Below, one piece after another: positions 1-64,000 of a DNA stretch of 64,000 bases. The number at the start of each line of letters is the position of its first letter. Positions within the stretch are counted from its first letter, which is position 1. Under the pieces are notes generated by a model. It was not told the origin of the DNA, made no database searches, and saw nothing but the letters and a program-made list of their open reading frames with translations. This DNA comes from Acidimicrobiia bacterium. GTDB taxonomy: Bacteria; Actinomycetota; Acidimicrobiia; IMCC26256; JAMXLJ01. The translations under genes were made by a program, and so were the position numbers. The DNA is taken from assembly GCA_035651955.1 (NCBI GenBank), contig DASRES010000069.1, positions 62,001 to 126,000 of the forward strand. The letters run 5' to 3'.

Positions 1-1695
1 GGGCTGCGTCTCGCCCGGGCGCCGTGGGTCTGCGTGATGGACGCCGACCTCCAGCACCCGCCCGAGACGATCCGCCGGATGCTGGCGGCGGCCGACGCCG
101 AGGACGCGACCCTCGTCGTCGCGAGCCGCTACCGCGAGGGCGGCGACGCGACCGGGCTGGCCGGGGGCACACGCACCGCGCTCTCGATCGCCGCGTCCGC
201 GGCAGCGAAGGCCGCGTTCCCGCGCGTCCTGCGCTCCGTCACCGACCCGATGAGCGGGTTCTTCCTGTTCCGTCGGGACGCCGTCGACCCGAACGCTCTG
301 CGTCCGCAGGGGTTCAAGATCCTGATGGAGATCGCCGTGCGCACTCCCGACCTGCGTGTCGCCGAGGTTCCGTACACGTTCGCCGAGCGTCACGCGGGTG
401 AGAGCAAGGCGAACAGCCGCGAGGGCATGTCCTACCTTCGCCACCTCGGTCGGCTCCGCGCCGATCTGGCGAAGCAGCGGTGGGAGGACCGTCGCGAGCA
501 GCGCGGCGCGTCGCACCGCTACGACATCCACGGCATCATCACCGTCGAGGCCGACGCGCGCCTGCCCGAGCTCGAGGCGTTCCGCGTGCGCGAGCTGAGC
601 GGGCCGCCGACGATCCGTGTCCGCATCGGCAAGCTTCCCGAGCGCGCGCCGGCACCGACGCGGCGCGACCCGTTCCGCCGTCACCTCCGCTACGAGGAGA
701 AGCTCGGGAACAACGGCTTCGCGGCGGACATCACGATCGGCGAGCGCGTCGAGATCCTTGCCACACCGCTGCTGCGCCGTTCGCCGCACGTGCTCTACAC
801 GAACCTGGTGGAGCCGATCCTGCGGTGGAGCTTCGTCGCACGCGGCTACGCGCTCGCGCACGGCGCGTGCGTCGTGCAGGGTGGCGACGCGTTCATGATC
901 ACGGCGCGCACCGACACCGGCAAGACGACGACGATGCTGAAGCTGCTCGACGCGAAGCCGTACGACTTCGTCGCCGACGACCTCACGATCGTCTGCCCGG
1001 ACGGCAGCGTCCTCCCGTACCCGAAGCCGTTGACCATCAGCAACCACACGGTCGCGGCCGTCAGCACGCCGCTGCTCAACTGGCGCGAGCGTCTCACGCT
1101 CCCGCTCCAGAGCCGGCTGCACTCGCGCTCGGGCCGGAAGTTCGCGTTCTTCCTGACGCGTACGGGTCTGCCCGTCGCGACGGTCAACACCGTCGTCCAG
1201 CTGCTCGTCCCGCCGCCGAAGTACCCGGTGCAGCGGCTGGTGCCCGGCGTCCGGGTCGCGGAGCCCGCGAAGCTCGCGGCGCTGTTCGTGATCCAGCGCT
1301 CGAAGGACGGCTTCGAGTGGCTCGACGAGGACGACGCGCTCGAGATCCTGCTCGGCAACTGCGAGGACGCGTACGGGTTCCCGCCCTACCACTCGATCGA
1401 GGACTTCCTCCTCGCGTCGACGGGCGACAACCTGCGTGCCGTCGAGCGCCAGATCATCGCGGGCGCGCTCGAGGGTCGTCCCGCGGCCCTGCTGTCGAGC
1501 ACGACGCTGGACTGGGCGACGCGCATCCCGCACCTGATCGACCAGGTGCAGGACGAGCGCTCGGTGGCGATCGACGCCGAGGAGCGCCCGGAGGCGCCGG
1601 TCCTCGCCGCCGCGAACGGCACCGACGGAACAGCGCACGCGAGCACCACGAGCGAGGGCGTCGCCACGATCGTCCCGGTCGAGGCCCAGGAGTGA
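1..1695 (+). CDS. GT2 polyprenyl-phosphate glycosyltransferase fused to HPr-kinase-like P-loop domain (5' partial)
   Basis: The frame is open from base 1, so the N-terminal part of the glycosyltransferase lies outside the window. Residues about 1-165 look like the second half of a DPM1/polyprenyl-phosphate mannosyltransferase: WVCVMDADLQHP carries the metal-binding DxD at residues 14-16, followed by the acceptor segment DPMSGFFLFRR. From about residue 175 a second domain resembles HPr kinase/PEPCK-type ATPases: a Walker A-like ARTDTGKTTT near 302-311 and an acidic ADDL near 325-328. The C-terminal ~90 residues are low in pattern. By family the GT2 part makes a lipid-linked sugar at the inner membrane face; the role of the kinase-like part is unknown. 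The next genes (GtrA, GT-C) fit a lipid-sugar pathway. The fusion itself is seen in one unbroken frame; function is inferred. Confidence 0.8.
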   Translation, partial: GLRLARAPWVCVMDADLQHPPETIRRMLAAADAEDATLVVASRYREGGDATGLAGGTRTALSIAASAAAKAAFPRVLRSVTDPMSGFFLFRRDAVDPNALRPQGFKILMEIAVRTPDLRVAEVPYTFAERHAGESKANSREGMSYLRHLGRLRADLAKQRWEDRREQRGASHRYDIHGIITVEADARLPELEAFRVRELSGPPTIRVRIGKLPERAPAPTRRDPFRRHLRYEEKLGNNGFAADITIGERVEILATPLLRRSPHVLYTNLVEPILRWSFVARGYALAHGACVVQGGDAFMITARTDTGKTTTMLKLLDAKPYDFVADDLTIVCPDGSVLPYPKPLTISNHTVAAVSTPLLNWRERLTLPLQSRLHSRSGRKFAFFLTRTGLPVATVNTVVQLLVPPPKYPVQRLVPGVRVAEPAKLAALFVIQRSKDGFEWLDEDDALEILLGNCEDAYGFPPYHSIEDFLLASTGDNLRAVERQIIAGALEGRPAALLSSTTLDWATRIPHLIDQVQDERSVAIDAEERPEAPVLAAANGTDGTAHASTTSEGVATIVPVEAQE

Positions 1696-1792
1696 CAGTG
1701 TCCCGCCGCGGACGCCCGGACGCGGCGGGACGCGCGCTCCGTCGGCCCGTGCCGCGCCGCGAGGCGGCGCGCACAAGGAGGTAGCTGCGCCC

Positions 1793-2488
1793 GTGCCCGG
1801 CACGAGCACACTCGAGACCCCAGCGCGGACGCTCCCGGCGCCGCTCGCGCTCGTCGCGCGCCGGTGGCCGCGCCTGTGGGCGATGGTCTACCGCTTCACG
1901 CGCTTCGGTCTCGTCGGCGTCACCGGGATCTTCGTCAACGAGGCCGCCGTGTGGGCGTTCCTCGTGATGGGCCTCCCCGGGCTCGGCGCGGTCGTCGCGG
2001 CGACGCAGGTCTCGTCGCTGTGGAACTTCATCCTGATCGAGCGGTGGGCGTTCAAGCACAAGCAGCACGACGGCCGGAGCCTCGGGTACCGCGCCGCGAT
2101 GTTCTTCGGGCTGAACAACCTCGTCACGCTCGTCCTGCAGGCGCCGATGATCATCGCCCTCGAGGCGGTCGGGATCGACGTGCTGTGGGGCAACCTGATC
2201 TCGTTGCTGATCCTGTCGGTCGCGCGGTTCGTGTTCTCGGACGCGGTGATCTGGGCGTCGGGCGGGTCGCGTCGCGTCGAGGCGATCGACGCGAGCGAGG
2301 ACCCGGCCACCCGCGTGCTCTACGTGGCCGGTGACGTCGCGATCGAGGACCTCGCCGGCACCGTGGTCGGCGATCGCCAGATCGTCGACCTGACGGAGGA
2401 GGTGACGGTGCGCGACGCGGACGGGGGGCTCCGCGGACGTGGCAGTCACCGCAGGTTTCCCGTTCTCGGCAGCCTCCATGTCCGCTAG
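1793..2488 (+). CDS. GtrA-like membrane protein
   Basis: A 231-residue protein with about four hydrophobic helices between residues 37 and 155 and the GtrA-type opening RFTRFGLVGVTGIFVNEA. GtrA proteins are thought to flip polyprenyl-phosphate sugars across the cytoplasmic membrane or help glycosyltransferases do so. The GTG start is chosen because AAGGAGG lies 11 bases upstream (1775-1781). The last ~75 residues are hydrophilic and acidic, longer than a minimal GtrA protein, and have no motif I recognise. It sits between a GT2 that would make the lipid-linked sugar and a GT-C enzyme that would use it outside, the classic three-part arrangement. Confidence 0.88.
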   Translation: MPGTSTLETPARTLPAPLALVARRWPRLWAMVYRFTRFGLVGVTGIFVNEAAVWAFLVMGLPGLGAVVAATQVSSLWNFILIERWAFKHKQHDGRSLGYRAAMFFGLNNLVTLVLQAPMIIALEAVGIDVLWGNLISLLILSVARFVFSDAVIWASGGSRRVEAIDASEDPATRVLYVAGDVAIEDLAGTVVGDRQIVDLTEEVTVRDADGGLRGRGSHRRFPVLGSLHVR

Positions 2489-4091
2489 CCGCGTCGACAC
2501 CCTCGGCATCGCGAGGCAGCGGGAGCTCGACGACCCGGTCGTCGTCGACGATCCCGTCGTCGCGACGCGTGTCGACGACGGCACCGAGCGCCCGCGCATC
2601 CCGGCCTGGGTGTGGGTCGCCGCCATCCTCGCGGTGGCGACCGTCGTGCGCGTCTGGCAGCTGAACCGGGTCGGCTTCAACAGCGACGAGACCGTCTACG
2701 CGGGGCAGGCCGCGTCGATCGCCGGCAACGTCACGCTGCAGAAGTTCTTCCCGATCTACCGCGCCCACCCGCTGCTGTTCCAGACGATCCTCTCGGTCGT
2801 CTACCGCGTCACGACGAGCGACTTCGTCGCCCGGCTGCTGTCGGTCGCGTTCGGCGTCGCGACCGTCTACGTCACGTACCTGTTGGGCCGGTTGCTCTAC
2901 GGCCGGCGCGCGGGTCTGATCGCCGCCGCGCTGCTCGCCGTCATGCCGTACCACGTCGTCGTGAGCCGCCAGGTGCTGCTCGACGGCCCGATGGTCTTCT
3001 TCTCGACGCTGACGCTGTACCTGCTGGCGAAGTACGCGGTGACGCAGCGTTCGGCGTGGCTGTGCGCGACGGGCGCGGGGCTGGGCCTGACGTTCCTGTC
3101 GAAGGAGACCGGCTTCGTCTTCATTGCCGCGGTCTACGCGTTCCTCGCGCTCGCGCCGAGGCTGAAGGTACGGATCCGCGACCTCGCCGTCTCCGGTGCC
3201 GTGCTCGTGCTCGTCATGCTGCCGTACCCGGTGTCGCTGTACTTCGGGAAGTCGTCGAAGACGGGCAAGAACTTCTTCGCCTGGCAGCTGCTCCGCCGGC
3301 CGAACCACGGCGCGTTCTTCTACCTCTCGACGGTCCCGGCCGCGCTCGGCTTCATCGTGCTCGCCGCCGCGATCGCGGGCCTGCTCATCATGCGGCGCGA
3401 GCGCAGCTGGCGCGAGACGTTGCTGCTCTCGTGGATCCTCGTGCCGGTCGCGTTCTTCGCGCTCTGGCCGGTGAAGGGCTTCCAGTACCTGCTGCCGATC
3501 GCGCCGGCGGTCGCGATCCTCGCCGCGCGCGCGTTCGCGCGGCTCCCCGCCGATCCGCGCCGGCGCTTCGGCCGGACCTCGATCCCCGCGGTGGCGGTGA
3601 CCGCGGTCGTCGGCATCGCGGTCGCGCTCAGCCTCGTCCTCCCGACCGTGCAGCGGATCACGCCGTCGAAGTCGGGCACCTTCCTCGCCGGGTCCGGTGG
3701 TGTGGCCGGCGGTCGCGAGGCCGGTCGGTGGGTCGGCGCGCACGTGCCCGAGAACGCCCAGCTGCTCGCGCTCGGCCCGTCGATGGCGAACATCATCGAG
3801 TTCTACGGCGACCGGAAGACCTACGGCCTGTCGGTCAGCACGAACCCGCTGCACCGCAACCCCGTCTACGAGGCGCTGTCGAACCCCGACCTCCAGATCC
3901 GCCGCGGCGACCTGCAGTACCTCGTGTGGGACTCGTACTCCGCGAACCGCTCGCCGCACTTCGCCGGCAAGCTGCTCCAGTTCGCCGAGAAGTACCACGG
4001 CCGCGTCGTGCACACCGAGAGCGTCGCCGTCACCTCGAACGGTCAGAAGACGAACAAGCGCGTCATCGTGATCTACGAGGTGCGGCCGTGA
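2478..4091 (+). CDS. GT-C family glycosyltransferase (ArnT/PMT-like, GT39/GT83)
   Basis: About 537 residues with a short cytoplasmic N-terminus followed by roughly ten or more hydrophobic helices. Just after the first helix the first outer loop carries FNSDETVYAG, the acidic pair typical of GT-C enzymes that take sugar from a polyprenyl-phosphate donor. A soluble C-terminal domain starts near residue 410. The enzyme would act on the outer membrane face, moving a sugar to a protein, lipid or polysaccharide acceptor. The ATG at 2478 overlaps the GtrA stop by 11 bases; a GTG at 2439 after a run of G is an alternative start adding 13 residues. Acceptor and sugar cannot be read from the sequence. 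Confidence 0.87.
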   Translation: MSASRVDTLGIARQRELDDPVVVDDPVVATRVDDGTERPRIPAWVWVAAILAVATVVRVWQLNRVGFNSDETVYAGQAASIAGNVTLQKFFPIYRAHPLLFQTILSVVYRVTTSDFVARLLSVAFGVATVYVTYLLGRLLYGRRAGLIAAALLAVMPYHVVVSRQVLLDGPMVFFSTLTLYLLAKYAVTQRSAWLCATGAGLGLTFLSKETGFVFIAAVYAFLALAPRLKVRIRDLAVSGAVLVLVMLPYPVSLYFGKSSKTGKNFFAWQLLRRPNHGAFFYLSTVPAALGFIVLAAAIAGLLIMRRERSWRETLLLSWILVPVAFFALWPVKGFQYLLPIAPAVAILAARAFARLPADPRRRFGRTSIPAVAVTAVVGIAVALSLVLPTVQRITPSKSGTFLAGSGGVAGGREAGRWVGAHVPENAQLLALGPSMANIIEFYGDRKTYGLSVSTNPLHRNPVYEALSNPDLQIRRGDLQYLVWDSYSANRSPHFAGKLLQFAEKYHGRVVHTESVAVTSNGQKTNKRVIVIYEVRP

Positions 4092-5452
4092 CGGGCGCGC
4101 TGCGCCGTTGGGTGCTCGCGGTCGCGGGAGCGGTCGTCGTCTGCTGTCTCGCCGTCTCGCCGGTGTCCGCGTCCACGACGCACACCCGCGGCGCCGTCCC
4201 CGGCACGCCCACGGCGACGCCGATCAAGCACCTCGTCAGCGTCATGCAGGAGAACCACACGTTCGACAACTACTTCGGGACGTATCCGGGCGCGGACGGC
4301 ATCCCGGCGAACGCGTGCATGCCGGTGGACCCGACCGACAAGGCGTCGAAGGACTGCGTGAAGCCCTTCCGGATCGGCAAGCGACCGATCCAGGACCTCG
4401 GCAGCAACCACGACGCGTTCCTCAGCGCGTTCGACAATGGTGCGATGAACGGGTTCGTGAAGGCGCAGAGCACGCAGGGCGTGCCGATCGACCTCGCGAT
4501 GGGCCACTACGACGACCGCGACATCCCGTACTACTGGAACGTCGCCGACCAGTACGTGCTGTTCGACAAGTTCTTCACGTCGACGGGCGGCGGCAGCGTG
4601 TGGAACCACATGTTCTGGGTCGCGGGTACGCCGGGCGACACGACGCGCGAGACCGTCCCCGAGAAGGGCTACGCACCGACCATCCAGACGATCTTCGACC
4701 GCCTGGAGGCCAAGGGTGTGTCGTGGAAGTTCTACGTGCAGAACTACGACCCGAAGATCAACTACAAGGCGACGACGCAGACCGCGCACGGGGCGCAGGT
4801 GGCGCGCGTCCCGCTGCTCGCGATGGCGCGCTTCGTCGACGACCCGAAGCTCGCGAGCCACATCGTCCCGCTCGAGCAGTACTACAGCGACCTCGAGAAC
4901 GGCACGTTGCCCGCCGTCTCGTACATCGTGCCCTCGGGCAACAGCGAGCACCCGCCCGGCAGCGTCCAAGCGGGGCAGGGCTTCGTGCGCACCATCGTCA
5001 ACTCGCTGCAGCGCAGCACGGCATGGTCCTCGAGCGCGTTGCTGCTGACCTACGACAGCTGGGGCGGTTGGTACGACCACGTGGCGCCGCCCGCCGGGTA
5101 CGGCCTCCGCACGCCGGCGCTCCTCGTGAGCGCGTACGCACGCAAGGGCGTCGTCGACCACACCCAACTCGACTTCACGTCGATCCTGCGCTTCATCGAG
5201 CGCAACTGGAACGTCGCGCCGCTCGCCCAGCGTGACGCCAAGGCGAACGACTTCAGCGCGGCGTTCGACTTCGCCGCTGCTCCTCGGGTCGCGTCGCTCG
5301 TCCCGTCGGTCCGTCATCCCGCGACGGAACCGGCTCCGACCCGGGGCGTCATCTACTTCGCGTACGGAGGCGGGCTCGCCCTCGCCGTCGCGCTCGTCGT
5401 GTTCGCGGCGGTGCGCGGTGGGCGTCGCCGCGCGGCGGAGACGCTGTCGTGA
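4088..5452 (+). CDS. Secreted, membrane-anchored phospholipase C/acid phosphatase-type phosphoesterase
   Basis: 454 residues. A signal peptide covers about residues 1-29. The mature N-terminus has VMQENHTFDNYFGTYPGADG, the hallmark of the bacterial phosphoesterase family that includes phospholipase C and acid phosphatase AcpA. Later segments DNYEPK-like, SGNSEHPPG and LLTYDSWGGWYDH fit the metal-binding core of the same family. A single helix near the C-terminus (about 420-440) followed by RGGRRR should tether it to the membrane with the enzyme outside. The GTG start overlaps the previous stop as GTGA, so translation is probably coupled. It could cleave phospholipids or other phosphoesters at the cell surface; substrate unknown. 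Confidence 0.85.
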   Translation: MTGALRRWVLAVAGAVVVCCLAVSPVSASTTHTRGAVPGTPTATPIKHLVSVMQENHTFDNYFGTYPGADGIPANACMPVDPTDKASKDCVKPFRIGKRPIQDLGSNHDAFLSAFDNGAMNGFVKAQSTQGVPIDLAMGHYDDRDIPYYWNVADQYVLFDKFFTSTGGGSVWNHMFWVAGTPGDTTRETVPEKGYAPTIQTIFDRLEAKGVSWKFYVQNYDPKINYKATTQTAHGAQVARVPLLAMARFVDDPKLASHIVPLEQYYSDLENGTLPAVSYIVPSGNSEHPPGSVQAGQGFVRTIVNSLQRSTAWSSSALLLTYDSWGGWYDHVAPPAGYGLRTPALLVSAYARKGVVDHTQLDFTSILRFIERNWNVAPLAQRDAKANDFSAAFDFAAAPRVASLVPSVRHPATEPAPTRGVIYFAYGGGLALAVALVVFAAVRGGRRRAAETLS

Positions 5453-6855
5453 CCGCGCGCCGGGTCTCGTCCCTGCTCGCAGTCGCCGCGCTCGTCGCCG
5501 TGGTGTTCGTCTCCACGGGCGCCGGTGCGGCGTCCGCGGCTTCGGGGCCGCCACCGCCCAAGCGCGCGCATCCGACGATCGGCCCCGCGCCCGGGCTGCG
5601 CAGCCTGACGATCAAGACGATCCCGCCGACGCCGGGCGCGACGTTCACGTTCGAGGGTCAGTCGTTCACGACGGCCGCCGACGGCGCGGTCACGGTCACG
5701 ATCACGCAGCAGCAGCGCGACCTGCTCGCCACGAACCGCAACGACGCGCTCGTCGTGACGTCACCGACCGTGAACGTGAGCAAGGACATCCGCGCGAACT
5801 TCGCCGGCTGGTACGGCAACGGGTCGTACAAGAGCGGTGTCGAGACGCAGACCGCCACGTTCTCGTACGACTACCTGACGAGCTTCAAGTTCGTGAACAC
5901 GAAGGGTGATCCGGTCCAGCCGTCGCTGCTGTCCTCGATGGAGCTGAAGAGCAGCATCGGCGCGACGATCGACCTGAGGTCCACCGATCCCGTCTGGCTC
6001 CAGGGCCGGCTCGTCACGCCCGGCGCGGGCGGCGTCGACGTCCGCGACGTCTCGTACCGCATCAACGAGGTGATCGTCGCCGGGTCGAACGTCGTGAACG
6101 CGGCGCAGCAGCAGTTCTTCCCGACGCAGCGCACGACCGCCACCGTGCGGTTGCTGTTCTTCTCCGTGCGCTTCGTCGCGACGGACGCGATGCTCGGCGG
6201 CGGCGTCGGGAAGTCGATCGAGCTGCAGTACCCCGACGGGAAGGTGCGCACGATCGCGCTCGGCCCGACGCACTCGGTCACCGTCGACGACCTGCCGCGC
6301 GGCGACTACCACGTCACGGTCGTCGGTGGCGGTCTGCGGATGGCGCGCCCGATCAGCGTCTCGCGCAACCAGGAAGCCGACCTCGACGTGATCACGTACC
6401 TCGACGTCGGCCTCGTCGCGCTGGCGATCCTCATCGTCGCCGCGGTCGTGCTGTGGTTCGGTCTGTCGATGCGCCGCCGGCATCACGGCACGGGCCGGCG
6501 CGCCGCGCGTCGTCGCCATCCCGCCGTGACCACCGCGGCCGATGCGCCCAGCCCGTCTGTCCGCGAGTCGCGCGACGTCCGCGCCGCGTCGCCGGTTCCG
6601 ACGAGCAGCAACGGCAACCGCCCGGTGCGCGTCGACGACCGCGCGCACGGCAACGATCTCGAGTTCCTGCACGCGTCCGCAGACCGTGAGCCTGCCGAGC
6701 GGGCCAGCACGGAGGCGGTCGCGGAGGCGTTCGCCGACGCCGACGAGCACGTGTCTGCCGCGAAGGCGGCCGGCGAGCACGTGCCCCACGATCCGGACGA
6801 GGTCTCGGCCAACGAGCACTTCCTGGTCGACGGTCCGGGTCGGCGGCAGCACTGA
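5449..6855 (+). CDS. Exported protein of unknown function with C-terminal membrane anchor
   Basis: 468 residues; I do not recognise the family. Residues 1-32 form a signal peptide (alanine/valine-rich, ending near ASAAS). Residues about 45-310 are rich in T, V and alternating hydrophobics and look like one or more beta-sandwich domains, including a carboxypeptidase-regulatory-like stretch near 285-310 (DLPRGDYHVTVVGGG). One transmembrane helix lies near 323-345, followed by a highly basic RRRHHGTGRRAARRR segment and a ~110-residue acidic, low-complexity cytoplasmic tail. The GTG start overlaps the upstream stop (GTGA) and its own stop overlaps the next ATG (TGATG). Its position inside an operon of surface hydrolases suggests a scaffold or sugar/peptide-binding partner, which is inference. 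Confidence 0.75.
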   Translation: MTARRVSSLLAVAALVAVVFVSTGAGAASAASGPPPPKRAHPTIGPAPGLRSLTIKTIPPTPGATFTFEGQSFTTAADGAVTVTITQQQRDLLATNRNDALVVTSPTVNVSKDIRANFAGWYGNGSYKSGVETQTATFSYDYLTSFKFVNTKGDPVQPSLLSSMELKSSIGATIDLRSTDPVWLQGRLVTPGAGGVDVRDVSYRINEVIVAGSNVVNAAQQQFFPTQRTTATVRLLFFSVRFVATDAMLGGGVGKSIELQYPDGKVRTIALGPTHSVTVDDLPRGDYHVTVVGGGLRMARPISVSRNQEADLDVITYLDVGLVALAILIVAAVVLWFGLSMRRRHHGTGRRAARRRHPAVTTAADAPSPSVRESRDVRAASPVPTSSNGNRPVRVDDRAHGNDLEFLHASADREPAERASTEAVAEAFADADEHVSAAKAAGEHVPHDPDEVSANEHFLVDGPGRRQH

Positions 6856-8348
6856 TGGCCCGGCCGCGCCGACGGTGGTCCCGCGCCGTGAGCGTCGTCG
6901 TCGCAGTCGTTGCCGCGCTCGGCGTGGTCGCGGCGCCGGCCGCGGGCGCCGCGAGCTCGACCGGTCGCGCCGCCGCGTCCGCACCGGCTCCGGCGGCCGC
7001 GCAGGGACCCGACGCGAGCACGTTGCGCGAAGGTGCCGTGCCGGTTCTCGCGTACTACTACATCTGGTACGACCCGACGACGTGGGACACGAAGAAGTCC
7101 GACCTGCCGAAGCTGGGGAAGTACTCGAGTGACGACACGCGCGTCATGCGCCAGCAGGTCGAGTGGGCGAAGCAAGCGGGGATCGACGGCTTCATCGTGA
7201 GCTGGAAGGAGACCCCGCAGCTCGACCGCCGGCTCGAGAAGCTCGTCGAGGTCGCGCGTGCCGAGGACTTCAAGCTCGCGATCATCTACCAGGGTCTCGA
7301 CTACAGCCGGAACCCGTTGCCGGGCGGCGCGCCGCGCGTCGCGCAGGACCTCGACTGGTTCACCCTGCACTACGGCAACGACCCGGTCTTCCACATCTTC
7401 TCGAAGCCGCTCGTCATCTGGTCGGGGACGTGGGAGTTCAGCCCGACCGACATCGCGCTCGTGACCGCACCCCGCCGCAGCAACCTCTTGATCCTCGCGT
7501 CGGAGCGCAACGTCGACGGCTACTCGCGCCTCGCGGACTCCGTCGACGGCAACGCGTACTACTGGTCGTCGGTGAACCCGCGCACGTACAAGGGCTACGT
7601 CAGCAAGCTCGTCGAGATGGGACGCGCGGCACAGGCCCACGGCGGCCTCTGGATCGCGCCCGCCGCGCCCGGGTTCGACGCCCGCAAGATCGGCGGGTCG
7701 ACCGTCGTGCCGCGCGACGAGGGCAAGACGCTCGACGAGGAGATCACCGCCGCGTTCGCGTCCAAGCCCGACGCGCTCGGGCTCATCAGCTGGAACGAGT
7801 TCAGCGAGAGCTCGTACATCGAGCCCAGTCAGAACTACGGCTTCACGTACCTCAACGCGGTCGGCGAACGCCTCGGGGACGGTCCGCCCGTCGTCGACCC
7901 GAGCGCGCTCGCGGGCTCGCACACGAAGAGCGACACCACGGACTCGAGCTCGCCGGGGAAGGGCTTCCCCTTGGGCGTCGTCGTGCTGCCCGCGTTCGTG
8001 CTGTTCTTCGTCGTGACGCTCGTGGTCGCGGCGCGGCGAGGCCGGCCGCGGGGCGGCCACGACGGCGGCTCGGGTGGCGACCAGGGCGGCGGTGAGGGCG
8101 GCGGCGGCTCGCCGCACGGTGGTCACCGGCCACCGCCGCCGGAGGGCAGCCGTCGCGCGCGCCGCGAAGCCCGCCGGCGGTTCCCGGCCGGCATCACCGG
8201 CTTCCGGATCGGGACCCGTCCCGCCCCGCCCCGTCCGCCTGCCGGACCCACCGACCCGCGGCGCGAACCCGTGCCGGCGGGTGCACCGACGGCGCCGCGG
8301 TCCTCCGAGGACGAGCCGGCGCCCGCGAGCGTCGCGCGGCAGCCGTGA
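6855..8348 (+). CDS. Membrane-anchored GH99/GH71-like glycoside hydrolase
   Basis: 497 residues. A signal peptide spans about 1-33. The catalytic region (about 60-345) begins VLAYYYIWYDPTTWDTK and contains FIVSWKE and SWNEFSESSYIEPS (near 312-325), the WNE...IEP pattern shared by GH99 endo-alpha-mannosidases and related GH71-type enzymes. A transmembrane helix near 375-398 is followed by a long Gly/Pro/Arg-rich tail. The known family members cut alpha-mannosides inside glycans; activity here is inferred from fold-level motifs only. Its ATG overlaps the preceding stop (TGATG), and its stop overlaps the next GTG start, so it belongs to the coupled surface-enzyme operon. Confidence 0.8.
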   Translation: MARPRRRWSRAVSVVVAVVAALGVVAAPAAGAASSTGRAAASAPAPAAAQGPDASTLREGAVPVLAYYYIWYDPTTWDTKKSDLPKLGKYSSDDTRVMRQQVEWAKQAGIDGFIVSWKETPQLDRRLEKLVEVARAEDFKLAIIYQGLDYSRNPLPGGAPRVAQDLDWFTLHYGNDPVFHIFSKPLVIWSGTWEFSPTDIALVTAPRRSNLLILASERNVDGYSRLADSVDGNAYYWSSVNPRTYKGYVSKLVEMGRAAQAHGGLWIAPAAPGFDARKIGGSTVVPRDEGKTLDEEITAAFASKPDALGLISWNEFSESSYIEPSQNYGFTYLNAVGERLGDGPPVVDPSALAGSHTKSDTTDSSSPGKGFPLGVVVLPAFVLFFVVTLVVAARRGRPRGGHDGGSGGDQGGGEGGGGSPHGGHRPPPPEGSRRARREARRRFPAGITGFRIGTRPAPPRPPAGPTDPRREPVPAGAPTAPRSSEDEPAPASVARQP

Positions 8349-10375
8349 CGCGCCCGGACCCGCAAGGGTCCGCTGTCGTCTCGCGGCGGCGCTTCCTCGT
8401 CGCGTCGGCCGGTGTCGCGGGCGGCGTCGCGCTGGCCGGCTGCAGTGGCGGCTCGAGCTCGAGCCCGGCGAAACCGGTGCTCGACCCCGTGACGTCGCCG
8501 GTCGCCGCCAGCGCGGACGCGCGTGTCCGGCTGTCGTGGCGTTCCGCGGCACGGGCCCGGACCTACGACGTCGAGGTGAACGGCACGGTCGTCGCGTCGG
8601 GTCTGACGCAGTCGTCGTACGTGCTGGCTCCCGGTGACGGCGCGACGGGTCTCGCCGAGGGCCCGAACCGGTGGCGCGTGCGCGCCGTCAACGGGTCGTC
8701 GACGCGCTGGAGCGACCCGGGCACGTTCGCGGTCGTGCCGGTCGGTGTCGTGCAGGTGCGCAGGTTCGACCACGAGGACGACGGCGACATCGACCTGACG
8801 ACGCGGTCCGCCACCGGGACGACCCTCGCGGTCGCATCCACCGCGGCCTTCGGTCCCGGCAAGGGGCTGGTGATGCGGGCAACCGACCCTGCCGATGCGG
8901 TCGCGTCGAAGAACCACCTGCAGCAGCCGATCTCGCAGTGCTGGGTCCGGCTCGCCGTCCGTCCGCAACAGTGGCAGCGCGACGGCGCCGTGGTGCATCT
9001 CATGCGGATTCGCTCGCAGGAGCAGACGGGCGCGACCGAGACGCTCCTGTGGACGACGGGACGCGGCCTGTCCGTCAGCAGTGCGCCGCGCGCCGTCGTC
9101 CCGATGCAGCGCAGCGCGTGGACCCAGGTACAGGTCGGCGTGGACGCCGACGGCGGCGTCGAGCTGTGGAGCTACGACGGACGCACCGAGAAGCTCGTCG
9201 CGCGGGCGCGCAACGACACGTTGACCGGCGCGATCAAGGACGCGATCGCGCTCGGGAACGACCGCGGCAGCCCGGGGACGACGTTCGAGGTGCACCTCGA
9301 CGGGTTCGCGGTCGGCGAGCAGCGTCTCGCGTGGGCGAACCCGCTGCTCCCGGCGACGCTGCAGCGTCCGAAGCGCCTCGACCCGCGTGCGCTCCCCACC
9401 CCGTTCACGTTCTGCTTCGGGTCGTGCAACAACGCCAAGTCCGCGCCGTTCCGCAACACCGCCCTCGGCGCAGCCGCGGCGACGGATCCCGACTTCCTGA
9501 TCCACCTCGGCGACTACGGCTATCCAGACAGCAACGCGTACCGGCAGAGCGTCAACGGCTACCACGCGCTCTGGAGCGACCTGCTCGTCGAGGACCAGCT
9601 CGCGCGCCTGGCGACGAAGCCGTGGATCTACATCGCGTCGGACCACGACATGGGCCGCAACGACTGCGACAGCACAACCTGTCTCCCCGCCGCGAGCACC
9701 GCCTTCGCCGAGTGGCAGAACAACGACCCGGCGGCCGACGGCGTGGGCCGGTACGGCAGCGTCACGCTCGACAACGGGCGCGTCCTGCTGATCTGGACGG
9801 AGGGCATCGCCTTCCGGTCACCGCTCGCGATGCCCGACGGCCCGGGGAAGACGGTGCTGGGCCCGAAGCAGAAGGCGTGGCTGCTCGACCTGTTGCGGAC
9901 CACCACCGCGCGTCTGGTGATCATCGCATCGCAGACGTCGATCGGCTTCGTCACGGGCAGCGACTGGTCGCCTTACCAGACAGAGCGCGCCGAGGTGATC
10001 CGCGCGTGCCAGGCGTCGCCGGCCGCCGCCGTGCGGTTCGTCAGCGGCGACTACCACCATGCGGCCTGGTCCCGCTTCGGCCCGAAGGTGGCCGAGTGGC
10101 TCGCGGCACCGATGGCCGAGTTCCCGGAGCCCGCGTACGTGCCGGACACGCTCGTCGACGCGTCGGCCACGGCCGCCATCGGTCCGGGGTTCGACTCACG
10201 CCCACACGCGCTCGCGGGCGAGACCTGGGCGCAGTTCGACGCGGCGTCGTCGTTCGGCCACGTCGAGATCGACGGGAACGCCGGGACCGCGACGTTCGAG
10301 GTGCGTGACAGCACCGGGAACGTGCGCGTCGACGACCACGGCTTCCGGTTCCACGAGGTCGTGCAGTACGCGTAA
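8345..10375 (+). CDS. Tat-exported PhoD-like metallophosphatase lipoprotein
   Basis: 676 residues. The N-terminus has a twin-arginine signal (SRRRFLV, residues 13-19) that runs into a lipobox ending at Cys33 (ALAGC), so it should be Tat-exported and lipid-anchored. Residues about 50-135 form a fibronectin III-like domain, about 140-345 a LamG-like beta-sandwich, and 350-676 a PhoD-type phosphatase: CFGSCNN near 356, HLGDYGYPD near 386, SDHDMGRND near 435 and SGDYHHA near 565 supply the metal ligands. PhoD enzymes release phosphate from diesters and teichoic acid-like polymers. The GTG start overlaps the upstream stop. Last gene of the operon, with only 7 bases to a convergent second phosphatase. 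Confidence 0.87.
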   Translation: MTRPDPQGSAVVSRRRFLVASAGVAGGVALAGCSGGSSSSPAKPVLDPVTSPVAASADARVRLSWRSAARARTYDVEVNGTVVASGLTQSSYVLAPGDGATGLAEGPNRWRVRAVNGSSTRWSDPGTFAVVPVGVVQVRRFDHEDDGDIDLTTRSATGTTLAVASTAAFGPGKGLVMRATDPADAVASKNHLQQPISQCWVRLAVRPQQWQRDGAVVHLMRIRSQEQTGATETLLWTTGRGLSVSSAPRAVVPMQRSAWTQVQVGVDADGGVELWSYDGRTEKLVARARNDTLTGAIKDAIALGNDRGSPGTTFEVHLDGFAVGEQRLAWANPLLPATLQRPKRLDPRALPTPFTFCFGSCNNAKSAPFRNTALGAAAATDPDFLIHLGDYGYPDSNAYRQSVNGYHALWSDLLVEDQLARLATKPWIYIASDHDMGRNDCDSTTCLPAASTAFAEWQNNDPAADGVGRYGSVTLDNGRVLLIWTEGIAFRSPLAMPDGPGKTVLGPKQKAWLLDLLRTTTARLVIIASQTSIGFVTGSDWSPYQTERAEVIRACQASPAAAVRFVSGDYHHAAWSRFGPKVAEWLAAPMAEFPEPAYVPDTLVDASATAAIGPGFDSRPHALAGETWAQFDAASSFGHVEIDGNAGTATFEVRDSTGNVRVDDHGFRFHEVVQYA

Positions 10376-10382
10376 AGGTCGG

Positions 10383-12923
10383 TTACGGACCGACCCGCTG
10401 GGTGCCGAAGGCGGCGTCGTCGAACACCACGTTGTAGGTGCGGCCGCTCTGGACCTCTCCGATCTGCATCTTGCCGACCGCGGTCGTGCCGAGGTTCGCG
10501 GAGGTCGTCGACAGCGCGTCGACCCGCACGCCGTCGAGCCACACCTCGATCGTGCTCGAGGTCCCGTTGACGATCGTGTGCAGCTCGACCTCGTGCCAGC
10601 CGCTGCCCGGCAGGATCGCCGCGCTGCTCGTGGTCGTCGTGCCCGCGACGTCGTTGCGGACCCCCAGCTGGCCGGACGCGGTCACGAACACGTAGGCCAG
10701 CGAGGCGTCGGCGGCGGTCCGGTGGCGCAGGAGGTTCACCTGGCTGGACGCGCTCTGCAGGTTCACGAACACGCGTGAGTACGCGTCCGTGTACGTCGAC
10801 GGGAGCGTCTTCTTCGCGTAGGTCGCGCCGGTCGTGGTGTTCGCCTGCGCGGCGAACGACCCGGTGTGCGTGATCGCGCTCTCGACGGTCAACCCGGACC
10901 ACGACGTCCAGGCGCTCAGCGTCCCCGACTCGAAGCCGTCACTGAAGATCGCGGCGGTCGGCGGAGGCGTCGTCACCATGAGCGGCGCGCTCGGCGCAGA
11001 CGCGTTCCCGGCGCCGTCGTGCGCGACGACCTGGTACTGGTAGGTCGTGTTCGGCACCACGGTCGTGTCGAGCGCGCTCGTGGTCGAGCCGGGAACCGTC
11101 GTCACGATCGCGCCGTTGCGGAGCACGTCGTACGACGCGATCCCCGACGGATCGGTTGCCGCGCTCCACGACAACGTCACGCTCGACCCCGCGTTCGCGC
11201 TCAACCCGGTCGGCGCGGCAGGCGCGGTCGTGTCGACCGTCCACGACGCGATCGCAGGGCTCGGGTCCGTCAGACCGGCGACGGTGGCGGCGACGCTCAC
11301 GGTGTGCGCGCCGTCGGTGAGCCCGTTCAGCGTGAGCGGGCTCGTGCACGGCGACACCGTCCCGCCGTCGACCGAGCACGCGAACGTCGCGCCCGGCAGC
11401 GTCGAGTGGAAGGCGACCGACGCGGACGTCGCGTTCGTCGCGCCCGTCGGTGCGCTGTCGATGACAGTGTCCGGCGGTACCGCACCCGAGAAGTCGTAGG
11501 TCTGGACGTCGAACGTGCGGCCGAGCTCGTCGGTCGGCGCGACCGTGACCTGCGAGCCGTTCACGGTGACCTTCAGGAAGTGGAACACCCGTGCGGCAGC
11601 GTCAGGGACCGGCGCGGCGCCGCACTTCGAGCCCTTGGACTTCGTCGGCGACCACCCGATCGCGTACGCGTCCCACGAGCTGCAGCCGACCTCTCCGATC
11701 GGCTCGAGCGTCCCGCCTCCGCCGCCGGTGACGTAGCTGGGGATCGTCCCCGGCCCGTTCGCGGTGTTGCGCTCGTACACGTGTGCGTGGCCGTTGAACG
11801 CGAGGTTGACGCCGTTCGACGCGAGGAGGCCCTCGAGGCTGCTCGGCCCGCGCAGGTACGTGTCGGAGCTCTGCGACTTCTGGTCGGAGTACATCGGATA
11901 GTGGAAGAACGCGAACTTCAGGCCGCCGGGATGGGCCGCGAGATCGGCCTGCAGCCACTGGTACTCGGGGCTGCTCGGCGTCCAGTGCGCGGCGTAGTCG
12001 TCGGAGTAGACGGTGCCCGTGCCGACGTTGCCGTCGGCCCACGTGGCCTGCAGCACGTAGAACCGCGCGTTGCCGGCGTCGAAGGCGTACCACGCGCTCG
12101 AGTAGTACGCCGCGTTCGTGCCGTTGACGCAGCAGTACAGCTGCTTCACGTACGAGCCGTGCGACGCCGCCGCGACACGGTCCTGGGGCCAGTTGAGGAG
12201 CTCGGTGTGCGGACTCGTCGCGCTCGCGGTGAAGCCGTGGTTGCCGCTTGCCGGGAAGACCGGGATCGAACGGCCCGGCACGGCCCAGAACGACGGGCCG
12301 AAGATCGCGCTCACGTTGGCCGCGTGCTGCTGGAGGTCGCCGTAGTTCGTCTGGCTGCCCGACGGGTACCCGTTGTCGCCGACCGTCACCGTGAACGCCA
12401 CCCCGCTGCTCGCGAGCCGCGAGAGGACGTTCGCCTGGTCGGCGTTGTTGCCGTTGGCGTCGGTCTGGCCCCAGTCGCCGAGGACGGCGAACGAGAACGG
12501 CTGCGTCGACCCCGCGGGCACCTGGGTCGTGAAGCGGGGTGACGGATCCGAGCCGAGCAGGTCGGTCGTGCCGAGGAACACGCGGTAGCAGTACGTCCCC
12601 GCGGCGGGCAGCGTCAGCATCGCCTTCCACTGGTACTCGGCGACGTTGTTGACCGTGATGCCGGTCTTCGTCCCGGCGACGGTGTTCGACGGCGTGCAGC
12701 CGCCGGACCCGTCGACGGCGCCCCAGGCGACCGACCCGGTCGTCGCCGACCGGTCGGTGCCCCAGTTGACGGTCATCGCGGTCCCGACCGCATCCGTCAG
12801 GTACGGGTAGCGACGGAGCTGCGTTGCGGTGGCGGCACCGGCGGGCGGTGCTGCGACCACCGCGAGTGTCGAGAGAACGAGTGCGACCGGGGCGATCGCC
12901 CCGAGCAGACGACGGCGACGCAT
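10383..12923 (-). CDS. Secreted purple-acid-phosphatase-like metallophosphoesterase with FN3 and LamG domains
   Basis: 846 residues. A signal peptide spans about 1-31. A fibronectin-like N-domain (about 33-135) precedes a calcineurin-type core with GDWG (149-152), VGDNGYP (181-187), GNHG (227-230), HYPMY (near 341) and GHAHVYER (378-385): the full purple acid phosphatase ligand set, with Gly in place of the usual Glu or Asp after GNH. About 480-660 holds two fibronectin-like modules and 665-846 a LamG-like carbohydrate-binding sandwich. The ATG is preferred to an upstream start because GGGAG precedes it. It would hydrolyse phosphoesters outside the cell, perhaps bound to a glycan. It converges on the PhoD-like gene, so two extracellular phosphatases meet end to end. 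Confidence 0.88.
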   Translation of the reverse strand: MRRRRLLGAIAPVALVLSTLAVVAAPPAGAATATQLRRYPYLTDAVGTAMTVNWGTDRSATTGSVAWGAVDGSGGCTPSNTVAGTKTGITVNNVAEYQWKAMLTLPAAGTYCYRVFLGTTDLLGSDPSPRFTTQVPAGSTQPFSFAVLGDWGQTDANGNNADQANVLSRLASSGVAFTVTVGDNGYPSGSQTNYGDLQQHAANVSAIFGPSFWAVPGRSIPVFPASGNHGFTASATSPHTELLNWPQDRVAAASHGSYVKQLYCCVNGTNAAYYSSAWYAFDAGNARFYVLQATWADGNVGTGTVYSDDYAAHWTPSSPEYQWLQADLAAHPGGLKFAFFHYPMYSDQKSQSSDTYLRGPSSLEGLLASNGVNLAFNGHAHVYERNTANGPGTIPSYVTGGGGGTLEPIGEVGCSSWDAYAIGWSPTKSKGSKCGAAPVPDAAARVFHFLKVTVNGSQVTVAPTDELGRTFDVQTYDFSGAVPPDTVIDSAPTGATNATSASVAFHSTLPGATFACSVDGGTVSPCTSPLTLNGLTDGAHTVSVAATVAGLTDPSPAIASWTVDTTAPAAPTGLSANAGSSVTLSWSAATDPSGIASYDVLRNGAIVTTVPGSTTSALDTTVVPNTTYQYQVVAHDGAGNASAPSAPLMVTTPPPTAAIFSDGFESGTLSAWTSWSGLTVESAITHTGSFAAQANTTTGATYAKKTLPSTYTDAYSRVFVNLQSASSQVNLLRHRTAADASLAYVFVTASGQLGVRNDVAGTTTTSSAAILPGSGWHEVELHTIVNGTSSTIEVWLDGVRVDALSTTSANLGTTAVGKMQIGEVQSGRTYNVVFDDAAFGTQRVGP

Positions 12924-13068
12924 GACGGGTGCTCCCTGCCCCAAGAGAGCCGGCGACCGCCACCGACCCTGCCCTCACCCCGAAGCCACGCAGTGTACGG
13001 CCGCCCGCGCTCCGCGTCCACGCACCCTGGTGCGTGTACCGAGCGTGGCGGCCGGGAAGACACTCGGC

Positions 13069-13383
13069 ATGGCGGAGAGGGACCGGACGCTGAGCTTCCT
13101 GCCCGCGCCGGCCCCGCTCGTCACGCGTGATCGCGGCCGCGATGCGGCCGCCCGCCTCACGCTCCGGGCCCTGCGCGCGGCCCTCGATCCCGACGTCGAC
13201 GTCCGGGCGGCCGCGGTCGTGCTCGCCCGCCTCGCGGGCACCGATCGCGTCGCCGTGCTGCGCGCGATGCGCCGCATCGACGGCGGCGACGGCGCGGTGG
13301 ACGCCCGTGCGCGCGACCTTCTGGAGCGCGCGCTCCGACGCCTCGACGAGCAGGCCGCTCTCGCCGGTCGCCGTCCCGCGTAG
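13069..13383 (+). CDS. Small hypothetical protein, helical
   Basis: A 104-residue frame beginning MAERDRTLSFLP and ending at a TAG 72 bases before the sulfatase start. It is rich in Ala, Arg and Leu and looks like two or three amphipathic helices with repeated LxRAL-type spacing (residues about 28-95). There is no signal peptide or membrane helix. Spacing from GGGAAG (near 13053) to the ATG is acceptable. The frame stays open for longer upstream, so a more distal start is possible. I do not recognise a family. It may be a small scaffold or regulatory protein, or not expressed; the codon pattern is compatible with coding but not decisive in this GC-rich context. Confidence 0.5.
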   Translation: MAERDRTLSFLPAPAPLVTRDRGRDAAARLTLRALRAALDPDVDVRAAAVVLARLAGTDRVAVLRAMRRIDGGDGAVDARARDLLERALRRLDEQAALAGRRPA

Positions 13384-13455
13384 CCGCTCGCGACACGCGT
13401 CACGCCGCGCACGCGAAGCTGACGCGCGGTCGGGCCGATCGGGGGGAGGCAGGAC

Positions 13456-15735
13456 GTGGTTCGTGCAGCGCGCGTCGGTGTGACGGTGCCGGAGTCGGTG
13501 TCGGAGCCGTCGCGGTACCCCGCGTTCCCGCCGCGCGGGACGAACGTCGTGCTCGTCGTGCTCGACGATCTCGGGTTCGCGCAGCTGGGTTGCTTCGGCT
13601 CGGACATGGACACGCCGACGTTCGACGCGCTCGCGCGTGACGGGTTGCGCTTCACGAACTTCCACACGACCGCGCTGTGCTCACCGACACGCGCGTGCCT
13701 GCTGACGGGCCGGAACCATCACCGCGTCGGCGTCGGCTTCCTTCCCGACGTCCCGATGCGCTTCGCGGGTTACACGGGGCGCATACCGCCCGAGGCGGCG
13801 ACGATGGCCGACATGCTGAGCGCCGAGGGCTACGCGACGTTCGCCGTCGGAAAGTGGCACCTCACGCCGCGCGACGAACGCACCCCGGCCGGGCCCTACG
13901 AGCAGTGGCCGCTGGGAAAGGGCTTCGACCGCTTCTACGGCTTCCTCGGCGGGGACTCCAACCAGTGGACACCCGACCTCGTGCAGGACAACACGTGCAT
14001 CGACCCGCCCCGCCGTCCCGAGGACGGCTACCACCTGACCGAGGACCTCGCGGACCGTGCGGTCGCGTACCTCCGCGAGCTGCGGGTCCACCAACCGGAG
14101 CGGCCGTTCTTCCTCTACTTCTCGACGGGTGCGACGCACGCGCCGCATCACGTCCCCCGCGAGTTCGTCGAGCGGTACCGGGGACGGTTCGACGACGGGT
14201 GGGACGCGTGGCGCGAGCGCACCTTGGAACGTCAGAAGCGGCTCGGAGTCGTGCCCGAGCGGGCCGAGCTGTCGGCGCGGCCACCCTGGGTCCAGGAGTG
14301 GGCCTCGCTCCCCACCGACGAGCGACGGTTGTACGCGCGCATGCAAGAGGTGTTCGCCGCGTTCCTGACCCACACCGATACGCACCTCGCACGCGTGCTC
14401 GCCGCGATCGACGAGCTCGGTGAGACGGACCGGACGATCGTGCTCGTCGTCTCCGACAACGGCTGCTCGTCGGAGGGTGGGCCGCACGGGTCGGTCAACG
14501 AGCTGCGGTTCATCGCCGACATGCACGAGGATCTCGAGCAGAACCTCGCGATGATCGAGGAGCTGGGCGGGTTCCGCACGTACAACCACTACCCGTGGGG
14601 CTGGGCGTTGGCCGGCAACACGCCGTTGCGCCGCTGGAAGCGCTACACGTGGGAAGGCGGCATCCGCGACCCGCTGATCATCCGGTGGCCGGCGCGCGTC
14701 CCCGACCCGGGGGGCGTGCGTGCGCAGTACTGCCACGCGGTCGACGTGCTGCCGACGGTGCTCGACGCCTGCGGTGTCCCGCTGCCGTCGGTCGTGCGCG
14801 GCGTCCCGCAGATGTCGTACGACGGCGCGTCGCTCGCGCCGATCGTCGACGGTGCCGACGCGCCCGAGCAGCGCCGCGTGCAGTACTACGAGATGTGGGG
14901 GAGCCGCGCGATCTACGCGAACGGCTGGAAGGCCGTCACCGACCACGTCAACCAGCAGCACCGCGGTGAGCGCGAGCTGACCGAGGGGAGCGCGGACTTC
15001 GCGACGGACGAATGGCTGCTCTTCCACGTCGACGAGGACTTCGCCGAGGTCCACGACGTCGCCGAGCAGCGGCCCGACGTCCTGCGCGAGCTCGTCGACC
15101 GCTGGTGGGTCGAGGCGGGTCGCAACGGTGTGCTCCCGATCGACGACGGCATCGTGAACCGGTTCGCGCACGTCGACTTCCGCTGGCTGACGGGGCGCAG
15201 ACGCTTCGACCTGCCACCGGGCACGTCCGTGCACGAGGAGGCGGGCCCGTCGCTCGTCGGGAACGACTTCGCGATGGTCGCGGTGCTCGACGAGCCGCTC
15301 GTGCCGACGACCACGGGCGTCCTGTGCGAGCAGGGCGACTGGACGAACGGCTGGGCGTGGTTCGTCGCCGACGGCACGCTCACGTGGGTGCTCAACAACG
15401 TCGGCGCGTCCGTGCACCGCGTCTCGGTACCGGTTCCCGCCGGCGCGACCCGGCTCGGCTTCGCGTTCACACGCTCGTCGCCTGGAGGCACCGGCACGCT
15501 GTACGCGGACGGCGACGAGATCACGAGCGCACGCATCCCGGTCGACGTCCCGTTCCGTTGGAGCCCGAACGGCGCGTTCCTCACGATCGGGTACGGCCGC
15601 GGGTTCCCGGTGTGCGACGACTACACGCCGCCGGCGCGCTTCGACGGCGCGTTGCACCGGGTCGTGATCACGACGGGCCGCGCGGCGTTGCCCGATCCCG
15701 CGGTGGAGCTCGAGACCGCGCTGCGCCACCAGTGA
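13456..15735 (+). CDS. Arylsulfatase-type sulfatase (formylglycine-dependent)
   Basis: 759 residues. VLVVLDDLGFAQLGCFG (about 33-48) supplies the metal-binding DD. LCSPTRACLLTGR has the C-x-P-x-R signature, so Cys75 should be converted to formylglycine by a sulfatase-modifying enzyme encoded elsewhere. GKWHL (near 135) and the conserved VVSDNG (near 332-337) complete the core. The last ~170 residues form a separate beta-sandwich. No signal peptide is visible, so the enzyme is probably cytoplasmic and would act on an imported sulfate ester. The GTG start follows a strong GGGGGGAGG ribosome site. A MarR-type regulator overlaps its end, and a TauD-like dioxygenase follows on the other strand, suggesting a sulfur-compound theme. 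Confidence 0.9.
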   Translation: MVRAARVGVTVPESVSEPSRYPAFPPRGTNVVLVVLDDLGFAQLGCFGSDMDTPTFDALARDGLRFTNFHTTALCSPTRACLLTGRNHHRVGVGFLPDVPMRFAGYTGRIPPEAATMADMLSAEGYATFAVGKWHLTPRDERTPAGPYEQWPLGKGFDRFYGFLGGDSNQWTPDLVQDNTCIDPPRRPEDGYHLTEDLADRAVAYLRELRVHQPERPFFLYFSTGATHAPHHVPREFVERYRGRFDDGWDAWRERTLERQKRLGVVPERAELSARPPWVQEWASLPTDERRLYARMQEVFAAFLTHTDTHLARVLAAIDELGETDRTIVLVVSDNGCSSEGGPHGSVNELRFIADMHEDLEQNLAMIEELGGFRTYNHYPWGWALAGNTPLRRWKRYTWEGGIRDPLIIRWPARVPDPGGVRAQYCHAVDVLPTVLDACGVPLPSVVRGVPQMSYDGASLAPIVDGADAPEQRRVQYYEMWGSRAIYANGWKAVTDHVNQQHRGERELTEGSADFATDEWLLFHVDEDFAEVHDVAEQRPDVLRELVDRWWVEAGRNGVLPIDDGIVNRFAHVDFRWLTGRRRFDLPPGTSVHEEAGPSLVGNDFAMVAVLDEPLVPTTTGVLCEQGDWTNGWAWFVADGTLTWVLNNVGASVHRVSVPVPAGATRLGFAFTRSSPGGTGTLYADGDEITSARIPVDVPFRWSPNGAFLTIGYGRGFPVCDDYTPPARFDGALHRVVITTGRAALPDPAVELETALRHQ

Positions 15736-16244
15736 CCGCGCGCCGGGAGACGCCCGACGACGTCGCGGTCGTCCGTGAGGGGGTGCGTCGCGAGTTCCCC
15801 GACGTCGATGCAGATGCCGCCGCGACGCTTCTGGCAGTCGTACGCGCGGCTCGGCACGTGAGCGCGTGGGTGCAGGACACGCTCAAGCCTCTCGGGCTCA
15901 ACGACTCTGACGCCGTCGTCCTCGTCGCGCTCGCGCTCGCCGGTCCACCGCACGCGATGACGGCGACGCGGCTCAACGAGGTCCTGGTCGTCACCTCCGG
16001 CGGCATCACCCGCACCGTCGACCGACTGGCGAACGCGCAACTCGTGCGACGAGTGCGCGACACGCAGGACGCGCGTCGTGTGAACGTCAAGCTGACGGCA
16101 CGCGGTCACCGCGTGGCGGGCGAAGTGCTCGGGACATTGCTCGACGCGTTCGCCGAGCGCGACGGCGCGGCGCAGCTCGCGCGTGTGATCCCGGCGATGA
16201 CTCGGGTGCTCGGCGCATTTGCGCGCGTCACGCCTGCGCGCTGA
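15732..16244 (+). CDS. MarR-family transcriptional regulator
   Basis: 170 residues. The winged-helix core covers about 50-140, with recognition-helix region TRLNEVLVVTSGGITRTVDRL followed by the wing VRDTQDARRVNVKLTARG, a clear MarR pattern. The GTG start overlaps the sulfatase stop as GTGA, so both are probably one transcript. MarR proteins usually sense small aromatic or acidic ligands and repress nearby genes; the sulfatase or the adjacent dioxygenase gene would be the natural targets. Its 3' end overlaps the convergent dioxygenase gene by 17 bases. Confidence 0.85.
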   Translation: MTARRETPDDVAVVREGVRREFPDVDADAAATLLAVVRAARHVSAWVQDTLKPLGLNDSDAVVLVALALAGPPHAMTATRLNEVLVVTSGGITRTVDRLANAQLVRRVRDTQDARRVNVKLTARGHRVAGEVLGTLLDAFAERDGAAQLARVIPAMTRVLGAFARVTPAR

Positions 16245-17082
16245 CCGTCTCTCTGGGAGCGCGCACGAACGGCGTGTCGCCGTCGACGGTGCAGCGGCGC
16301 ATCCGCCGGTCCTGCGGGTAGTGGTCGCTCAGGGCGCGGTGGTTCGTGCAGCGCTCGTCCCAGATCGCGACGTCGCCCCTGCGCCAGCTCCACCGCACCT
16401 GCAGGTTCGGGTCCTCGACCCGGCGGCGCAGCCATTCGAGCAGCCACGCGCTCTCGTCGGGGTGGAGGCCGACGATCGAGTCCATGAACGACCCGGCGAC
16501 GAACAGCGCGTCGCGGCCCGTCTCGGGATGCGTGCGCACCAGGGGGTGGGTGGCGCCGGGGAACGCCTGCTGCAGCTCCTGCAGGTGCTCGGTCCCCGCG
16601 ATGCGCGAGTAGCGCTCCCAGAAGTCGCGGCCCTGCGTGTGACGGACGCGCAGCCCGCGCAGCGCGTCTCGCAGGGGCGGTGAGATGCGCTCGAACGCGC
16701 CGTAGAGGTCGGCCCACATCGTGTCGCCGCCGTACGCGGGGATCTCGAGCGCGGCGAGCGTCGCGACCGCGGGTGGCCGCTCGATCCAGGTGATGTCGGT
16801 GTGCCAGTTGTCGGCGTCCGGCGGGCTGTCGGCGCTGTCGGCGATCACGTGCAGCGCCTGCGTGCCCCCGAAGTGCTTGCTGATCGGGTAGACGCTCGGC
16901 GTCCCGAACCGGCGCGCGAGCGCGAGCTGACCGTCGTCACCGAGGTCCTGGTCGCGGAAGAACAGGACTTGGTGCTCGAGGAGCGCGGTGCGAACCTGCG
17001 CGAACGTCGCGTCGTCGATCGACTCCAACGACACGCCGTCCACGACCGCACCGAGCGCGCCGTTGAGCCTGCGCACCTCCAT
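16228..17082 (-). CDS. TauD/TfdA-family Fe(II)/2-oxoglutarate dioxygenase
   Basis: 284 residues, the normal family length. The iron-binding facial triad is visible: H94 and D96 in NWHTDITW, and distal H248 in WDERCTNHRAL; Arg near 260 would bind 2-oxoglutarate. TauD, TfdA and alkylsulfatase AtsK belong here; they hydroxylate the carbon next to a sulfonate, ether or sulfate ester so that the product falls apart. The neighbouring sulfatase makes a sulfonate or alkyl sulfate substrate plausible but not proven. Transcribed toward the MarR gene with a 17-base 3' overlap. A CTGAC/GTCAG dyad lies 36 bases upstream of its start. Confidence 0.88.
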   Translation of the reverse strand: MEVRRLNGALGAVVDGVSLESIDDATFAQVRTALLEHQVLFFRDQDLGDDGQLALARRFGTPSVYPISKHFGGTQALHVIADSADSPPDADNWHTDITWIERPPAVATLAALEIPAYGGDTMWADLYGAFERISPPLRDALRGLRVRHTQGRDFWERYSRIAGTEHLQELQQAFPGATHPLVRTHPETGRDALFVAGSFMDSIVGLHPDESAWLLEWLRRRVEDPNLQVRWSWRRGDVAIWDERCTNHRALSDHYPQDRRMRRCTVDGDTPFVRAPRETVSAQA

Positions 17083-17117
17083 CGGGCGCCTCCCGGACGT
17101 CTTCGAGCCGGATATGT

Positions 17118-17129
17118 CTGACTCGTCAG
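17118..17129. promoter_or_regulatory. Possible operator upstream of the dioxygenase gene
   Basis: CTGACTCGTCAG is a 5-bp perfect inverted repeat with a 2-base spacer, placed 36 bases before the ATG of the dioxygenase gene. Read on the minus strand it starts CTGACGAG, the same eight bases as the site at 22836-22851. Either the adjacent MarR protein or the regulator of the ABC importer could bind here. Short dyads arise by chance in GC-rich DNA, so this is a candidate only. Confidence 0.4.
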
Positions 17130-17160
17130 GTAAATCGTACGTCGACCAATGCCGGGATGC

Positions 17161-17197
17161 AACGGGCCCGACCAGCAGGTTGCCGGTCGGGCCCGTT
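17161..17197 (-). terminator. Intrinsic terminator after the substrate-binding protein gene
   Basis: Perfect 13-bp inverted repeat: AACGGGCCCGACC (17161-17173) and GGTCGGGCCCGTT (17185-17197) with an 11-base loop. It begins 24 bases past the stop of the substrate-binding protein gene. There is no T-run, as is usual for actinobacterial hairpin terminators. It also lies just upstream of the dioxygenase gene, shielding that gene from read-through. Confidence 0.8.
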
Positions 17198-17220
17198 CGC
17201 CGTGCGTGTCGCGGACGTCG

Positions 17221-18579
17221 TCAGGAGGGCTGCGGGAAGCCCTTCAGGTCGAAGACGTTCGCGGGATCGCAGTTGTACACGCCGTCCTTGTTGGGCTTGA
17301 GGACGTCCTTGTTGACGACGAATCCGGTCGGCGTCGCCTCCATCAGCGTGAAGCACTCGCTGCCGGGCGTCGACGCGTTGCCGGTCTTGTTCGGCGCGTG
17401 GAGTCCACCGCCGGTCCAGTTCTCGACGCCGTTGGCATGGTCGAACATGCACTTGCGCGTGAGGTTCGAGCCGCACTGCTTCGCGGCCTGCGCCCACAGC
17501 AACCACGCCGACCACGCGTTCATGCCGAGGCCCTTCGGCTGCGCGTGCGCGTACTTCGCCAAGAGGTCGATGTACTGCTTCGTCGCCGGGTTCTGGCTCG
17601 CGAGCTCGAACGGCCACTGGTAGCTGTTCACGAGCACCTTCGTGCCGGTGATCGCCGGTCCCGCGTCCTGGATCAGCTTCGGGTCGTAGTGGTTCGCGTC
17701 GAGGATCGCGTACTTCGGGTGGTACCCGAGGTCCGACAGCGACTTGAGCAGCGCCGCGACCTGGTCCGGGTTCCCCTGGTACGTGAACACCTGCACGCCC
17801 TTGGTCTGCAGGTTCTGCGCGTACGGTCGGTAGTTGTCGACCGACAACGGCAGCTCGTCGTAGTAGGTCTCCGTGTACCCGAGCTGCTTGGCGGCAGCAC
17901 GGTTGCGGTTCCCGGAGTCCTTGATCGCCTGGTACTGGCTGTTGAGCAGGCCGTAGTGCTGCGTCGCGGGCTGATCGACGACCTTCAGCATCCGGTAGGC
18001 GCCGCCCAGACGACTCTGGTTGTCGGGCGTCGGGATCGCCTGCACCGACAGCGGCGCGGTGCCCGCCTGCGCCGACACGTCGTAGGCGCTCACCTCCGGC
18101 AGGCCGCACTTCACGCGCTGCGCGACGCCGCTGGAGTCGAGTGCCTCACCGTTGCCGACGAGCGAGAAGTCGACCTGGCAGGCCTGGATCATCTTCGCCG
18201 CGACCTCGGTCAGCGCGGCGTCCCACTTGTCGAGCGTGAGCTTCCGGCCGAGGATGCCGCCGGCCGCGTTGCACCACGCGACGAACGCGGTCGCGCTGTC
18301 GAACAGCTCCTGGTTCAGGCCCGGCTGCGCCTGCGCGCCGGGGTCGGACATCGTGCCGACCCGGATGGACGTGTCGGTCACGCCGAGGTCGGTCGCTCCC
18401 TTCGCGTTGCCCGGGCCGCAGACGCCCTTCATGGTGCCGAAGTCACCCGACGCCGTGTTGCTGCTCGAGGTCGTGTTGGAGCTCTTGCTGCTCGAGCTCT
18501 TGCTGCTCGAGCGACTGCACGCCGACACGCCCACCATCGCCACGATCACGACGGGGACGCACCACCGCATCACCCTCAT
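17221..18579 (-). CDS. ABC transporter substrate-binding lipoprotein, branched-chain amino acid (LivJ/K) type
   Basis: 452 residues. A short signal ends in a lipobox VSAC with Cys21, followed by a Ser/Lys-rich linker (about 22-45), so it is a lipid-anchored extracellular binder. From about residue 65 the sequence (DTSIRVGTMSDPG, then FVAWCNAAGGILGRKL) is a Peripla_BP_6 domain like those that bind leucine, other amino acids, amides or aromatic acids. The ATG at 18579 follows GGGGGGAAGG. It has its own upstream region with an operator-like dyad at 18633-18648, and is followed by a strong terminator. The permease and two ATPases lie just upstream on the same strand. The ligand is not predictable here. 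Confidence 0.88.
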   Translation of the reverse strand: MRVMRWCVPVVIVAMVGVSACSRSSSKSSSSKSSNTTSSSNTASGDFGTMKGVCGPGNAKGATDLGVTDTSIRVGTMSDPGAQAQPGLNQELFDSATAFVAWCNAAGGILGRKLTLDKWDAALTEVAAKMIQACQVDFSLVGNGEALDSSGVAQRVKCGLPEVSAYDVSAQAGTAPLSVQAIPTPDNQSRLGGAYRMLKVVDQPATQHYGLLNSQYQAIKDSGNRNRAAAKQLGYTETYYDELPLSVDNYRPYAQNLQTKGVQVFTYQGNPDQVAALLKSLSDLGYHPKYAILDANHYDPKLIQDAGPAITGTKVLVNSYQWPFELASQNPATKQYIDLLAKYAHAQPKGLGMNAWSAWLLWAQAAKQCGSNLTRKCMFDHANGVENWTGGGLHAPNKTGNASTPGSECFTLMEATPTGFVVNKDVLKPNKDGVYNCDPANVFDLKGFPQPS

Positions 18580-18632
18580 GCGGACCTTCCCCCCTGCTTC
18601 GGCCCGGACCCGATGGCCGGGGCGCACGCACT

Positions 18633-18648
18633 CTAACGCTCCGTCAGA
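18633..18648 (-). promoter_or_regulatory. Operator-like dyad before the substrate-binding protein gene
   Basis: Read on the minus strand it is TCTGACGGAGCGTTAG: half-sites CTGACG and CGTTAG around a 3-base spacer, 54 bases before the start codon. The same 16-base pattern with spacer AGA recurs at 22836-22851 before the permease gene. Spacing and symmetry suit a TetR-type regulator; none is encoded next to it. Confidence 0.55.
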
Positions 18649-18677
18649 TTTGTGCGCAGGGATGCTCCGAGCGCGGC

Positions 18678-19070
18678 TCAGCTCTTGGTCGCGAGCCCGT
18701 CCGCCTTGGTCGTCGTGGCGACGATGCGGTCGGTCTGGGCCTGCTGCTCGTAGATGAGGCGGGCCATCCAGAAGCGCAGGAACTGTGCGATCGAGTAGCG
18801 GAGGAACAGCGCGGCGCCGACCACCGAGACGGTCACGCCGATCAGCGCCACGACGATGTAGTCGCCCTGCGACGCACCCATCCCGCCCCCGGCCGCGGCC
18901 GCGGCGCTGTGCGACCCGAAGTAGGACGCGATCGAGATGACGAGCCCGGCGACGAGCATCACCCCGCCGAGTCGCAGGAGCTGCTGCTCGCGTGCGATCG
19001 ACGGGTCCTTGAGCCGCATGTCGGCGATGTCCGCCTTGAACTGCTCCACGCGGTCGGTGCTCTCGATCAT
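18678..19070 (-). CDS. Small membrane protein linked to the ABC importer operon, function unknown
   Basis: 130 residues starting at an ATG 5 bases after the upstream ATPase stop, preceded by GAAGAG. Residues about 1-30 are charged and helical; two transmembrane helices lie near 34-52 and 70-92; the C-terminus is a helical, polar tail. I do not recognise a family. Tight spacing behind the ATPase gene points to co-transcription with the importer; it might stabilise the permease or be an accessory subunit, which is inference. Confidence 0.7.
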   Translation of the reverse strand: MIESTDRVEQFKADIADMRLKDPSIAREQQLLRLGGVMLVAGLVISIASYFGSHSAAAAAGGGMGASQGDYIVVALIGVTVSVVGAALFLRYSIAQFLRFWMARLIYEQQAQTDRIVATTTKADGLATKS

Positions 19071-19074
19071 CTCT

Positions 19075-19800
19075 TCAGCTCCCGAGGTATGCACTGCTCA
19101 GCTCGGACTCCATCTCGGCCGGCGAGCCCGTCCGGACCACTCTGCCCTGCACCATGATCGCCGCGACGTCGGCCACGCCGAGGACGGTCGCGGCGAACTG
19201 CTCGACGACCAGGATCGACACGCCCTCCTTCGCCACCTGCGCGACGACCTCGTAGATCTGCTCGACGATGAGCGGGGCGAGACCCATCGACAGCTCGTCG
19301 AGCAGCAGCAGCGCCGGGTTCGTCGCCATCGCGCGCGACATCGCGAGCATCTGCTGCTCACCGCCCGACAGCGTGCCCGCCTGCTGGGTGCGACGATCCT
19401 TCAGCCTGGGGAAGCGGGCGTACGCCGCCTCCTCGATGTCGCTCAGCTTGGCGCCCGTGTACGTCGCCATGCGCAGGTTCTCGCGGACCGAGAGGTTCGG
19501 GAAGACGCCCTTGCCCTCCGGGATCGTGCAGACGCCCCGGCGGGCGAGCTCGTCGGCCTTCGCGCCGGTGACGCGCCGGCCGGCCATGTAGACGTCGCCG
19601 CGAGTCGGCCGGTGCAGACCGGCGACGACGCGCAGCATCGTCGTCTTGCCGGCACCGTTCGGACCGAGGACCGCGAACACCGCGCCCGGCGGCAGCGTGA
19701 GGTCGACGCCGTGCAGCACCTCGATGCGCTCGTACGCGGCGTGCACGTCGCGCAGCTCGAGCAGCGGCGCGATTCCGTTCGTCGACGGCGGGCGCATCAT
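19075..19800 (-). CDS. livF: ABC transporter ATP-binding protein, LivF type
   Basis: 241 residues. Walker A GPNGAGKTT (near 47-55), signature LSGGEQQ (near 142-148) and Walker B LLLLDELSMGLAP (near 163-175) are all intact. The order and the IPEGKGVFPNLSVRENL segment are typical of LivF, the second ATPase of branched-chain amino acid-type importers. Its ATG overlaps the LivG stop by 4 bases (ATGA), so translation is coupled. A second ATG 3 bases further in is an equally good start. It drives uptake together with the LivG-like ATPase and the fused permease. The symbol reflects family membership, not a proven substrate. Confidence 0.9.
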   Translation of the reverse strand: MMRPPSTNGIAPLLELRDVHAAYERIEVLHGVDLTLPPGAVFAVLGPNGAGKTTMLRVVAGLHRPTRGDVYMAGRRVTGAKADELARRGVCTIPEGKGVFPNLSVRENLRMATYTGAKLSDIEEAAYARFPRLKDRRTQQAGTLSGGEQQMLAMSRAMATNPALLLLDELSMGLAPLIVEQIYEVVAQVAKEGVSILVVEQFAATVLGVADVAAIMVQGRVVRTGSPAEMESELSSAYLGS

Positions 19801-20531
19801 TTCGGCTCCGCGGCGGTGCCGAGGTAGGCGGCGAGGACGGCGTCGTTCACGCGGATCTCCCCGGGCGTGCCCGACGCGATGAGCTCCCCGAAGTCGAGCA
19901 CGTTGATGCGCTCGCACACCTCCATGACGAGCCCCATGTCGTGCTCGACCAGCAGGACGGCCATGCCGTCGGCGGCGAGCCTGCGGAGCAGCTCGGCGAA
20001 GCGGTGAGTCTCGCTCTCGTCCTGACCCGATGCCGGCTCGTCGAGGAGCAGGACCTTGGGATTGGTCGCGAGCGCACGGCCGAGCTCGACGAGACGTCCC
20101 TGGCCGGTGGGCAGCGCGTCGACCCGGATGTCGGCGACCGGCTGCAGGCCGACGCGCTCGATGATCTCGTCGGCGATCACGTCCGGGGAGCGCCGGTCAC
20201 GGGCCCAACCCCGGTGGATGTCGGCGGCGACGCGGATGTTCTCGCGCGCGGTGAGCATCGAGAACAGCTCGAGGCGCTGGAACGTCCGGGCCACGCCCTT
20301 GCGGGCGCGCTTGAACGGCGGGAGCTTCGTCAGGTTCGTGCCGTCGAGCGTCACCGTTCCCGCGTTCGGCTGCAGCAGACCGGTGACGACGTTGAACAAC
20401 GTCGTCTTGCCGGCGCCGTTCGGCCCGATGAGCCCGGTGATGTGCCCGCTCTCGGCGGTCAGCGACACGTCGTTGACCGCGACGTTGCCCGAGAACCGGA
20501 CCGTCACCGCGTTGACCGACAGGGTCGCCAT
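19797..20531 (-). CDS. livG: ABC transporter ATP-binding protein, LivG type
   Basis: 244 residues. Walker A GPNGAGKTT is near residues 37-45; ARTFQRLELFSMLTARENI is characteristic of LivG proteins. The signature region reads LPTGQGRLVELGRAL where most relatives have LSYGQQR, an altered but still LivG-like form. Walker B is VLLLDEPASGQ, followed by the switch segment LLVEHDM. The ATG lies 3 bases after the permease stop. One of the two ATPases that power the importer. Confidence 0.9.
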   Translation of the reverse strand: MATLSVNAVTVRFSGNVAVNDVSLTAESGHITGLIGPNGAGKTTLFNVVTGLLQPNAGTVTLDGTNLTKLPPFKRARKGVARTFQRLELFSMLTARENIRVAADIHRGWARDRRSPDVIADEIIERVGLQPVADIRVDALPTGQGRLVELGRALATNPKVLLLDEPASGQDESETHRFAELLRRLAADGMAVLLVEHDMGLVMEVCERINVLDFGELIASGTPGEIRVNDAVLAAYLGTAAEPK

Positions 20532-20533
20532 GG

Positions 20534-22726
20534 CTACCCGGCCCGCTCCGCGTGCGCGACCGCCTCGCCGTCGCCGAGCCCGAGCGCGCGGTCCATCTCG
20601 GCGACCCGGTCGGCCGTGAACGGCTCGGTGATCCCGACCCATTCGAGCGGCGTCACGCCGGGCTCGATCTCCTCGGGCGCGCGACGCCTGCGCGCGAGGT
20701 ACTCGCCGAGCTGCGGACCGAGCGCGAGCAGCGCGAGCTCGATGATCGCGAACGGGTAGTTCGCGATGATCCCCGTTGTGCGTAACAACCAGGTGATGAT
20801 CATCGCGACGACCAGCGCGACGATCGACAGCGGCTCGCGCACCATCACGTTGTAGCGCGGCCGGATGTCCTTCTGGATGAAGCCGTTCGGGTTCTGTCCG
20901 AGCCCGATGCCGGCGAAGCCGACGAGGACCGTCTGCAACTGCTTCAGCGACGGGAACAGGTTGGCGAGGATCGGCGCGCCGAGGAAGAAGCCCGTGCTGA
21001 AGGCGGCACCGAGCGACCCGATGCCGGCGATCACCATGACGAGCAGGATCGACAAGCCGGTGAAGAAGTCGAACGTCTGGCTCGAGTCCGCCACGCGCAG
21101 CGCGCCGCCGTAGATCGCACCGCCGATGCCGGCGATGAACGCGGAGATCGCGAACACCGCCACCTTCGTGAACGTGAGGTTCAGTCCGAGCGTCGCGCAC
21201 GCGGCGGGGCTGTCCTTCATCGCGAGCAGACGGTGCCCGAAACCGCTGCGGCGGATCCACGCGACGAGCAGCGCGAAGACGCCGAACATGATCGCTCCGA
21301 AGATGAAGTACGCGCGATCACTGTCCGCTTGGTAGCCGAACACCCCGACGCGGCTGATGGTGAGCGAGCCCTGCTGGAAGATGTCGAACGAGTGGTGGAA
21401 GATCGTGAACTTCGGCAGCAGCCAGATCCACCGGTCGAGCATGACGGCGAACGCGGCGGTCGCGAGCGCGAGGTAGATCCCCGAGAGGCGCAGCGCCGGG
21501 AGCGCGATGAGCGCGCCGACCGCGGCCGCGACCACGCCGCCCAGCAGCAGCGCGAGCGGGTTGCCGTGGACGCCGCCGAGGTGGGCCATGACGACGGCGC
21601 CGATCGCGCCGAACGACAGCTGGCACAGGGATATCTGGCCCGCGTAGCCGATCAGCGGGACCATCGACAGAGCGATGATCGCCAGGCCCCACATGCGGTT
21701 CACGTTGTTGAGGTCGGCCCGGCCGATGACGAGCGTCATCATCGCCGCGCCGACGACCATCGCGGCGGCGAAGAACGCCGTCCCGGACCACGTCGGCTTG
21801 GGCAGGTTCTCGCGCGTGCGGTGCACCCCGTGTCCACGCAGACGCGTGCCCGGCAGCACGAGCAGGATGATGAACAGCAGGATGATCGGCACCGACGCGA
21901 CGAGGCCCGTCAGGTACGGGGTGAAGTTCGACGGCACCTTGTTGATGATGTAGCCGCGTGAGTAGTCGGCCGCGAGGCCGAGCACGAGCGCGCCGACGAA
22001 CGTCATCGGGAGGCTGCGCAACCGGCCGAACATCGCAGCGGCGTACGCGTTGACGATCAGCAGCGTCAGCGGCAGCGCCGAGAGCAGCAGCGTCGGGGAG
22101 ATGAGGATGCCGCTGAGGGCGGCGAGCGAGCACCCGATGGCCCACGCGAGCATCGACGCGGCGTCGGGGCGGGCGCCGTTGAGCTGCGCCAGCGGCCGGT
22201 CGTCCACCGCGGCGCGCATCGAGACGCCGATGCGGGTGCGGTAGAGCAGGAGTCTCAGCCCGATCGCGACCGCGATCGCGATGAGGAACGCGCAGCACTC
22301 GTGCCACGACAGCCGGACGCCGAGGATCGAGACCGCGTTGCCCTGCCAGAAGCTGCGGATCGGGCGGGCCTTGTTCGGGTCCCAGATCCACAGGGACAGA
22401 CCGAGCAGGGCTACCAGCAGGCTCAGGGTCGCGACGAGCTTCGTCGTCTCGGACGTGCCCTGCAGGTTGCGCATGATCACGACCTCGATGAACGCCCCGA
22501 AGATGGGTGCGAGCACGAAGAGCGTGACGATCAGCGCGATCGGTGCGGGAAGGTTCCAACCGAACCGAAGGTCCCAATACGCGAAGGCGGCGACCATGCC
22601 GATGGCGCCGTGGGCGAAGTTGAAGACCCCGGTCGTGGTGTACGTGAGGACGAGACCGCTCGCGGCGACCGCGTAGATGGACGCGGTGATGAGCCCGCTG
22701 AAGGTGTATCCGAGGAATGCGTGCAC
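20534..22726 (-). CDS. Fused LivH-LivM branched-chain amino acid-type ABC permease
   Basis: 730 residues from a GTG start. Residues about 1-300 match LivH (FSGLITASIYAVAASGLVL, then FNFAHGAIGMVAAF), and about 320-640 match LivM (GYAGQISLCQLSFGAIGA, then the LALATAAFAVMLDRW helix and CATLGLNLTFTKVAVF). Together roughly 16-18 membrane helices. The last ~70 residues form an acidic cytoplasmic tail (EWVGITEPFTADRVAEMDRAL). Most LivH and LivM proteins are separate; the one-chain form gives a permease that needs no second subunit. The start is preceded by GGGGGTAGG. About 110 bases upstream is the dyad shared with the substrate-binding protein gene. Confidence 0.9.
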   Translation of the reverse strand: MHAFLGYTFSGLITASIYAVAASGLVLTYTTTGVFNFAHGAIGMVAAFAYWDLRFGWNLPAPIALIVTLFVLAPIFGAFIEVVIMRNLQGTSETTKLVATLSLLVALLGLSLWIWDPNKARPIRSFWQGNAVSILGVRLSWHECCAFLIAIAVAIGLRLLLYRTRIGVSMRAAVDDRPLAQLNGARPDAASMLAWAIGCSLAALSGILISPTLLLSALPLTLLIVNAYAAAMFGRLRSLPMTFVGALVLGLAADYSRGYIINKVPSNFTPYLTGLVASVPIILLFIILLVLPGTRLRGHGVHRTRENLPKPTWSGTAFFAAAMVVGAAMMTLVIGRADLNNVNRMWGLAIIALSMVPLIGYAGQISLCQLSFGAIGAVVMAHLGGVHGNPLALLLGGVVAAAVGALIALPALRLSGIYLALATAAFAVMLDRWIWLLPKFTIFHHSFDIFQQGSLTISRVGVFGYQADSDRAYFIFGAIMFGVFALLVAWIRRSGFGHRLLAMKDSPAACATLGLNLTFTKVAVFAISAFIAGIGGAIYGGALRVADSSQTFDFFTGLSILLVMVIAGIGSLGAAFSTGFFLGAPILANLFPSLKQLQTVLVGFAGIGLGQNPNGFIQKDIRPRYNVMVREPLSIVALVVAMIITWLLRTTGIIANYPFAIIELALLALGPQLGEYLARRRRAPEEIEPGVTPLEWVGITEPFTADRVAEMDRALGLGDGEAVAHAERAG

Positions 22727-22835
22727 ACCTACCCCCGAGACCGCGGGCAGGGACGCCGACGCATCGGCCCGGCGGTCACCCGACCGCCAACGAACCGGGC
22801 CGTCGCCCGTTCGCCGTCCCCCCGGACAGTCCGCA

Positions 22836-22851
22836 TCTGACGAGACGTTAG
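22836..22851. promoter_or_regulatory. Operator-like dyad between the permease and esterase genes
   Basis: TCTGACGAGACGTTAG, half-sites CTGACG and CGTTAG around a 3-base spacer. It lies 110 bases before the permease start (minus strand) and 98 bases before the esterase start (plus strand), so it could govern both. It matches the dyad at 18633-18648 in 13 of 16 positions, the differences being only in the spacer. Confidence 0.55.
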
Positions 22852-22948
22852 TTACTCGGTTCGGGCGCCGCCACTGGTTCACGTGGGCGATCCGTGCCGG
22901 TTTCGCGCCGCGCGCGCGTGCCTCTCCTGGTGATTGACTGCCCGGCCG

Positions 22949-24166
22949 ATGAGACCTCGCGCGGTGCGCCTCGTCGCAGCCGTGTGCGCGGTCGTCGGCG
23001 CGTGCAGCGGACCGGCGAGCGGAGGCGTGGCCGCGCTCCACGTGCGCGATTCGCGCTACCTCGTGCCGGGCGGTGTCGCGGGCAGCCCGCGCGGCCGTCT
23101 GCTTGCGGCACGCGCCGTACCGGGGCGCGATCCGACGCTCGGCAGCGCCCGTCGCTGGGAGATCCTGTACGAGTCGCGGGACGTCGCGGGGCGCGGCATC
23201 GCTGTGAGCGGTCTCGTCCTGGTGCCGCGCGGTGTACAGCCACACGGCGGTTGGCGCGCCGTCGCGTGGGCGCACGGGACGACCGGTCTCGCGGATCGGT
23301 GCGCGCCGTCGCTTGCCGCCGACCTCGGGCACGACGCGAGCGCGGTGCGCGAGGTGCGATCGTTGCTCGCCCACGGCTTTGCCGTGGTTGCCACCGACTA
23401 CCCCGGGCTCGGGACGCCGGGCGTGCATCCCTACCTCGTGGGTCACGCGAACGCGGCGGCGGTCGTCGACGCAGTGACCGCCGCGCACCAGCTCCTGCCC
23501 GGGCGCATCACGCGTGCGTGGGCGACCGTCGGTCACTCCGAGGGCGGGGAGACCGCGCTGTTCACCGCGCAGGACGCCGCACGCATCGCGCCGCAGTGGC
23601 CGTACGTGGGCACCGTCGCGCTCGCGCCCGCGTCGACGCTCGAAGCGCTCGTGCCGCTCGCGCAGGCAACCGCGGATCCCGTCGAGCAGGCGTACGCGCT
23701 CTATGCCGTGGCCGGTCTCGGCGTCGTGGACCCGGCCGTCCACCTCTCGTCACTCGTCGCGCCCGCGGCGCGCCGGTTCCTGCCCGATCTCGCGACGGGC
23801 TGCGTCGACGACGTGACGAACGACCTCACGGCGCATCCCGTCGGGCACGTCTTCGTCGGCGATCCGGTCGCGATGTCGCGCGTCAGCGCGGAGCTCGGCC
23901 GCGACGACGATCCCGATCGCGCGCGCTGGAACGCTCCGACGCTCGTGTTGCAGGGCCTCGCCGACGAGGACGTGCCCGCGCCCGCGACGGCCGCGATGGT
24001 GGGGCGGCTCTGCCGCCTCGGGGTACCGCTTGAGTACCGCACCTACCCGGGCCTCGACCACGAGGGCGTGGTGACGTCGTCGCTCGACGCCGTGGCGCGG
24101 TGGGTGGCCGACCGCTTCGCCGGCGTGCCGTTCGACACCACCTGCCCGGGGCCCGGCCCGGGCTGA
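22949..24166 (+). CDS. Secreted lipase/esterase lipoprotein (LIP-family alpha/beta hydrolase)
   Basis: 405 residues. The signal VRLVAAVCAVVGAC ends in a lipobox with Cys19, so it is probably lipid-anchored outside. The alpha/beta core shows the oxyanion-type AWAHGTTGLADRCAPS, nucleophile motif GHSEGGETA (Ser about 199), the acid in GLADEDVP and the catalytic His in YPGLDHEGV. This matches secretory lipases (LIP family) that hydrolyse acyl esters. The ATG follows a weak ribosome site; a TTG 15 bases upstream is possible. Shares its upstream region with the importer operon, so released acids could be imported, which is inference. Confidence 0.82.
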   Translation: MRPRAVRLVAAVCAVVGACSGPASGGVAALHVRDSRYLVPGGVAGSPRGRLLAARAVPGRDPTLGSARRWEILYESRDVAGRGIAVSGLVLVPRGVQPHGGWRAVAWAHGTTGLADRCAPSLAADLGHDASAVREVRSLLAHGFAVVATDYPGLGTPGVHPYLVGHANAAAVVDAVTAAHQLLPGRITRAWATVGHSEGGETALFTAQDAARIAPQWPYVGTVALAPASTLEALVPLAQATADPVEQAYALYAVAGLGVVDPAVHLSSLVAPAARRFLPDLATGCVDDVTNDLTAHPVGHVFVGDPVAMSRVSAELGRDDDPDRARWNAPTLVLQGLADEDVPAPATAAMVGRLCRLGVPLEYRTYPGLDHEGVVTSSLDAVARWVADRFAGVPFDTTCPGPGPG

Positions 24167-24205
24167 CGCGCGAGGACGCGCCTACACTGACTCCTTCACC
24201 AACCC

Positions 24206-24278
24206 GCGCTCGTAGCTCAATGGATAGAGCATCTGACTACGGATCAGAAGGTTGGGGGTTCGAGTCCCTCCGAGCGCG
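24206..24278 (+). tRNA. tRNA-Arg (anticodon ACG)
   Basis: The cloverleaf folds fully: acceptor stem GCGCTCG/CGAGCGC with discriminator G, D-arm GCTC/GAGC, anticodon stem TCTGA/TCAGA around loop CTACGGA (anticodon ACG at 24239-24241), and T-arm GGGGG-TTCGAGT-CCCTC. The 3' CCA is not encoded. A34 would be deaminated to inosine, reading CGU, CGC and CGA. It stands alone between an esterase and an AraC-type gene. Confidence 0.95.
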
Positions 24279-24364
24279 CCGACGTCGAGAGCACCGGTGC
24301 CCACAGGCGCTTCGATGTTGGAGATCTGGTCGCTTCGCGACTTCGTTCGCGTACGTTCGTCGGG

Positions 24365-24775
24365 ATGGCGCCCGAGGAACTCGCCGATCTCGCCCACCTG
24401 CGCCGGGCGCGCGACCTGATCGACCGGGAGTACGCAGCGCCTCTCGACGTTCCCGCGATGGCGCGCGCGGCGCTGATGTCGCCCGCGCACTTCTCGCGCA
24501 AGTTCCGTGCCGCGTACGGCGAGACCCCGTACTCCTACCTGATGACGCGACGGATCGAGCGCGCCCAGCATCTGCTGCGCCAGGGGATGTCGGTCACCGA
24601 CACGTGCGTCGCGGTGGGCTGTACGTCGCTCGGGTCGTTCAGCGCGCGCTTCACCGAGATCGTCGGTGAGGCGCCGTCCCGGTACCGCGCTCGCGATCAC
24701 CGCGAGCTCGAGGCGGTGCCGGCGTGCGTGACGATGATCGTGACGCGTCCGCGACGCAGCCCGGTGACGGCCTGA
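24365..24775 (+). CDS. AraC-family regulator, DNA-binding domain only
   Basis: 136 residues. Two helix-turn-helix units are clear: VPAMARAALMSPAHFSRKF (about 29-47) and VTDTCVAVGCTSLGSFSARF (about 78-97), followed by GEAPSRYR, the standard AraC ending. There is no sensor domain, so it is about half the length of a typical AraC protein. It sits 66 bases before a VOC-family gene in the same direction, a pairing common in actinobacteria; it probably controls that gene. Confidence 0.87.
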   Translation: MAPEELADLAHLRRARDLIDREYAAPLDVPAMARAALMSPAHFSRKFRAAYGETPYSYLMTRRIERAQHLLRQGMSVTDTCVAVGCTSLGSFSARFTEIVGEAPSRYRARDHRELEAVPACVTMIVTRPRRSPVTA

Positions 24776-24841
24776 CCGCTCGAGCCGCACCGAGCAGGAT
24801 CGGAGAAGCGCGCGTCGGACCGGTCCCCTTAGGGTCGCTCC

Positions 24842-25240
24842 ATGGCAGTCAACGTCTCCGCAATGTTCATCCCCGTCCACGACCCCGACGAGGCGCTCGG
24901 CTTCTACCGTGACGCGCTCGGCCTCGAGGTGCGCCAGGACGTCGCGTCCAGCGGCTTCCGCTGGGTCACCGTCGGCGCGCCCGGGCAGGACGTCGACATC
25001 GTCCTGTTCCAGCCGCACGGCGGTCGATCCCAGGCCGAGGGCGACGCGCTCCTGTCGCTCGTCACGCAAGGATCGCTGCAGGCCGCGATCTTCCGATCCG
25101 ACGATCTCGACACGACGTTCGAGAAGGTGCGCGCATCGGGTGCCGAGGTGCTGCAGGAGCCGGCCTCCCAGCCGTGGGGCGCGCGCGACTGCGCGTTCCG
25201 CGACCCCTCGGGGAACCTCGTCCGCATCGCGCAAGCCTGA
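24842..25240 (+). CDS. VOC-superfamily (glyoxalase/bleomycin-resistance-like) protein
   Basis: 132 residues, one VOC unit with two beta-alpha-beta-beta-beta repeats. FIPVHDPDEALGFYRDALGLEV (N-terminal) and the C-terminal CAFRDPSGNLVRIAQ are the family's recurring ends. Such proteins bind a metal and act as lyases, isomerases, dioxygenases or drug binders; the exact reaction cannot be assigned. Probably co-regulated with the AraC-type gene upstream. Confidence 0.85.
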   Translation: MAVNVSAMFIPVHDPDEALGFYRDALGLEVRQDVASSGFRWVTVGAPGQDVDIVLFQPHGGRSQAEGDALLSLVTQGSLQAAIFRSDDLDTTFEKVRASGAEVLQEPASQPWGARDCAFRDPSGNLVRIAQA

Positions 25241-25267
25241 CCGCGTGGCCCTCGGGCGCGCCCGAGG

Positions 25268-25870
25268 TCACGTCGCGGCGGGGCGGTACGTGCAGATCAA
25301 CACGCCGGTGCTCGCGTGCGTGACCGAGACGAGCTCGAGCGGGCGGGCGCGCCCGTCCGTCGGGAAGATGGACTTGCCGCCCCCGAGCACGATCGGCTCG
25401 ATCATCAGCATGTACTCGTCGACGAGGTCGCGCTCGACGAGCTGGCGGGCGAGCGACGAGCTCCCGAGCACCTGGAGGACGCCGTCGCGGCGGCGGCCGC
25501 GCAGGTCGCGGATCGCTCCGATCGCGTCGTCGCCGCCGAGCAACGTCGTGTTGCGCCAGCGTGACGACGCCTCCTCGGCCGACAGTGTCCGCGACGCGAC
25601 GTACTTGGGGATCTCGTTCATCCGGTCGGCGAACGGGTCGCCCGCGCGCTCGGGCCACGCGGATGCCATGACCTCCCACGTGCGCCGGCCGAACACGAGC
25701 GCCTCCGTCTGCGCGAGGCCTTCGCCGACCACGGGGCCCATCGCGTCCGGGTCGAAGAACGGCATCGACCAGCCTCCGTTCCGGAAGCCGCCGTCGGTGT
25801 CCTCCTCGGCGCCGCCGGGTGCCTGCACCACGCCGTCGAGGCTGATGAAGTCGCTCAGGACGATTCGCAT
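25268..25870 (-). CDS. RibD/dihydrofolate reductase-like protein
   Basis: 200 residues. MRIVLSDFISLDGVVQAPGG at the start, FGRRTWEVM near 60-68 and the C-terminal LMIEPIVLGGGKSIFP are typical of the RibD C-terminal/DHFR-like reductase family widespread in actinobacteria. These are NADPH-dependent reductases of unknown substrate, not housekeeping FolA. It converges with the VOC gene, 27 bases apart. Confidence 0.87.
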   Translation of the reverse strand: MRIVLSDFISLDGVVQAPGGAEEDTDGGFRNGGWSMPFFDPDAMGPVVGEGLAQTEALVFGRRTWEVMASAWPERAGDPFADRMNEIPKYVASRTLSAEEASSRWRNTTLLGGDDAIGAIRDLRGRRRDGVLQVLGSSSLARQLVERDLVDEYMLMIEPIVLGGGKSIFPTDGRARPLELVSVTHASTGVLICTYRPAAT

Positions 25871-25912
25871 GTCACCTCCGACGCCCCGACGGCGCGGAAC
25901 TCATCGCGCCTT

Positions 25913-26683
25913 CTACAGCGTCCGGAACAGGCCACCGTCGACGAGGATCTGCGCGCCGTTCACGTAGCTCGCGGCGTCGCTCGCGAGGAACACGCACACG
26001 CCGACCATGTCCTCGGGGCGTCCGATCCGCTTCATCGGGTTCAGCGCGGCCGCGCGCTCCTTCGTCCCGGGAGCCCACGCCTTCGTGATGTCCGTGTCGA
26101 ACGCGCCGGGCAGCACGAGGTTGGCGCGCACCTTCGGCGCGAACGCCGCCGCGAGCCCGAGGGTGAGCGCGTTCAGGCCGGCCTTTGCCATCGCGTACGG
26201 GAGGTCCGTCGGGTCGGGGCGCAACGACCCCGCGGTCGTCACGTTGATGATCGATCCCCCGTCGCCGTCCGCCATGCGCGCGCCGAACAGCGCGCCGAGA
26301 CGGAACGGGCCGCGCGCGTTCACTGCGTGCACCTTGTCGTAGAGCTCTTGCGTGACCGAGGGGAGACCGTCGTAGAGCGGTGACATGCCCGCGTTGTTGA
26401 CGAGCACGTCGCACCGTCCGAGGTCGCCGTACACCGCGTCGACGAGGCGGTCGCAGTCGTCCCAACGGCCGACGTGACAGGCTACGGGCAGCGCGCGCCG
26501 GCCAGTCGCGTCGCGGATCTCCGCGGCCGCCTTCTCGCACGCGTCGAGCTTCCGGCTCGCGATCACCACGTCGCAGCCGGCCGCGGCGAGCCCTTCGGAG
26601 ACCGCGCGACCGATCCCGCGGCTCCCCCCGGTCACCACCGCGACCTTGCCGGTGAGGTCGAACATCTCGTCGGGTGTCTGCAT
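25913..26683 (-). CDS. Short-chain dehydrogenase/reductase
   Basis: 256 residues, classical SDR length. Cofactor motif TGGSRGIGRAV (near 18-28), NNAG (near 96-99), catalytic Ser region and YAMAK (near 165-169) are all intact, followed by LPGAFDTDITKAW. It oxidises or reduces a hydroxyl/carbonyl with NAD(P). The ATG at 26683 is preceded directly by the palindrome at 26685-26697; an internal ATG at 26665 is an alternative. Diverges from a lipoprotein esterase gene. Confidence 0.88.
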   Translation of the reverse strand: MQTPDEMFDLTGKVAVVTGGSRGIGRAVSEGLAAAGCDVVIASRKLDACEKAAAEIRDATGRRALPVACHVGRWDDCDRLVDAVYGDLGRCDVLVNNAGMSPLYDGLPSVTQELYDKVHAVNARGPFRLGALFGARMADGDGGSIINVTTAGSLRPDPTDLPYAMAKAGLNALTLGLAAAFAPKVRANLVLPGAFDTDITKAWAPGTKERAAALNPMKRIGRPEDMVGVCVFLASDAASYVNGAQILVDGGLFRTL

Positions 26684-26684
26684 C

Positions 26685-26697
26685 TGGGACCGTCCCA
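26685..26697. promoter_or_regulatory. Palindrome at the SDR start
   Basis: TGGGACCGTCCCA is a perfect 6-bp inverted repeat around one base, abutting the SDR start codon and overlapping where its ribosome-binding site would be. It could be an operator for the divergent SDR/esterase pair or a translation-affecting hairpin. Confidence 0.35.
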
Positions 26698-26761
26698 CTC
26701 TCCGATCGCCGTCACCCATCACCCTGGTGTTCCTGCACTCGGTGCGCAACACTGCCGCCCG

Positions 26762-27817
26762 ATGTCGACACGGATCCCGCCCTGGTCGCGCGCGCTCATG
26801 CTGCTGTTCGTCGTCGCCGTCGCGGCGTGCTCGAGCAACGGAGTGAAGCACGGCGCGAGTTCGACGACGACGGGAGTGTCGCCGAAGCCAACGCAGGCCG
26901 TCGCCGCGAAGCCGTCGCCCGGCTGTCGCGCGAGCACACCCGTCGCACCGGGCGAGACCCGCGTGAACACGACCTCGCAGGGCGCGGCGCGTTGGTACAT
27001 CCGCCACGTACCGCCGTCCTACGACCCGCACGTGCCGATGCCCGTCGTCCTCGACCTGCACGGCTACGAGGAAGGTGCGGTCGTCCACACGAAGATGTCC
27101 GGGCTCGGACCGTACGGCGACGCGCACAGGTTCGTCACGATCACGCCGCAGGGAAGTGGCACGGCGGTTGCGTTGTGGAACACCGACCTCCACGGCGCGG
27201 ACGTCGCGTTCATCGGGAACCTGCTGGACGAGGTCGATCGCACCTTGTGTGTCGACGACAACCGCGTGTTCGTCACCGGTCTGTCGAACGGTGCGTTCAT
27301 GACGTCGGCCGTCGCGTGCGCGTACGCCGACCGCGTCGCCGCGGCCGCACCCGTCGCAGGCATCCGGGAGATCGACGGATGCACCTTCGCGCGTCCGGTC
27401 CCGGTCGTCGCGTTCCACGGCACCGCCGATCCGTTCGTCTCCTACAACGGCGGTCTGGGACCGAAGGCGCTCGCGCTGCCCGCGCCCGACGGATCGGGCA
27501 AGACGCTCGGGCAGTCGGGCGCCGCGGCCGCGCAGACGAAGGGCCCGTCCATCCCCGAGATCACGGCCGCCTGGGCGACGCGCAACGGGTGCGCGAGCGC
27601 GCCGCCCGCGGAGCGCGCCGTCGCGAGCGACGTCACCCTCCTCACGTGGAGGTGCCCGGCCGACGCGACCGTCGAGCTGTACCGCGTCACCGACGGCGGG
27701 CACGCGTGGCCGGGCAGCCCGTTCTCGCGATCGATCGCCGCGATCGTCGGAAGGACGACGTTCTCGATCTCGGCGAACGACGTCATCTGGCAGTTCTTCC
27801 AGCAGCACCCGTTGTAG
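26762..27817 (+). CDS. Esterase lipoprotein, PHB depolymerase/feruloyl esterase (LpqC) type
   Basis: 351 residues. Signal with lipobox VAAC (Cys23) followed by a Ser/Thr/Pro-rich linker to about 60. The core shows DLHGYEEG (oxyanion region), nucleophile motif TGLSNGAFM (Ser about 175), FHGTADPFVSY (acidic residue) and DGGHAWPGS (catalytic His). This is the pattern of polyhydroxybutyrate depolymerase/LpqC-like and feruloyl esterases, which cut polyester or aromatic ester bonds outside the cell. Its 3' end lies 17 bases from the convergent oxidoreductase gene. Confidence 0.87.
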   Translation: MSTRIPPWSRALMLLFVVAVAACSSNGVKHGASSTTTGVSPKPTQAVAAKPSPGCRASTPVAPGETRVNTTSQGAARWYIRHVPPSYDPHVPMPVVLDLHGYEEGAVVHTKMSGLGPYGDAHRFVTITPQGSGTAVALWNTDLHGADVAFIGNLLDEVDRTLCVDDNRVFVTGLSNGAFMTSAVACAYADRVAAAAPVAGIREIDGCTFARPVPVVAFHGTADPFVSYNGGLGPKALALPAPDGSGKTLGQSGAAAAQTKGPSIPEITAAWATRNGCASAPPAERAVASDVTLLTWRCPADATVELYRVTDGGHAWPGSPFSRSIAAIVGRTTFSISANDVIWQFFQQHPL

Positions 27818-27834
27818 CGAGCGACGCGCCGTCG

Positions 27835-29586
27835 TCAGATCGCCTGGCGGTACCCGAAGAACTCGTGATCCTCGTTGTAGCCGCCGTGACCGCCGCCGAT
27901 GTGACGGAACTCGGCGACGACCTCGATCGCGCGGATCCACTTCACCTGCTTGAACCCGAGCTCGACCTCGTTGCGCAACCGGATCGGCGCGCCGTGCGCG
28001 ACCGGGAGCGGTTCGCCGTTCATCTCGAGCGCGAGCAGCGACAGCTCGCGGTACATCAGCTCGAGCGGGTGCACGTCGTAGTAGGTGCCACCGTCGGACC
28101 CCTCACCGAACGAGTAGAAGACGACGTAGCGCGCGTCGGCGGCCGGCTCGACGAGCGCGAGCAGGTCGCGCATCGGGACGCCGCCCCACTTCGCGACCCC
28201 CGACCACCCCTGGATGCAGAAGTGCTGCGTGATCTGCTCCTGGTGCGGCATCGAACGCAATTCGTCGAGCGTGAAGTCGCGCGGGTGGGCGACGAGGCCG
28301 TACACGTGCAGGCGGTAGTCCGCGAAGCGCGTGTCGACGAGCCGCCGGAACTCGTCCGAGTCGGGCATGCGCCCGTTCAGCCAGAAGTGGGGCGAGATGT
28401 CGGCCTCCGTGTACTGGCGCGGGTTGGGATCGATGTGCTCGAACAGGCCCTGCACCGGGCCCGTCACCGTCGCTCCGACGCGTTGCACGACCCGCGGATG
28501 GCGCAACGTGAACGGCGTCGCCGCGATCCACGCCGCGACCACGATCGCCATCCACACCACGTACAACCCGAAGCCCGCCCAACTGCTCGTGTCGTTGCCG
28601 AGCGTGATGTGGTTGAGGTTCGTCAGCAGGCCGGTCGTCCACACCATCGCGGTGTGCATGAAGATGAAGACCAGGAACCAGCACAGCACGAGGAAGTGGA
28701 TCGAGCGCGCGACCTGCGAGCTCAGGTGGTGACTGATCGGGGTCAACCGGTTCGACACCGCGGGTGACTGGCCGAGACCAGTCAGCAAGGCGAGCGGTGC
28801 CGCGACGAAGACCGTCACGAAGTACGAGATCAGCTGGAGCCCGTTGTACGCGACCCAGCCGTGGTTGTACGGCCACTGCAACGACAGGTACTGCAGCGCG
28901 ACGGATCCTGCGCTCGGGAACACCTTCCACGTCGTCGGCACGATGCGCTGCCACTGCGGCGTCGCGAACAGCAACGCGTAGAACACCGCGCCGTTCAGCA
29001 GGAACAGGACGTCGAACGTGAAGTGCCACCACCGCGCGAGACCGATCGAGTGCCGGATCCCCGGCAACCCGACCTGACCCGGCAGCTTCACGGAGTCCTG
29101 CTTCGCGGTCCACATCGGATCGGGCGGGACCGGCTTCTGGAAGCGCAGCCACTCGCGTCCGGGCGTCGAGTGGCGGGTCCAGTAGAGGCGCGGGTGGTCG
29201 GCGAGGATCTGCACGCCCGAGCGGATGATGAACGCCATGAAGAACAGGTTGAAGAAGTGCTGCCAGCGCAGCCACGACGGCAGACCGAGATACGCGGGGT
29301 GCGGGTTCGGCGCGATCGTCCCCGGATACCGGTGCACGAAGTGCGCCACCGACGGCATGTTGCGCAACCCCTTGGCGACGGCGACGAGCACGACGACCAG
29401 CACGACCGCGATCGGGATCGACCAGAGGAGGTTGATCCACCGCCGGCCCACCCGGACGTGCGGCGGCGTCCCACCGACCTGCGGGATCGATCCCGCCCAC
29501 TCCGCGACGTCGATCGTCTCCGACGGCTTCGTCAGCGACACCTCGAAGTCGCGCCGCGGTGTCGGTCCGGACTCGTTCGACGCCAT
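27835..29586 (-). CDS. Cytochrome b561-type membrane domain fused to sulfite-oxidase-like molybdopterin domain
   Basis: 583 residues. The first ~400 contain about five to six membrane helices with histidines placed for heme b (WQHFFNLFFMAF, RWWHFTFDVLF, SIHFLVLCWFLVFIFMH). From about 410 the sequence is a sulfite oxidase/YedY-like molybdopterin domain: ITQHFCIQGWSGVAKWGGVP includes the Cys that would ligate molybdenum. A single chain thus joins a catalytic site to its electron-transfer membrane partner, the way the separate MsrP and MsrQ proteins cooperate. No Tat signal is seen; the side on which the domain sits is unclear. The ATG is 47 bases past the upstream ThDP enzyme's stop. Substrate unknown. 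Confidence 0.85.
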   Translation of the reverse strand: MASNESGPTPRRDFEVSLTKPSETIDVAEWAGSIPQVGGTPPHVRVGRRWINLLWSIPIAVVLVVVLVAVAKGLRNMPSVAHFVHRYPGTIAPNPHPAYLGLPSWLRWQHFFNLFFMAFIIRSGVQILADHPRLYWTRHSTPGREWLRFQKPVPPDPMWTAKQDSVKLPGQVGLPGIRHSIGLARWWHFTFDVLFLLNGAVFYALLFATPQWQRIVPTTWKVFPSAGSVALQYLSLQWPYNHGWVAYNGLQLISYFVTVFVAAPLALLTGLGQSPAVSNRLTPISHHLSSQVARSIHFLVLCWFLVFIFMHTAMVWTTGLLTNLNHITLGNDTSSWAGFGLYVVWMAIVVAAWIAATPFTLRHPRVVQRVGATVTGPVQGLFEHIDPNPRQYTEADISPHFWLNGRMPDSDEFRRLVDTRFADYRLHVYGLVAHPRDFTLDELRSMPHQEQITQHFCIQGWSGVAKWGGVPMRDLLALVEPAADARYVVFYSFGEGSDGGTYYDVHPLELMYRELSLLALEMNGEPLPVAHGAPIRLRNEVELGFKQVKWIRAIEVVAEFRHIGGGHGGYNEDHEFFGYRQAI

Positions 29587-29633
29587 CGAGCCGTTCTTAC
29601 CCGCGCCGTCGACGCGAGGCGGCATCGCGCGGT

Positions 29634-31187
29634 TCAGAACATCGCGGGGACGATCGCGTCGATCAGATGCGGTCCGGGCTCGCGGAGCGCGTGCTCGAGC
29701 TGCGTCGTGAGGTGGTCGGCCGTCTCCGCGCGCGTCGCGGGCACACCGAAACCCGTCGCGATCGACACGAAGTCCAGCTCCGGCCCGTGGAGGTCGAGCA
29801 TCTCCTTCGCGCGCGGTCCCGCAGCGGCACCGAGACGGTTCAGCTCCATGTTGAGGACCGAGTACGACCGGTTGTCGTAGACGATCGTCGTCACGTCGAG
29901 CCCTTCGCGGGCCTGGGTCCACAGCGACTGGATCGTGTACAGCGCGCTGCCGTCGGCCTCGAGCGCGACGACGGGACGGTCGGGCTCCGCGACCGCGGCT
30001 CCGGTCGCGACCGGGAGCCCCTGGCCGATCGCGCCGCCGGTCAGGCACAGCCAGCTGTGGCGCGGGCAATCGGCGGTCGCCGCGGGGTTCGACAGGCCCG
30101 ACGTCTGCGCCTCGTCCGAGACGATCGCACCCTCGGGGAGCAGGGCGCCGATGGCGGCCGCGATCGCGTCGGTCGTCAGCGCGCCCGTCGGACGATCGGG
30201 CCGCCGGACGTCCGCAGCCGACGTGCTCACGGCGGGTGCGCCGAGGGCCTCGACCAGATCGTCGAGCGCCCGCTCCGCGTCGTCGGTCGTGCCGGCGAGG
30301 GACGACACCTCGCAATTGTCCGGCACGAGGTAGCTCGGCTTGCCCGGGTACGCGAAGAACGACACCGGCGCCTTCGCGTCGACGAGCACGAGGTGACGGA
30401 ACGGCTCCAGCTGCATCGACGCGAACTCGGCCAGGTACGCGAGCCGCGTCGGCTCGGGAAGTCCGGCGCCGCGCTCGACGCGCGTGGGAAATGTCTCGGC
30501 CAGAAGCTGCGCGCCGGTCGCCTCCGCGATGCGCGCAGCCGCGTGGAGCGCGCGCTCGCTCAACGCCGTGCCGCCCAGCAGCAGCGCAACCGATTCACCG
30601 CTCCGCAGCACTTTCGCGACGGTGTCGATCGTGTCGGCGTCGACGTGGTGGCGCGCGGCCGGCGTCACCGGCGCACCGGGCGAGCCGCCGTCGCTCCACG
30701 ACGAGTCGGCCGGGAGGATGAGCGTCGCGACCTGACCGGGCGGACCGAGCGCGGCCGCGACGGCCTCGGCGGCGTCGCGGCCGACGTCGGCGGCCGTCGC
30801 GCAGCGTCGTATCCACGACGACACGTTCTGGGCGACGGTCTCGATGTCGGACTCGAGCTGGGCGTCGTACTGCTTGTGGTGGCTCGCGTGGTCACCGACG
30901 ACGTTGACGACGGGCACGTGGCCCTTGCGCGCGTTGTGCAGGTTCGCGAGGCCGTTGCCGAGACCGGGCCCGAGGTGCAGGAGGACCGCGGCGGGATGCT
31001 CGGCCATGCGCGCGAACCCGTCGGCCGCGCCGGTCGCGACGCCTTCGAAGAGCGCGAGCACGCCGCGCATCTCGGGGACGGCGTCGAGCGCCGCGACGAA
31101 GTGCATCTCGGACGTGCCCGGGTTCATGAAGCACGTCTCGACACCGGACCCGACGAGTGTGCGCACGAGCGATTCGCCACCGTTCAC
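29634..31187 (-). CDS. Thiamine diphosphate-dependent enzyme, acetolactate synthase/benzoylformate decarboxylase-like
   Basis: 517 residues with the three-domain layout of the family. The N-terminal Pyr domain has CFMNPGTSEMHF and ALFEGVATGAADGFARM, the Glu being the conserved ThDP activator. The C-terminal PP domain has EADGSALYTIQSLWTQAREG followed by YDNRSYSVLN, the ThDP/Mg site. Members decarboxylate 2-oxo acids or join them to aldehydes. The GTG start overlaps the flavoprotein stop (GTGA). Pairing with a 2-hydroxyacid oxidase suggests a route 2-hydroxy acid to 2-oxo acid to aldehyde, which is inference. Confidence 0.87.
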   Translation of the reverse strand: MNGGESLVRTLVGSGVETCFMNPGTSEMHFVAALDAVPEMRGVLALFEGVATGAADGFARMAEHPAAVLLHLGPGLGNGLANLHNARKGHVPVVNVVGDHASHHKQYDAQLESDIETVAQNVSSWIRRCATAADVGRDAAEAVAAALGPPGQVATLILPADSSWSDGGSPGAPVTPAARHHVDADTIDTVAKVLRSGESVALLLGGTALSERALHAAARIAEATGAQLLAETFPTRVERGAGLPEPTRLAYLAEFASMQLEPFRHLVLVDAKAPVSFFAYPGKPSYLVPDNCEVSSLAGTTDDAERALDDLVEALGAPAVSTSAADVRRPDRPTGALTTDAIAAAIGALLPEGAIVSDEAQTSGLSNPAATADCPRHSWLCLTGGAIGQGLPVATGAAVAEPDRPVVALEADGSALYTIQSLWTQAREGLDVTTIVYDNRSYSVLNMELNRLGAAAGPRAKEMLDLHGPELDFVSIATGFGVPATRAETADHLTTQLEHALREPGPHLIDAIVPAMF

Positions 31188-32572
31188 GGCGCGGCCTCCA
31201 CGTCGAAGATCTTGCCCGGGTTGAGGATCCCTGCCGGGTCGAACGCGTGCTTGATGCGTCGCATCAGCGCGATCTTGGCGGGGTCCTCGAGCGCGAGGAA
31301 GTACGGCTTCTTCGCGGTGCCGATCCCGTGCTCGCCCGAGATCACGCCCCCGAGCGCGATCCCCGCGCGGAACAGCTCGAGCATCACCTGCTCGCGGGCC
31401 TCACGGTCCTGCTGGAAGACCGCGAGGTGGACGTTGCCGTCACCCGCGTGACCGCAGCCCGCGATCCACGCGCCGTGCGCCGTCCCGATCTCGTTCGCCG
31501 TCGCCATGAACTCCGGCAGCGCGGCGCGAGGCACCGCGACGTCGACGATGTCGTCCGCGCCGTTCGCCTTCGCGAGCCAGAACGCCTTCTCGCGCGCCTC
31601 GACAAGCTGCATCGCCGCGTGCGACGGCAGCACGTAGACGTCCACGGCACCGAGCGTGACGAGCAGCTCGGCGACACGTTGGACGTCCTCCTCGAGTCGG
31701 CGCTCGTCGTCGGCCTCCATGCGCGCGACGAGGTACGCGAGCGCGCTCGACTTCACGTCGGGCGGCACACCGACGTCGACGTCGTACTCCCGCTCGATCG
31801 CGGCCATCGTGAGCATGTCGACGTACTCGAGGATCGACGGCGACACGCCGCTCGTGATGGCCCTCGGCACCGCGCCCGCGACGCCGTCGACGGTCGGGAA
31901 CGGCGCGAGCAGGGTCGCGGCGTGCGCGGGGCGCGGCGCGAGCTTGAGCGTCGCCTCCGTGACGAGCGCGAGCGTCCCCTCCGATCCGACGACCAGCTGG
32001 GTGAGGTCGTAGCCGGACGACGTCTTGACGGTGCGGCCTCCGGTCCGGAGCAGCTCACCCGTCGCGAGCGCGATCTCCAGGCCGAGGACGTGATGGCGGG
32101 TGACGCCGTGCTTCACGGCGCGCATCCCGCCCGCGTTGGTCGCGACGTTGCCACCGATCGTGGCGCTGTACTCGCCGGGGTAGACGGGATACGCGAGGCC
32201 GAGCGGCGCGAGGACGGCGTCGAGCTGGTCGAGTCGCACGCCCGGCTCGACGACGGCGAGATGCGTGTCCGCGTCGACGTCGAGCACGTGGTTCATCCGC
32301 GCGAACGAGACGACGATGCCGCCGGCGTGCGGGATGCAGCCACCCGACAAGCCCGACCCCGTGCCCCGGGCGGTCACCGGCACGCGTCGCTCGGTGCACA
32401 ACGCCAGCGTGCGCGCGACCTCGGCGGCCGACGTGGGTTCCACGACGGCCACCGGCGCGACCGGTCGCGCGCCGAGCGTCTCGTCGTGCGTGACGTCGTC
32501 GTCGACGTCGATGTCAGTCCGGACGCGGTCCTCGCCGAGCGCGTCGGTGAGCAGGGCGGCGAGCTCGTCCAC
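31184..32572 (-). CDS. FAD-linked 2-hydroxyacid dehydrogenase/oxidase, GlcD type
   Basis: 462 residues, the normal length. The FAD-binding PCMH half shows PVTARGTGSGLSGGCIP, PGEYSATIGGNVATNAGGM and TSSGYDLTQLVVGSEGTL; the C-terminal half has CGHAGDGNVHL and GVISGEHGIGTAKK, all diagnostic of GlcD/D-lactate dehydrogenase-like flavoproteins. It would oxidise a 2-hydroxy acid such as glycolate or lactate. The GTG at 32572 is chosen because it places the N-terminus at the usual point; the frame remains open 40 codons upstream. First gene of a likely three-gene operon. Confidence 0.9.
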   Translation of the reverse strand: MDELAALLTDALGEDRVRTDIDVDDDVTHDETLGARPVAPVAVVEPTSAAEVARTLALCTERRVPVTARGTGSGLSGGCIPHAGGIVVSFARMNHVLDVDADTHLAVVEPGVRLDQLDAVLAPLGLAYPVYPGEYSATIGGNVATNAGGMRAVKHGVTRHHVLGLEIALATGELLRTGGRTVKTSSGYDLTQLVVGSEGTLALVTEATLKLAPRPAHAATLLAPFPTVDGVAGAVPRAITSGVSPSILEYVDMLTMAAIEREYDVDVGVPPDVKSSALAYLVARMEADDERRLEEDVQRVAELLVTLGAVDVYVLPSHAAMQLVEAREKAFWLAKANGADDIVDVAVPRAALPEFMATANEIGTAHGAWIAGCGHAGDGNVHLAVFQQDREAREQVMLELFRAGIALGGVISGEHGIGTAKKPYFLALEDPAKIALMRRIKHAFDPAGILNPGKIFDVEAAP

Positions 32573-32666
32573 GACCCGAACGGTTGCGCGCTCACCTGCC
32601 CGAGGCAAGCGTGGGCACCCGCCGGCGACGGGGTGATTGAATGCCCTGTCCCGAAGGAGCCGTGTG

Positions 32667-33926
32667 ATGACCCGTCCGGCGCCCGTCCGCATCCTCGACC
32701 TCGCCGAACCGGTGCTGCCGGACTCGGTGGTCGCGATGCGCGAGGGCGTCCGCGACGCGGCGGCCGCGCTGCGGTTCGATCTCGCGCAGCTCGAAGCGGA
32801 CGCGGTCGCCGAGGCCGGGCTCGACGACTTCGGCGACGACCTCTACCGCGAGCCGTACACGGTGCTGCTCGGCGCGCTCGAGCGTGAGGGGCAGCTGAGC
32901 GCGCTCGGCCGGTTCAGCACCTACGAGCAGCTGAAGCGGTTCCTGAAGAACCGGCTGCTCGTCGTCGACTACCTGAAGCGCCACCCGGACGCGCTCGACA
33001 CGCCCGTCGCGCGACCCATCGTGATCGCGGGCATGCCGCGCTCGGGCACCACGCACCTGCACAACCTGATCGCGGCGGATCCGGCACTGCGGTCGCTGCC
33101 GTACTGGGAGAGCGTCGAACCGGTTCCGCCGCTCGGCGAGCAAGGGAAGCACTTCGACGTCGATCCGCGCTGGCAGCGCTGCGCCGACGCGCTCGCGATG
33201 CAGGACGTCGTCATCCCGCACATGCGCCGCATGCACGACATGTACCCGGACCACGTGCACGAGGAGATCCACCTGCTCGCGATCGCAGGATCGACCATGT
33301 TCTTCGACTGCCTCGCGCCGGTCCCGAGCTGGCGTGCGTGGTACAAGGCGACGGACCAGACGCCGTTCTACCAATGGACGACGAAGGTCCTCCAGGTCCT
33401 GCAGCACCAGCGCGGCCCGACGCGCTGGGTGCTGAAGTCCCCGCAGCACCTCGAGCAGTTCCGGCCGCTCATGACGACGTACCCGGACGCGACCGTCGTC
33501 GTCACGCACCGCGATCCCGTCTCGATCACGGCGTCCTTCTGCACGATGGTGACGTACACGGCGCGCATGAGCCAGGAACGTGTCGACCCGCACCGGTTCG
33601 GCGCGTACTGGTCGCGCATCATCGAAGACTTCCTCACGGCCGCGTGCCGCGATCGCGACGTGCTCCCGGCGGATCAGTCGCTCGACGTCCGGTTCGACGA
33701 GTTCATGGCCGACGACGTCGCGACGGTGCGCGCGATCTACGACCTGGCCGATCAGCCGTTCACGCCCGAGGTCGAGAAGCTGATGCTCGCCTTCATGGCC
33801 GACCACCCGCGCGGGAAGTGGGGCGCGGTCACGTACGCGCTGTCCGACTTCGGTCTCGACGCGGGCGAGCGGCGCGCTGCCTTCCGTCAGTACTGCGAGC
33901 GCTTCGGCGTCCGGTCGGAGACCTGA
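32667..33926 (+). CDS. PAPS-dependent sulfotransferase family protein
   Basis: 419 residues. VIAGMPRSGTTHLHNLIAAD carries the 5'-phosphosulfate-binding loop, and VVTHRDPVSITASF the 3'-phosphate site of PAPS. The family moves sulfate from PAPS to hydroxyls of sugars, lipids or steroids; many actinobacterial copies are uncharacterised. GAAGGAGC eight bases before the ATG supports this start over an in-frame ATG 30 bases earlier. Diverges from the GlcD-type gene and is followed after 14 bases by a DUF1214 gene. Confidence 0.88.
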   Translation: MTRPAPVRILDLAEPVLPDSVVAMREGVRDAAAALRFDLAQLEADAVAEAGLDDFGDDLYREPYTVLLGALEREGQLSALGRFSTYEQLKRFLKNRLLVVDYLKRHPDALDTPVARPIVIAGMPRSGTTHLHNLIAADPALRSLPYWESVEPVPPLGEQGKHFDVDPRWQRCADALAMQDVVIPHMRRMHDMYPDHVHEEIHLLAIAGSTMFFDCLAPVPSWRAWYKATDQTPFYQWTTKVLQVLQHQRGPTRWVLKSPQHLEQFRPLMTTYPDATVVVTHRDPVSITASFCTMVTYTARMSQERVDPHRFGAYWSRIIEDFLTAACRDRDVLPADQSLDVRFDEFMADDVATVRAIYDLADQPFTPEVEKLMLAFMADHPRGKWGAVTYALSDFGLDAGERRAAFRQYCERFGVRSET

Positions 33927-33940
33927 ACGAAGGGGAGGAC

Positions 33941-35044
33941 ATGGCGGACTCGGAGTCGCGTGCCGCGTTCCTGGAGCTGCTGGACGTGCTGCGCGAGGCG
34001 AGCGAGCGGTGCGTCGGCGAGGAACGCGGGATCACGGATCCCGACGACGTGGGCGAGGGGCTGCGCAACCTGACGCACATCCTCCAGAGCGGGCTCTACT
34101 CGCACCAGGAGTTCGACCCGGAGCGGCCGGTGTTCCGGCGCATCGTGTCGCCGACGCGCAGCTTCACGGGCGACAACCCGGACGCGCTGTACTTCGAGAC
34201 GCCCGTGGCCGCCGACCGCGAATACGTCGTGCGCGGCGCGCTCGCGGGCGCGGTGTACACGTCGTTCACCATGGAAGCCGGCGCGGTGGAGGGGAAGTAC
34301 GCGACCGCGACGGCGGGTGTCCTGAACGACGCCGACATCGACGTCGACGCCGACGGGAACTACGAGATCCGTCTCGGTGGCGCGCCCGCGGACCGCAACT
34401 GGCTCGGCATCCCGGCCGAGGGCGGCCGCATCACGACGCGCCACTACTTCGAGTGGCCCGAGCCCGCCGCCACCTCGCAGACGTTGCACGTCCCCTTGTC
34501 GATCGAGGCGCGCCCACCGGCGGGTCCGAGGGCGCGCTGGAACGACGAGACCGTCGCGCGCGCGATCCGTCGAGTGACGAACCACGTGCGGGGCAAGACG
34601 CTCGACGCGCCGCTACCCGGTGAGCTCAAGCCCGCGTTCCTCTCGACAGTCCCGAACCAGTTCCCGAAGCCCGTCCCGCCCGGGAACATGGCGTTCGCCG
34701 CGTTCGACGCGGCGTACTCACTCGCGCCGTACTACATCGGGGACGACGAGGCGCTCGTGATCACCGGTCGCTGGCCCGAGTGCCGCTTCGCGAACGTCTG
34801 CCTGTGGAACCGCTTCAGCCAGATGTACGACTACACGACGAAGTCGGTCAGCCGGAATCGTGCCAACACGCAGCTCGAGGCCGACGGGAGCTTCCGGATG
34901 GTGCTCGCGCACCGCGATCCGGGTCTGCCCAACTGGCTCGACACCGAGGGGCGCAACCTCGGCACGGTGTTCTGGCGCTACTTCCTCCCCCAGGGCGACG
35001 TCGAGACGCCGCAGGCCGAGGTGGTGAAGCTCTCGTCCTTGTGA
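33941..35044 (+). CDS. DUF1214-containing protein
   Basis: 367 residues, starting at an ATG with an excellent AAGGGGAGGAC site. The C-terminal part (about 230-360, YTTKSVSRNRANTQLEADGSF and FWRYFLPQGDVETP) fits the DUF1214 region often found with DUF1254. The N-terminal part is predicted mixed alpha/beta, without signal or membrane helices. No biochemical role is established for the family. The 14-base gap after the sulfotransferase suggests one operon. Confidence 0.75.
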   Translation: MADSESRAAFLELLDVLREASERCVGEERGITDPDDVGEGLRNLTHILQSGLYSHQEFDPERPVFRRIVSPTRSFTGDNPDALYFETPVAADREYVVRGALAGAVYTSFTMEAGAVEGKYATATAGVLNDADIDVDADGNYEIRLGGAPADRNWLGIPAEGGRITTRHYFEWPEPAATSQTLHVPLSIEARPPAGPRARWNDETVARAIRRVTNHVRGKTLDAPLPGELKPAFLSTVPNQFPKPVPPGNMAFAAFDAAYSLAPYYIGDDEALVITGRWPECRFANVCLWNRFSQMYDYTTKSVSRNRANTQLEADGSFRMVLAHRDPGLPNWLDTEGRNLGTVFWRYFLPQGDVETPQAEVVKLSSL

Positions 35045-35050
35045 GGGAGG

Positions 35051-36052
35051 TCAGCGCGTGTCGTGCAACGCGGGCAGGACCTGCTCGGCGAAGCGCGCGT
35101 TCGACTCCGCGACGAGGCCGGGGTCCGCGTCGAGCGAGCCCGCGACGACGATCACGCGGTCGATGCCGAGCGCGGCCAGCCCGGCGAGCCGCTCCGTGAC
35201 CTCGTCGGCGCGGCCGATCGCGGCGAACCGGTCGACGAAGTCGTCGTCGAGATGCCGCGCGGCAGGTGCGCTCGCGTCGCCGTGACGCGACGGGTCGTAC
35301 TCGGCCGCGAGCCTCGTGATGCCGGTGCGCGTCACGTCGGAGAGGCCGTTGGGCGGTGCGCCCTCCGCGGAGAACCGGGCCAGGATCGCCGTGCTGCCGC
35401 GCACGAGGTCGCGCGCGACGGCCCGGTCGTCGTGGACCGCGACGTTGACGAAGGCGCCGAGCGAGACGGGTCGTTCTCGTGCTGCCGCGCGCGCCGTGCC
35501 GACGGCCCAACGGACACGGTCGTGCTCGGCTCCGACGGTGAAGTCGATCCGCTCGGCATGACGGGCCCCGATCGCGATCACGCGCGGTCCGGATGCCGCC
35601 ACCGAGACCGGGACCTTCGCCAGGCGGTCGTCGGGGAGCCAGCGGATCTTGCTGTCGGTGCCGTCGCGCGCGACCGCGTCACCGGCGAGGTACCCCTGCA
35701 GATCGACGAGCGCGTCCTCGAACCGATCGAGCGGGACGGGCCGGCGACCGAGCTGCGACAGTGCCGAGTCACCCCGACCCAGGCCGAGAACCGCGCGACC
35801 CCCGGTCTCGTCGTGGAGCGTCGCGGCGGCGGACGCCGTGACCGCGACGTCGCGCGTCTCGGGGTTCGTCACGCCGGGTCCGATCCTGATGCTCGACGTC
35901 GCCGCGCCGGCGAGCGCGAGCTCGACCCAGATGTCGGCGTTGAGGTTCTGACTGTCGGCGAGGATGAAGCCGTCGAAACCGAGCCGCTCGGCGTCGGCTG
36001 CGGCGGGTGCCACCCGGTGCGCGAACGAGAACGAGTGCAGCCAGACCTCCAT
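35051..36052 (-). CDS. Luciferase-like (LLM class) F420-dependent oxidoreductase
   Basis: 333 residues, a TIM-barrel luciferase-like monooxygenase. FDGFILADSQNLNADIWV, IRIGPGVTNPETRDVAV and GRAVLGLGRGDSALSQLGR are the conserved strands and cofactor-binding loop of F420-dependent actinobacterial members. Probably oxidises or reduces a small carbonyl or ring with F420. It is clearly a paralog of the protein at 38623-39648, sharing the SQNL and GxGRGDxAL segments. Six bases from the convergent DUF1214 gene. Confidence 0.86.
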   Translation of the reverse strand: MEVWLHSFSFAHRVAPAAADAERLGFDGFILADSQNLNADIWVELALAGAATSSIRIGPGVTNPETRDVAVTASAAATLHDETGGRAVLGLGRGDSALSQLGRRPVPLDRFEDALVDLQGYLAGDAVARDGTDSKIRWLPDDRLAKVPVSVAASGPRVIAIGARHAERIDFTVGAEHDRVRWAVGTARAAARERPVSLGAFVNVAVHDDRAVARDLVRGSTAILARFSAEGAPPNGLSDVTRTGITRLAAEYDPSRHGDASAPAARHLDDDFVDRFAAIGRADEVTERLAGLAALGIDRVIVVAGSLDADPGLVAESNARFAEQVLPALHDTR

Positions 36053-36119
36053 CGGCCGGAGAGGCTACGCAGTCGTGGGTCGCCCGTTCGCTGACACACC
36101 CCTGCGGTACAACGTGCGC

Positions 36120-37355
36120 ATGGAAACGCAGGCGCGATCAGACGTGCATCACGTGCTCGACCTGCTGGACGAGGCGTGGGTCGCGGCGCGAATCGGTGAC
36201 GTGCGTCGCTTCGACGCCCTCGTCGACTGCCTCGCGGCGCGTCCGAGCCGCAGTACCGCCCACGAGATCGCCACGGTGCTCGAGGGCGCGGTCGTGTCCG
36301 CCTGGTCGCGCGGCTGGCAACCGGCAGACGTCACTCGCTTCGCCGACCGTCTCCTCGACGACTGCGCCGCGCTGCTCCTCCGGTGGGTCATCGCGTCCGA
36401 GTCGGCGAGCTACGAGCGTCTCGGCCGGCGCGTCGCGCCCGACTGGATGGCCCAGCTCGCCGCGATCGACGCCGTGCGCAGTTGGGACGCCGAGCGTCCG
36501 TATCTCGTGCAGCTCGGGCGATCGTGGCGCGACGCGCTCGTCGCGGCTGTGCACGTCTCGGGGATGTTGCAGCGGCTGCGCGTGCTGCCCCGTCTCGTCC
36601 CGCCACCGAGCGACTGGCGCATCGGGCAGCAGCGCCACGACTCGTCGTTGCCGCACGCGCTCCTGGACAAGGTGCGCGCGCTGCTGGCCAAGGCCGAGTC
36701 GACGACGTTCGAGGCGGAGGCCGAGGCGTTCACCGCGAAGGCGCAGGAGCTGATGGCGCGTCACCGCATCGACCGCGCCGTCCTCGACGCCCACAGTGGC
36801 ACCCGCGAGGAGGCCGCCGGTCGGCGAATCTGGATCGACAACCCGTACGCCGATCCGAAGTTCGTCCTCCTGGCGCAGATCGGACGCGCGAACGGCTGCC
36901 GTGCCGTCTTCGAGAAGCACCTCGGGTTCGCGACGGTGTTCGGCTTCCCGGACGACCTCGACGGTGTCGACGAGCTCTTCACGTCGCTGCTCGTCCAGGC
37001 GACCGGTGCCCTGAACCGGGCCGGGTCGAAGACCGACGCGTACGGTCGAAATCGCACCGCGCGCTTCCGCCGGTCGTTCCTGCTGTCCTTCGCCTACCGA
37101 ATCGGCGAGCGGCTGCGCGAGACGGTCGACGCGACCGTCGCGGCAGCATCGGCGGACACCGGCATGGCGCTCGTGCCGCTGCTGCGAGCGCGAGCGGAGG
37201 CCGCGGAAGCCGCGCTCGACGCGACGTTCGACGCCTCGGAGCTCCGATCGATCCGTCTCTCGGCGTCCGACGGCGAAGGTTGGGTCGCGGGACGCGTGTT
37301 CGCGGACCAGGCCGACATCTCCGTGGCCGCGCCGATCGGGCGCGAGAGCGCGTGA
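36120..37355 (+). CDS. DUF2786-containing protein
   Basis: 411 residues. LLDKVRALLAKAESTTFEAE through AQELMARHRID (about 180-220) is the DUF2786 helical module; the following ~150 residues with NPYADPKFVLLAQIGRANGC and YGRNRTARFRRSFLLSFAYR match the domain that usually accompanies it. Function unknown; no membrane or export signal. A GTG 6 bases upstream is an alternative start. Its stop overlaps the GTG of the next gene (GTGA). Confidence 0.78.
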   Translation: METQARSDVHHVLDLLDEAWVAARIGDVRRFDALVDCLAARPSRSTAHEIATVLEGAVVSAWSRGWQPADVTRFADRLLDDCAALLLRWVIASESASYERLGRRVAPDWMAQLAAIDAVRSWDAERPYLVQLGRSWRDALVAAVHVSGMLQRLRVLPRLVPPPSDWRIGQQRHDSSLPHALLDKVRALLAKAESTTFEAEAEAFTAKAQELMARHRIDRAVLDAHSGTREEAAGRRIWIDNPYADPKFVLLAQIGRANGCRAVFEKHLGFATVFGFPDDLDGVDELFTSLLVQATGALNRAGSKTDAYGRNRTARFRRSFLLSFAYRIGERLRETVDATVAAASADTGMALVPLLRARAEAAEAALDATFDASELRSIRLSASDGEGWVAGRVFADQADISVAAPIGRESA

Positions 37356-37867
37356 CCACCCTGTCGGGTGCGCTCGTGACGCTGCGTCGCGCGACGCACG
37401 ACGATGTGCCGGACCTCGCCCGGCTGCGCGCGACGCCGCAGGTCCACCGATGGTGGCGCGGTGGCGACGACATGGTCGCCGCGGTCGAGGCGGATCTCGC
37501 CGAGCCGGGCAGCACCGGCTACGTGATCCTCCACGACGAGCGCGTCGCCGGCTGGATCCAGTGGCAGGCCGAGGAGGAGCCGGACTACCGGCACGCGAGC
37601 ATCGACGTCTACGTCGACCCCGCGCTGCATGGTCGCGGCATCGGCACCGACGCCGTCCGGACGCTCGCGCGCCACCTGTTCGTCGACCACGGCCACCACC
37701 GCATCACGATCGATCCCGCCGCCGACAACGTCGTCGCGATCCGTTGCTACACGAAGGTCGGCTTCAGGCCGGTCGGGATCATGCGGGAGGCCGAGCGCGG
37801 TACGGACGGGACCTGGCACGACAGCCTGCTGATGGACCTCCTCGCCGGCGAGCTGACCGAGGCATAG
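37352..37867 (+). CDS. GNAT-family N-acetyltransferase
   Basis: 171 residues. The acetyl-CoA-binding segment DVYVDPALHGRGIGTDAVRT and the later RCYTKVGFRPVGIM are characteristic of the GNAT group near aminoglycoside 6'-acetyltransferases and RimJ-like enzymes. Tryptophan-rich QVHRWWRGGD near the start fits the aminoglycoside acetyltransferase-like subgroup, but antibiotic resistance cannot be claimed. GTG start coupled to the DUF2786 gene. Confidence 0.87.
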   Translation: MTTLSGALVTLRRATHDDVPDLARLRATPQVHRWWRGGDDMVAAVEADLAEPGSTGYVILHDERVAGWIQWQAEEEPDYRHASIDVYVDPALHGRGIGTDAVRTLARHLFVDHGHHRITIDPAADNVVAIRCYTKVGFRPVGIMREAERGTDGTWHDSLLMDLLAGELTEA

Positions 37868-37892
37868 CGAACGAACGCCGAGGCCGCGCGTG

Positions 37893-38531
37893 TCAGTCGG
37901 TGATCGCGATCGCGAGACGTCGGGCCGCGAACTCGAGCAGTCGCTCGGCTGGGAACGGGTCGAGCGCGCGGCGTTCGCTCGTGAAGTGGTCGGCGAGGCC
38001 GTTCATCGCCGACCACAGCAACGCGGGCACGAGCTCGTCGTCTGCGACGCGCCGGCCGTCGCGCGCGGCGGCGTCGCGGATCGCGCGCATCAAGAGCTCG
38101 TTGTTCGCCAGCGTCGCCGCGCGCAGCTCGACGATCAGGTCACGTGGGAACGGCGCCGGCTCCTCGTGCGTGTCGTGCCGCAGCGTCGACCACAGCGTGA
38201 AGTGCCGGCCGAACCTGCGGTACAGCTCGAGGTATTCGCCGATCACCCGCTCGAGCAGCGTGGCAAGGTCGCCCGCGCCGTCGACGACCCCGCGCAGCAC
38301 CTCGGTGTGCGCGCGGATCGCCTCCGCGTAGAGCGTCGCGAACAGCTCCTCCTTCGTCGCGAAGTACGAGTACAGCGTCGCGGGCGAGATCCCGGCACCG
38401 GCCGCGAGGTCGCGCATGTTGAGCGACAGGTACCCCGACTCGGTGATCCGGGTCCGGGCCGCGTCGAGGATGTCGGCGCGCCGCCGCGTGCGGTCGCCCC
38501 ACTTCGTCTTGGTCGCCCGTCCCGCCACCAC
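37893..38531 (-). CDS. TetR-family repressor
   Basis: 212 residues. The N-terminal helix-turn-helix (ILDAARTRITESGYLSLNMRDLAAGAGISPATLYSYFATKEEL in outline, about 21-63) is textbook TetR; the rest is the ligand-binding helical domain with a FGRHFTLWSTLRHD segment. GTG start; a second GTG lies three bases in. It diverges from the luciferase-like/amidohydrolase/dioxygenase operon, and two palindromes fill the gap between them, so autoregulation and control of that operon are likely. Confidence 0.9.
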   Translation of the reverse strand: MVAGRATKTKWGDRTRRRADILDAARTRITESGYLSLNMRDLAAGAGISPATLYSYFATKEELFATLYAEAIRAHTEVLRGVVDGAGDLATLLERVIGEYLELYRRFGRHFTLWSTLRHDTHEEPAPFPRDLIVELRAATLANNELLMRAIRDAAARDGRRVADDELVPALLWSAMNGLADHFTSERRALDPFPAERLLEFAARRLAIAITD

Positions 38532-38544
38532 CGACCCCCGAGGA

Positions 38545-38579
38545 AATCGAACGTCGTTTGATTCGAACAGCGTTCGATT
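38545..38579. promoter_or_regulatory. Paired TetR-type operators in the divergent promoter
   Basis: Two adjacent dyads with the same design. The first, at 38546-38562, is ATCGAAC-GTC-GTTTGAT (one mismatch); the second, at 38563-38577, is TCGAAC-AGC-GTTCGA (perfect). Centres are 16 bases apart. They lie 14 bases from the repressor start and 44 bases from the operon start, the expected place for autoregulation. Confidence 0.75.
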
Positions 38580-38622
38580 CTAGAGTGCGTTGCGGGGCGC
38601 AGCCGAGACCGGGGGATGAGGC

Positions 38623-39648
38623 GTGGAGCTGTGGACGATGGGCATGCCCGAGGTCGGCACGGCCGTGGCCCAGGCCCAGCGGGCCGCCGACGGCGGCTGG
38701 GACGGGATCACGTTCACCGACAGCCAGAACCTCGTGGGCGACCCGTTCGTCGCGATCGCGCTCGCCGCCGACCACGTCGCCGGTCTCCGCTTCGCGACCG
38801 GCGTCACGAACGCGGCCACCCGTGATCCCGCCGCGCTCGCGACGGTTGCCGCCACCGTGCAGGAGACGTCCGGCGGGCGGTTCGTGCTCGGGATCGGCCG
38901 GGGCGACACCGCGCTGTTCCACCTCGGACGCAAGCCGATGACGGTCGACGCCTTCACCGCGCGCGTCACGGAGCTGCACACCTATCTCGCCGGCGGGACG
39001 GTCGAGCGCAACGGCCGACCGAGTCGCCTGCTCTGGCTGGCACGCGCGCGGCAACCGAAGGTCCCGCTCGACGTCGCGTCGTCCGGACCACGCGTCATCA
39101 CGTTCGCGGCGCGGGTCGCCGAGCGCGTCACGTTCGCGGTCGGCGCCAATCCCGACCGTGTGGCATGGGCGGTCGACCTCGCGCGGAAGGCCGCCGCCGA
39201 CGCGGGCCGCGATCCCGCCGAGCTCTCGTTCGGCGCGTACGTCAACATCGGGTGTCATCGGGACGTCGACGTCGCGCGCGGCCTGATCGCCGGTGCGGTG
39301 TCCGCGTTTGCCCACTTCTCGGCGATGCCCGGGTCGACCGGTGCCGGGCTCGACGACCACGACCGTGCGGTCGTCGCGGAGGTCGGTCGCCGCTACGACA
39401 GCAACGAGCACCTCCGGAACTCCGCCGCGCACAACGCCGCGCTCGAGCGCGACTTCGTCGACCGCTTCGCGATCGTCGGCCCGCCCGAGCACTGCACCGC
39501 CCGGCTCCGTACGCTCGTGGGCCTCGGCATCGACCGCTTCGTCATCACCGGTGCGACGTTCGGCGCCGACCGCGACGACGCCCGTACCGCGTACCAGCTC
39601 CTCACCAGCGAGGTGCTGCCCGCCGTCCGCGAGGAGACAAAGGCATGA
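38623..39648 (+). CDS. Luciferase-like (LLM class) F420-dependent oxidoreductase
   Basis: 341 residues. WDGITFTDSQNLVGDPFVAI, LRFATGVTNAATRDPAAL and GRFVLGIGRGDTALFHLGRK give the same TIM-barrel and cofactor loop as the 35051-36052 paralog. The GTG start follows GGGGGATGAGGC. First gene of the TetR-controlled operon, followed by an amidohydrolase and a 2-oxoglutarate dioxygenase. Its TGA is also the first triplet of the repeat at 39646-39730. Confidence 0.87.
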   Translation: MELWTMGMPEVGTAVAQAQRAADGGWDGITFTDSQNLVGDPFVAIALAADHVAGLRFATGVTNAATRDPAALATVAATVQETSGGRFVLGIGRGDTALFHLGRKPMTVDAFTARVTELHTYLAGGTVERNGRPSRLLWLARARQPKVPLDVASSGPRVITFAARVAERVTFAVGANPDRVAWAVDLARKAAADAGRDPAELSFGAYVNIGCHRDVDVARGLIAGAVSAFAHFSAMPGSTGAGLDDHDRAVVAEVGRRYDSNEHLRNSAAHNAALERDFVDRFAIVGPPEHCTARLRTLVGLGIDRFVITGATFGADRDDARTAYQLLTSEVLPAVREETKA

Positions 39649-39730
39649 GCGAGCGTCGGGAGGCGGGTATCCCGCCGAGCAGCGAGCGTGGCCCGACCGG
39701 CCCGGCGCGAAGCGCCGAGAGGGGGCAAGC
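39646..39730 (+). repeat. GC-rich stop-to-start spacer repeat, copy A
   Basis: An 85-base spacer starting at the stop codon as TGAGCGAGCG and ending with the ribosome site GGGGGC just before the next ATG. It contains AGCGTGGCC, CGGCCCGGCGC and a hairpin GGCGC-GAA-GCGCC (39704-39716), plus a second hairpin GGCGGG-TAT-CCCGCC. The same order of blocks occurs at 60460-60533. Probably a dispersed element of this genome. Confidence 0.65.
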
Positions 39731-41446
39731 ATGAGTGAACACGACCTGTTGATCCGCGGCGGCACGGTCGTCGACGGAACGGGATCCCCGGCGCGCACGG
39801 CGGACGTCGCGATCGACGGGTCGACGATCACCGACGTCGGGAACCTGCACACGTCCGCGCGTCGCGTCATCGACGCCGACGGCCTGCTCGTCATGCCCGG
39901 GTTCGTCGACATCCACACGCACTATGACGGGCAGGCGTCGTGGGACGAGCGGATGATCCCGTCTTCTTGGCACGGCGTGACCACGGTCGTCGCCGGGAAC
40001 TGCGGCGTCGGCTTCGCACCCGTGCGCGACGCCGACCACGACCGGCTGGTCGAGCTCATGGAGGGCGTCGAGGACATCCCCGGCGTCGCGCTGCACGAGG
40101 GGCTGACCTGGAACTGGCGATCGTTCCCGGACTTCCTCGACGCGCTCGACGGCCGTCACTTCGACGTCGACGTCGCGCTCCAGGTGCCCCACGGTGCGCT
40201 GCGGCTGCACGTCATGGGTGAGCGCGGGGCCCGTCGCGAGCCGGCGACCGACGAGGACATCGCGTTGATGGCGAAGCTCGCGGCCGAGGCGGTCGACGCC
40301 GGCGCGCTCGGCTTCTCGACGTCGCGGACGCTCAACCACCGCACGAGCCGGGGCGAGCTGACGCCGACGCTCACGGCCGAGGCGGGCGAGCTCGTCGGCA
40401 TCGCGACCGCGATCGGCGCGACCGGTCGGGGCGTCCTCCAGGTCGTGTCGGACTTCGCCGACGTGGATGCCGAGTTCGCGATCTTCCGTCGCATGTCGCA
40501 GGAGTCGGGGCGACCGTTGTCGTTCACGTTGCTGCAGACGCGCACCGGGACGTGGCGCCGGCAGCTCGAGCTGCTCGAGCGCGCGAACGCGGAGGGCGTC
40601 CGGATGACGGGCCAGGTCGCGCCCCGGCCGGTCGGCCTGTTGCTCGGGCTCGAGTGCACGCTGCACCCGCTCCTCACGAACCACGTCTACCGCGAGATCG
40701 CGGCACTCCCGCTCGCCGAGCGCGTCGCGACCATGCGCGACCCGTCGTTCAAGCAGCGGGTGCTCGACGCCGCCGGCGAGCACAAGCCGGGGCGCGTCAT
40801 CGACGCGTTCGACCGCGTGTACGAGCTCGGCGACCCGCCCGACTACGAGCCCGATGCGTCGTCGAGCATCGCCGCGCGCGCTGTACGCGAACGCCGCGCG
40901 CCGCTCGACCTTGCGTACGACCTGCTCGTCGAACAGGACGGGCACGCGTTCCTGTACGTGCCGATCCTCAACTACGAGGACGGGAACCTCGACGCGGCCG
41001 GTGAGATGCTCGCCCACCCGAACACGGTCGTGGGTCTCGGCGACGGTGGCGCGCACGTCGGCACGATCTGCGACGCGAGCTTCCCGACGACGCTGCTCAC
41101 GCTCTGGGGACGCGACCGCGACCACGGGCGACTCGACGTACCGTTCCTCGTGCAGCGGCAGACGAGCGCCACCGCGCGCACCGTCGGGCTGCACGACCGG
41201 GGCGTGCTCGCACCCGGCTACCGCGCGGACGTGAACGTCATCGACTTCGACCGGCTGACCGCGCGCCGGCCCGAGATGCGTCACGACCTGCCCGCGGGTG
41301 GGAGACGTCTGGTGCAGCGCGCGGACGGCTACGTGACGACGATCGCCGGGGGCGTCCCGACGTACGAGCACGGCGAGGCGACCGGACCGCTGCCCGGCCG
41401 TCTGCTCCGCGGACCACGGCCGGCACCGACGACGGAGGCGCGCTGA
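39731..41446 (+). CDS. Amidohydrolase, N-acyl-D-amino-acid deacylase-like
   Basis: 571 residues. [18 protein letters not shown] holds the HxH metal motif on strand 1 (about 57-74); [10 protein letters not shown], the [13 protein letters not shown] segment and [19 protein letters not shown] (about 437-455) with the catalytic Asp fit the metal-dependent amidohydrolase superfamily, D-aminoacylase branch. The final ~50 residues complete the composite beta-sandwich. It would cut an amide or cyclic amide bond. ATG directly after the spacer repeat; its stop lies two bases before the dioxygenase ATG. Confidence 0.88.
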
Positions 41447-41448
41447 CG

Positions 41449-42498
41449 ATGACCGCCACGACGATCCCCGATCCCGCGACGCTCACGCCGCTCGAGACGC
41501 ACTGCGAGTGGCGGAGCGACGAGCTCGGCGACGGCTATGTCTTCCACCTCACGGACGCGCACGTCGACGAGCTCGACGCCGCGTTGCGCCATGCCGAGTT
41601 CGTGACCGACGACGTCCTCGACATCACGCGTGACTCGTTCCCGCTGCCGACCCTCGCACCGGAGCTCGACCGCGTCGCGCGCGACCTGATCGACGGGCGC
41701 GGGGTCGTGCTGATCCGCGGTGTGCCCGTCGAGCGGTACGGCAAGGAGCGGGCGTCGAAGATCTACTGGGGTGTCGGGATGCACCTCGGCCGGCCCTGGC
41801 CCCAGAACGCCAAGGGCCACCTGCTCGGTGACGTCACCGACCAGGGCCGCGCCGCGAGCGACCCGACGTCGCGCGGTAACGAGATCGGCGGCATCGCCTT
41901 TCCGTTCCACTCCGACGGGTCCGATCTCGTCGGGCTGTTCTGTCTCGACGCGGGCGCGAGCGGGGGCGCGAGCCTGGTCGCGAACGCGGTCGCGGTACAC
42001 AACGAGATGGTCCGCACCGAGCCCGATCTCGCGGCGGAGCTGTACGCGCCGTTCGCGTACGACTTCCGCGGCGAGCAGGCGCCGGGGACGAAGCCCTGGT
42101 ACACGATGCCGGTGTTCACGCGTCGCGGGGACCGGCTCTTCGTGCGCTACATCCGGCCGTACATCGAAGCCGCCCGCCGTCACGCCGACGCGCCCCGACC
42201 GTCCGACAAGGCACGGGCCGCGATGGACCGGGTCGACGAGCTCTGCGCCGACCCGCGCTTCCACGCGTCGATGACGATGCAGCCCGGCGACATGCAGTTC
42301 GTGGACAACTACCACGTGCTCCACGCCCGCGACGCGTACGTGGACGACCGGCCGTCGGGCCGCATCCGTCATCTCAAGCGGCTCTGGCTCGAGACCGACG
42401 TGCTGAGCGACGACGACAAGCCCGAGCCGTTCCGCCTCGCGGGGCGGAGCGACTGGTGGTCACGCTACGGCCGCACGAAGAGCGAGCTGAAGGTCTGA
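41449..42498 (+). CDS. TauD-like Fe(II)/2-oxoglutarate-type dioxygenase
   Basis: 349 residues. FPFHSDGSD supplies His154 and Asp156; VDNYHVLHARDAYVDD near 286-300 supplies the distal His, and SGRIRHLKRLWLE the 2-oxoglutarate-binding Arg region. The long N-terminus and these loops place it with TauD-like proteins of unknown substrate rather than true TauD. Third gene of the TetR-controlled operon, so the product of the amidohydrolase or luciferase-like enzyme may be hydroxylated here. Followed by a terminator. Confidence 0.85.
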   Translation: MTATTIPDPATLTPLETHCEWRSDELGDGYVFHLTDAHVDELDAALRHAEFVTDDVLDITRDSFPLPTLAPELDRVARDLIDGRGVVLIRGVPVERYGKERASKIYWGVGMHLGRPWPQNAKGHLLGDVTDQGRAASDPTSRGNEIGGIAFPFHSDGSDLVGLFCLDAGASGGASLVANAVAVHNEMVRTEPDLAAELYAPFAYDFRGEQAPGTKPWYTMPVFTRRGDRLFVRYIRPYIEAARRHADAPRPSDKARAAMDRVDELCADPRFHASMTMQPGDMQFVDNYHVLHARDAYVDDRPSGRIRHLKRLWLETDVLSDDDKPEPFRLAGRSDWWSRYGRTKSELKV

Positions 42499-42508
42499 CG
42501 CCCGCTCC

Positions 42509-42557
42509 GTTCTGTGAAGCGTTCCGGCCGCATGCCGGCCGTCATGCTTCACAGAAG
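42509..42557. terminator. Bidirectional hairpin terminator, copy 1
   Basis: Arms TTCTGTGAAGC (42510-42520) and GCTTCACAGAA (42546-42556), 11 bp perfect, with a 25-base loop that carries its own CCGGC/GCCGG stem. It lies between convergent stops (dioxygenase and enoyl-CoA hydratase genes). The same arms and the same 49-base length occur at 54866-54914. Confidence 0.85.
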
Positions 42558-42565
42558 CGTGGGGG

Positions 42566-43399
42566 CTACTCGCGGGGTAGGCGGGGGAACCTCGGCGGGC
42601 GCTTCTCGAGGAACGACGCCACGCCCTCCGCGAAGTCGGCGCGACCGAAGCTCTCGACCATGAGCTCTTGCGACTCACGCTCGGCGGGGCCGAGTCCCGC
42701 GTGGAGCTGCTCGTACACCTGACGCTTCATGATCGCGAGCGACGTCGGCGACGCGTGCGCCGCGAGGTCCTCCACGTACGCGCGCGCGTGGTCCACCACC
42801 TCGTCGGCCGGGAGCGCGGCGTTGACGACGCCGAGACGCGCAGCCTCCTCGCCCGTCATCCGGCGGGACGAGAACAGGAGGTCGAGCGCGATCGCCGGCC
42901 CGACGAGGCGGGGGAGGAGCCAGCTCGATCCCCATTCCGCGACGAGACCGCGGTGCGAGAACGCCGTGATGAACGGCGCGTCGGCCGCCATGAACCGCAG
43001 GTCGCAGCAGAGCGCGATCGGGACGGCCATCCCGGCGATCGCCCCGTTGATCGCCGCGATGACGGGCTTCGGCGTCGCGAGCAGGTACGTGTACTCGCCC
43101 GCGAAGTCCTCGGGCAGCGGTGGGTCGCGTCGCACGTCGAGCGCGTCGCTGTCTCCCGCGTCGCCGGCGCCTCCACCACTCGCGAGTGACGACAGCACCC
43201 CGAGGTCCGCGCCCGAGCAGAAGGCGCGACCAGCGCCCGTGATCACGATGCCGACGACGGCCGGGTCCCGCTCCGCGCGTGCCACCGCGTGACGGACCTC
43301 CCTGCCCATGCGCACCGTCCACGCGTTCAGCACGTCGGGCCGGTTCAGCGTGATCGTCGCGACGGGGTCGTCGACCTCGTAGATGATCTGCTCGTACAT
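42566..43399 (-). CDS. Enoyl-CoA hydratase/isomerase family protein
   Basis: 277 residues. GIVITGAGRAFCSGADL gives the first oxyanion loop and AAINGAIAGMAVPIALCCDL the second; GLVAEWGSSWLLPRLVG retains one of the acidic active-site positions. It would hydrate or isomerise an enoyl-CoA in acyl degradation. A Gly/Asp-rich insert near 72-90 (SGGGAGDAGDSD) is unusual. Last gene of the minus-strand operon beginning at 46806. Confidence 0.88.
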   Translation of the reverse strand: MYEQIIYEVDDPVATITLNRPDVLNAWTVRMGREVRHAVARAERDPAVVGIVITGAGRAFCSGADLGVLSSLASGGGAGDAGDSDALDVRRDPPLPEDFAGEYTYLLATPKPVIAAINGAIAGMAVPIALCCDLRFMAADAPFITAFSHRGLVAEWGSSWLLPRLVGPAIALDLLFSSRRMTGEEAARLGVVNAALPADEVVDHARAYVEDLAAHASPTSLAIMKRQVYEQLHAGLGPAERESQELMVESFGRADFAEGVASFLEKRPPRFPRLPRE

Positions 43400-43413
43400 C
43401 CCGCGCCGCCCGC

Positions 43414-44253
43414 TCAGACCATCGTCTGCCCGGCGCTCACGTTGACCGCTTCGCCGGTCACCGCGGCGGCGTCGTCCGACAGGAGCCAGCAGATCGTCGC
43501 GGCGATCTCGTCGGCGGTCTGCAGCCGGCGCAGCGGGATCTCGCGCTCGACGAACGCGTCGAGCCCCGCCTTGCCTCCCATCAGCTGCTCGAACATCCCG
43601 TCGCGGTTGACGAGATCGGTGTCGACGGTCCCCGGGCAGACCGCGTTGACGGAGATCCCCGCGGGACCGAGCTCCAAGGCGAGGCACTGGGTCAGCAGGA
43701 TGATCGCCGACTTCGCCGCGCAATACGCGCCGAGCATCGGGAAGGCGCGCTTGCCCGCCTGACTCGACACGTTGCAGATGCGCCCGCCCACCCCGGCCGC
43801 CACCATCCTCGACGCGCAGGCCTTCGACACGAGCCACGTGCCGATCACGTTCACGTCGAGGACTCGCCGGAACTCCTCGACCGGGATCGCGACGAGCGGG
43901 CCGAGCCCGAAGCCCGGACCGCTCCCGCCCGCGACGTTGGCGACGGCCGTGATCGTGCCGAGCGCGTCCGTCGCCTCGGTGACCGCGCGCTCGACCGCGT
44001 CGGCATCCGACACGTCGGCGCGCAGCGCGACGGCGCGGCGGCCCGACGCGCGCACCTGCTCGACGACGTCGTCGAGATCGTCGCTCGACGCCGTTCCGTG
44101 CAGCGGGGCGTCCTCGTATGGGCGCGCGATGTCGAGGCACGCGACGTCCGCGCCGAGCGACGCGAGTCGCAGCGCGGTCGCGCGCCCGATGCCACGCGGA
44201 CGTGCCGCCCCCGTCACCAGCGCGACCCGTCCCTCGAGCGGCAGCGTCGTCAT
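43414..44253 (-). CDS. Short-chain dehydrogenase/reductase
   Basis: 279 residues. The cofactor loop is extended (TGAARPRGIGRATAL), followed by acidic CLDIARPYED, which favours NAD. NVAGGSG replaces NNAG; the catalytic NVSSQAG and YCAAK are intact. VCPGTVDTDLVNRDG is the usual post-catalytic loop. Probably oxidises a 3-hydroxyacyl-CoA or similar alcohol made by the upstream enzymes. ATG overlaps the hydrolase stop (ATGA). Confidence 0.88.
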   Translation of the reverse strand: MTTLPLEGRVALVTGAARPRGIGRATALRLASLGADVACLDIARPYEDAPLHGTASSDDLDDVVEQVRASGRRAVALRADVSDADAVERAVTEATDALGTITAVANVAGGSGPGFGLGPLVAIPVEEFRRVLDVNVIGTWLVSKACASRMVAAGVGGRICNVSSQAGKRAFPMLGAYCAAKSAIILLTQCLALELGPAGISVNAVCPGTVDTDLVNRDGMFEQLMGGKAGLDAFVEREIPLRRLQTADEIAATICWLLSDDAAAVTGEAVNVSAGQTMV

Positions 44254-45236
44254 CGCGAGCCCTCCGCGTCGCGCACGGCGCGCACGAAGTCGATCAGCGC
44301 CTCGTTGACCTCGGCCGGCTTCTCCTGCTGCACCCAGTGGCCGGCGCCGTCCACGATCACCGTGCCGCGATGGTCGTCGAGCCAACCGTCCATGACCGCC
44401 GGCGGCATCATGACGAGCACGGGGTCGAGGGCGCCGGCGACGAACAGGGACGGCATCGTCACCTTTGCGTCGGCGAGCCGTTCGGTGAGCGCCCAGTTGC
44501 GGTCGAGGTTGCGGTACCAGTTGATCCCACCGGTGAAGCCGGTGCGGGTGAACTCGCTGACGTAGTGATCGAGCTCGTCCTGGCGCAGCCACTCGGGAAG
44601 CCGGTCGGGCTCGGGTAGCCGTTCGACGAACCCGCGGTCGTCGCCCGTCATCGCGCTCGCGACCGCATCCGGATCCGCCGACGCGGTTGCGAGACCGCCG
44701 AGCATGCGCCGCATCGTCGTCGCGGGATCACGACCGAGGTCGGCGTCCGCGACACCCGGCTCCTGGAAGTAGAGCATGTAGAAGAACGAGTCGCCGACGA
44801 CCTGGCGGAAGATCTGGGTGGGCGGCATCGGCCCGCGCGGCACGAACGGCACGCTCATCCCGACCACGCCGGCGACGCGCCCGGGCGCGAGCAACGCGAG
44901 GTTCCACACGACCATCGCGCCCCAGTCGTGACCGACGAAGACGGCTCGCTCCTCGCCGATGTCGTCGAGCAGCGCGAGCAGGTCGCCGGTCAGGTGCTCG
45001 ATGTCGTAGGCCTCGATCGCCTCCGGACGGCTCGAACGCCCATAGCCGCGCTGGTCGGGCGCGAGCACGCGACACCCCGCCGCGGTGAGCGCGGGGATCT
45101 GGTGACGCCACGAGTACGCGAGCTCCGGGAACCCGTGTGCGAGCACCACCGGGAAGCCCGAGCCGGCGTCGACCACGTGCAGCTCGAGACCGTCGCGCGT
45201 CGCGACGGTGCGCTCGCTGATGGCGACGTCGGGCAC
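44250..45236 (-). CDS. Alpha/beta hydrolase, epoxide hydrolase-like
   Basis: 328 residues. VVLAHGFPELAYSWRHQIP is the HGxP oxyanion motif typical of epoxide hydrolases; the nucleophile elbow is FVGHDWGAMVV, with Asp in place of Ser, also as in epoxide hydrolases and dehalogenases. The acid/base pair is in AGALDPV and DGAGHWVQQEKP. GTG at 45236 is preferred (TGAGGTG, overlapping the ligase stop region); a GTG 24 bases earlier is possible. Part of the CoA-catabolic operon. Confidence 0.86.
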   Translation of the reverse strand: MPDVAISERTVATRDGLELHVVDAGSGFPVVLAHGFPELAYSWRHQIPALTAAGCRVLAPDQRGYGRSSRPEAIEAYDIEHLTGDLLALLDDIGEERAVFVGHDWGAMVVWNLALLAPGRVAGVVGMSVPFVPRGPMPPTQIFRQVVGDSFFYMLYFQEPGVADADLGRDPATTMRRMLGGLATASADPDAVASAMTGDDRGFVERLPEPDRLPEWLRQDELDHYVSEFTRTGFTGGINWYRNLDRNWALTERLADAKVTMPSLFVAGALDPVLVMMPPAVMDGWLDDHRGTVIVDGAGHWVQQEKPAEVNEALIDFVRAVRDAEGSR

Positions 45237-45237
45237 C

Positions 45238-46806
45238 TCAGCCGACCCGCCGCTCGACACCGGCCCAGTACGGATCGCGCAGCTCGCGCTTCAGCAACTT
45301 GCCCGACGGGTTCCGCGGCAGCGACGCGGCGAAGTCGACCGACTTCGGCAGCTTGTAGCCCGCGAGGCGTTCGCGGCCGAACGCGATCAGCTCGTCGCCG
45401 GTCACGTCCGTCCCGGGCTCGAGCACGACGATCGCCTTCACCGCTTCGCCCCACGTGTCGTGGGGCACGCCGATCACGGCGACGTCCGCGACTGCGGGGT
45501 GCGCCATCAGCGCGTTCTCCACCTCGGCCGGGTACACGTTCTCGCCGCCGGACACGATCATGTCCTTCACGCGGTCGTGGAGGTACAGGTACCCGTCGTC
45601 GTCGGCGTAGCCCGCGTCGCCGGTGCGGAACCAGCCGTCGGGGGTGATCGCGGCCGCCGTCGCGTCCGGGTTGTTCCAGTACCCGGCCATGTTCTGGTGC
45701 GAGCGCGTCCACAGCTCGCCGACCTCTCCGAGCGCGCGGTCCTCGCCCGTCTGCGGGTCGACGACGCGGAGCTCGACCCACGGATACGGCCGCCCGCACG
45801 ATCGCAAGAGGTGCGGCTTCGCGACGGGGTCGTGGTCGCGCCCGTCGAGCTGCGTGATCGCGCCGGTCGTCTCGGTGAGGCCGTACACCTGGATGAGCTC
45901 GCAGCCCATCGTCTCCATCGCGCGCACGAGCACGGTGTCGGTGATGGGTGACGCCCCGTAGACGAGGGCGCGCAGCGTCGAGAAGTCGGTCGACTCGACA
46001 CCGGGCGTCGCGAGGAGGAACTGGATGACCGCGGGAACCATGAACGCGTTCGTCACGCCGAACTCGGGGATGACGCGCAGGATCTCGGCGGGATCGACCT
46101 CACGCAGCACGACCGTGCGACAGCCGCGATGGAGCCCGACCATGGACCAGCCCGCGCCCGCGATGTGGAACAGCGGCATCATCGCGAGGTTCACGGAGTC
46201 GTCGGTGAACCGCCACTGGTCCGCGAGCCCGGCGACGCCGGCGAAGAAGTTGTCGTTGGTGAGCATCGCGCCCTTCGGCAGGCCGGTCGTGCCCGACGTG
46301 TAGAGCTGGAACGCGACGTCCTCGCCCGTGCCGGTGAAGCCCGGGTCGTCGGGCGCGTGCTGCGCGAGCCACGCCTCGTAGCCGGGCCAGCGCCCGTGCT
46401 CGCCGATCGCGACGATGGTGTGCATCCGCGGGAGGTCGTGCTCGATCTTCTCGATGTGCGGCACGAACTCGGGACCGACGAACACCGCGGTCGCGTGCGC
46501 GTCGTCGATGATCTGCGCCATCTCGACGGACGTGAGGCGCCAGTTCACCGACACGTTGACCGCGCCCAGCTTCGCGAGCCCGAACGTCACCTCGAACCAT
46601 TCGAGCCCGTTCTTGTCGATGAACGCGACGCGGTCACCGGCACGCACGCCCGCGGCCCGCAGCGCCTGCGCGACCTGGCTGGAGCGGCGGTCGAGCTCCG
46701 CGAACGTCAGCGAGCGGCCGCCCGACACGAGCGCAGGCGCATCCGGCCGCTCACGACCGTGGACGCGGACGACATCGGCAACCGTCGCGATCGGGGTCCC
46801 CGGCAT
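45238..46806 (-). CDS. Acyl-CoA synthetase (AMP-forming)
   Basis: 522 residues. P-loop LYTSGTTGLPKGA (about 169-181), YGLTETTGA (about 307-315), GWFRTGDAGYADDDGYLY and the C-terminal catalytic Lys in PRNPSGKLLKREL are all intact, as in medium/long-chain fatty-acid-CoA ligases (FadD-like). It would activate a carboxylic acid with ATP and CoA. First gene of an operon that continues with hydrolase, SDR and enoyl-CoA hydratase, a full activation-and-oxidation set. Confidence 0.9.
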   Translation of the reverse strand: MPGTPIATVADVVRVHGRERPDAPALVSGGRSLTFAELDRRSSQVAQALRAAGVRAGDRVAFIDKNGLEWFEVTFGLAKLGAVNVSVNWRLTSVEMAQIIDDAHATAVFVGPEFVPHIEKIEHDLPRMHTIVAIGEHGRWPGYEAWLAQHAPDDPGFTGTGEDVAFQLYTSGTTGLPKGAMLTNDNFFAGVAGLADQWRFTDDSVNLAMMPLFHIAGAGWSMVGLHRGCRTVVLREVDPAEILRVIPEFGVTNAFMVPAVIQFLLATPGVESTDFSTLRALVYGASPITDTVLVRAMETMGCELIQVYGLTETTGAITQLDGRDHDPVAKPHLLRSCGRPYPWVELRVVDPQTGEDRALGEVGELWTRSHQNMAGYWNNPDATAAAITPDGWFRTGDAGYADDDGYLYLHDRVKDMIVSGGENVYPAEVENALMAHPAVADVAVIGVPHDTWGEAVKAIVVLEPGTDVTGDELIAFGRERLAGYKLPKSVDFAASLPRNPSGKLLKRELRDPYWAGVERRVG

Positions 46807-46835
46807 GCCGGGGATCCTCGCGCGTCGGCACCGGG

Positions 46836-47831
46836 TCAGGTCGCGAGCTCGGTCGGCGTCACCGCGATCTCGACGACGTCCCCGCTCCGGTACACGCGCA
46901 GCGGCACCGGCCGGCCGATGCGCTCGCCGGTCATCAGCCGTTGCAGCTCGCCGACGCCCACCACCGCGATGCCGTCGACGTCGAGGACGACGTCCTCCGG
47001 TCGCAGGCCCGCTCGTGCCGCGGGACTACCGGCGACCACCGTCGTCACCTCCAGGCCGTTCGAACGTCCCGTCATGCGCGTCGCGCGTGGCGGGAGCGGT
47101 CGCGTCCCGCCCGCGATGCCGAGATACGCGCGCCGGACAAGGCCGTCACGCATCAACGCGCCGACGATCGCGCGGGTGGTCGCGTCGATCGGGACCGCGA
47201 GCCCGAGGCCCTGGCCGATGCCGGGCCCGACGACGGCCGTGTTGACGCCGACGACCTCGGCGCGTCCGTTCGCGAGCGCACCGCCCGAGTTGCCGGGGTG
47301 CAGCGCGGCGTCGGTCTGGATGACGTTCTCGACGAGCCGCGACGCGGCGCCGCCACGCGCAACCATCGAGCGGCCGAGCCCGCTCACGACGCCCGCGCTC
47401 AGCGACCCCTCGAAGCCGAGCGGGTTGCCGACCGCGACGACGAGCTGTCCGACCTGGAGCCGCGCGGCGTCACCGAGCACGGCCGCGGTCAGCGGCGCAC
47501 CGGACGGGGACAGGTGCACGCGCACGACTGCGAGATCGGACAGCGGGTCCCGTCCCACGACGTCGAAGTCGAGCTCGCGCCCGTCCGCGAAGCCGGCCTC
47601 CCCGCCGTCACACCCGTCGACCACGTGGGCCGACGTGAGCAGGAACCCGTCGGGCGTCATCGCGACGCCGGATCCCGCACCGGCGACACGACCGCGTCGC
47701 CGGACCCGCAGGCTCGCGACCGACGGCGTGACGACGCGTGCGACACGCGTGACGACTCGCGAGTACGCGTCGAGCGCGTCGTCGTCCGAGACGACGTCCG
47801 GATCGGCGCGGCGGTCCTCCAGCGTGTTCAC
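46836..47831 (-). CDS. Trypsin-like serine protease with PDZ domain (HtrA/S1C), no signal peptide
   Basis: 331 residues. Catalytic His69 (TSAHVV), Asp99 (SDLAVV) and Ser182 (HPGNSGGAL) are present. A PDZ domain covers about 240-325 (GSPAARAGLRPEDVVLDVDG). HtrA proteases degrade or refold misfolded proteins, usually in the cell envelope, but no signal peptide or membrane helix is visible here, so this copy may act in the cytoplasm. Its GTG overlaps the upstream protease stop (GTGA). Confidence 0.88.
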   Translation of the reverse strand: MNTLEDRRADPDVVSDDDALDAYSRVVTRVARVVTPSVASLRVRRRGRVAGAGSGVAMTPDGFLLTSAHVVDGCDGGEAGFADGRELDFDVVGRDPLSDLAVVRVHLSPSGAPLTAAVLGDAARLQVGQLVVAVGNPLGFEGSLSAGVVSGLGRSMVARGGAASRLVENVIQTDAALHPGNSGGALANGRAEVVGVNTAVVGPGIGQGLGLAVPIDATTRAIVGALMRDGLVRRAYLGIAGGTRPLPPRATRMTGRSNGLEVTTVVAGSPAARAGLRPEDVVLDVDGIAVVGVGELQRLMTGERIGRPVPLRVYRSGDVVEIAVTPTELAT

Positions 47832-48739
47832 GCCGAGCCCGTCTGCGGTTGGTCGACGAACGCGACGCGCGTCTCCATCTCGTCGACGCCGCGTACGACG
47901 CGCAACGTCACGCCGGTCTCTCCCTGGGCGCCGTCGAGGACGTCGAAGAGGTCGTCCGCGGTCGTCAGCGCACGCCCGTTCGCCTCCACGAGGAGGTCTC
48001 CTTCGCGGAGGCCGGCCCGTGCGGCGGGACCGTCGGCCTCGACGACGCGCACGAGCAGCCCGTCGCGCTCGGGCAGACCGACGGCGCGGCGCATGCGCCG
48101 TGCCGCGAACGCGGGCGCGAGCCCGACGCCGAGTCGGAGTCGCGACGGCACCTCGCCGCGCGTCAGCTCGTCGACGCGCGTGCGCAGCGTCGCGTCGGCC
48201 GGCTGCGCGAGGTAGAAGCCCTCGCCGAGGCGGTGCGTGTTGACGCCGACGAGCCGCCCCTCGACGTCGACGAGCGGACCACCGGACGAGCCGCGTCCGA
48301 GCGGCGCCGTGTGCTCGACACTGCCCGTCACGCGTCGGCCGCGCGGCCCACGGAACGACCGGCCGACAGCCGACACCGTGCCGAACCCGACGCGCACCCC
48401 TTGGCCGGCCGGGTTCGCGAGCGCGAAGACGGGTGTGCCCAGACGCAGCTCGCTGTCGGGCGCCCACGCGATCACGGGCGCGCCGGCCGTGTCCACGGCG
48501 AGGACGGCGAGATCGCCGTCGACGTCCGCCGCGGTCACCGACGCGGTCACGACCCGCCCGTCGGCGAAGGTCACCGTCGTCTCGGTGCCGCGCAGGTTGT
48601 GCGCGTTCGTCAGCACCACGCCGTCGCCGACGACGACGCCCGCGCCCCGGCCGCGGCCGCGGCCGATGCGCACGACCGACGGTCCCGCCGCCTGGGCGGC
48701 CCGGCCGGCCGCCTGCTCGAGCTCCTCGGTGAGGCTCAT
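47828..48739 (-). CDS. Second trypsin-like protease with PDZ domain (HtrA/S1C), no signal peptide
   Basis: 303 residues. His47 (LTNAHNL), Asp76 (DGDLAVL) and Ser152 (GRGSSGGPL) form the triad; PDZ lies at about 215-300 (GPAARAGLREGDLLVEANG). Shorter at the N-terminus than the following copy and again without export signal. ATG preceded by GGAGGAAACGA. Diverges from an HxlR regulator; the shared promoter holds two palindromes. Two coupled S1C proteases under one regulator suggests a hetero-oligomer, which is inference. Confidence 0.88.
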   Translation of the reverse strand: MSLTEELEQAAGRAAQAAGPSVVRIGRGRGRGAGVVVGDGVVLTNAHNLRGTETTVTFADGRVVTASVTAADVDGDLAVLAVDTAGAPVIAWAPDSELRLGTPVFALANPAGQGVRVGFGTVSAVGRSFRGPRGRRVTGSVEHTAPLGRGSSGGPLVDVEGRLVGVNTHRLGEGFYLAQPADATLRTRVDELTRGEVPSRLRLGVGLAPAFAARRMRRAVGLPERDGLLVRVVEADGPAARAGLREGDLLVEANGRALTTADDLFDVLDGAQGETGVTLRVVRGVDEMETRVAFVDQPQTGSA

Positions 48740-48758
48740 TCGTTTCCTCCAGATCCTG

Positions 48759-48793
48759 ACTTGCGAGAAGCAAGTAACTTGTGAATCGCAAGC
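48759..48793. promoter_or_regulatory. Paired operators in the HxlR/protease divergent promoter
   Basis: ACTTGC-GAGAA-GCAAGT (48759-48775) is a perfect 6-bp inverted repeat. Eighteen bases further, ACTTGTGAATCGCAAGC (48777-48793) repeats the design with CTTG/CAAG arms. Placement 20 bases before the protease ATG and about 70 bases before the regulator suits autoregulation by the HxlR protein. Confidence 0.72.
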
Positions 48794-48862
48794 TACAACC
48801 GACCGACCGGGGAATGCAAGCGCGATTCGGGGGCCGGGCACGGAAGGAGGCGAGCAGAGAAG

Positions 48863-49291
48863 ATGGAGCCGATGGCCCGGACCGGCGACGGACTCGATCT
48901 CGCGCTCACCCGCGTCGGGGACCGGTGGGCGCTGCGCGTCGTCGACGCCCTGCTCGGCGGTCCGCGTCGCTTCACCGAGCTCCAGCACGACCTCGGCGAC
49001 GTCGCGACGAACGTCCTGTCCCAGCGCCTGAAGCAGCTGGAGCAGGCCGGCGTGGTCGTCGCGCGCCCCTACTCGACGCGACCGCTGCGGAACGCGTACG
49101 AGCTCACGGCCGAAGGACGCGAGCTCGCGGGCGCGCTCGCCCTCCTCGCAGACTGGGGTGCCCGGCAGGGCGACGCCGGCGAGACGCCGCACCACGACGC
49201 GTGCGGCAGCGCGCTCGAGGCGCGCTGGTACTGCCCGACGTGTGAGCGCGTCGTCGACGATCCTGACGACGAGCCGCTGCGCTACGCGTGA
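48863..49291 (+). CDS. HxlR-family regulator with C-terminal cysteine cluster
   Basis: 142 residues. The winged helix (about 10-100) has RWALRVVDALLGGPRRFTEL, the HxlR opening, and LSQRLKQLEQAGVVVARPYS. An added tail carries His110, His111, Cys114, Cys124 and Cys127 (RWYCPTCERV), a small zinc-ribbon-like cluster that could bind metal or sense redox. Most HxlR proteins stop before this. It probably controls the divergent protease pair through the palindromes in between. Confidence 0.87.
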   Translation: MEPMARTGDGLDLALTRVGDRWALRVVDALLGGPRRFTELQHDLGDVATNVLSQRLKQLEQAGVVVARPYSTRPLRNAYELTAEGRELAGALALLADWGARQGDAGETPHHDACGSALEARWYCPTCERVVDDPDDEPLRYA

Positions 49292-49313
49292 CCCACGCGC
49301 CTGCGCCGCCTCG

Positions 49314-50969
49314 TCACTCGCCGGACGAGACCCGACCGCCGCGCGGGTTGGACACCTCGCCCGGCAACGGCGCACCGCCGTTCGGCAGCTGCTGCGCGTT
49401 CGACACCGACGGATGCTGCAGGCCGGCCGGACCGCGGCCGAACGCCTCGAGCACGTTCCACGTCACGGTCACCACGGCGTCGTTGTGCAGGCACCCGCCC
49501 TGCGGGCACGGACCCGTCAGGTTGGCGACCCAGATGCTCGTGCCGGTGTCGAAGACACCCGCACCGCTCGGGGCCGTGTAGTACGTCATGTCGGCGTAGC
49601 TCGGCCGTCGCTGGCACCGCACCGGCGAGTGCGCGAGCACCGTGACGTTCTTCGGTCCGGGCAGGTTCGGGTTGTACCGGTCGTACTCGCTCCCGACGAG
49701 ATGCGGGAGATGCGCACCGTTCCGCAGTCCCGTGCCCGCGAACTCCCATTGCGACGCGTCGAGCACGACCATGTCCGCGTCGACCGGGTTGCACTCGTAC
49801 TCACCCCCGAGGAGCGTGCTCTCCGGGTGGTCGAGCGGCGGCGCGCGCCAGTCGACCGTCACCTCGCTCTTGTCGGTCGTCGGGTCCTCGCTCGCGCTCT
49901 TGTAGTCGACGACGTGCCGGTCGGGTCCGAGCGTCGACGGCTCGAACCGGATGTGGCGGAACACCGCGTTCGCGCCGAGGAACACGAGGTTGACGCCGTG
50001 GTCGCGGGCGTTCTCGGCGCCGGCGCGCATCGACGTCGACCAGTACTCGTCGTGGCCGAGCGTGACGAGCACCCTGTGCTGCAGGACGAGCTGCGGCGCG
50101 CGATGGAGGTCGACGTCGGTCCAGTACGTGACGTCGAGGCCCTTCGACTCCGCGAGCCAGACGAGCGGCAGCTCGTTGCCGACGAACTCCGACGCGCCGT
50201 CGTGGTCGTACGGGCGGTCGAACGACACGATTCGCGCGCGCTGGGCGAAGCTCGGATGGCTGGGGGGTCCACCGAGGTACAGGTCGTAGCCGCCCCACAT
50301 GTTGTACGCCTGCCACGTCGCGACCGAGCTCTGGATCAGGTACGCGGCGTGGCTGGCGTCGTCGCGCACCGTCAACGGGATGTAGCGCTGCGCGCCGGTC
50401 GACGCGACGAGCTTGAACAGGTACTCGCCCGGCGGCCACGTCTTGTCGACGGTGACGGACAGCGACGGCTGCCAGTGCGTCTCGACCATGTTCACGCGTG
50501 GGACGACGACGGGATCGGGCTGCTTCACGCCCTGCTGCTGCGCCGAGCGCCAGACCAGCCGACCGCCGAGACCCTGGTAGTAGCCCATGCGGTACGCCTC
50601 GACGTCGAACGCGGGCGCCGTGGTCGAGACGAAGAGGCGGACGGTGTCGCCCTGCTGGACGCTCACCTGGTCCGCGTAGCCCTCGATCGCGTGGGTCGCA
50701 CCGGCGTTCGTGATCGCCCAGTCGCGGGTGCCGGGCTTGCGGTTCTCCTTCTCGACCCACGACGCCGTCGGCGCGCTCGAACTCGCCAGCGCGGTCGCGT
50801 CGACGGTCGGGCGCGTCGTCGCGTGCCGGTGGTCCGCGGCGGTGCGCGACGGGCGCGACGCCGTGTGCACGATCGCGGTCGTCCCCCGCCCCGACCCGCC
50901 GGGCCAGACCGCCCAGACGCACAGCGCGACGAGGACGGCGAGCGCCAGCGGCGCGTGGCGGCGGTCCAT
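49314..50969 (-). CDS. Exported N,N-dimethylformamidase large-subunit-like protein
   Basis: 551 residues. One N-terminal helix (about 7-24) is a signal anchor, followed by a Ser/Thr-rich linker. The remainder (WQAYNMWGGYDLYLGG near 215-230, VTLGHDEYWSTSMRAGAENA near 305-325, ANAVFRHIRFEP) matches the C-terminal domain of the N,N-dimethylformamidase large subunit family; most such actinobacterial proteins are of unknown activity. The tail has CPQGGCLHNDAVVTVTWN. It ends 22 bases from the convergent HxlR gene. Confidence 0.8.
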   Translation of the reverse strand: MDRRHAPLALAVLVALCVWAVWPGGSGRGTTAIVHTASRPSRTAADHRHATTRPTVDATALASSSAPTASWVEKENRKPGTRDWAITNAGATHAIEGYADQVSVQQGDTVRLFVSTTAPAFDVEAYRMGYYQGLGGRLVWRSAQQQGVKQPDPVVVPRVNMVETHWQPSLSVTVDKTWPPGEYLFKLVASTGAQRYIPLTVRDDASHAAYLIQSSVATWQAYNMWGGYDLYLGGPPSHPSFAQRARIVSFDRPYDHDGASEFVGNELPLVWLAESKGLDVTYWTDVDLHRAPQLVLQHRVLVTLGHDEYWSTSMRAGAENARDHGVNLVFLGANAVFRHIRFEPSTLGPDRHVVDYKSASEDPTTDKSEVTVDWRAPPLDHPESTLLGGEYECNPVDADMVVLDASQWEFAGTGLRNGAHLPHLVGSEYDRYNPNLPGPKNVTVLAHSPVRCQRRPSYADMTYYTAPSGAGVFDTGTSIWVANLTGPCPQGGCLHNDAVVTVTWNVLEAFGRGPAGLQHPSVSNAQQLPNGGAPLPGEVSNPRGGRVSSGE

Positions 50970-50976
50970 CGAGCGG

Positions 50977-52101
50977 TCACCCTACCGGCGGCCTCCTCGG
51001 CAGCGCCGTCGGCGGCGGTGGTGTCTCGGCCGCGGTCTCACCAGCCGGTTCGCGGCCCTTGAGACGGTAGTAGTCGATGATCGTCAGCACGACGGCCGTC
51101 AACGGCACCGCGACGAACGCGCCCGGGATGCCAGCGAGCGCGCCGCCGGCCGTGAGCGCGATGAGCACGACGATCGTGTGCAGCTTCACCGCGCGCCCGA
51201 GCACGACGGGCCCGACGAGGTAGCCCTCGACGTTGTGGATCACGATCGTCACGCCGATGACGAGCACCGCGGCGAGCGGCCCCTTCGCGACGAGCGCGAG
51301 CAGCGCGGCGAGCGCGCCGGTGAGGAGCGCGCCGACGATCGGGAAGAACCCGCCCACGAACGTCAACACCGCGATCGGACCTGCGAGCGGTACGCCGATC
51401 GCGAGCAACGCGATGAACATCAGCGTCCCGTTCACGAGGCCGTTGATCGCGGTGCCCCGGATGTAGCCGCTCAGTGTCCGCCACGCGCGGTCGCCGATCG
51501 CGCGGAGGTCCGCGGCGTGCTCGTCGTCGAAGATCCCGAGCCACCAGTTCGTGATGACCGAGCCGTCCTTCACGAAGAAGAACGCGAAGACGATGCTCAG
51601 GATCCCGCCGACGACGAGGTCGAGGACGACGGTCGCCTGTTGGAGCGCACCCTCGACCAGCTTCGTCCGGTTCTTCTGGATCTCCTTGCCGAAATTGTGG
51701 AAGTCCCGCTTGACCTGCTTGCGCGACATGTGCAGCGGGCCGTGGACCATCCAGTCCTGGATCCGCTTGATCCCCTGGTTGGCCTGGTGCTGCAGCGCGG
51801 AGAAGTGGTTGGTGACGGACGGGACGATGTACAGCAGGATCCCGGCGACGACGAGCATCCCGGCCACGAACACCGCCCAGGTCGCGGCGAGCGGCGGCCA
51901 CCCCCGCTTCCGCAACCACTGCGCGGGCGGGACGAGCACGGTCGAGAGGAACAGCGCGACGACGAGCGGCAGCACGACGACGCGCAGCCGCGCAATCGCG
52001 AGCACCACCAGGTAGATCCCGCCCGCGACGAGCAGGGCGCGCCATGCGTACGACGCCCCGACGTCGAGCCACCGCGGCACCCGAGCGGGCCGTTCCGCCA
52101 C
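50977..52101 (-). CDS. AI-2E family transporter (UPF0118-type permease)
   Basis: 374 residues with about eight membrane helices: two near 20-60, one near 70-92, a long polar helical section (about 100-150), then five more to about 335. The segment GYIRGTAINGLVNGTLMF and the closing IPGAFVAVPLTAVVLTIIDY are standard for the family. Members include autoinducer-2 exporters and sodium/proton antiporters; no substrate can be assigned. The C-terminus is Pro-rich. Confidence 0.88.
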   Translation of the reverse strand: MAERPARVPRWLDVGASYAWRALLVAGGIYLVVLAIARLRVVVLPLVVALFLSTVLVPPAQWLRKRGWPPLAATWAVFVAGMLVVAGILLYIVPSVTNHFSALQHQANQGIKRIQDWMVHGPLHMSRKQVKRDFHNFGKEIQKNRTKLVEGALQQATVVLDLVVGGILSIVFAFFFVKDGSVITNWWLGIFDDEHAADLRAIGDRAWRTLSGYIRGTAINGLVNGTLMFIALLAIGVPLAGPIAVLTFVGGFFPIVGALLTGALAALLALVAKGPLAAVLVIGVTIVIHNVEGYLVGPVVLGRAVKLHTIVVLIALTAGGALAGIPGAFVAVPLTAVVLTIIDYYRLKGREPAGETAAETPPPPTALPRRPPVG

Positions 52102-52143
52102 CGGACATGTCTACCCCGACCGACGCAGCGGCACGGCACACCG

Positions 52144-53955
52144 CTACGAGTGTTGCTTGCACTCGTTGAAGACGGACGCCGCGTTCACGAGCGCGAGGTG
52201 GGTCAGTCCCTGGGGGAAGTTGCCGAGCAGCTCGCCGCTCGCCGGGTCGATCTCCTCCGAGAACAGCCCGACGTCGTTCGAGGCCTGGAGGAGCTCGTCC
52301 ATGAGCGCGCCGGCCTCGTCGAAGCGGTGCGCCCGGGCGAGCGCCTCGACGAGCCAGAACGAGCAGGCGAGGAACGCCCCTTCCTGCCCGCGCATCTCGT
52401 CGTAGCGGTACAGGAACGGCCCCTCGGCGAGCGCGGCGCGGACCGCGTCGATCGTCCCCGTCATGCGCTCGTCGTCCCCGGCGAGGAAGCCGGCGCGCGA
52501 GGCGAGCAGGCACGACGCGTCGAGCGCGTCGGTACCGGCGTGCATCGTGTAGCTGCCCCGCGTGTCCGACCAGCACTCGCGGTCGACGAACGCACGGATG
52601 TCATCGCGCGCACCTCGCCATCGGTCGAGGTGGTCACCCGGGATCTGGTCGCGCTCGGCGAGCGCGATCGCACGGTCGAGCGCGACCCAGCAGCCGAACT
52701 TGGACGACGTGAACTGCTCGGGCTTGCCGCGCACCTCCCAGATCCCCGCGTCCGGTCGCGGCCAGACCTCGCAGACGTAGTCGGCCGTCCTCGCGAGCAT
52801 GGCGCCGGTCGAACGGTCGAGCAGGTTGCCGTCGCGGACGTGGATCCACACCGTGTCGAGCACGTGTCCGTACGTACCGAGCTGCAGCTGCGACCCCGCT
52901 GCGTTCCCGCTGCGCACCGGGCTCGACCCGCGATACCCGGCCAGCTCCGGGAGCTCCTCCTCCTCGTCGGGGACGCGCCCGTCGAGCCCGTACAGGACCT
53001 GCATCCACGGGCTCGTGCGCGCGGCGGCCCGCAGCAACCACACGACGCTCGCGTGTGCCTCCTCGTGGAGGGACAGTCGCATGAGCGCGTCCAGCGTGAA
53101 CGAGCAGTCGCGCAGCCACGCGTACCGATAGTCCCAGTTGCGATCACCACCGATGCGCTCCGGCAGGGAGGTCGTCGGCGCGGCGACGATCGCGCCGGTT
53201 CGCGGGTCGACGAGGAGCTTCAACGCGAGCGCGCTGCGCAGGACCGCCTCGGACCACTCACCGTCGTAGGACGAGTTGGACAGCCACCGCCGCCACCCGT
53301 CGACGGTCGCCCGGATGCGCTCCTCGACGTGCTCGGCGGTCGGGATCGGGAGTGCGCCGCCCTTCACGCCGACGAGCGCGAACAGGAGGCGGTGGCCGGC
53401 CTCGACGGTGGCCTCACCCCACGCGTCGTGACCGTCGCACGACGTCGCAGGCGCGCCGGTGACCACGAGGCCGAGCAGCGCGTCCGACGCGCCGAATGTG
53501 ATCGCGTCGCCGCGCCGCTCGACGGTCGCGTCGTGCTGCCCGAACGAGAAGCGCGGTGCGACCCGCCACTGCATCCGCACGGTTCCCGACAACGGCTCGA
53601 GGCGCCGTGCGAGCTCGAACCACGGCAGGCGCCCGAAGCTCGAGCGCGTGATGCAGTCGGTGACGCGCACGGCACCGGTCGCGGTGCGGAACGTCGTCTC
53701 GAGCACGTTCGTGTGCTCGACGTAGTTGCGTTCGGTGGTGAACGGCTCGACGGGCCGCAGCTCGAACGCGCCGCCGCGGGCCGGGTCGAGGATCGCGCAC
53801 ATCACCGCCGACTCGTCGACGCCGTCGTAGACCAACCAGTCGATCGAGCCGTCCCGCGCCACGAGCGCGAGCGATCGGCCGTCGCCGAGGACGGCGTAGT
53901 CACCGATCGGGACGAAGCCCCCGTCACGGCGCGCGCCTGCGCCACCAGCGTTCAC
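52144..53955 (-). CDS. Glycoside hydrolase family 15 (glucoamylase/trehalase-like)
   Basis: 603 residues. FVPIGDYAVLGDGRSLALV then ARDGSIDWLVY is the family N-terminus; GGDRNWDYRYAWLRDCSFTL, GIWEVRGKPEQFTSSKFGCW (general-acid Glu) and LFSEEIDPASGELLGNFPQG (general-base Glu) form the (alpha/alpha)6 active site. Mycobacterial relatives hydrolyse trehalose; others release glucose from starch. No signal, so cytoplasmic. The GTG at 53955 is not well supported by a ribosome site but fits the family start. Confidence 0.88.
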   Translation of the reverse strand: MNAGGAGARRDGGFVPIGDYAVLGDGRSLALVARDGSIDWLVYDGVDESAVMCAILDPARGGAFELRPVEPFTTERNYVEHTNVLETTFRTATGAVRVTDCITRSSFGRLPWFELARRLEPLSGTVRMQWRVAPRFSFGQHDATVERRGDAITFGASDALLGLVVTGAPATSCDGHDAWGEATVEAGHRLLFALVGVKGGALPIPTAEHVEERIRATVDGWRRWLSNSSYDGEWSEAVLRSALALKLLVDPRTGAIVAAPTTSLPERIGGDRNWDYRYAWLRDCSFTLDALMRLSLHEEAHASVVWLLRAAARTSPWMQVLYGLDGRVPDEEEELPELAGYRGSSPVRSGNAAGSQLQLGTYGHVLDTVWIHVRDGNLLDRSTGAMLARTADYVCEVWPRPDAGIWEVRGKPEQFTSSKFGCWVALDRAIALAERDQIPGDHLDRWRGARDDIRAFVDRECWSDTRGSYTMHAGTDALDASCLLASRAGFLAGDDERMTGTIDAVRAALAEGPFLYRYDEMRGQEGAFLACSFWLVEALARAHRFDEAGALMDELLQASNDVGLFSEEIDPASGELLGNFPQGLTHLALVNAASVFNECKQHS

Positions 53956-54034
53956 ACTCCTCGAGGTTGTACCCGGACGCCCCGGTGGGTATCTCGCGGC
54001 GAGATCGAACCGCAATGACGGACAGGAGTGACGG

Positions 54035-54598
54035 ATGAGCGACGAGCTGAACGGGAAGCGCATCGCGTTCATGGTCTCCAACGAGGGTGCGGAGCAGGTC
54101 GAGCTCACCGAGCCGTGGGACGCGGTGAAGCAAGCGGGTGGGACGCCCGTGCTGATCGCGCCGAAGGCCGGCGAGGTGCAGGCGTTCAACCACCTGGACA
54201 AGGGCGACACGTTCCCCGTCGACCGCACCGTCGACGAGGCGCGCGTCGAGGACTACGACGGTCTCGTCCTGCCGGGCGGTGTCGCGAACCCGGACCAATT
54301 GCGGACCAATCACGGGGCCGTGGCGTTCGCGCGCGGCTTCGTCGAGGCGGGCAAGCCGGTGGCGGTGATCTGCCACGGCCCGTGGACGCTCGTCGAGGCG
54401 GGTGTCGTCCGCGGCCGGACGCTCACGTCGTGGCCGAGCCTGCAGACCGACATCCGCAACGCCGGCGGGCAGTGGGTCGACGAGCAGGTCCACCGCGACG
54501 GGAACCTCGTGTCGAGCCGCAAGCCCGACGACCTCCCCGCGTTCTGCGCCGCGATGGTCGACGTGTTCGCGCACGCCGGCGGGCGAGCCGCCGCCTGA
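54035..54598 (+). CDS. DJ-1/PfpI-family protein (type 1 glutamine amidotransferase-like)
   Basis: 187 residues. VAVICHGPWTLVEAGVVRGR has the nucleophilic elbow Cys, preceded by GLVLPGGVANPDQLR, and followed by TSWPSLQTDIRNAGGQWVDE. These match the PfpI/YhbO subgroup, linked to stress resistance and deglycation-type chemistry. A GACAGGAGTGACG ribosome site precedes the ATG. Diverges from the GH15 gene. Confidence 0.9.
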   Translation: MSDELNGKRIAFMVSNEGAEQVELTEPWDAVKQAGGTPVLIAPKAGEVQAFNHLDKGDTFPVDRTVDEARVEDYDGLVLPGGVANPDQLRTNHGAVAFARGFVEAGKPVAVICHGPWTLVEAGVVRGRTLTSWPSLQTDIRNAGGQWVDEQVHRDGNLVSSRKPDDLPAFCAAMVDVFAHAGGRAAA

Positions 54599-54659
54599 GG
54601 CCGTTCGCTAGTCTCGTCGGGCCCTTGGGACCACGGTCGGCGAGGAGAAGGGGACGGAG

Positions 54660-54851
54660 ATGAAGGTCGTCGTCAACCGCGACCTCTGCGAGAGCAACGC
54701 CATCTGCATGGGCATCGCGCCCGAGGTGTTCGAGGTCCGCGACGACGACGTCCTCTACATCCTCGACGAGCACCCGCCCGAGTCGATGCGCCCGAAGGTC
54801 GAGCAGGCCGTCCGCCAGTGCCCGAAGCAGGCCCTCTCCATCGAGGACTGA
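54660..54851 (+). CDS. Small [3Fe-4S]-type ferredoxin
   Basis: 63 residues. Three cysteines fit a single [3Fe-4S] cluster: Cys10 and Cys16 in LCESNAICMGIAPEVF and Cys54 in RQCPKQALSI, the pattern of ferredoxins that feed electrons to cytochromes P450 or related oxygenases in actinobacteria. No P450 gene is in the window. ATG with a strong GGGGACGGAG site; ends at a terminator shared with the convergent synthetase gene. Confidence 0.9.
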   Translation: MKVVVNRDLCESNAICMGIAPEVFEVRDDDVLYILDEHPPESMRPKVEQAVRQCPKQALSIED

Positions 54852-54865
54852 CACTGACCCCACCT

Positions 54866-54914
54866 GTTCTGTGAAGCCTCAGACACACAGCTTGTGCATG
54901 ACGCTTCACAGAAC
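54866..54914. terminator. Bidirectional hairpin terminator, copy 2
   Basis: Arms GTTCTGTGAAGC (54866-54877) and GCTTCACAGAAC (54903-54914), 12 bp perfect, with a 25-base loop containing a CACA/TGTG stem. It separates the convergent ferredoxin and acyl-CoA synthetase genes. Arms and overall length match the hairpin at 42509-42557, though the loops differ. Confidence 0.85.
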
Positions 54915-54931
54915 GGAGGAGGGGTTGCCCG

Positions 54932-56479
54932 TCAGATCGCGCGCTCGCGGCCTTCCCAGTACGGGTCGCGGAGCTTGCGCTTGTAGAGCTTCCCGTTCGG
55001 GTCGCGCGGCATCTCGTCCACGAAGTCGATCGACTTCGGCATCTTGAACCGGGCGAGCTTCCCCGCGCAGAACCCGAGGATGTCGTCGCGCAGGTCGTCG
55101 CCCGCCTCGACACCCGGCGCGGGCTCGACGACCGCCTTGACCTCTTCGCCCCAGTCCTCGTGCGGGATCCCGAACACCGCGGCGTCGCCGACCTTCGGGT
55201 GCGTGAGGAGGACGCTCTCGATCTCGGCCGGGTAGATGTTCGCCCCGCCCGAGATGATCATGTCGGCCTTGCGGTCGCGCAGGAACAGCCAGCCGTCGTC
55301 GTCGAGGTACCCGACGTCCCCGACGGTGAAGAACTTGCCGACCCGGTTGCGCTGCGTCTTGTCCTTGTCCTTGAAGTACTCGAAGTCGCCCGTCGCCATG
55401 TGCATGTAGACCGTGCCGACCTCGTTCGGGCCGAGCTCGTTGCCGTCGTCGTCGAGGATCACGATCTCGGCGTTCGGCCACGCGCGCCCGACGGTCCCGG
55501 GGTGCTCGAGCCACTGCTCCGACGTCACGAGCGTGCCGCCGCCCTCGCTCGCGGCGTAGTACTCGTCGATCACCGGCCCCCACCACTCGATCATGCGGCG
55601 CTTGATGTCCGGCGGGCACGGCGCGGCCGCGTGCACCATGTGGCGCAGCGACGACACGTCGTAGCGCGCCTTGACCTCGTCGGGCAGCGCGAGCAGCCGG
55701 TGGAACTGCGTTGGCACCATGTGGCTGTTCGTCACCCGGTACCGCTCGATGAGCTCGAGCATCCCTTCCGGGGTCCACTTGTCCATGACGACGACGGTGT
55801 AGCCGAGGTGCAGCGCGCCGCCCGCGAACACGAGCACCGCCGTGTGGTACAGCGGCGAGCCGCAGATGTGGACGTTGTCGTCGCCGGGCTGCAGGCCGAA
55901 CAGCAGCAGCATCCCGCCGAACGTGACGGCGATGTCGTCGGGTGGCACGCCCGGCAGCTTCCGCCGCACGCCCTTGGGGCGCCCCGTCGTTCCCGACGTG
56001 TAGTTCATGACCGCTCCGGTCGTGCGGCTCTCGGGTCGCGACGTCGGCTGCCCGCGCTTCAGCTCGTCGTAGCTCCGGAACCCCGCGATCTCGCCGACCG
56101 CGAAGCGACCTTCCTTCGGGAACGCGATCTCGTCCGCGGCAGCCGCGCACTCGCTCGCGAACCGTTCGTGCGCGACGAACACCTTCGCCTCGCAGTCCTG
56201 CACGATGTACGCGATCTCGGGACCGACGAGATGGAAGTTGATCGGGATCAGGTACCAGCCGGCCTGCAGCACCGCGAGATACAGCTCGAACACCTCGACG
56301 GAGTTCGGCAGCACCATCGCGATCGCGTCACCGGGCTGCAGCCCCATCGCGCGGAGCCCGTGCACGAGCTGGTTGCACGAGGCGAGCAGCTCACCGGCGG
56401 CGACCTCGCGCCCGGACGGATCGACCAGCGCGAGATGGTCGGGATCCTCCGTGGCGAGGTTCCAGAAGCCGAGCTGCAT
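54932..56479 (-). CDS. Acyl-CoA synthetase (AMP-forming)
   Basis: 515 residues. NYTSGTTGRPKGVRR is the P-loop, YYAASEGGGTLV the adenine motif, VGDVGYLDDDGWLFLRDR the hinge region and PRDPNGKLYKRKL the catalytic Lys segment. Similar to FadD-like ligases of steroid and fatty-acid degradation. ATG three bases after the stop of the next synthetase gene, so the two are co-transcribed, the upstream one first. Confidence 0.9.
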   Translation of the reverse strand: MQLGFWNLATEDPDHLALVDPSGREVAAGELLASCNQLVHGLRAMGLQPGDAIAMVLPNSVEVFELYLAVLQAGWYLIPINFHLVGPEIAYIVQDCEAKVFVAHERFASECAAAADEIAFPKEGRFAVGEIAGFRSYDELKRGQPTSRPESRTTGAVMNYTSGTTGRPKGVRRKLPGVPPDDIAVTFGGMLLLFGLQPGDDNVHICGSPLYHTAVLVFAGGALHLGYTVVVMDKWTPEGMLELIERYRVTNSHMVPTQFHRLLALPDEVKARYDVSSLRHMVHAAAPCPPDIKRRMIEWWGPVIDEYYAASEGGGTLVTSEQWLEHPGTVGRAWPNAEIVILDDDGNELGPNEVGTVYMHMATGDFEYFKDKDKTQRNRVGKFFTVGDVGYLDDDGWLFLRDRKADMIISGGANIYPAEIESVLLTHPKVGDAAVFGIPHEDWGEEVKAVVEPAPGVEAGDDLRDDILGFCAGKLARFKMPKSIDFVDEMPRDPNGKLYKRKLRDPYWEGRERAI

Positions 56480-56481
56480 GA

Positions 56482-58134
56482 TCAGTGCCCTCCTGCGGTC
56501 GCGGTCGTCGCGGTCGCCTTGGCCCAGCGGTAATCGGGCTTGCCGACGGGAGTCCGCACGATCTCGTCCAGCAGGACGAGCTGGCGCGGCACCTTGTAGC
56601 TCGCGATCTTCGCTCGGCAGTGTGCCTGCACGTCGTCGAGCGACGGGTTCGTCCCCGGTCGGGGCTGCACGATCGCGGCGACCCGCTCGACGAAGCGGTC
56701 GTCGGGTACGCCGACGACGACGGCGTCGAACACGTCGGGATGCGACTTCAGCGCGGCCTCGACCTCCTCGGGGTACACCTTCTCGCCGCCGGTGTTGATG
56801 CACACCGAACCACGGCCCAGCACGGTGATCGTGCCGTCGGCGTCGATCGTGGCGTAGTCGCCGGGGACGACCCAGCGGCGGCCGTCCGCGGCGGTCAGGA
56901 ACGTCGCCGCGGTCTTCTCGTCGTCCTTGTAGTACGCGAGCGGGATGTGTCCCGACCGCGCCAGGCGGCCGACGTCACCCGATCCCGGCACGACGGGGAC
57001 GAGGTCGTCGTCGAGAACGGTCATGAACGGACCCATCGTGAAGCGTGGTCCCGCGGCCGGACCGTCCAGGTCCATCACGCTGCCGCCCGCCCCCGTCTCC
57101 GACGCACCGAAGCTGTCGACGACGACGGCCTGCGGCATCAGCGCGCGCAGCTGGTCCTTCACCGCGCGCGACAGGATTGCTCCCCCGGAGCCGATCGCGA
57201 CGACGTTGCTCGCGTCGTGGTGCTGGTCGGGATCGAGGAGCGCCTCCGCGAGCGGGCGCGCCATCGCGTCGCCGACGACCATGATCGACCGCGCGCCCTC
57301 GCGTTCGGCCATCCGCCAGACCTCGTGCCCGTCGAAGTGGTGCGCGGTGTTGAGGATGGTGGTGTTCCCGGCGAAGAACGCGATGCACGTCACCCACTGG
57401 CCGCCCCCGTGCATCATCGGCGCGTTGCAGATGCTGACCAGCTGCTCACCCTCGGGCGCGACGCGCGTCGCGAGCTCCTCCGGCGTCGTGATCGGCGGCT
57501 TGCCGAACCCGCCGCCACCCATCGCCGCGAAGAAGATGTCCTCGTGGCGCCACACGACACCCTTCGGCATCCCGGTGGTGCCACCCGTGTAGAGGATGTA
57601 CAGGTCGTCGGAGGAGCGGGGCGGGAAGCCCCGCGCGGGTGACGACGCGGCGAGCGCCGCTTCGTACTCCAGCGCGTCGTGCGCGTCCTCGTCAGTGCCG
57701 TCCTCGAGGACGACGAGATGACGCAACTGGGGGACGCCATCGCGGATGTCCGCGACGAGCGGTGCGAACGCGCGCTCGTGGACGAGCGCGACGACATCCG
57801 CGTTGTCGAGGATGTAGCGCGCCTCGTCCGCGACGTAGCGGTAGTTCAGGTTGATCGGGACCGCGCTGATCTTCCACGCCGCGAGCATCGCCTCGACCCA
57901 CTCGGCGCGGTTCCACGAGTAGATCCCGACCTTCTCGCCGCGCACCACGCCCGCGTCCGACAGATGGTGCGCGAGACGGTTCGCCCGCTCGTCGAGGTCG
58001 CGATACGTGAGACGGCGATCACCGGCGACGAGCGCGAGACGGTCGGGGACGGTGTCGGCGACGATCTCGAAGAGGTCCGCGAGGTTGAAGCTGCGGCGCC
58101 CGCGCGCGTCGCCGGCGCCGGGGGAGGTCGGCAC
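56482..58134 (-). CDS. Acyl-CoA synthetase (AMP-forming), second of a tandem pair
   Basis: 550 residues. LYTGGTTGMPKGVVWRHEDI, FGASETGAGG, GSVCINTGGEKVYPEEVE and the C-terminal VRTPVGKPDYRWAK carry the usual motifs; TGGTTGMPKG rather than TSGTTG is a known variant. Resembles the FadD3/FadD19-like groups of actinobacterial cholesterol degradation but cannot be assigned. GTG at 58134 is preferred to a TTG 36 bases earlier. Diverges from a TetR gene; the GAAC/GTTC dyad at 58145-58154 lies 11 bases before its start. Confidence 0.88.
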   Translation of the reverse strand: MPTSPGAGDARGRRSFNLADLFEIVADTVPDRLALVAGDRRLTYRDLDERANRLAHHLSDAGVVRGEKVGIYSWNRAEWVEAMLAAWKISAVPINLNYRYVADEARYILDNADVVALVHERAFAPLVADIRDGVPQLRHLVVLEDGTDEDAHDALEYEAALAASSPARGFPPRSSDDLYILYTGGTTGMPKGVVWRHEDIFFAAMGGGGFGKPPITTPEELATRVAPEGEQLVSICNAPMMHGGGQWVTCIAFFAGNTTILNTAHHFDGHEVWRMAEREGARSIMVVGDAMARPLAEALLDPDQHHDASNVVAIGSGGAILSRAVKDQLRALMPQAVVVDSFGASETGAGGSVMDLDGPAAGPRFTMGPFMTVLDDDLVPVVPGSGDVGRLARSGHIPLAYYKDDEKTAATFLTAADGRRWVVPGDYATIDADGTITVLGRGSVCINTGGEKVYPEEVEAALKSHPDVFDAVVVGVPDDRFVERVAAIVQPRPGTNPSLDDVQAHCRAKIASYKVPRQLVLLDEIVRTPVGKPDYRWAKATATTATAGGH

Positions 58135-58144
58135 GGCGGCAGTA

Positions 58145-58154
58145 GAACACGTTC
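58145..58154. promoter_or_regulatory. Possible operator in the synthetase/TetR divergent promoter
   Basis: GAAC-AC-GTTC: a 4-bp inverted repeat with AAC-N2-GTT centre, similar to the core bound by KstR-type TetR repressors (AAC-N2-GTT). It lies 11 bases before the synthetase start and 62 before the TetR ATG. Short and unproven. Confidence 0.4.
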
Positions 58155-58215
58155 CGTTCCGGCGCGGCAAGGTCTCGCTGACGGCGCGTCAGGTTGCCGG
58201 TTACCCTTGCGCCGA

Positions 58216-58896
58216 ATGGCGATCAGCGCGCAGCCCGACCGCGTCCCAGAGGAGGACGTCCGCGCGACCGACGGCCGGGTTCCCGGGCGTCGCGGCATCG
58301 CGACCCGCCGGCGGTTGCTCGACTGCACGGCGGAGCTCCTCGGCTCGACGTCGTACCGCGACATCAAGGTCATCGACATCGCGCGCGAGGCGGGGACGTC
58401 GCCGGCGACGTTCTACCAGTACTTTCCGGACGTCGAGCAGGCGGTGCTCGTGCTCGCGGAGGAGCTCGCGGCCGACGCCGAACCCATCGTCGAGCTGGTG
58501 AAGGGCGACTGGCGCGGTGAGAAGGGTGCGGCCACCGCGCGCGCCGTGGTGGACGCGTTCCTCGAGTACTACGAGCGCCACCGCGCCGTGTTCCGCGTCG
58601 TCGACCTCGCGACCGGTGAAGGGGATCTCCGGTTCAAGCAGTTGCGCACGCGAGCGCTCGGCGGGATCACCGACGCGCTGTGCGCGGTGATCGGCGAGTT
58701 CCAGCACGACGGGAAGCTCGACGCTGACGTCGACCCGAAGGCGACCGCGTTCATCATGGTCGCGATGCTCGCCCACTCCGCGGCCCACCGGTACGGGTTC
58801 GAGTTCTGGGGCGTGCGCACGTCCGCGCAGGTCGACACGCTGACACGCGTGCTGACGTGGAACGTGACCGGCCGGAAGCCGAGGAAGAGCGGCTGA
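58216..58896 (+). CDS. TetR-family regulator
   Basis: 226 residues. After a ~28-residue basic lead, RRRLLDCTAELLGSTSYRDI and IDIAREAGTSPATFYQYFPD form the TetR DNA-binding domain; the rest is the helical ligand domain. The ATG's stop overlaps the start of the next SDR (TGATG), so the regulator is the first gene of the plus-strand catabolic operon and also diverges from the two synthetase genes. Likely controls both. Confidence 0.9.
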   Translation: MAISAQPDRVPEEDVRATDGRVPGRRGIATRRRLLDCTAELLGSTSYRDIKVIDIAREAGTSPATFYQYFPDVEQAVLVLAEELAADAEPIVELVKGDWRGEKGAATARAVVDAFLEYYERHRAVFRVVDLATGEGDLRFKQLRTRALGGITDALCAVIGEFQHDGKLDADVDPKATAFIMVAMLAHSAAHRYGFEFWGVRTSAQVDTLTRVLTWNVTGRKPRKSG

Positions 58897-59675
58897 TGCT
58901 GCTCGACGGGCGCGTCGCGATCGTCTCGGGGATCGGGCCCGGCATGGGGCGGGACATCTCGCTGACGCTTGCTCGTGAAGGCGCCGACGTCGTCCTCGCC
59001 GCGCGTCGCGAGACGAAGATGCGCGAGGTCGCGGCCGAGGTCGCGGGTCTCGGTCGTCGTGCGGTCTGCGTCCCGACCGACATCACCGACAAGGAGCAGT
59101 GCGGGCGCCTCGTCGCGACCGCGCGCGACGAGCTCGGACGGGTCGACGTCCTCGTGAACAACGCGTTCGCGGAGGAGGACTGGGCGACCTTCAAGGGCTT
59201 CGACCTCGAGCGGTGGCGCGCGCCGTTCGACGTCAACGTGTTCGGAACCCTGCAGCTCAGCCAGGCCGTCGTGCCCGTCATGAAGGCGCAGGGCGCCGGG
59301 TCGATCGTGATGATCAACACGCTGTCGACGCGTGTCGTCAACCCCGTGCTCGGCGGGTACGCGTCGTCGAAGGGCGCGCTGCTCGTCGCCGCGCAGGTCA
59401 TGGCGAAGGAGCTCGGCGCGTACGGCATCCGCGTGAACTCGGTCGCCCCGGGCCACATCTGGGGGGACTCGCTGAAGCACTACTTCGAGCACCTGGCGCG
59501 CCAACGGGGCGTCACGCCCCAGGACGTCTACGACGACATCGCGGGGCAGACCGCGCTGCACCACATCCCGACCTCCGAGGAGATCTCTCGCGCGGTGCTG
59601 TTCTTCGCGTCCGATCTGTCGCGCGTCATCACCGGGCAGACGCTCGACGTGAACGCCGGCCGCGTCTTCCACTGA
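58896..59675 (+). CDS. Short-chain dehydrogenase/reductase
   Basis: 259 residues. Cofactor motif SGIGPGMGRDI, NNAF in place of NNAG, and YASSK with preceding INTLSTR are present. VAPGHIWGDSLKHYFEHLAR is a distinctive substrate loop shared with the next gene's product. Paralog of the adjacent SDR (59683-60462), suggesting a tandem duplication with related substrates. ATG coupled to the TetR stop. Confidence 0.88.
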   Translation: MLLDGRVAIVSGIGPGMGRDISLTLAREGADVVLAARRETKMREVAAEVAGLGRRAVCVPTDITDKEQCGRLVATARDELGRVDVLVNNAFAEEDWATFKGFDLERWRAPFDVNVFGTLQLSQAVVPVMKAQGAGSIVMINTLSTRVVNPVLGGYASSKGALLVAAQVMAKELGAYGIRVNSVAPGHIWGDSLKHYFEHLARQRGVTPQDVYDDIAGQTALHHIPTSEEISRAVLFFASDLSRVITGQTLDVNAGRVFH

Positions 59676-59682
59676 GGCTGCC

Positions 59683-60462
59683 GTGCTGCTGAAGGACAAG
59701 ACCGCGATCGTCTCCGGTGTCGGGCCCGGGCTCGGCAAGGAGGTCGCGCTCGCGTTCGTCCGCGAAGGCGCGTCCGTCGTCATCGGCGCGCGGCGCGAGT
59801 CGTACCTGCGAGAGGTCGCGGCCGAGCTCGAGGCGCTCGGTGGCACGGTGCGCTACGTCCCGACCGACGTGTCCGATCCCGACCAGTGCCGGCGCATGGT
59901 CGACGTCACGCTCGACGAGCTCGGCCGTGTCGACGTGCTCGTGAACAACGCCTTCGCGCCCGACGTGTTCCAGCCCTTCGACTCGGTCGACCTCGACGCG
60001 TGGCGTCACATCATGGACGTCAACCTGTTCGGCTCGCTGCAGCTCACCGGCGAGGTGATCGAGCCGATGAAGGCCGCGGGCGGCGGCTCGATCGTGTTCG
60101 TGAACTCGATGATCACCCGCAAGGTCCTGCCGCTGCAGGGCGGGTACGCGACCTCGAAGGGCGCGCTGCTCACCGCCGCGCAGGTGCTCGCGAAGGAGCT
60201 CGGCCCGCACCGGATCCGGGTGAACTCCGTCGTGCCCGGATACATGTGGGGGCCCTCGGTCGAGATCTACCTGAAGATCCTGGAACAGCAGGACGGCCGG
60301 CCCGCGCAGGAGCACTACGACGAGATCGCGTCGCACATCCCGCTCGGGTTCATCCCGCCCGACGAGGACTGCGCCAACGCCGTGGTGTTCTTCGCCTCCG
60401 ACCTGTCCGCCGTCGTCACGGGCCAGTCGCTCGACGTGAACGGCGGCGAGGTGTTTCACTGA
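59683..60462 (+). CDS. Short-chain dehydrogenase/reductase, paralog of the preceding gene
   Basis: 259 residues, same length as its neighbour. SGVGPGLGKEVAL, NNAFAPD and YATSK are in place, as is VPGYMWGPSVEIYLKILEQQ, matching the HIWGDS loop of the upstream paralog. GTG start 7 bases after the upstream stop. Its TGA begins the spacer repeat at 60460-60533. Confidence 0.88.
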   Translation: MLLKDKTAIVSGVGPGLGKEVALAFVREGASVVIGARRESYLREVAAELEALGGTVRYVPTDVSDPDQCRRMVDVTLDELGRVDVLVNNAFAPDVFQPFDSVDLDAWRHIMDVNLFGSLQLTGEVIEPMKAAGGGSIVFVNSMITRKVLPLQGGYATSKGALLTAAQVLAKELGPHRIRVNSVVPGYMWGPSVEIYLKILEQQDGRPAQEHYDEIASHIPLGFIPPDEDCANAVVFFASDLSAVVTGQSLDVNGGEVFH

Positions 60463-60533
60463 GCGAGCGAGCCGAGAGGCGAGCGGAAGCGTGGCCGAGC
60501 GGCCCGGCGCCGAAGGCGCCAAGAGCGGAGAAA
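60460..60533 (+). repeat. GC-rich stop-to-start spacer repeat, copy B
   Basis: A 74-base spacer from the stop codon TGAGCGAGCG to just before CTG at 60534. It shares with copy A (39646-39730) the blocks TGAGCGAGCG, GAGGCG, AGCGTGGCC, CGGCCCGGCGC, GAAG and GCGCC. The hairpin GGCGCC-GAA-GGCGCC (60506-60520) corresponds to the GGCGC-GAA-GCGCC hairpin of copy A. Confidence 0.65.
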
Positions 60534-61814
60534 CTGAATCGACCGGAGAGCGTCGACTACGCGGCGAACCTGCTGCGGCTGGTCGGGCTCGACATGCCCG
60601 TCGACGGGCCGCCCGATCCCGGCCCGGCCGACGACTGGGCCGCGTCGGGTGCGATGTTCCTGACCGGCGAGGCCGACGGCCCGCCCCGCGTGCTCCGCGG
60701 GCCGGTGTGCGCGCGGCTGCGTGGTTGCGCGCTCGCACTGCACGCGCTCAGCGGCGGTGCCGTCGCCGTCGACGGACCCGCGCTGCTCGGCGAGCGCGCC
60801 GCGATCGCGCACCTCGGGAGGAACGGGACGACCTCACCCGGCGGCAGCTGTCGCCTGCTCCAGGCGCGCGACGGCTGGATCGCGGTCAACCTCGCGCGAC
60901 GCGACGACTTCGCGATGCTGCCCGCGTTGCTCGCGCGCGAGCTCGCCGGGGATCCGTGGGCCGCGCTCGAGAACCACGTCGCGACGCACGGCGCCGAGGA
61001 GGTCGTCACGCGTGCGCAGCTCCTCGGCGTCCCGGCCGCGGTCGTCGCGCCGCCGCGCGACGGAGCCCCACCGTTCGCCGTGACGCGCGGAGCACGGCGT
61101 CGGCGGCGCGATCCACCGCTCGTCGTCGACCTGTCAGCACTGTGGGCCGGGCCGCTGTGCACGAGTCTCCTCGGTCTTGCCGGCTGCGACGTCGTGAAGG
61201 TCGAGAGCCGGGCACGTCCTGACGGCGCCCGGCGCGGACCACCGGCGTTCTTCGACCTGATGAACGCGGGCAAGCGCAGCGTCTGCGTCGAGCTCGGGAC
61301 GCCCGCCTGGCGGGCGCTGGTCGAGGCGGCCGACGTCGTCGTCGAGAGCTCGCGCCCGCGCGTGATGGAACAGGCCGGCGTCGACGTCGGCGCGCTCGTC
61401 GCGCGCGGCACCGTGTGGGTCTCGTTCACCGGGTACGGGCGTGGCGGCGACTGGCGCGACCGCGTCGCGTTCGGTGACGACGCCGCAGCCGCGGGGGGCG
61501 CGTGCGCGCTCCTCGCCGGTGACGACGGCGTGCCGATGATCTGTGCCGATGCCTTCGGCGATCCCGTCGCCGGGCTCCACGGCGCAGTCGCCGCACTCGC
61601 CTGTCTCTCGGACGGCCGGGGCGCGCTCGTCGACGTCTCGCTTCGTGATGCCGTCTCCGCCGTGCTCGCGGGCGGACGATCGGACGCTGCGGTCGCCCAC
61701 GTACCCGTCGAGGTCGCGCCACCGCGCGCGCGACCGTCGCCCGGTCGCGGGCCGGCGCTCGGCGCGCACACGGAGGACGTTCTGGCGCAGCTCGGGTTCC
61801 AACGGGTGGAATAG
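60534..61814 (+). CDS. Family III CoA transferase (CaiB/BaiF type), possible CTG start
   Basis: 426 residues if started at CTG 60534. WAASGAMFLTGEADGPP and CRLLQARDGWIAVNLARRDD precede LVVDLSALWAGPLCTSLLGL (CoA-binding family motif) and FFDLMNAGKRSVCVEL, the order seen in a subfamily of actinobacterial CoA transferases. The segment before WAASG (SVDYAANLLRLVGLD) looks coding, yet the first ATG is at 60594 inside it and no GTG or TTG exists upstream. CTG 60534 aligns with the ATG that follows copy A of the spacer repeat, supporting it. It would move CoA between carboxylic acids. Confidence 0.82.
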   Translation: MNRPESVDYAANLLRLVGLDMPVDGPPDPGPADDWAASGAMFLTGEADGPPRVLRGPVCARLRGCALALHALSGGAVAVDGPALLGERAAIAHLGRNGTTSPGGSCRLLQARDGWIAVNLARRDDFAMLPALLARELAGDPWAALENHVATHGAEEVVTRAQLLGVPAAVVAPPRDGAPPFAVTRGARRRRRDPPLVVDLSALWAGPLCTSLLGLAGCDVVKVESRARPDGARRGPPAFFDLMNAGKRSVCVELGTPAWRALVEAADVVVESSRPRVMEQAGVDVGALVARGTVWVSFTGYGRGGDWRDRVAFGDDAAAAGGACALLAGDDGVPMICADAFGDPVAGLHGAVAALACLSDGRGALVDVSLRDAVSAVLAGGRSDAAVAHVPVEVAPPRARPSPGRGPALGAHTEDVLAQLGFQRVE

Positions 61815-61818
61815 GCGC

Positions 61819-62301
61819 GTGGCGCGGATCCGCATCCCCGACGGGGACGACCCCGAGATCGTCCGAGTGTGGTCGCTGCAACCGGAGATGTCCGCGGCCC
61901 TGAACGCGCTGACGGACGCCGTGCACAACAAGAGCATCCTGCCGCCCCGCGAACGCGAATGCGTGCGGATGCGGATCGCGCAGATCAACGACTGCCCGAT
62001 ATGACTGGGCTGGCGCGTCGCGTCGTTGGCGCGACACGGGGTCACCGAGGAGATGTATGCGCACGTCGCGGACGCGCACGAGCGTGACGACTACACGGCT
62101 CGTGAGAAGCTCGCCATCGAGTACGCCGAGCGGTTCGCGCTCGACCACCTCGACCTCGACGACGAGTTCTTCGTGACGCTCCGCGAGCACTTCAGCGACG
62201 CCGAGATCCTCGACCTCACGATCGTCATCGGCGACTACCTCGCGTTCGGCCGCCTCACGCAGGTCCTGAAGCTCGACCAGTCGTGCAGCCTTGACGGCTG
62301 A
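61819..62301 (+). CDS. AhpD/carboxymuconolactone-decarboxylase-like protein with in-frame TGA; candidate CxxU selenoprotein
   Basis: 160 residues if TGA 62002-62004 is decoded. The protein has the AhpD-like layout: LPPRERECVRMRIAQIND, then the redox motif C59-P-I-[TGA62], then LGWRVASLARHGVTEEM and the helical C-terminus FVTLREHFSDAEILDLTIVI. The stop falls exactly on the second cysteine of CxxC, and the same frame continues 99 codons to 62301. AhpD-like CxxU selenoproteins are a known group. An 8-bp hairpin with a GUU loop follows (62017-62035). The codon before is ATA, rare here, so a two-base change from ATC TGC is the main alternative (pseudogene or error). GTG start 4 bases after the CoA transferase stop. 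Confidence 0.68.
62002..62035 (+). promoter_or_regulatory. Candidate bacterial SECIS element after TGA
   Basis: The TGA is followed after 12 bases by GTCGCGTC-GTT-GGCGCGAC (62017-62035): eight pairs including one U-G, with apical loop GUU. The distance from TGA to the loop is 20 bases, inside the 16-37 range used for bacterial SECIS elements, and a G leads the loop as SelB recognition requires. An outer TGAC/GTCA pairing (62002-62005 with 62041-62044) is possible. GC-rich coding DNA makes chance stems common. Confidence 0.5.
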
Positions 62302-62974
62302 CGGTCGGGAGCTCGCGGGGCTCGCCGCGCTCGTCACCGGCGTCGACCGCCCCATCGGGGACGGGCTCGCCCGCGCGCTCGCCGACGCGGGCGCGACCGT
62401 CGCGGTGCGCGGTAGCCATCTCGACCCCGTCGACAACGTCTTCGCCACGGCGCGCGACGAGCTGGGCGCGGACGTCGACGTCGTCGTCCACGCCGCGCTG
62501 CCGCCCGGCGCCGCGGAACTGCTCGCGTTCGAAGAGGTGACCGACGAGCGTTGGGAAACCGTCTGGGAGCGCGGGATGCGCACGACCCTGGCGCTGCTGC
62601 AGGGTGCGTTCCCCGCGATGCGCGAACGTGGTCGCGGCCGGTTCGTGTTCGTGTCGCCGACACTGTCGATGTCGGGCGCGCCGGGCTTGGTCCCGCTCAC
62701 CGCGTACGTCGAGGGCCAGCGACTGCTCGCGAAGTCGGCGGCACGCCAGTGGGGTCCGTACGGCATCACCGTGAACTGCGTCGCGCCCGCGCCCGAGCTC
62801 GCGGTGGCGGGAACTGCCGCGGGCGCGGTGTCGCTCGCGGCCCCCGCCCTCGGCGGCCCCGGCGACGCGCGTGACGACCTGGGGCCGGTGGTCACGTTCC
62901 TCGCGTCGGACGCCGCGCACTTCGTGACGGGCGTGACCGTCTGTGCCGACGGCGGTGTGTGGATGGCGCCGTGA
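62291..62974 (+). CDS. Degenerate short-chain dehydrogenase/reductase
   Basis: 227 residues from a TTG that overlaps the preceding gene by 11 bases. The SDR fold is evident (LAALVTGVDRPIGDGLARAL; VSPTLSMSGAPGLVPLTAYV; CVAPAPELAVAG; VTFLASDAAHFVTGVTVCAD), but the Gly-rich loop reads TGVDRPIG, NNAG is replaced by VHAAL, and the catalytic Lys of YxxxK is Gln143 (Tyr139 and Ser126 stay). Shorter than its neighbours. Possibly an inactive partner of the following intact SDR, or a hydratase-like relative. Confidence 0.82.
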   Translation: MTADGRELAGLAALVTGVDRPIGDGLARALADAGATVAVRGSHLDPVDNVFATARDELGADVDVVVHAALPPGAAELLAFEEVTDERWETVWERGMRTTLALLQGAFPAMRERGRGRFVFVSPTLSMSGAPGLVPLTAYVEGQRLLAKSAARQWGPYGITVNCVAPAPELAVAGTAAGAVSLAAPALGGPGDARDDLGPVVTFLASDAAHFVTGVTVCADGGVWMAP

Positions 62975-63732
62975 CGCTCGACGGTCGCGTCGCGATCGTG
63001 ACGGGCGCCGGGCAAGGGGTCGGTCGGGGCATCGCGCTCGCGCTCGCGGCCCGTGGCGCGCGCGTCGTGATCGCGGCACGGCGCGCGGAGACCGGCGATC
63101 CCGTCGCGCGGGAGATCTCGGAGCGCGGAGGCGAGGCCGAGTGCATCGTGACGGACGTGACACGCCGCGACGACGTCGAGCGGTGCGTCGACGCGACCGT
63201 CCGGCGGTTCGGCGCGCTGCACGTCATGGTCCACAACGCGTACGCCGGTGGCATCGCGCACCGCTTGGAGGACGTCGGCGCCGAGCTCTGGGAGCAGAGC
63301 TCGAGGACCGCCGTCTGGGGCTCGTTCTACTGCGCGCAGCTCGCGTTCCCGCACCTGCGGGATGCGGGCGCGCGCGGCCGGTTGGTCCTCGTCACCTCCC
63401 CGGCGGGCGTCGAGGGGAGCGCGAACATCCCGCTGTACGCGCCGGTGAAGGCCGCGCAACGTGCGATGTCGAAGAGCCTGGCGCGCGAGTGGGGTCGGTA
63501 CGGGATCACGGTGAACTGCATCGCACCGGTCGCGGAGACGCCCGCGCTCGCGCGCGCGTTCGAGCTCACCCCGGAGCTGAAGGGCCGGCTCGAGGCGCGC
63601 ACGCCACTCGGCCGCGTCGGCGACGCCGAGCGCGACGTCGGCGGTGTCGTCGCGTTCCTCGCGTCGGACGACGCCGGCTACGTCACCGCGCAGACGATCG
63701 TCTGCGACGGCGGCAGCTTCACCGGGTTGTGA
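62971..63732 (+). CDS. Short-chain dehydrogenase/reductase
   Basis: 253 residues. TGAGQGVGRGIALAL, HNAYAGG (NNAG variant), TSPAGVEGSANIPLYAPVK with intact Y and K, and the CIAPVAETPALARAF loop are visible. The GTG overlaps the degenerate SDR's stop (GTGA), so the two are translated together and may form a heteromer. A GTG 12 bases upstream is an alternative. Last gene of the plus-strand catabolic operon, followed by a terminator. Confidence 0.88.
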   Translation: MTLDGRVAIVTGAGQGVGRGIALALAARGARVVIAARRAETGDPVAREISERGGEAECIVTDVTRRDDVERCVDATVRRFGALHVMVHNAYAGGIAHRLEDVGAELWEQSSRTAVWGSFYCAQLAFPHLRDAGARGRLVLVTSPAGVEGSANIPLYAPVKAAQRAMSKSLAREWGRYGITVNCIAPVAETPALARAFELTPELKGRLEARTPLGRVGDAERDVGGVVAFLASDDAGYVTAQTIVCDGGSFTGL

Positions 63733-63733
63733 C

Positions 63734-63765
63734 GACGACCGTGCGCCGGAAGGCGCCCGGTCGTC
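63734..63765. terminator. Bidirectional hairpin terminator
   Basis: Outer arms GACGACCG (63734-63741) and CGGTCGTC (63758-63765), a T/C mismatch, then GCGCC-GGAA-GGCGC with a GGAA tetraloop. It sits between the SDR stop and the convergent ligase stop, so it should end transcription from both sides. Confidence 0.82.
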
Positions 63766-63786
63766 ATGTCTTCGCAGCCGCTCGCC

Positions 63787-64000
63787 TTAGCCCGCGAGCT
63801 CGTCGCGGACCTGGCGGCGCAGCACCTTGCCCGTCGCGGTCGTCGGGAGCTCGTCGGTCACGACGATCACCTGCGGGGCCTTGAGCGAGCCGAGCGTCTC
63901 GCGGGCCCAGACGACGATCGCGTCGACGTCGTCGTCGGCGTCGGGGCGAAGCGTCACCATCGCGCCGATCCGCTCGCCCCACTCGACGTCGGGGAGCCCG
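63787..64000 (-). CDS. AMP-forming acyl-CoA synthetase, C-terminal end (partial)
   Basis: Only the last 71 codons lie in the window; the gene continues beyond base 64000. The minus-strand frame reads GLPDVEWGERIGAMVTLRPD, then WARETLGSLKAPQVIVVTDE and LPTTATGKVLRRQVRDELAG before TAA. This is the C-terminal lid of ANL-superfamily ligases, with the catalytic Lys in TGKVLRR. A third synthetase at the edge of this catabolic block. Confidence 0.85.
   Translation of the reverse strand, partial: GLPDVEWGERIGAMVTLRPDADDDVDAIVVWARETLGSLKAPQVIVVTDELPTTATGKVLRRQVRDELAG

Follow-up and report, generated by a model that had tools for sequence, protein, structure and literature searches.

In a divergent promoter of the stretch of DNA analysed here (64 kb, the window), a TetR-family autorepressor quite likely acts through two 15-bp palindromes to silence both tetR and an operon for three enzymes, with a small-molecule ligand releasing the two. 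The features of the locus are listed below, together with the counterparts of the putative operators at L002 (G046:C235), a locus in an actinobacterial MAG that belongs to the same order as the window genome and to another family.

37893..38531, minus strand: TetR-family regulator P0001, 212 aa (TetR_N 1e-13; PF00440 51.3 bits, cut-off 24)
38547-38561: putative operator O1, TCGAACGTCGTTTGA, from a palindrome search (L002 counterpart TCGAACACCGTTTGA at 1524)
38563-38577: putative operator O2, TCGAACAGCGTTCGA, from a palindrome search (identical in L002, at 1540)
38623..39648, plus strand: LLM1 (P0002), luciferase-like monooxygenase family, 341 aa (Bac_luciferase 3.4e-40)
39645..39733, plus strand: dispersed genomic repeat between LLM1 and AH3 (at least 27 matches in its own genome)
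39731..41446, plus strand: AH3 (P0004), amidohydrolase of D-aminoacylase fold, 571 aa (Amidohydro_3 8.1e-57, obtained on the longer ORF 39293-41446; Z 39.7)
41449..42498, plus strand: TauD-type Fe(II)/2-oxoglutarate dioxygenase P0003, 349 aa (TauD 6.9e-39)

Tandem palindromes in the divergent promoter

Between the TetR start at 38531 on the minus strand and the GTG of LLM1 at 38623 lies an intergenic gap of 91 bases. The original prediction described two palindromes of the same design, 16 bases apart, that fill this promoter. The spacing is upheld as the distance between the starts of two 15-bp sites separated by one base, but together O1 and O2 occupy 31 of the 91 bases, and the repeat unit, first given as GAAC-N3-GTTYGA, is in full the longer TCGAAC-N3-GTTYGA. 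Each site has six of seven symmetric pairs, and the two are identical at 12 of 15 bases. The central GTTTGA-T-TCGAAC, which spans the junction of O1 and O2, is itself an inverted repeat.

O1/O2 is the sole pair of such quality in the window at spacings of 12-40 bp. At least one equally good pair arose in 25 of 100 Markov-simulated 64-kb windows, so that by symmetry alone O1/O2 is unremarkable per 64 kb, which is the point in favor of a chance pair. Its significance derives instead from where it lies, within a divergent promoter of 91 bp, and from its conservation, with 29 of the 31 site bases equal in L002. These two features make a chance origin very improbable, and as read from the sequences O1/O2 is not a chance pair.

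Conservation of the regulator and its putative sites

Scanning of genome contigs with the TauD protein yielded 52 loci. At L002, a TetR orthologue (75% identity) is divergent from the same trio of enzyme genes and the tandem lies between them, with all four half-sites and their spacing preserved. Identity extends to 43 of 55 positions over a wider block, as against 13 of 50 in the left flank of the sites and 18 of 38 in the right flank; at third codon positions of AH3, TauD and TetR the agreement is 0.55-0.62. The predicted TetR-type repressor with putative tandem operators on a three-enzyme operon thus finds support in a second genome, where regulator and tandem were kept together.

The tandem pattern was found in two of 58 genomes of the order, and TetR (E<=1e-25) in the same two. 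Across the class, with at most seven candidates scored per genome, a search weaker than the order-wide one, a TetR orthologue occurs in at least two of 395 genomes. This joint presence or absence across 58 genomes bears on the idea that the palindromes bind another regulator and that the divergent TetR is a bystander. Divergent promoters can, as a matter of general knowledge, host other regulators, but both the co-occurrence and the finding that the other match in the phylum is likewise a tetR promoter (see below) leave this idea a slim chance.

The original prediction was to fall if the trio were not conserved or if the palindromes were absent upstream of orthologous operons, and here the outcome was divided: the trio is kept together in other genomes, but the palindromes are missing upstream of L003, L004 and L007. 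In these operons, whose promoters are readable, no nearby site was found at up to two mismatches, the only one at L003 being 4.6 kb off. The TetR orthologue is also absent at all three, so that the palindromes are missing where the regulator was lost or never acquired, and regulation of this type is not integral to the pathway. The promoter of L001 is off its contig, L014 comprises part of TauD only, and L005 is a TauD relative without AH3. The pairing of TetR and putative operator is seen in two genomes only; on the sequences compared, the switch is local and sporadic, and the enzymes are older.

Tandem sites elsewhere and possible modes of binding

Among 396 genomes of the phylum, the tandem pattern was seen in the window genome and one other, G416, where it stands before the gene of a TetR_C_1 repressor, with an NmrA-like gene transcribed divergently. 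There (L081:1462-1562), RAAC-N3-GTT units start at 1500, 1516, 1532 and 1548, in exact 16-bp steps, and a fifth is found at 1462, 38 bp from the next. The units have four to six of seven symmetric pairs, three of the five being weaker than the window palindromes. The G416 repressor gives a short HTH match to P0001 and, at the level of sequence, is unrelated to it beyond that match. Occurrence of a 16-bp tandem before an unrelated TetR gene indicates that the operator design recurs, which supports the reading of a TetR operator and lowers its novelty.

A different arrangement, which we consider possible and rather doubtful, is that the four half-sites constitute one composite operator bound by a dimer of dimers, as in QacR, CgmR and Ms6564, with the central inverted repeat perhaps read too. 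That inverted repeat is present, and the four half-sites with their spacing are kept in L002. In PMC4150764, TetR proteins that bind as two dimers, QacR, CgmR, Ms6564 and CprB among them, use operators of 22-32 bp, a range that includes the 31 bp of O1 plus O2; unlike those systems, the window has two full palindromes, and its operators are predicted. Each palindrome is, however, complete alone, and the run of four units at 16-bp steps in G416 is a better fit to a modular 15-bp operator. One TetR dimer per palindrome would be the preferred arrangement.

In the window genome, the shorter unit GAAC-N3-GTTYGA has six matches with both strands counted, of which three belong to the window pair. Three single sites were rejected as second targets of the regulator on the basis of open frames only: the one on C77 is inside a long high-GC3 frame, that at C69:46541 is within a long opposite-strand frame, and that on C27, which repeats the O2 core, lies between likely genes and has its own GGACCGTT/AACGGTCC arms.

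A proposed switch

A consensus promoter scan found no promoter, and the following candidate hexamers were placed by inference.

38558..38563, plus strand: candidate -35 of the operon promoter, TTGATT, overlapping O1 (same hexamer in L002)
38581..38586, plus strand: candidate -10 of the operon promoter, TAGAGT (TAGGCT in L002)
38577..38582, minus strand: candidate -10 of the tetR promoter, TAGAAT, touching O2 (identical in L002)

The plus-strand hexamers are weak, matching at four of six positions each. Their spacer is 17 bp; in L002 the hexamers are at the same distance, and TAGGCT ends 8 bases before the ATG. With one TetR dimer on each of O1 and O2, 16 bp apart, O1 would overlap the operon's likely -35 and O2 would take up most of the spacer to the -10. 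On the minus strand, O2 would abut the likely tetR -10, placing both operators just downstream of that element. Repressor bound at O1 and O2 would therefore block both directions, such that a single nucleoprotein complex may silence tetR and the operon together. The promoters would be freed by a small-molecule ligand, presumably one of the substrates or products of the enzymes; the original prediction proposed the substrate or an early product. Gene families, tandem sites and the joint conservation of TetR and sites are observed directly in the sequences, from which binding, repression, promoter elements, ligand and reactions are inferred.

Tn10 tetR/tetA is the archetype of divergent TetR-family autoregulatory switches with multiple operators. 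The window resembles it in that the repressor gene is divergent from its target and two palindromic putative operators occupy the common promoter. It differs in that the operators are 16 bp apart and the target is an enzyme operon rather than a pump.

The regulator and the enzymes of the operon

The operon had been described as combining a luciferase-like enzyme, an amidohydrolase and a TauD-like dioxygenase, an assignment that the Bac_luciferase, Amidohydro_3 and TauD domain matches bear out. Among the NCBIfam matches listed (for AH3, the best 25 of 52), none of the four locus proteins is above a family cut-off. Thus P0001 is below every named-equivalog cut-off among its listed matches, the best being NF050111 at 36.4 bits against 250, and LLM1 scores 137.4 bits against TIGR03842, an F420-dependent LLM oxidoreductase family, with a cut-off of 295.45. 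The nearest solved structures to LLM1 are of F420-dependent Mer, and LLM1 is probably F420-dependent. The window genome has the F420-synthesis gene cofH (475.6 bits, cut-off 374.1), the sole F420 gene searched.

The AH3 model has a mean pLDDT of 82.8, with active-site loops below 50. It is closest to D-aminoacylase (Z 39.7, rmsd 2.5, 402 residues), with N-acyl-D-glutamate deacylase and others tied within 1 to 1.5. All 28 sequences compared share H62, H64, C91, H154, H203, D438 and H442. D-aminoacylase has metal-ligand histidines on strands 5 and 6, His220 and His250, where tight zinc is bound. AH3 residues 230-246 and 258-274, which we take to be near the ends of those strands (a mapping by strand order), contain no conserved His in the 28 sequences. 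Hence AH3, at 571 aa, is like D-aminoacylase and N-acyl-D-glutamate deacylase in fold and in the HxH and Cys of the metal region, but probably differs from them around those strand ends. The apparent absence of these histidines despite the D-aminoacylase fold makes it unsafe to deduce an amide substrate from the family name; the original prediction had proposed an amide-containing or heterocyclic compound.

The TauD model (mean pLDDT 91.3) is closest to TtnM (Z 31.6, rmsd 2.6, 287 residues, 32% identity over aligned residues), and FrbJ also aligns (Z 29.9, rmsd 2.1, 267 residues, 28% identity over aligned residues); both are matched at the sequence level too. H154, D156 and H292 (HxD...H), presumably the iron triad by position, are invariant in 30 sequences. 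TauD is like these natural-product hydroxylases of tautomycetin (TtnM) and phosphonate (FrbJ) in fold and in HxD...H, but TtnM and FrbJ sit in biosynthetic clusters, whereas TauD here is linked to an amidohydrolase. The probable F420-dependent oxidoreductase, the D-aminoacylase-fold amidohydrolase and the TauD-type hydroxylase may act on one substrate.

The repeat between LLM1 and AH3 contains GGCGGGTATCCCGCC and a second hairpin-like part; its 27 matches include the copy at 39645-39733 and were obtained by scoring 40 of 103 candidates. Twelve further copies were read, and in several of them an ATG or GTG follows immediately. Because the LLM1-AH3 spacer of L002 is only about 11 bases, the repeat was probably inserted into the window operon.

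A second LLM-family gene (35051-36052), 1.8 kb from the TetR gene and 42% identical to LLM1, is possibly an old duplicate of it. The gene at 49314-50969, downstream of the operon by about 7 kb, carries an N,N-dimethylformamidase beta-subunit C-terminal domain (DMFA2_C 3.4e-116). Nearby genes for a sulfotransferase, enoyl-CoA hydratase, SDR, alpha/beta hydrolase and acyl-CoA ligase were set aside as pathway members because they are absent beside the trio in L002, L003 and L004, a comparison that covered all of these but the SDR; L007 shows only a 42% acyl-CoA ligase fragment.

Distribution of the enzyme genes

Of the 48 loci that could be assessed, 42 have AH3 immediately before TauD, with Acidimicrobiia and many Phenylobacterium MAGs among them, and six (L005, L006, L026, L047, L049 and L052) have no AH3 beside TauD; the contigs of the other four of the 52 loci are too short to assess. 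In the phylum sample, AH3 adjoins four of four further TauD relatives at 54-60% identity, and none of four relatives at 45% identity or less, with up to 1.5 kb covered on each side.

LLM1, at a match of at least 72%, adjoins AH3-TauD in L002, L003, L004 and L007; at the edge of its contig, L001 has a segment that matches LLM1 residues 307-340 (56%). LLM1 thus accompanies AH3-TauD in five of 42 loci, L001 included, with L027 too short upstream to judge. The alphaproteobacterial L039, L040 and L041 have an LLM-family gene other than LLM1 slightly upstream, as assigned by Pfam for L039 and by clustering for L040 and L041. From this distribution, AH3-TauD looks like an older core, to which LLM1 would be a clade addition and TetR a sporadic one. 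In Phenylobacterium loci (L018, L021 and similar), an enoyl-CoA hydratase-like gene often comes after AH3-TauD, which has genes for a PLP enzyme and a C-5 cytosine DNA methylase beside it.

A tentative proposal, to which we give somewhat less than even weight, is that AH3 and TauD form a two-enzyme catabolic module for one substrate class, common to Acidimicrobiia and Phenylobacterium-like Alphaproteobacteria. An atypical D-aminoacylase-fold enzyme would be paired with a TtnM/FrbJ-like hydroxylase, and the F420 enzyme and a dedicated TetR sensor would have been added in some actinobacteria.

Implications

The literature searched, on the gene set, PDB 7N7V, FrbJ, the amidohydrolase group and tandem TetR operators, gave no account of the LLM-AH3-TauD trio, a result that does not prove its absence from the literature. 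The switch is of a known kind, and is a new example before a conserved enzyme set without description in the literature searched. The locus supplies, for this enzyme set, a conserved putative operator sequence and a likely cognate regulator. The ligand of TetR, once known, would indicate which substrate is used by the AH3-TauD pair, found repeatedly in two phyla.

Follow-up and report, generated by a model that had tools for sequence, protein, structure and literature searches.

A putative AhpD/CMD-like CxxU selenoprotein in a conserved gene cluster of an uncultured Acidimicrobiia bacterium

AhpD-like proteins with a CxxU motif, which the first-pass annotation of this locus had named as occurring among bacterial selenoproteins, were indeed described in 2005-2008: the AhpD-like 2 and CMD-like types (pfam02627) were found in the GOS and Sargasso Sea surveys (PMC2398784, PMC1088965), and CMD-like CxxU selenoproteins are also listed in a 2026 review (PMC13188914). 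The published rules for the bacterial SECIS element (bSECIS) call for a G in the first two loop positions and a spacing of 16-37 nt (PMC13188914). In AhpD of M. tuberculosis, a two-helix motif with a Glu and a CxxC is conserved (PMC3141380). No paper on selenoproteins of Acidimicrobiia was found in searches of an open-access full-text library.

In this study, we analysed a stretch of 64,000 nucleotides (hereafter, the window) from an uncultured Acidimicrobiia bacterium, a soil actinobacterium. The gene under study (Table 1) was noticed in the first-pass annotation as a 160-codon frame of an AhpD/CMD-like protein, open except for one TGA at the second Cys of a C-P-I-x motif, with family sequence in one frame on both sides and a place in a compact operon. 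Each of these observations was confirmed. The internal TGA is in frame with the GTG start and the terminal TGA, no other stop was found within the 160 codons, and the orthologues have equivalent start and end positions. The codons of the motif are TGC CCG ATA TGA, the last one standing for the second Cys of the CxxC of the family. The Pfam CMD profile PF02627 matched residues 22-104 with 42.3 bits (cut-off 23) and consequently spans the TGA at residue 62; the score for TIGR00778 (ahpD_dom) was also above its cut-off (28.5 against 27.8 bits). Between the TAG stop of a CoA-transferase gene, its operon partner in relatives as well, and the GTG start of the gene lie 4 nt; at its other end, the gene shares 11 nt with the next SDR frame.

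Table 1 Features of the putative selenoprotein gene and its surroundings in the window. G001 is the sister genome of the window's genome.
Feature	Position	Strand	Remarks
Acyl-CoA synthetase, divergent (AMP-binding; NF005863, 736 bits)	56482..58170	-	79% identical in G001
Frame with TetR-family regulator	57679..58896	+	TetR_N, TetR_C_38 at frame residues 213-403; 83% identical in G001
SDR dehydrogenase, first of two upstream	58857..59675	+	profile matches, relatives' clusters
SDR dehydrogenase, second of two upstream	59683..60462	+	profile matches, relatives' clusters
Upstream frame with CoA-transferase family III gene (PF02515)	59886..61814	+	homologous part from near 60549
CDS, putative AhpD/CMD-like selenoprotein	61819..62301	+	GTG start; terminal TGA 62299-62301; internal TGA, predicted Sec at residue 62
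TGC, Cys59, CxxU residue 1	61993..61995	+	invariant in A2 and A4
TGA, predicted Sec62, CxxU residue 2	62002..62004	+	homologue column TGA 28, TGC/TGT 88, GAG 1 (n=117)
Bacterial SECIS-type hairpin	62017..62035	+	stem 62017-62024 GTCGCGTC with 62028-62035 GGCGCGAC; loop GUU 62025-62027
SDR dehydrogenase	62291..62974	+	overlaps selenoprotein 3' end
SDR dehydrogenase	62959..63732	+	70-85% identical in relatives with same cluster

The locus resembles the AhpD-like 2 and CMD-like selenoproteins of the two surveys in its PF02627 match, in the expected Sec as the second residue of CxxU and in a bacterial SECIS-type element just downstream. Compared by description, it differs from those lists, which consist mostly of metagenome reads, in that its subfamily is tied to Acidimicrobiia genomes and to a defined cluster. 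The best NCBIfam match of the protein was NF053654 (GroundWater_YciW, YciW-related (seleno)protein), a CMD relative of the selenoprotein type; since the score of 57 bits is far under the curated cut-off of 310, the protein is not a member of that family. No NCBIfam equivalog matched the subfamily.

Subsequently, the read-through protein was compared with known structures. The AlphaFold2 model (pLDDT 92.5) has a helix from residue 60, and its best matches in the PDB were the AhpD-like proteins Atu0492 and PA0269 (2IJC, 2O4D, 7XW1, 2GMY; TM 0.70-0.74). The protein is thus predicted to adopt the all-helical AhpD fold with the CxxC/CxxU pair at the start of a helix. PA0269 and Atu0492, which are about 25% identical to it, carry their CxxC at the same place, but have Cys where the window protein has the predicted Sec. 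M. tuberculosis AhpD was a weak fold match (E about 0.1); Glu47 of the window protein precedes Cys59 by 12 residues, which is also the spacing of Glu118 and Cys130 in that enzyme. Glu47, Cys59 and positions 62 and 66 match the Glu-Cys-Cys-His relay of AhpD (PMC3141380). The relay His, which stands four residues past the second Cys in PA0269 and Atu0492 and is His137 in M. tuberculosis AhpD, was absent from all 107 close homologues, where this position, Arg66 in the window protein, is Arg in both the Cys forms (83/83) and the Sec forms (24/24). This replacement suggests that classical AhpD chemistry may not apply. Judging from these residues, the protein would work like a CxxC/CxxU redox protein, and the strict AhpD relay is not reproduced.

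Where AhpD has its CxxC, Cys59 and Sec62 would make up a C-x-x-U redox pair, and the protein is most likely a selenol/thiol oxidoreductase. Sec62 would attack a peroxide or a disulfide-like substrate, Cys59 would resolve the intermediate, and some electron donor would then recycle the pair. The enzyme probably serves the genes around it, which are arranged as acyl-CoA synthetase / TetR / SDR / SDR / CoA-transferase / AhpD-like / SDR / SDR. Parts of this cluster were found both in relatives with the Sec form (L084, L085, L088, L092) and in relatives with the Cys form (L086, L087, L089, L094). In several of these relatives a P450 gene follows the AhpD-like gene; it is missing in the window. Such a conserved set of acyl-CoA, short-chain-dehydrogenase, CoA-transferase and, in some cases, P450 genes points to a catabolic pathway. 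One Cys-form sequence, L086 (CAMDCC010000097.1), is titled Bifidobacterium breve; it has the Acidimicrobiia-type cluster, coincides by position with G042 of the window's order and is probably a mislabelled MAG.

The cluster also bears on a different view of the function, in which the selenoprotein is not a peroxide or disulfide oxidoreductase but a substrate-specific enzyme belonging to the cluster, such as a reductase or a reductive dehalogenase. The two views agree on Sec decoding and differ in function only. A conserved catabolic-type neighbourhood with a CoA ligase, a CoA-transferase, four SDRs and, in relatives, a P450 fits such an enzyme, as do the invariant Arg in place of the relay His and the presence of the CMD-fold debrominase Bmp8 among the fold matches (E 5.8e-4). 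Bmp8 is, however, only 16% identical, and the closest matches in both fold and sequence are AhpD-like peroxidase-related proteins; hence we regard the substrate-specific enzyme as rather unlikely and favour the selenol/thiol oxidoreductase.

To return to the TGA itself, 58 genomes of the same order and a set of named genomes were searched for homologues, and 117 distinct homologous stretches were obtained. A search of the named-genome contigs with the single protein gave no match, and an alignment-based search gave 80 loci. The alignment of homologues proposed in the first-pass annotation revealed a Cys codon or TGA at the residue-62 column, with one exception (Table 1), and no decay: no other premature stop was present in 18,102 codons, one extra TGA being a terminal stop. 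With 28 of the 117 homologues sharing the column and none having another premature stop, the occurrence of TGA there exceeds chance. The first-pass annotation had also cautioned that the preceding codon, ATA, is rare, so that two adjacent third-base changes might account for the TGA. This caution was not upheld, as two other genomes likewise have ATA directly before the TGA, and further TGA copies have ATC, GTC and other codons at this position. The base directly 3' of the UGA was C in 24/24 close Sec copies. All mycobacterial relatives found had Cys at this codon. At least seven changes between the Sec and Cys states were counted on the protein tree, many branches of which are weakly supported.

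A hairpin was located downstream of the TGA. That of the window gene consists of 8 bp and a GUU loop, starts 12 nt past the TGA, places the loop 20 nt from the UGA and has an energy of -15.6 kcal/mol; it satisfies the published bSECIS rules (PMC13188914). In most TGA copies the hairpin starts 12-13 nt past the UGA. The stem scores of 14 Sec homologues were higher than those of 39 Cys homologues (Mann-Whitney p = 2.9e-7), and in a synonymous-codon control p < 0.05 was reached by 9/14 Sec and 0/39 Cys homologues. For the window gene alone, synonymous recoding gave p = 0.11, so that its hairpin is not extreme; this is because the region is very GC-rich, and the case for the hairpin rests on the family. 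The 71-nt fold around the TGA gave z = 0.01. Since folding the whole 71-nt stretch hides a local hairpin, the analysis turned to comparison within the family and to covariation. When 20 TGA genes were aligned without gaps, 91% of the cells pair and 5/8 pairs have changed on both sides. The covariation was 0.474, a score that 0/500 shuffles reached, compared with 0.203 after shuffling, and slid registers gave at most 0.13 and all failed. These comparisons indicate a hairpin that covaries across the TGA copies and is missing from the Cys homologues. A SECIS model (R1) scored 55.9 bits at the hairpin of the window gene, which is one of its training sequences, and 10.9 bits at the next best site in the window. 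Across the genome it found only the two close paralogues; weaker matches of 16-19 bits were without a credible selenoprotein frame. R1 is too family-specific to pick up the elements of the formate dehydrogenase (FDH) or C49 genes described below.

The window's genome is a draft of 4.1 Mb in 92 contigs and is 96% complete. When it was searched for selA, selB, selC and selD, as the first-pass annotation had advised, all four were present with matches above the curated cut-offs: tRNA-Sec at C54:23866-23955 (67.9 bits; ARAGORN tRNA-SeC, anticodon TCA), selB on C72 (334 bits with its second stretch), adjoined by selA at C72:40761-42065 (468 bits), and selD on C88 (401 bits). TGA copies and Sec machinery co-occurred in 9/9 genomes; the association was of no more than marginal significance (Fisher p = 0.066), since the machinery is also present in many genomes with Cys copies alone, and was not counted as main evidence. 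The selD genes of G002:C72, G017:C418, G054:C218 and G056:C10 each contain one in-frame TGA, and SelD is therefore probably a selenoprotein in those four genomes.

The genome also holds an internal control. A formate dehydrogenase alpha-like gene (G000:C84:3843 onward, L192) has a single in-frame TGA at NQARI-U-HSSTVPSL, which is the classic position of selenocysteine in FDH. The hairpin of this gene, GUCCCC-AGUUU-GGGGAC, is found at almost the same distance from the TGA as those of the AhpD-like genes, and its loop start AGUU also occurs in several AhpD-like copies. The same arrangement was observed in the sister genome (G001:C142, L193).

UGA read-through is common in some bacteria, and UGA followed by C is a leaky context. 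It might thus be supposed that a genome-wide code change or generic readthrough inserts Cys or Trp at this codon instead of Sec. However, TGA is the terminal codon of the window gene and of six frames near it, and UGA is still a stop in the window's genome. Moreover, internal TGA was confined, among the families examined, to CxxC-type redox genes and FDH, and the genome has tRNA-Sec, selA, selB and selD together with a covarying hairpin specific to the TGA copies, so that this explanation is very improbable. The chance that the gene is a pseudogene, in which the TGA truly ends translation and the sequence beyond it is decaying, seems to us equally slight. The TGA is physically present, and many relatives do have an intact CxxC gene; nevertheless, 28 homologues retain the codon, as do the three paralogues that this genome carries and assemblies of independent origin, the gene lies within a conserved cluster, and no further lesions were found. 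After the TGA, the window gene and its G001 counterpart share 71/91 identical residues, with dN 0.147 and dS 0.49, which indicates that purifying selection at the protein level goes on past it. The conservation of the TGA column refutes the pseudogene reading, which was rejected. A sequencing or assembly error might be suspected in a draft of 92 contigs, but it is practically negligible, since the same TGA is found in the independent assemblies G001, G014, G031, G033, G035, G041, G054 and G057 and in named MAGs, and unrelated MAGs share the codon and column with a matching hairpin that the Cys homologues lack. The use of UGA as a stop, combined with selection past the TGA, disfavours all three of these explanations.

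Further AhpD-like TGA genes were observed. The window's genome has three, the window gene included. The second is located about 24 kb downstream (G000:C69:147454-147912, minus strand; L020, L071); it is about 58-60% identical and has TGA in the same column and a 9-bp hairpin with a GUU loop. The third, a divergent gene (CGLU-RNLR) at G000:C49:427-801 (L023, L073), has its own hairpin and adjoins a second CMD-like frame; its counterpart is in G001:C19 (L022, L074). Two AhpD-like TGA genes also lie about 3 kb apart on one contig (L088:1706-2170 and L088:5271-5666) with P450 and SDR genes between them, possibly a double-selenoprotein cluster.

Taken together, the machinery, the homologue codons, the covarying hairpin, the paralogues, the formate dehydrogenase, the selection after the TGA and the modelled fold support the selenocysteine reading of the first-pass annotation, and it is almost certain that the TGA stands for selenocysteine in a redox active site. 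On this comparative basis, we are highly confident that the gene encodes a 160-residue AhpD-fold selenoprotein, in which the UGA would be read as Sec by the SelA, SelB, SelD and tRNA-Sec of the genome itself, directed by the SECIS hairpin inside the reading frame, and which is likely an oxidoreductase serving the cluster. That this is a real selenoprotein is well supported; its AhpD/CMD-like CxxU kind was already known, and the distribution of Sec and Cys in the operon is of interest.

An annotation program that takes TGA for a stop would break this gene and its related copies in two, or miss them. Together, the three AhpD-like genes and the formate dehydrogenase make up a small selenoproteome in this lineage of soil Acidimicrobiia. 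In family f16, close relatives have Cys or Sec versions (G036, G039, G040 and G042 vs G031, G033, G035 and G041), several of them in the same cluster, and these are natural pairs for the study of Sec/Cys exchange. As the same operon has Sec in some genomes and Cys in others, the advantage of selenium becomes testable in matched pairs. We tentatively suggest, as a possibility that is on the whole doubtful, that the proteins of this subfamily, with CxxU/CxxC and Arg at +4 throughout, are not general peroxide-defence AhpDs but substrate-specific selenoenzymes, or redox partners, dedicated to a conserved catabolic pathway of Acidimicrobiia with CoA ligase, CoA-transferase, SDRs and P450, and that their Sec and Cys forms swap repeatedly within the operon. 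If so, this swapping would be a natural test of the contribution of selenium.
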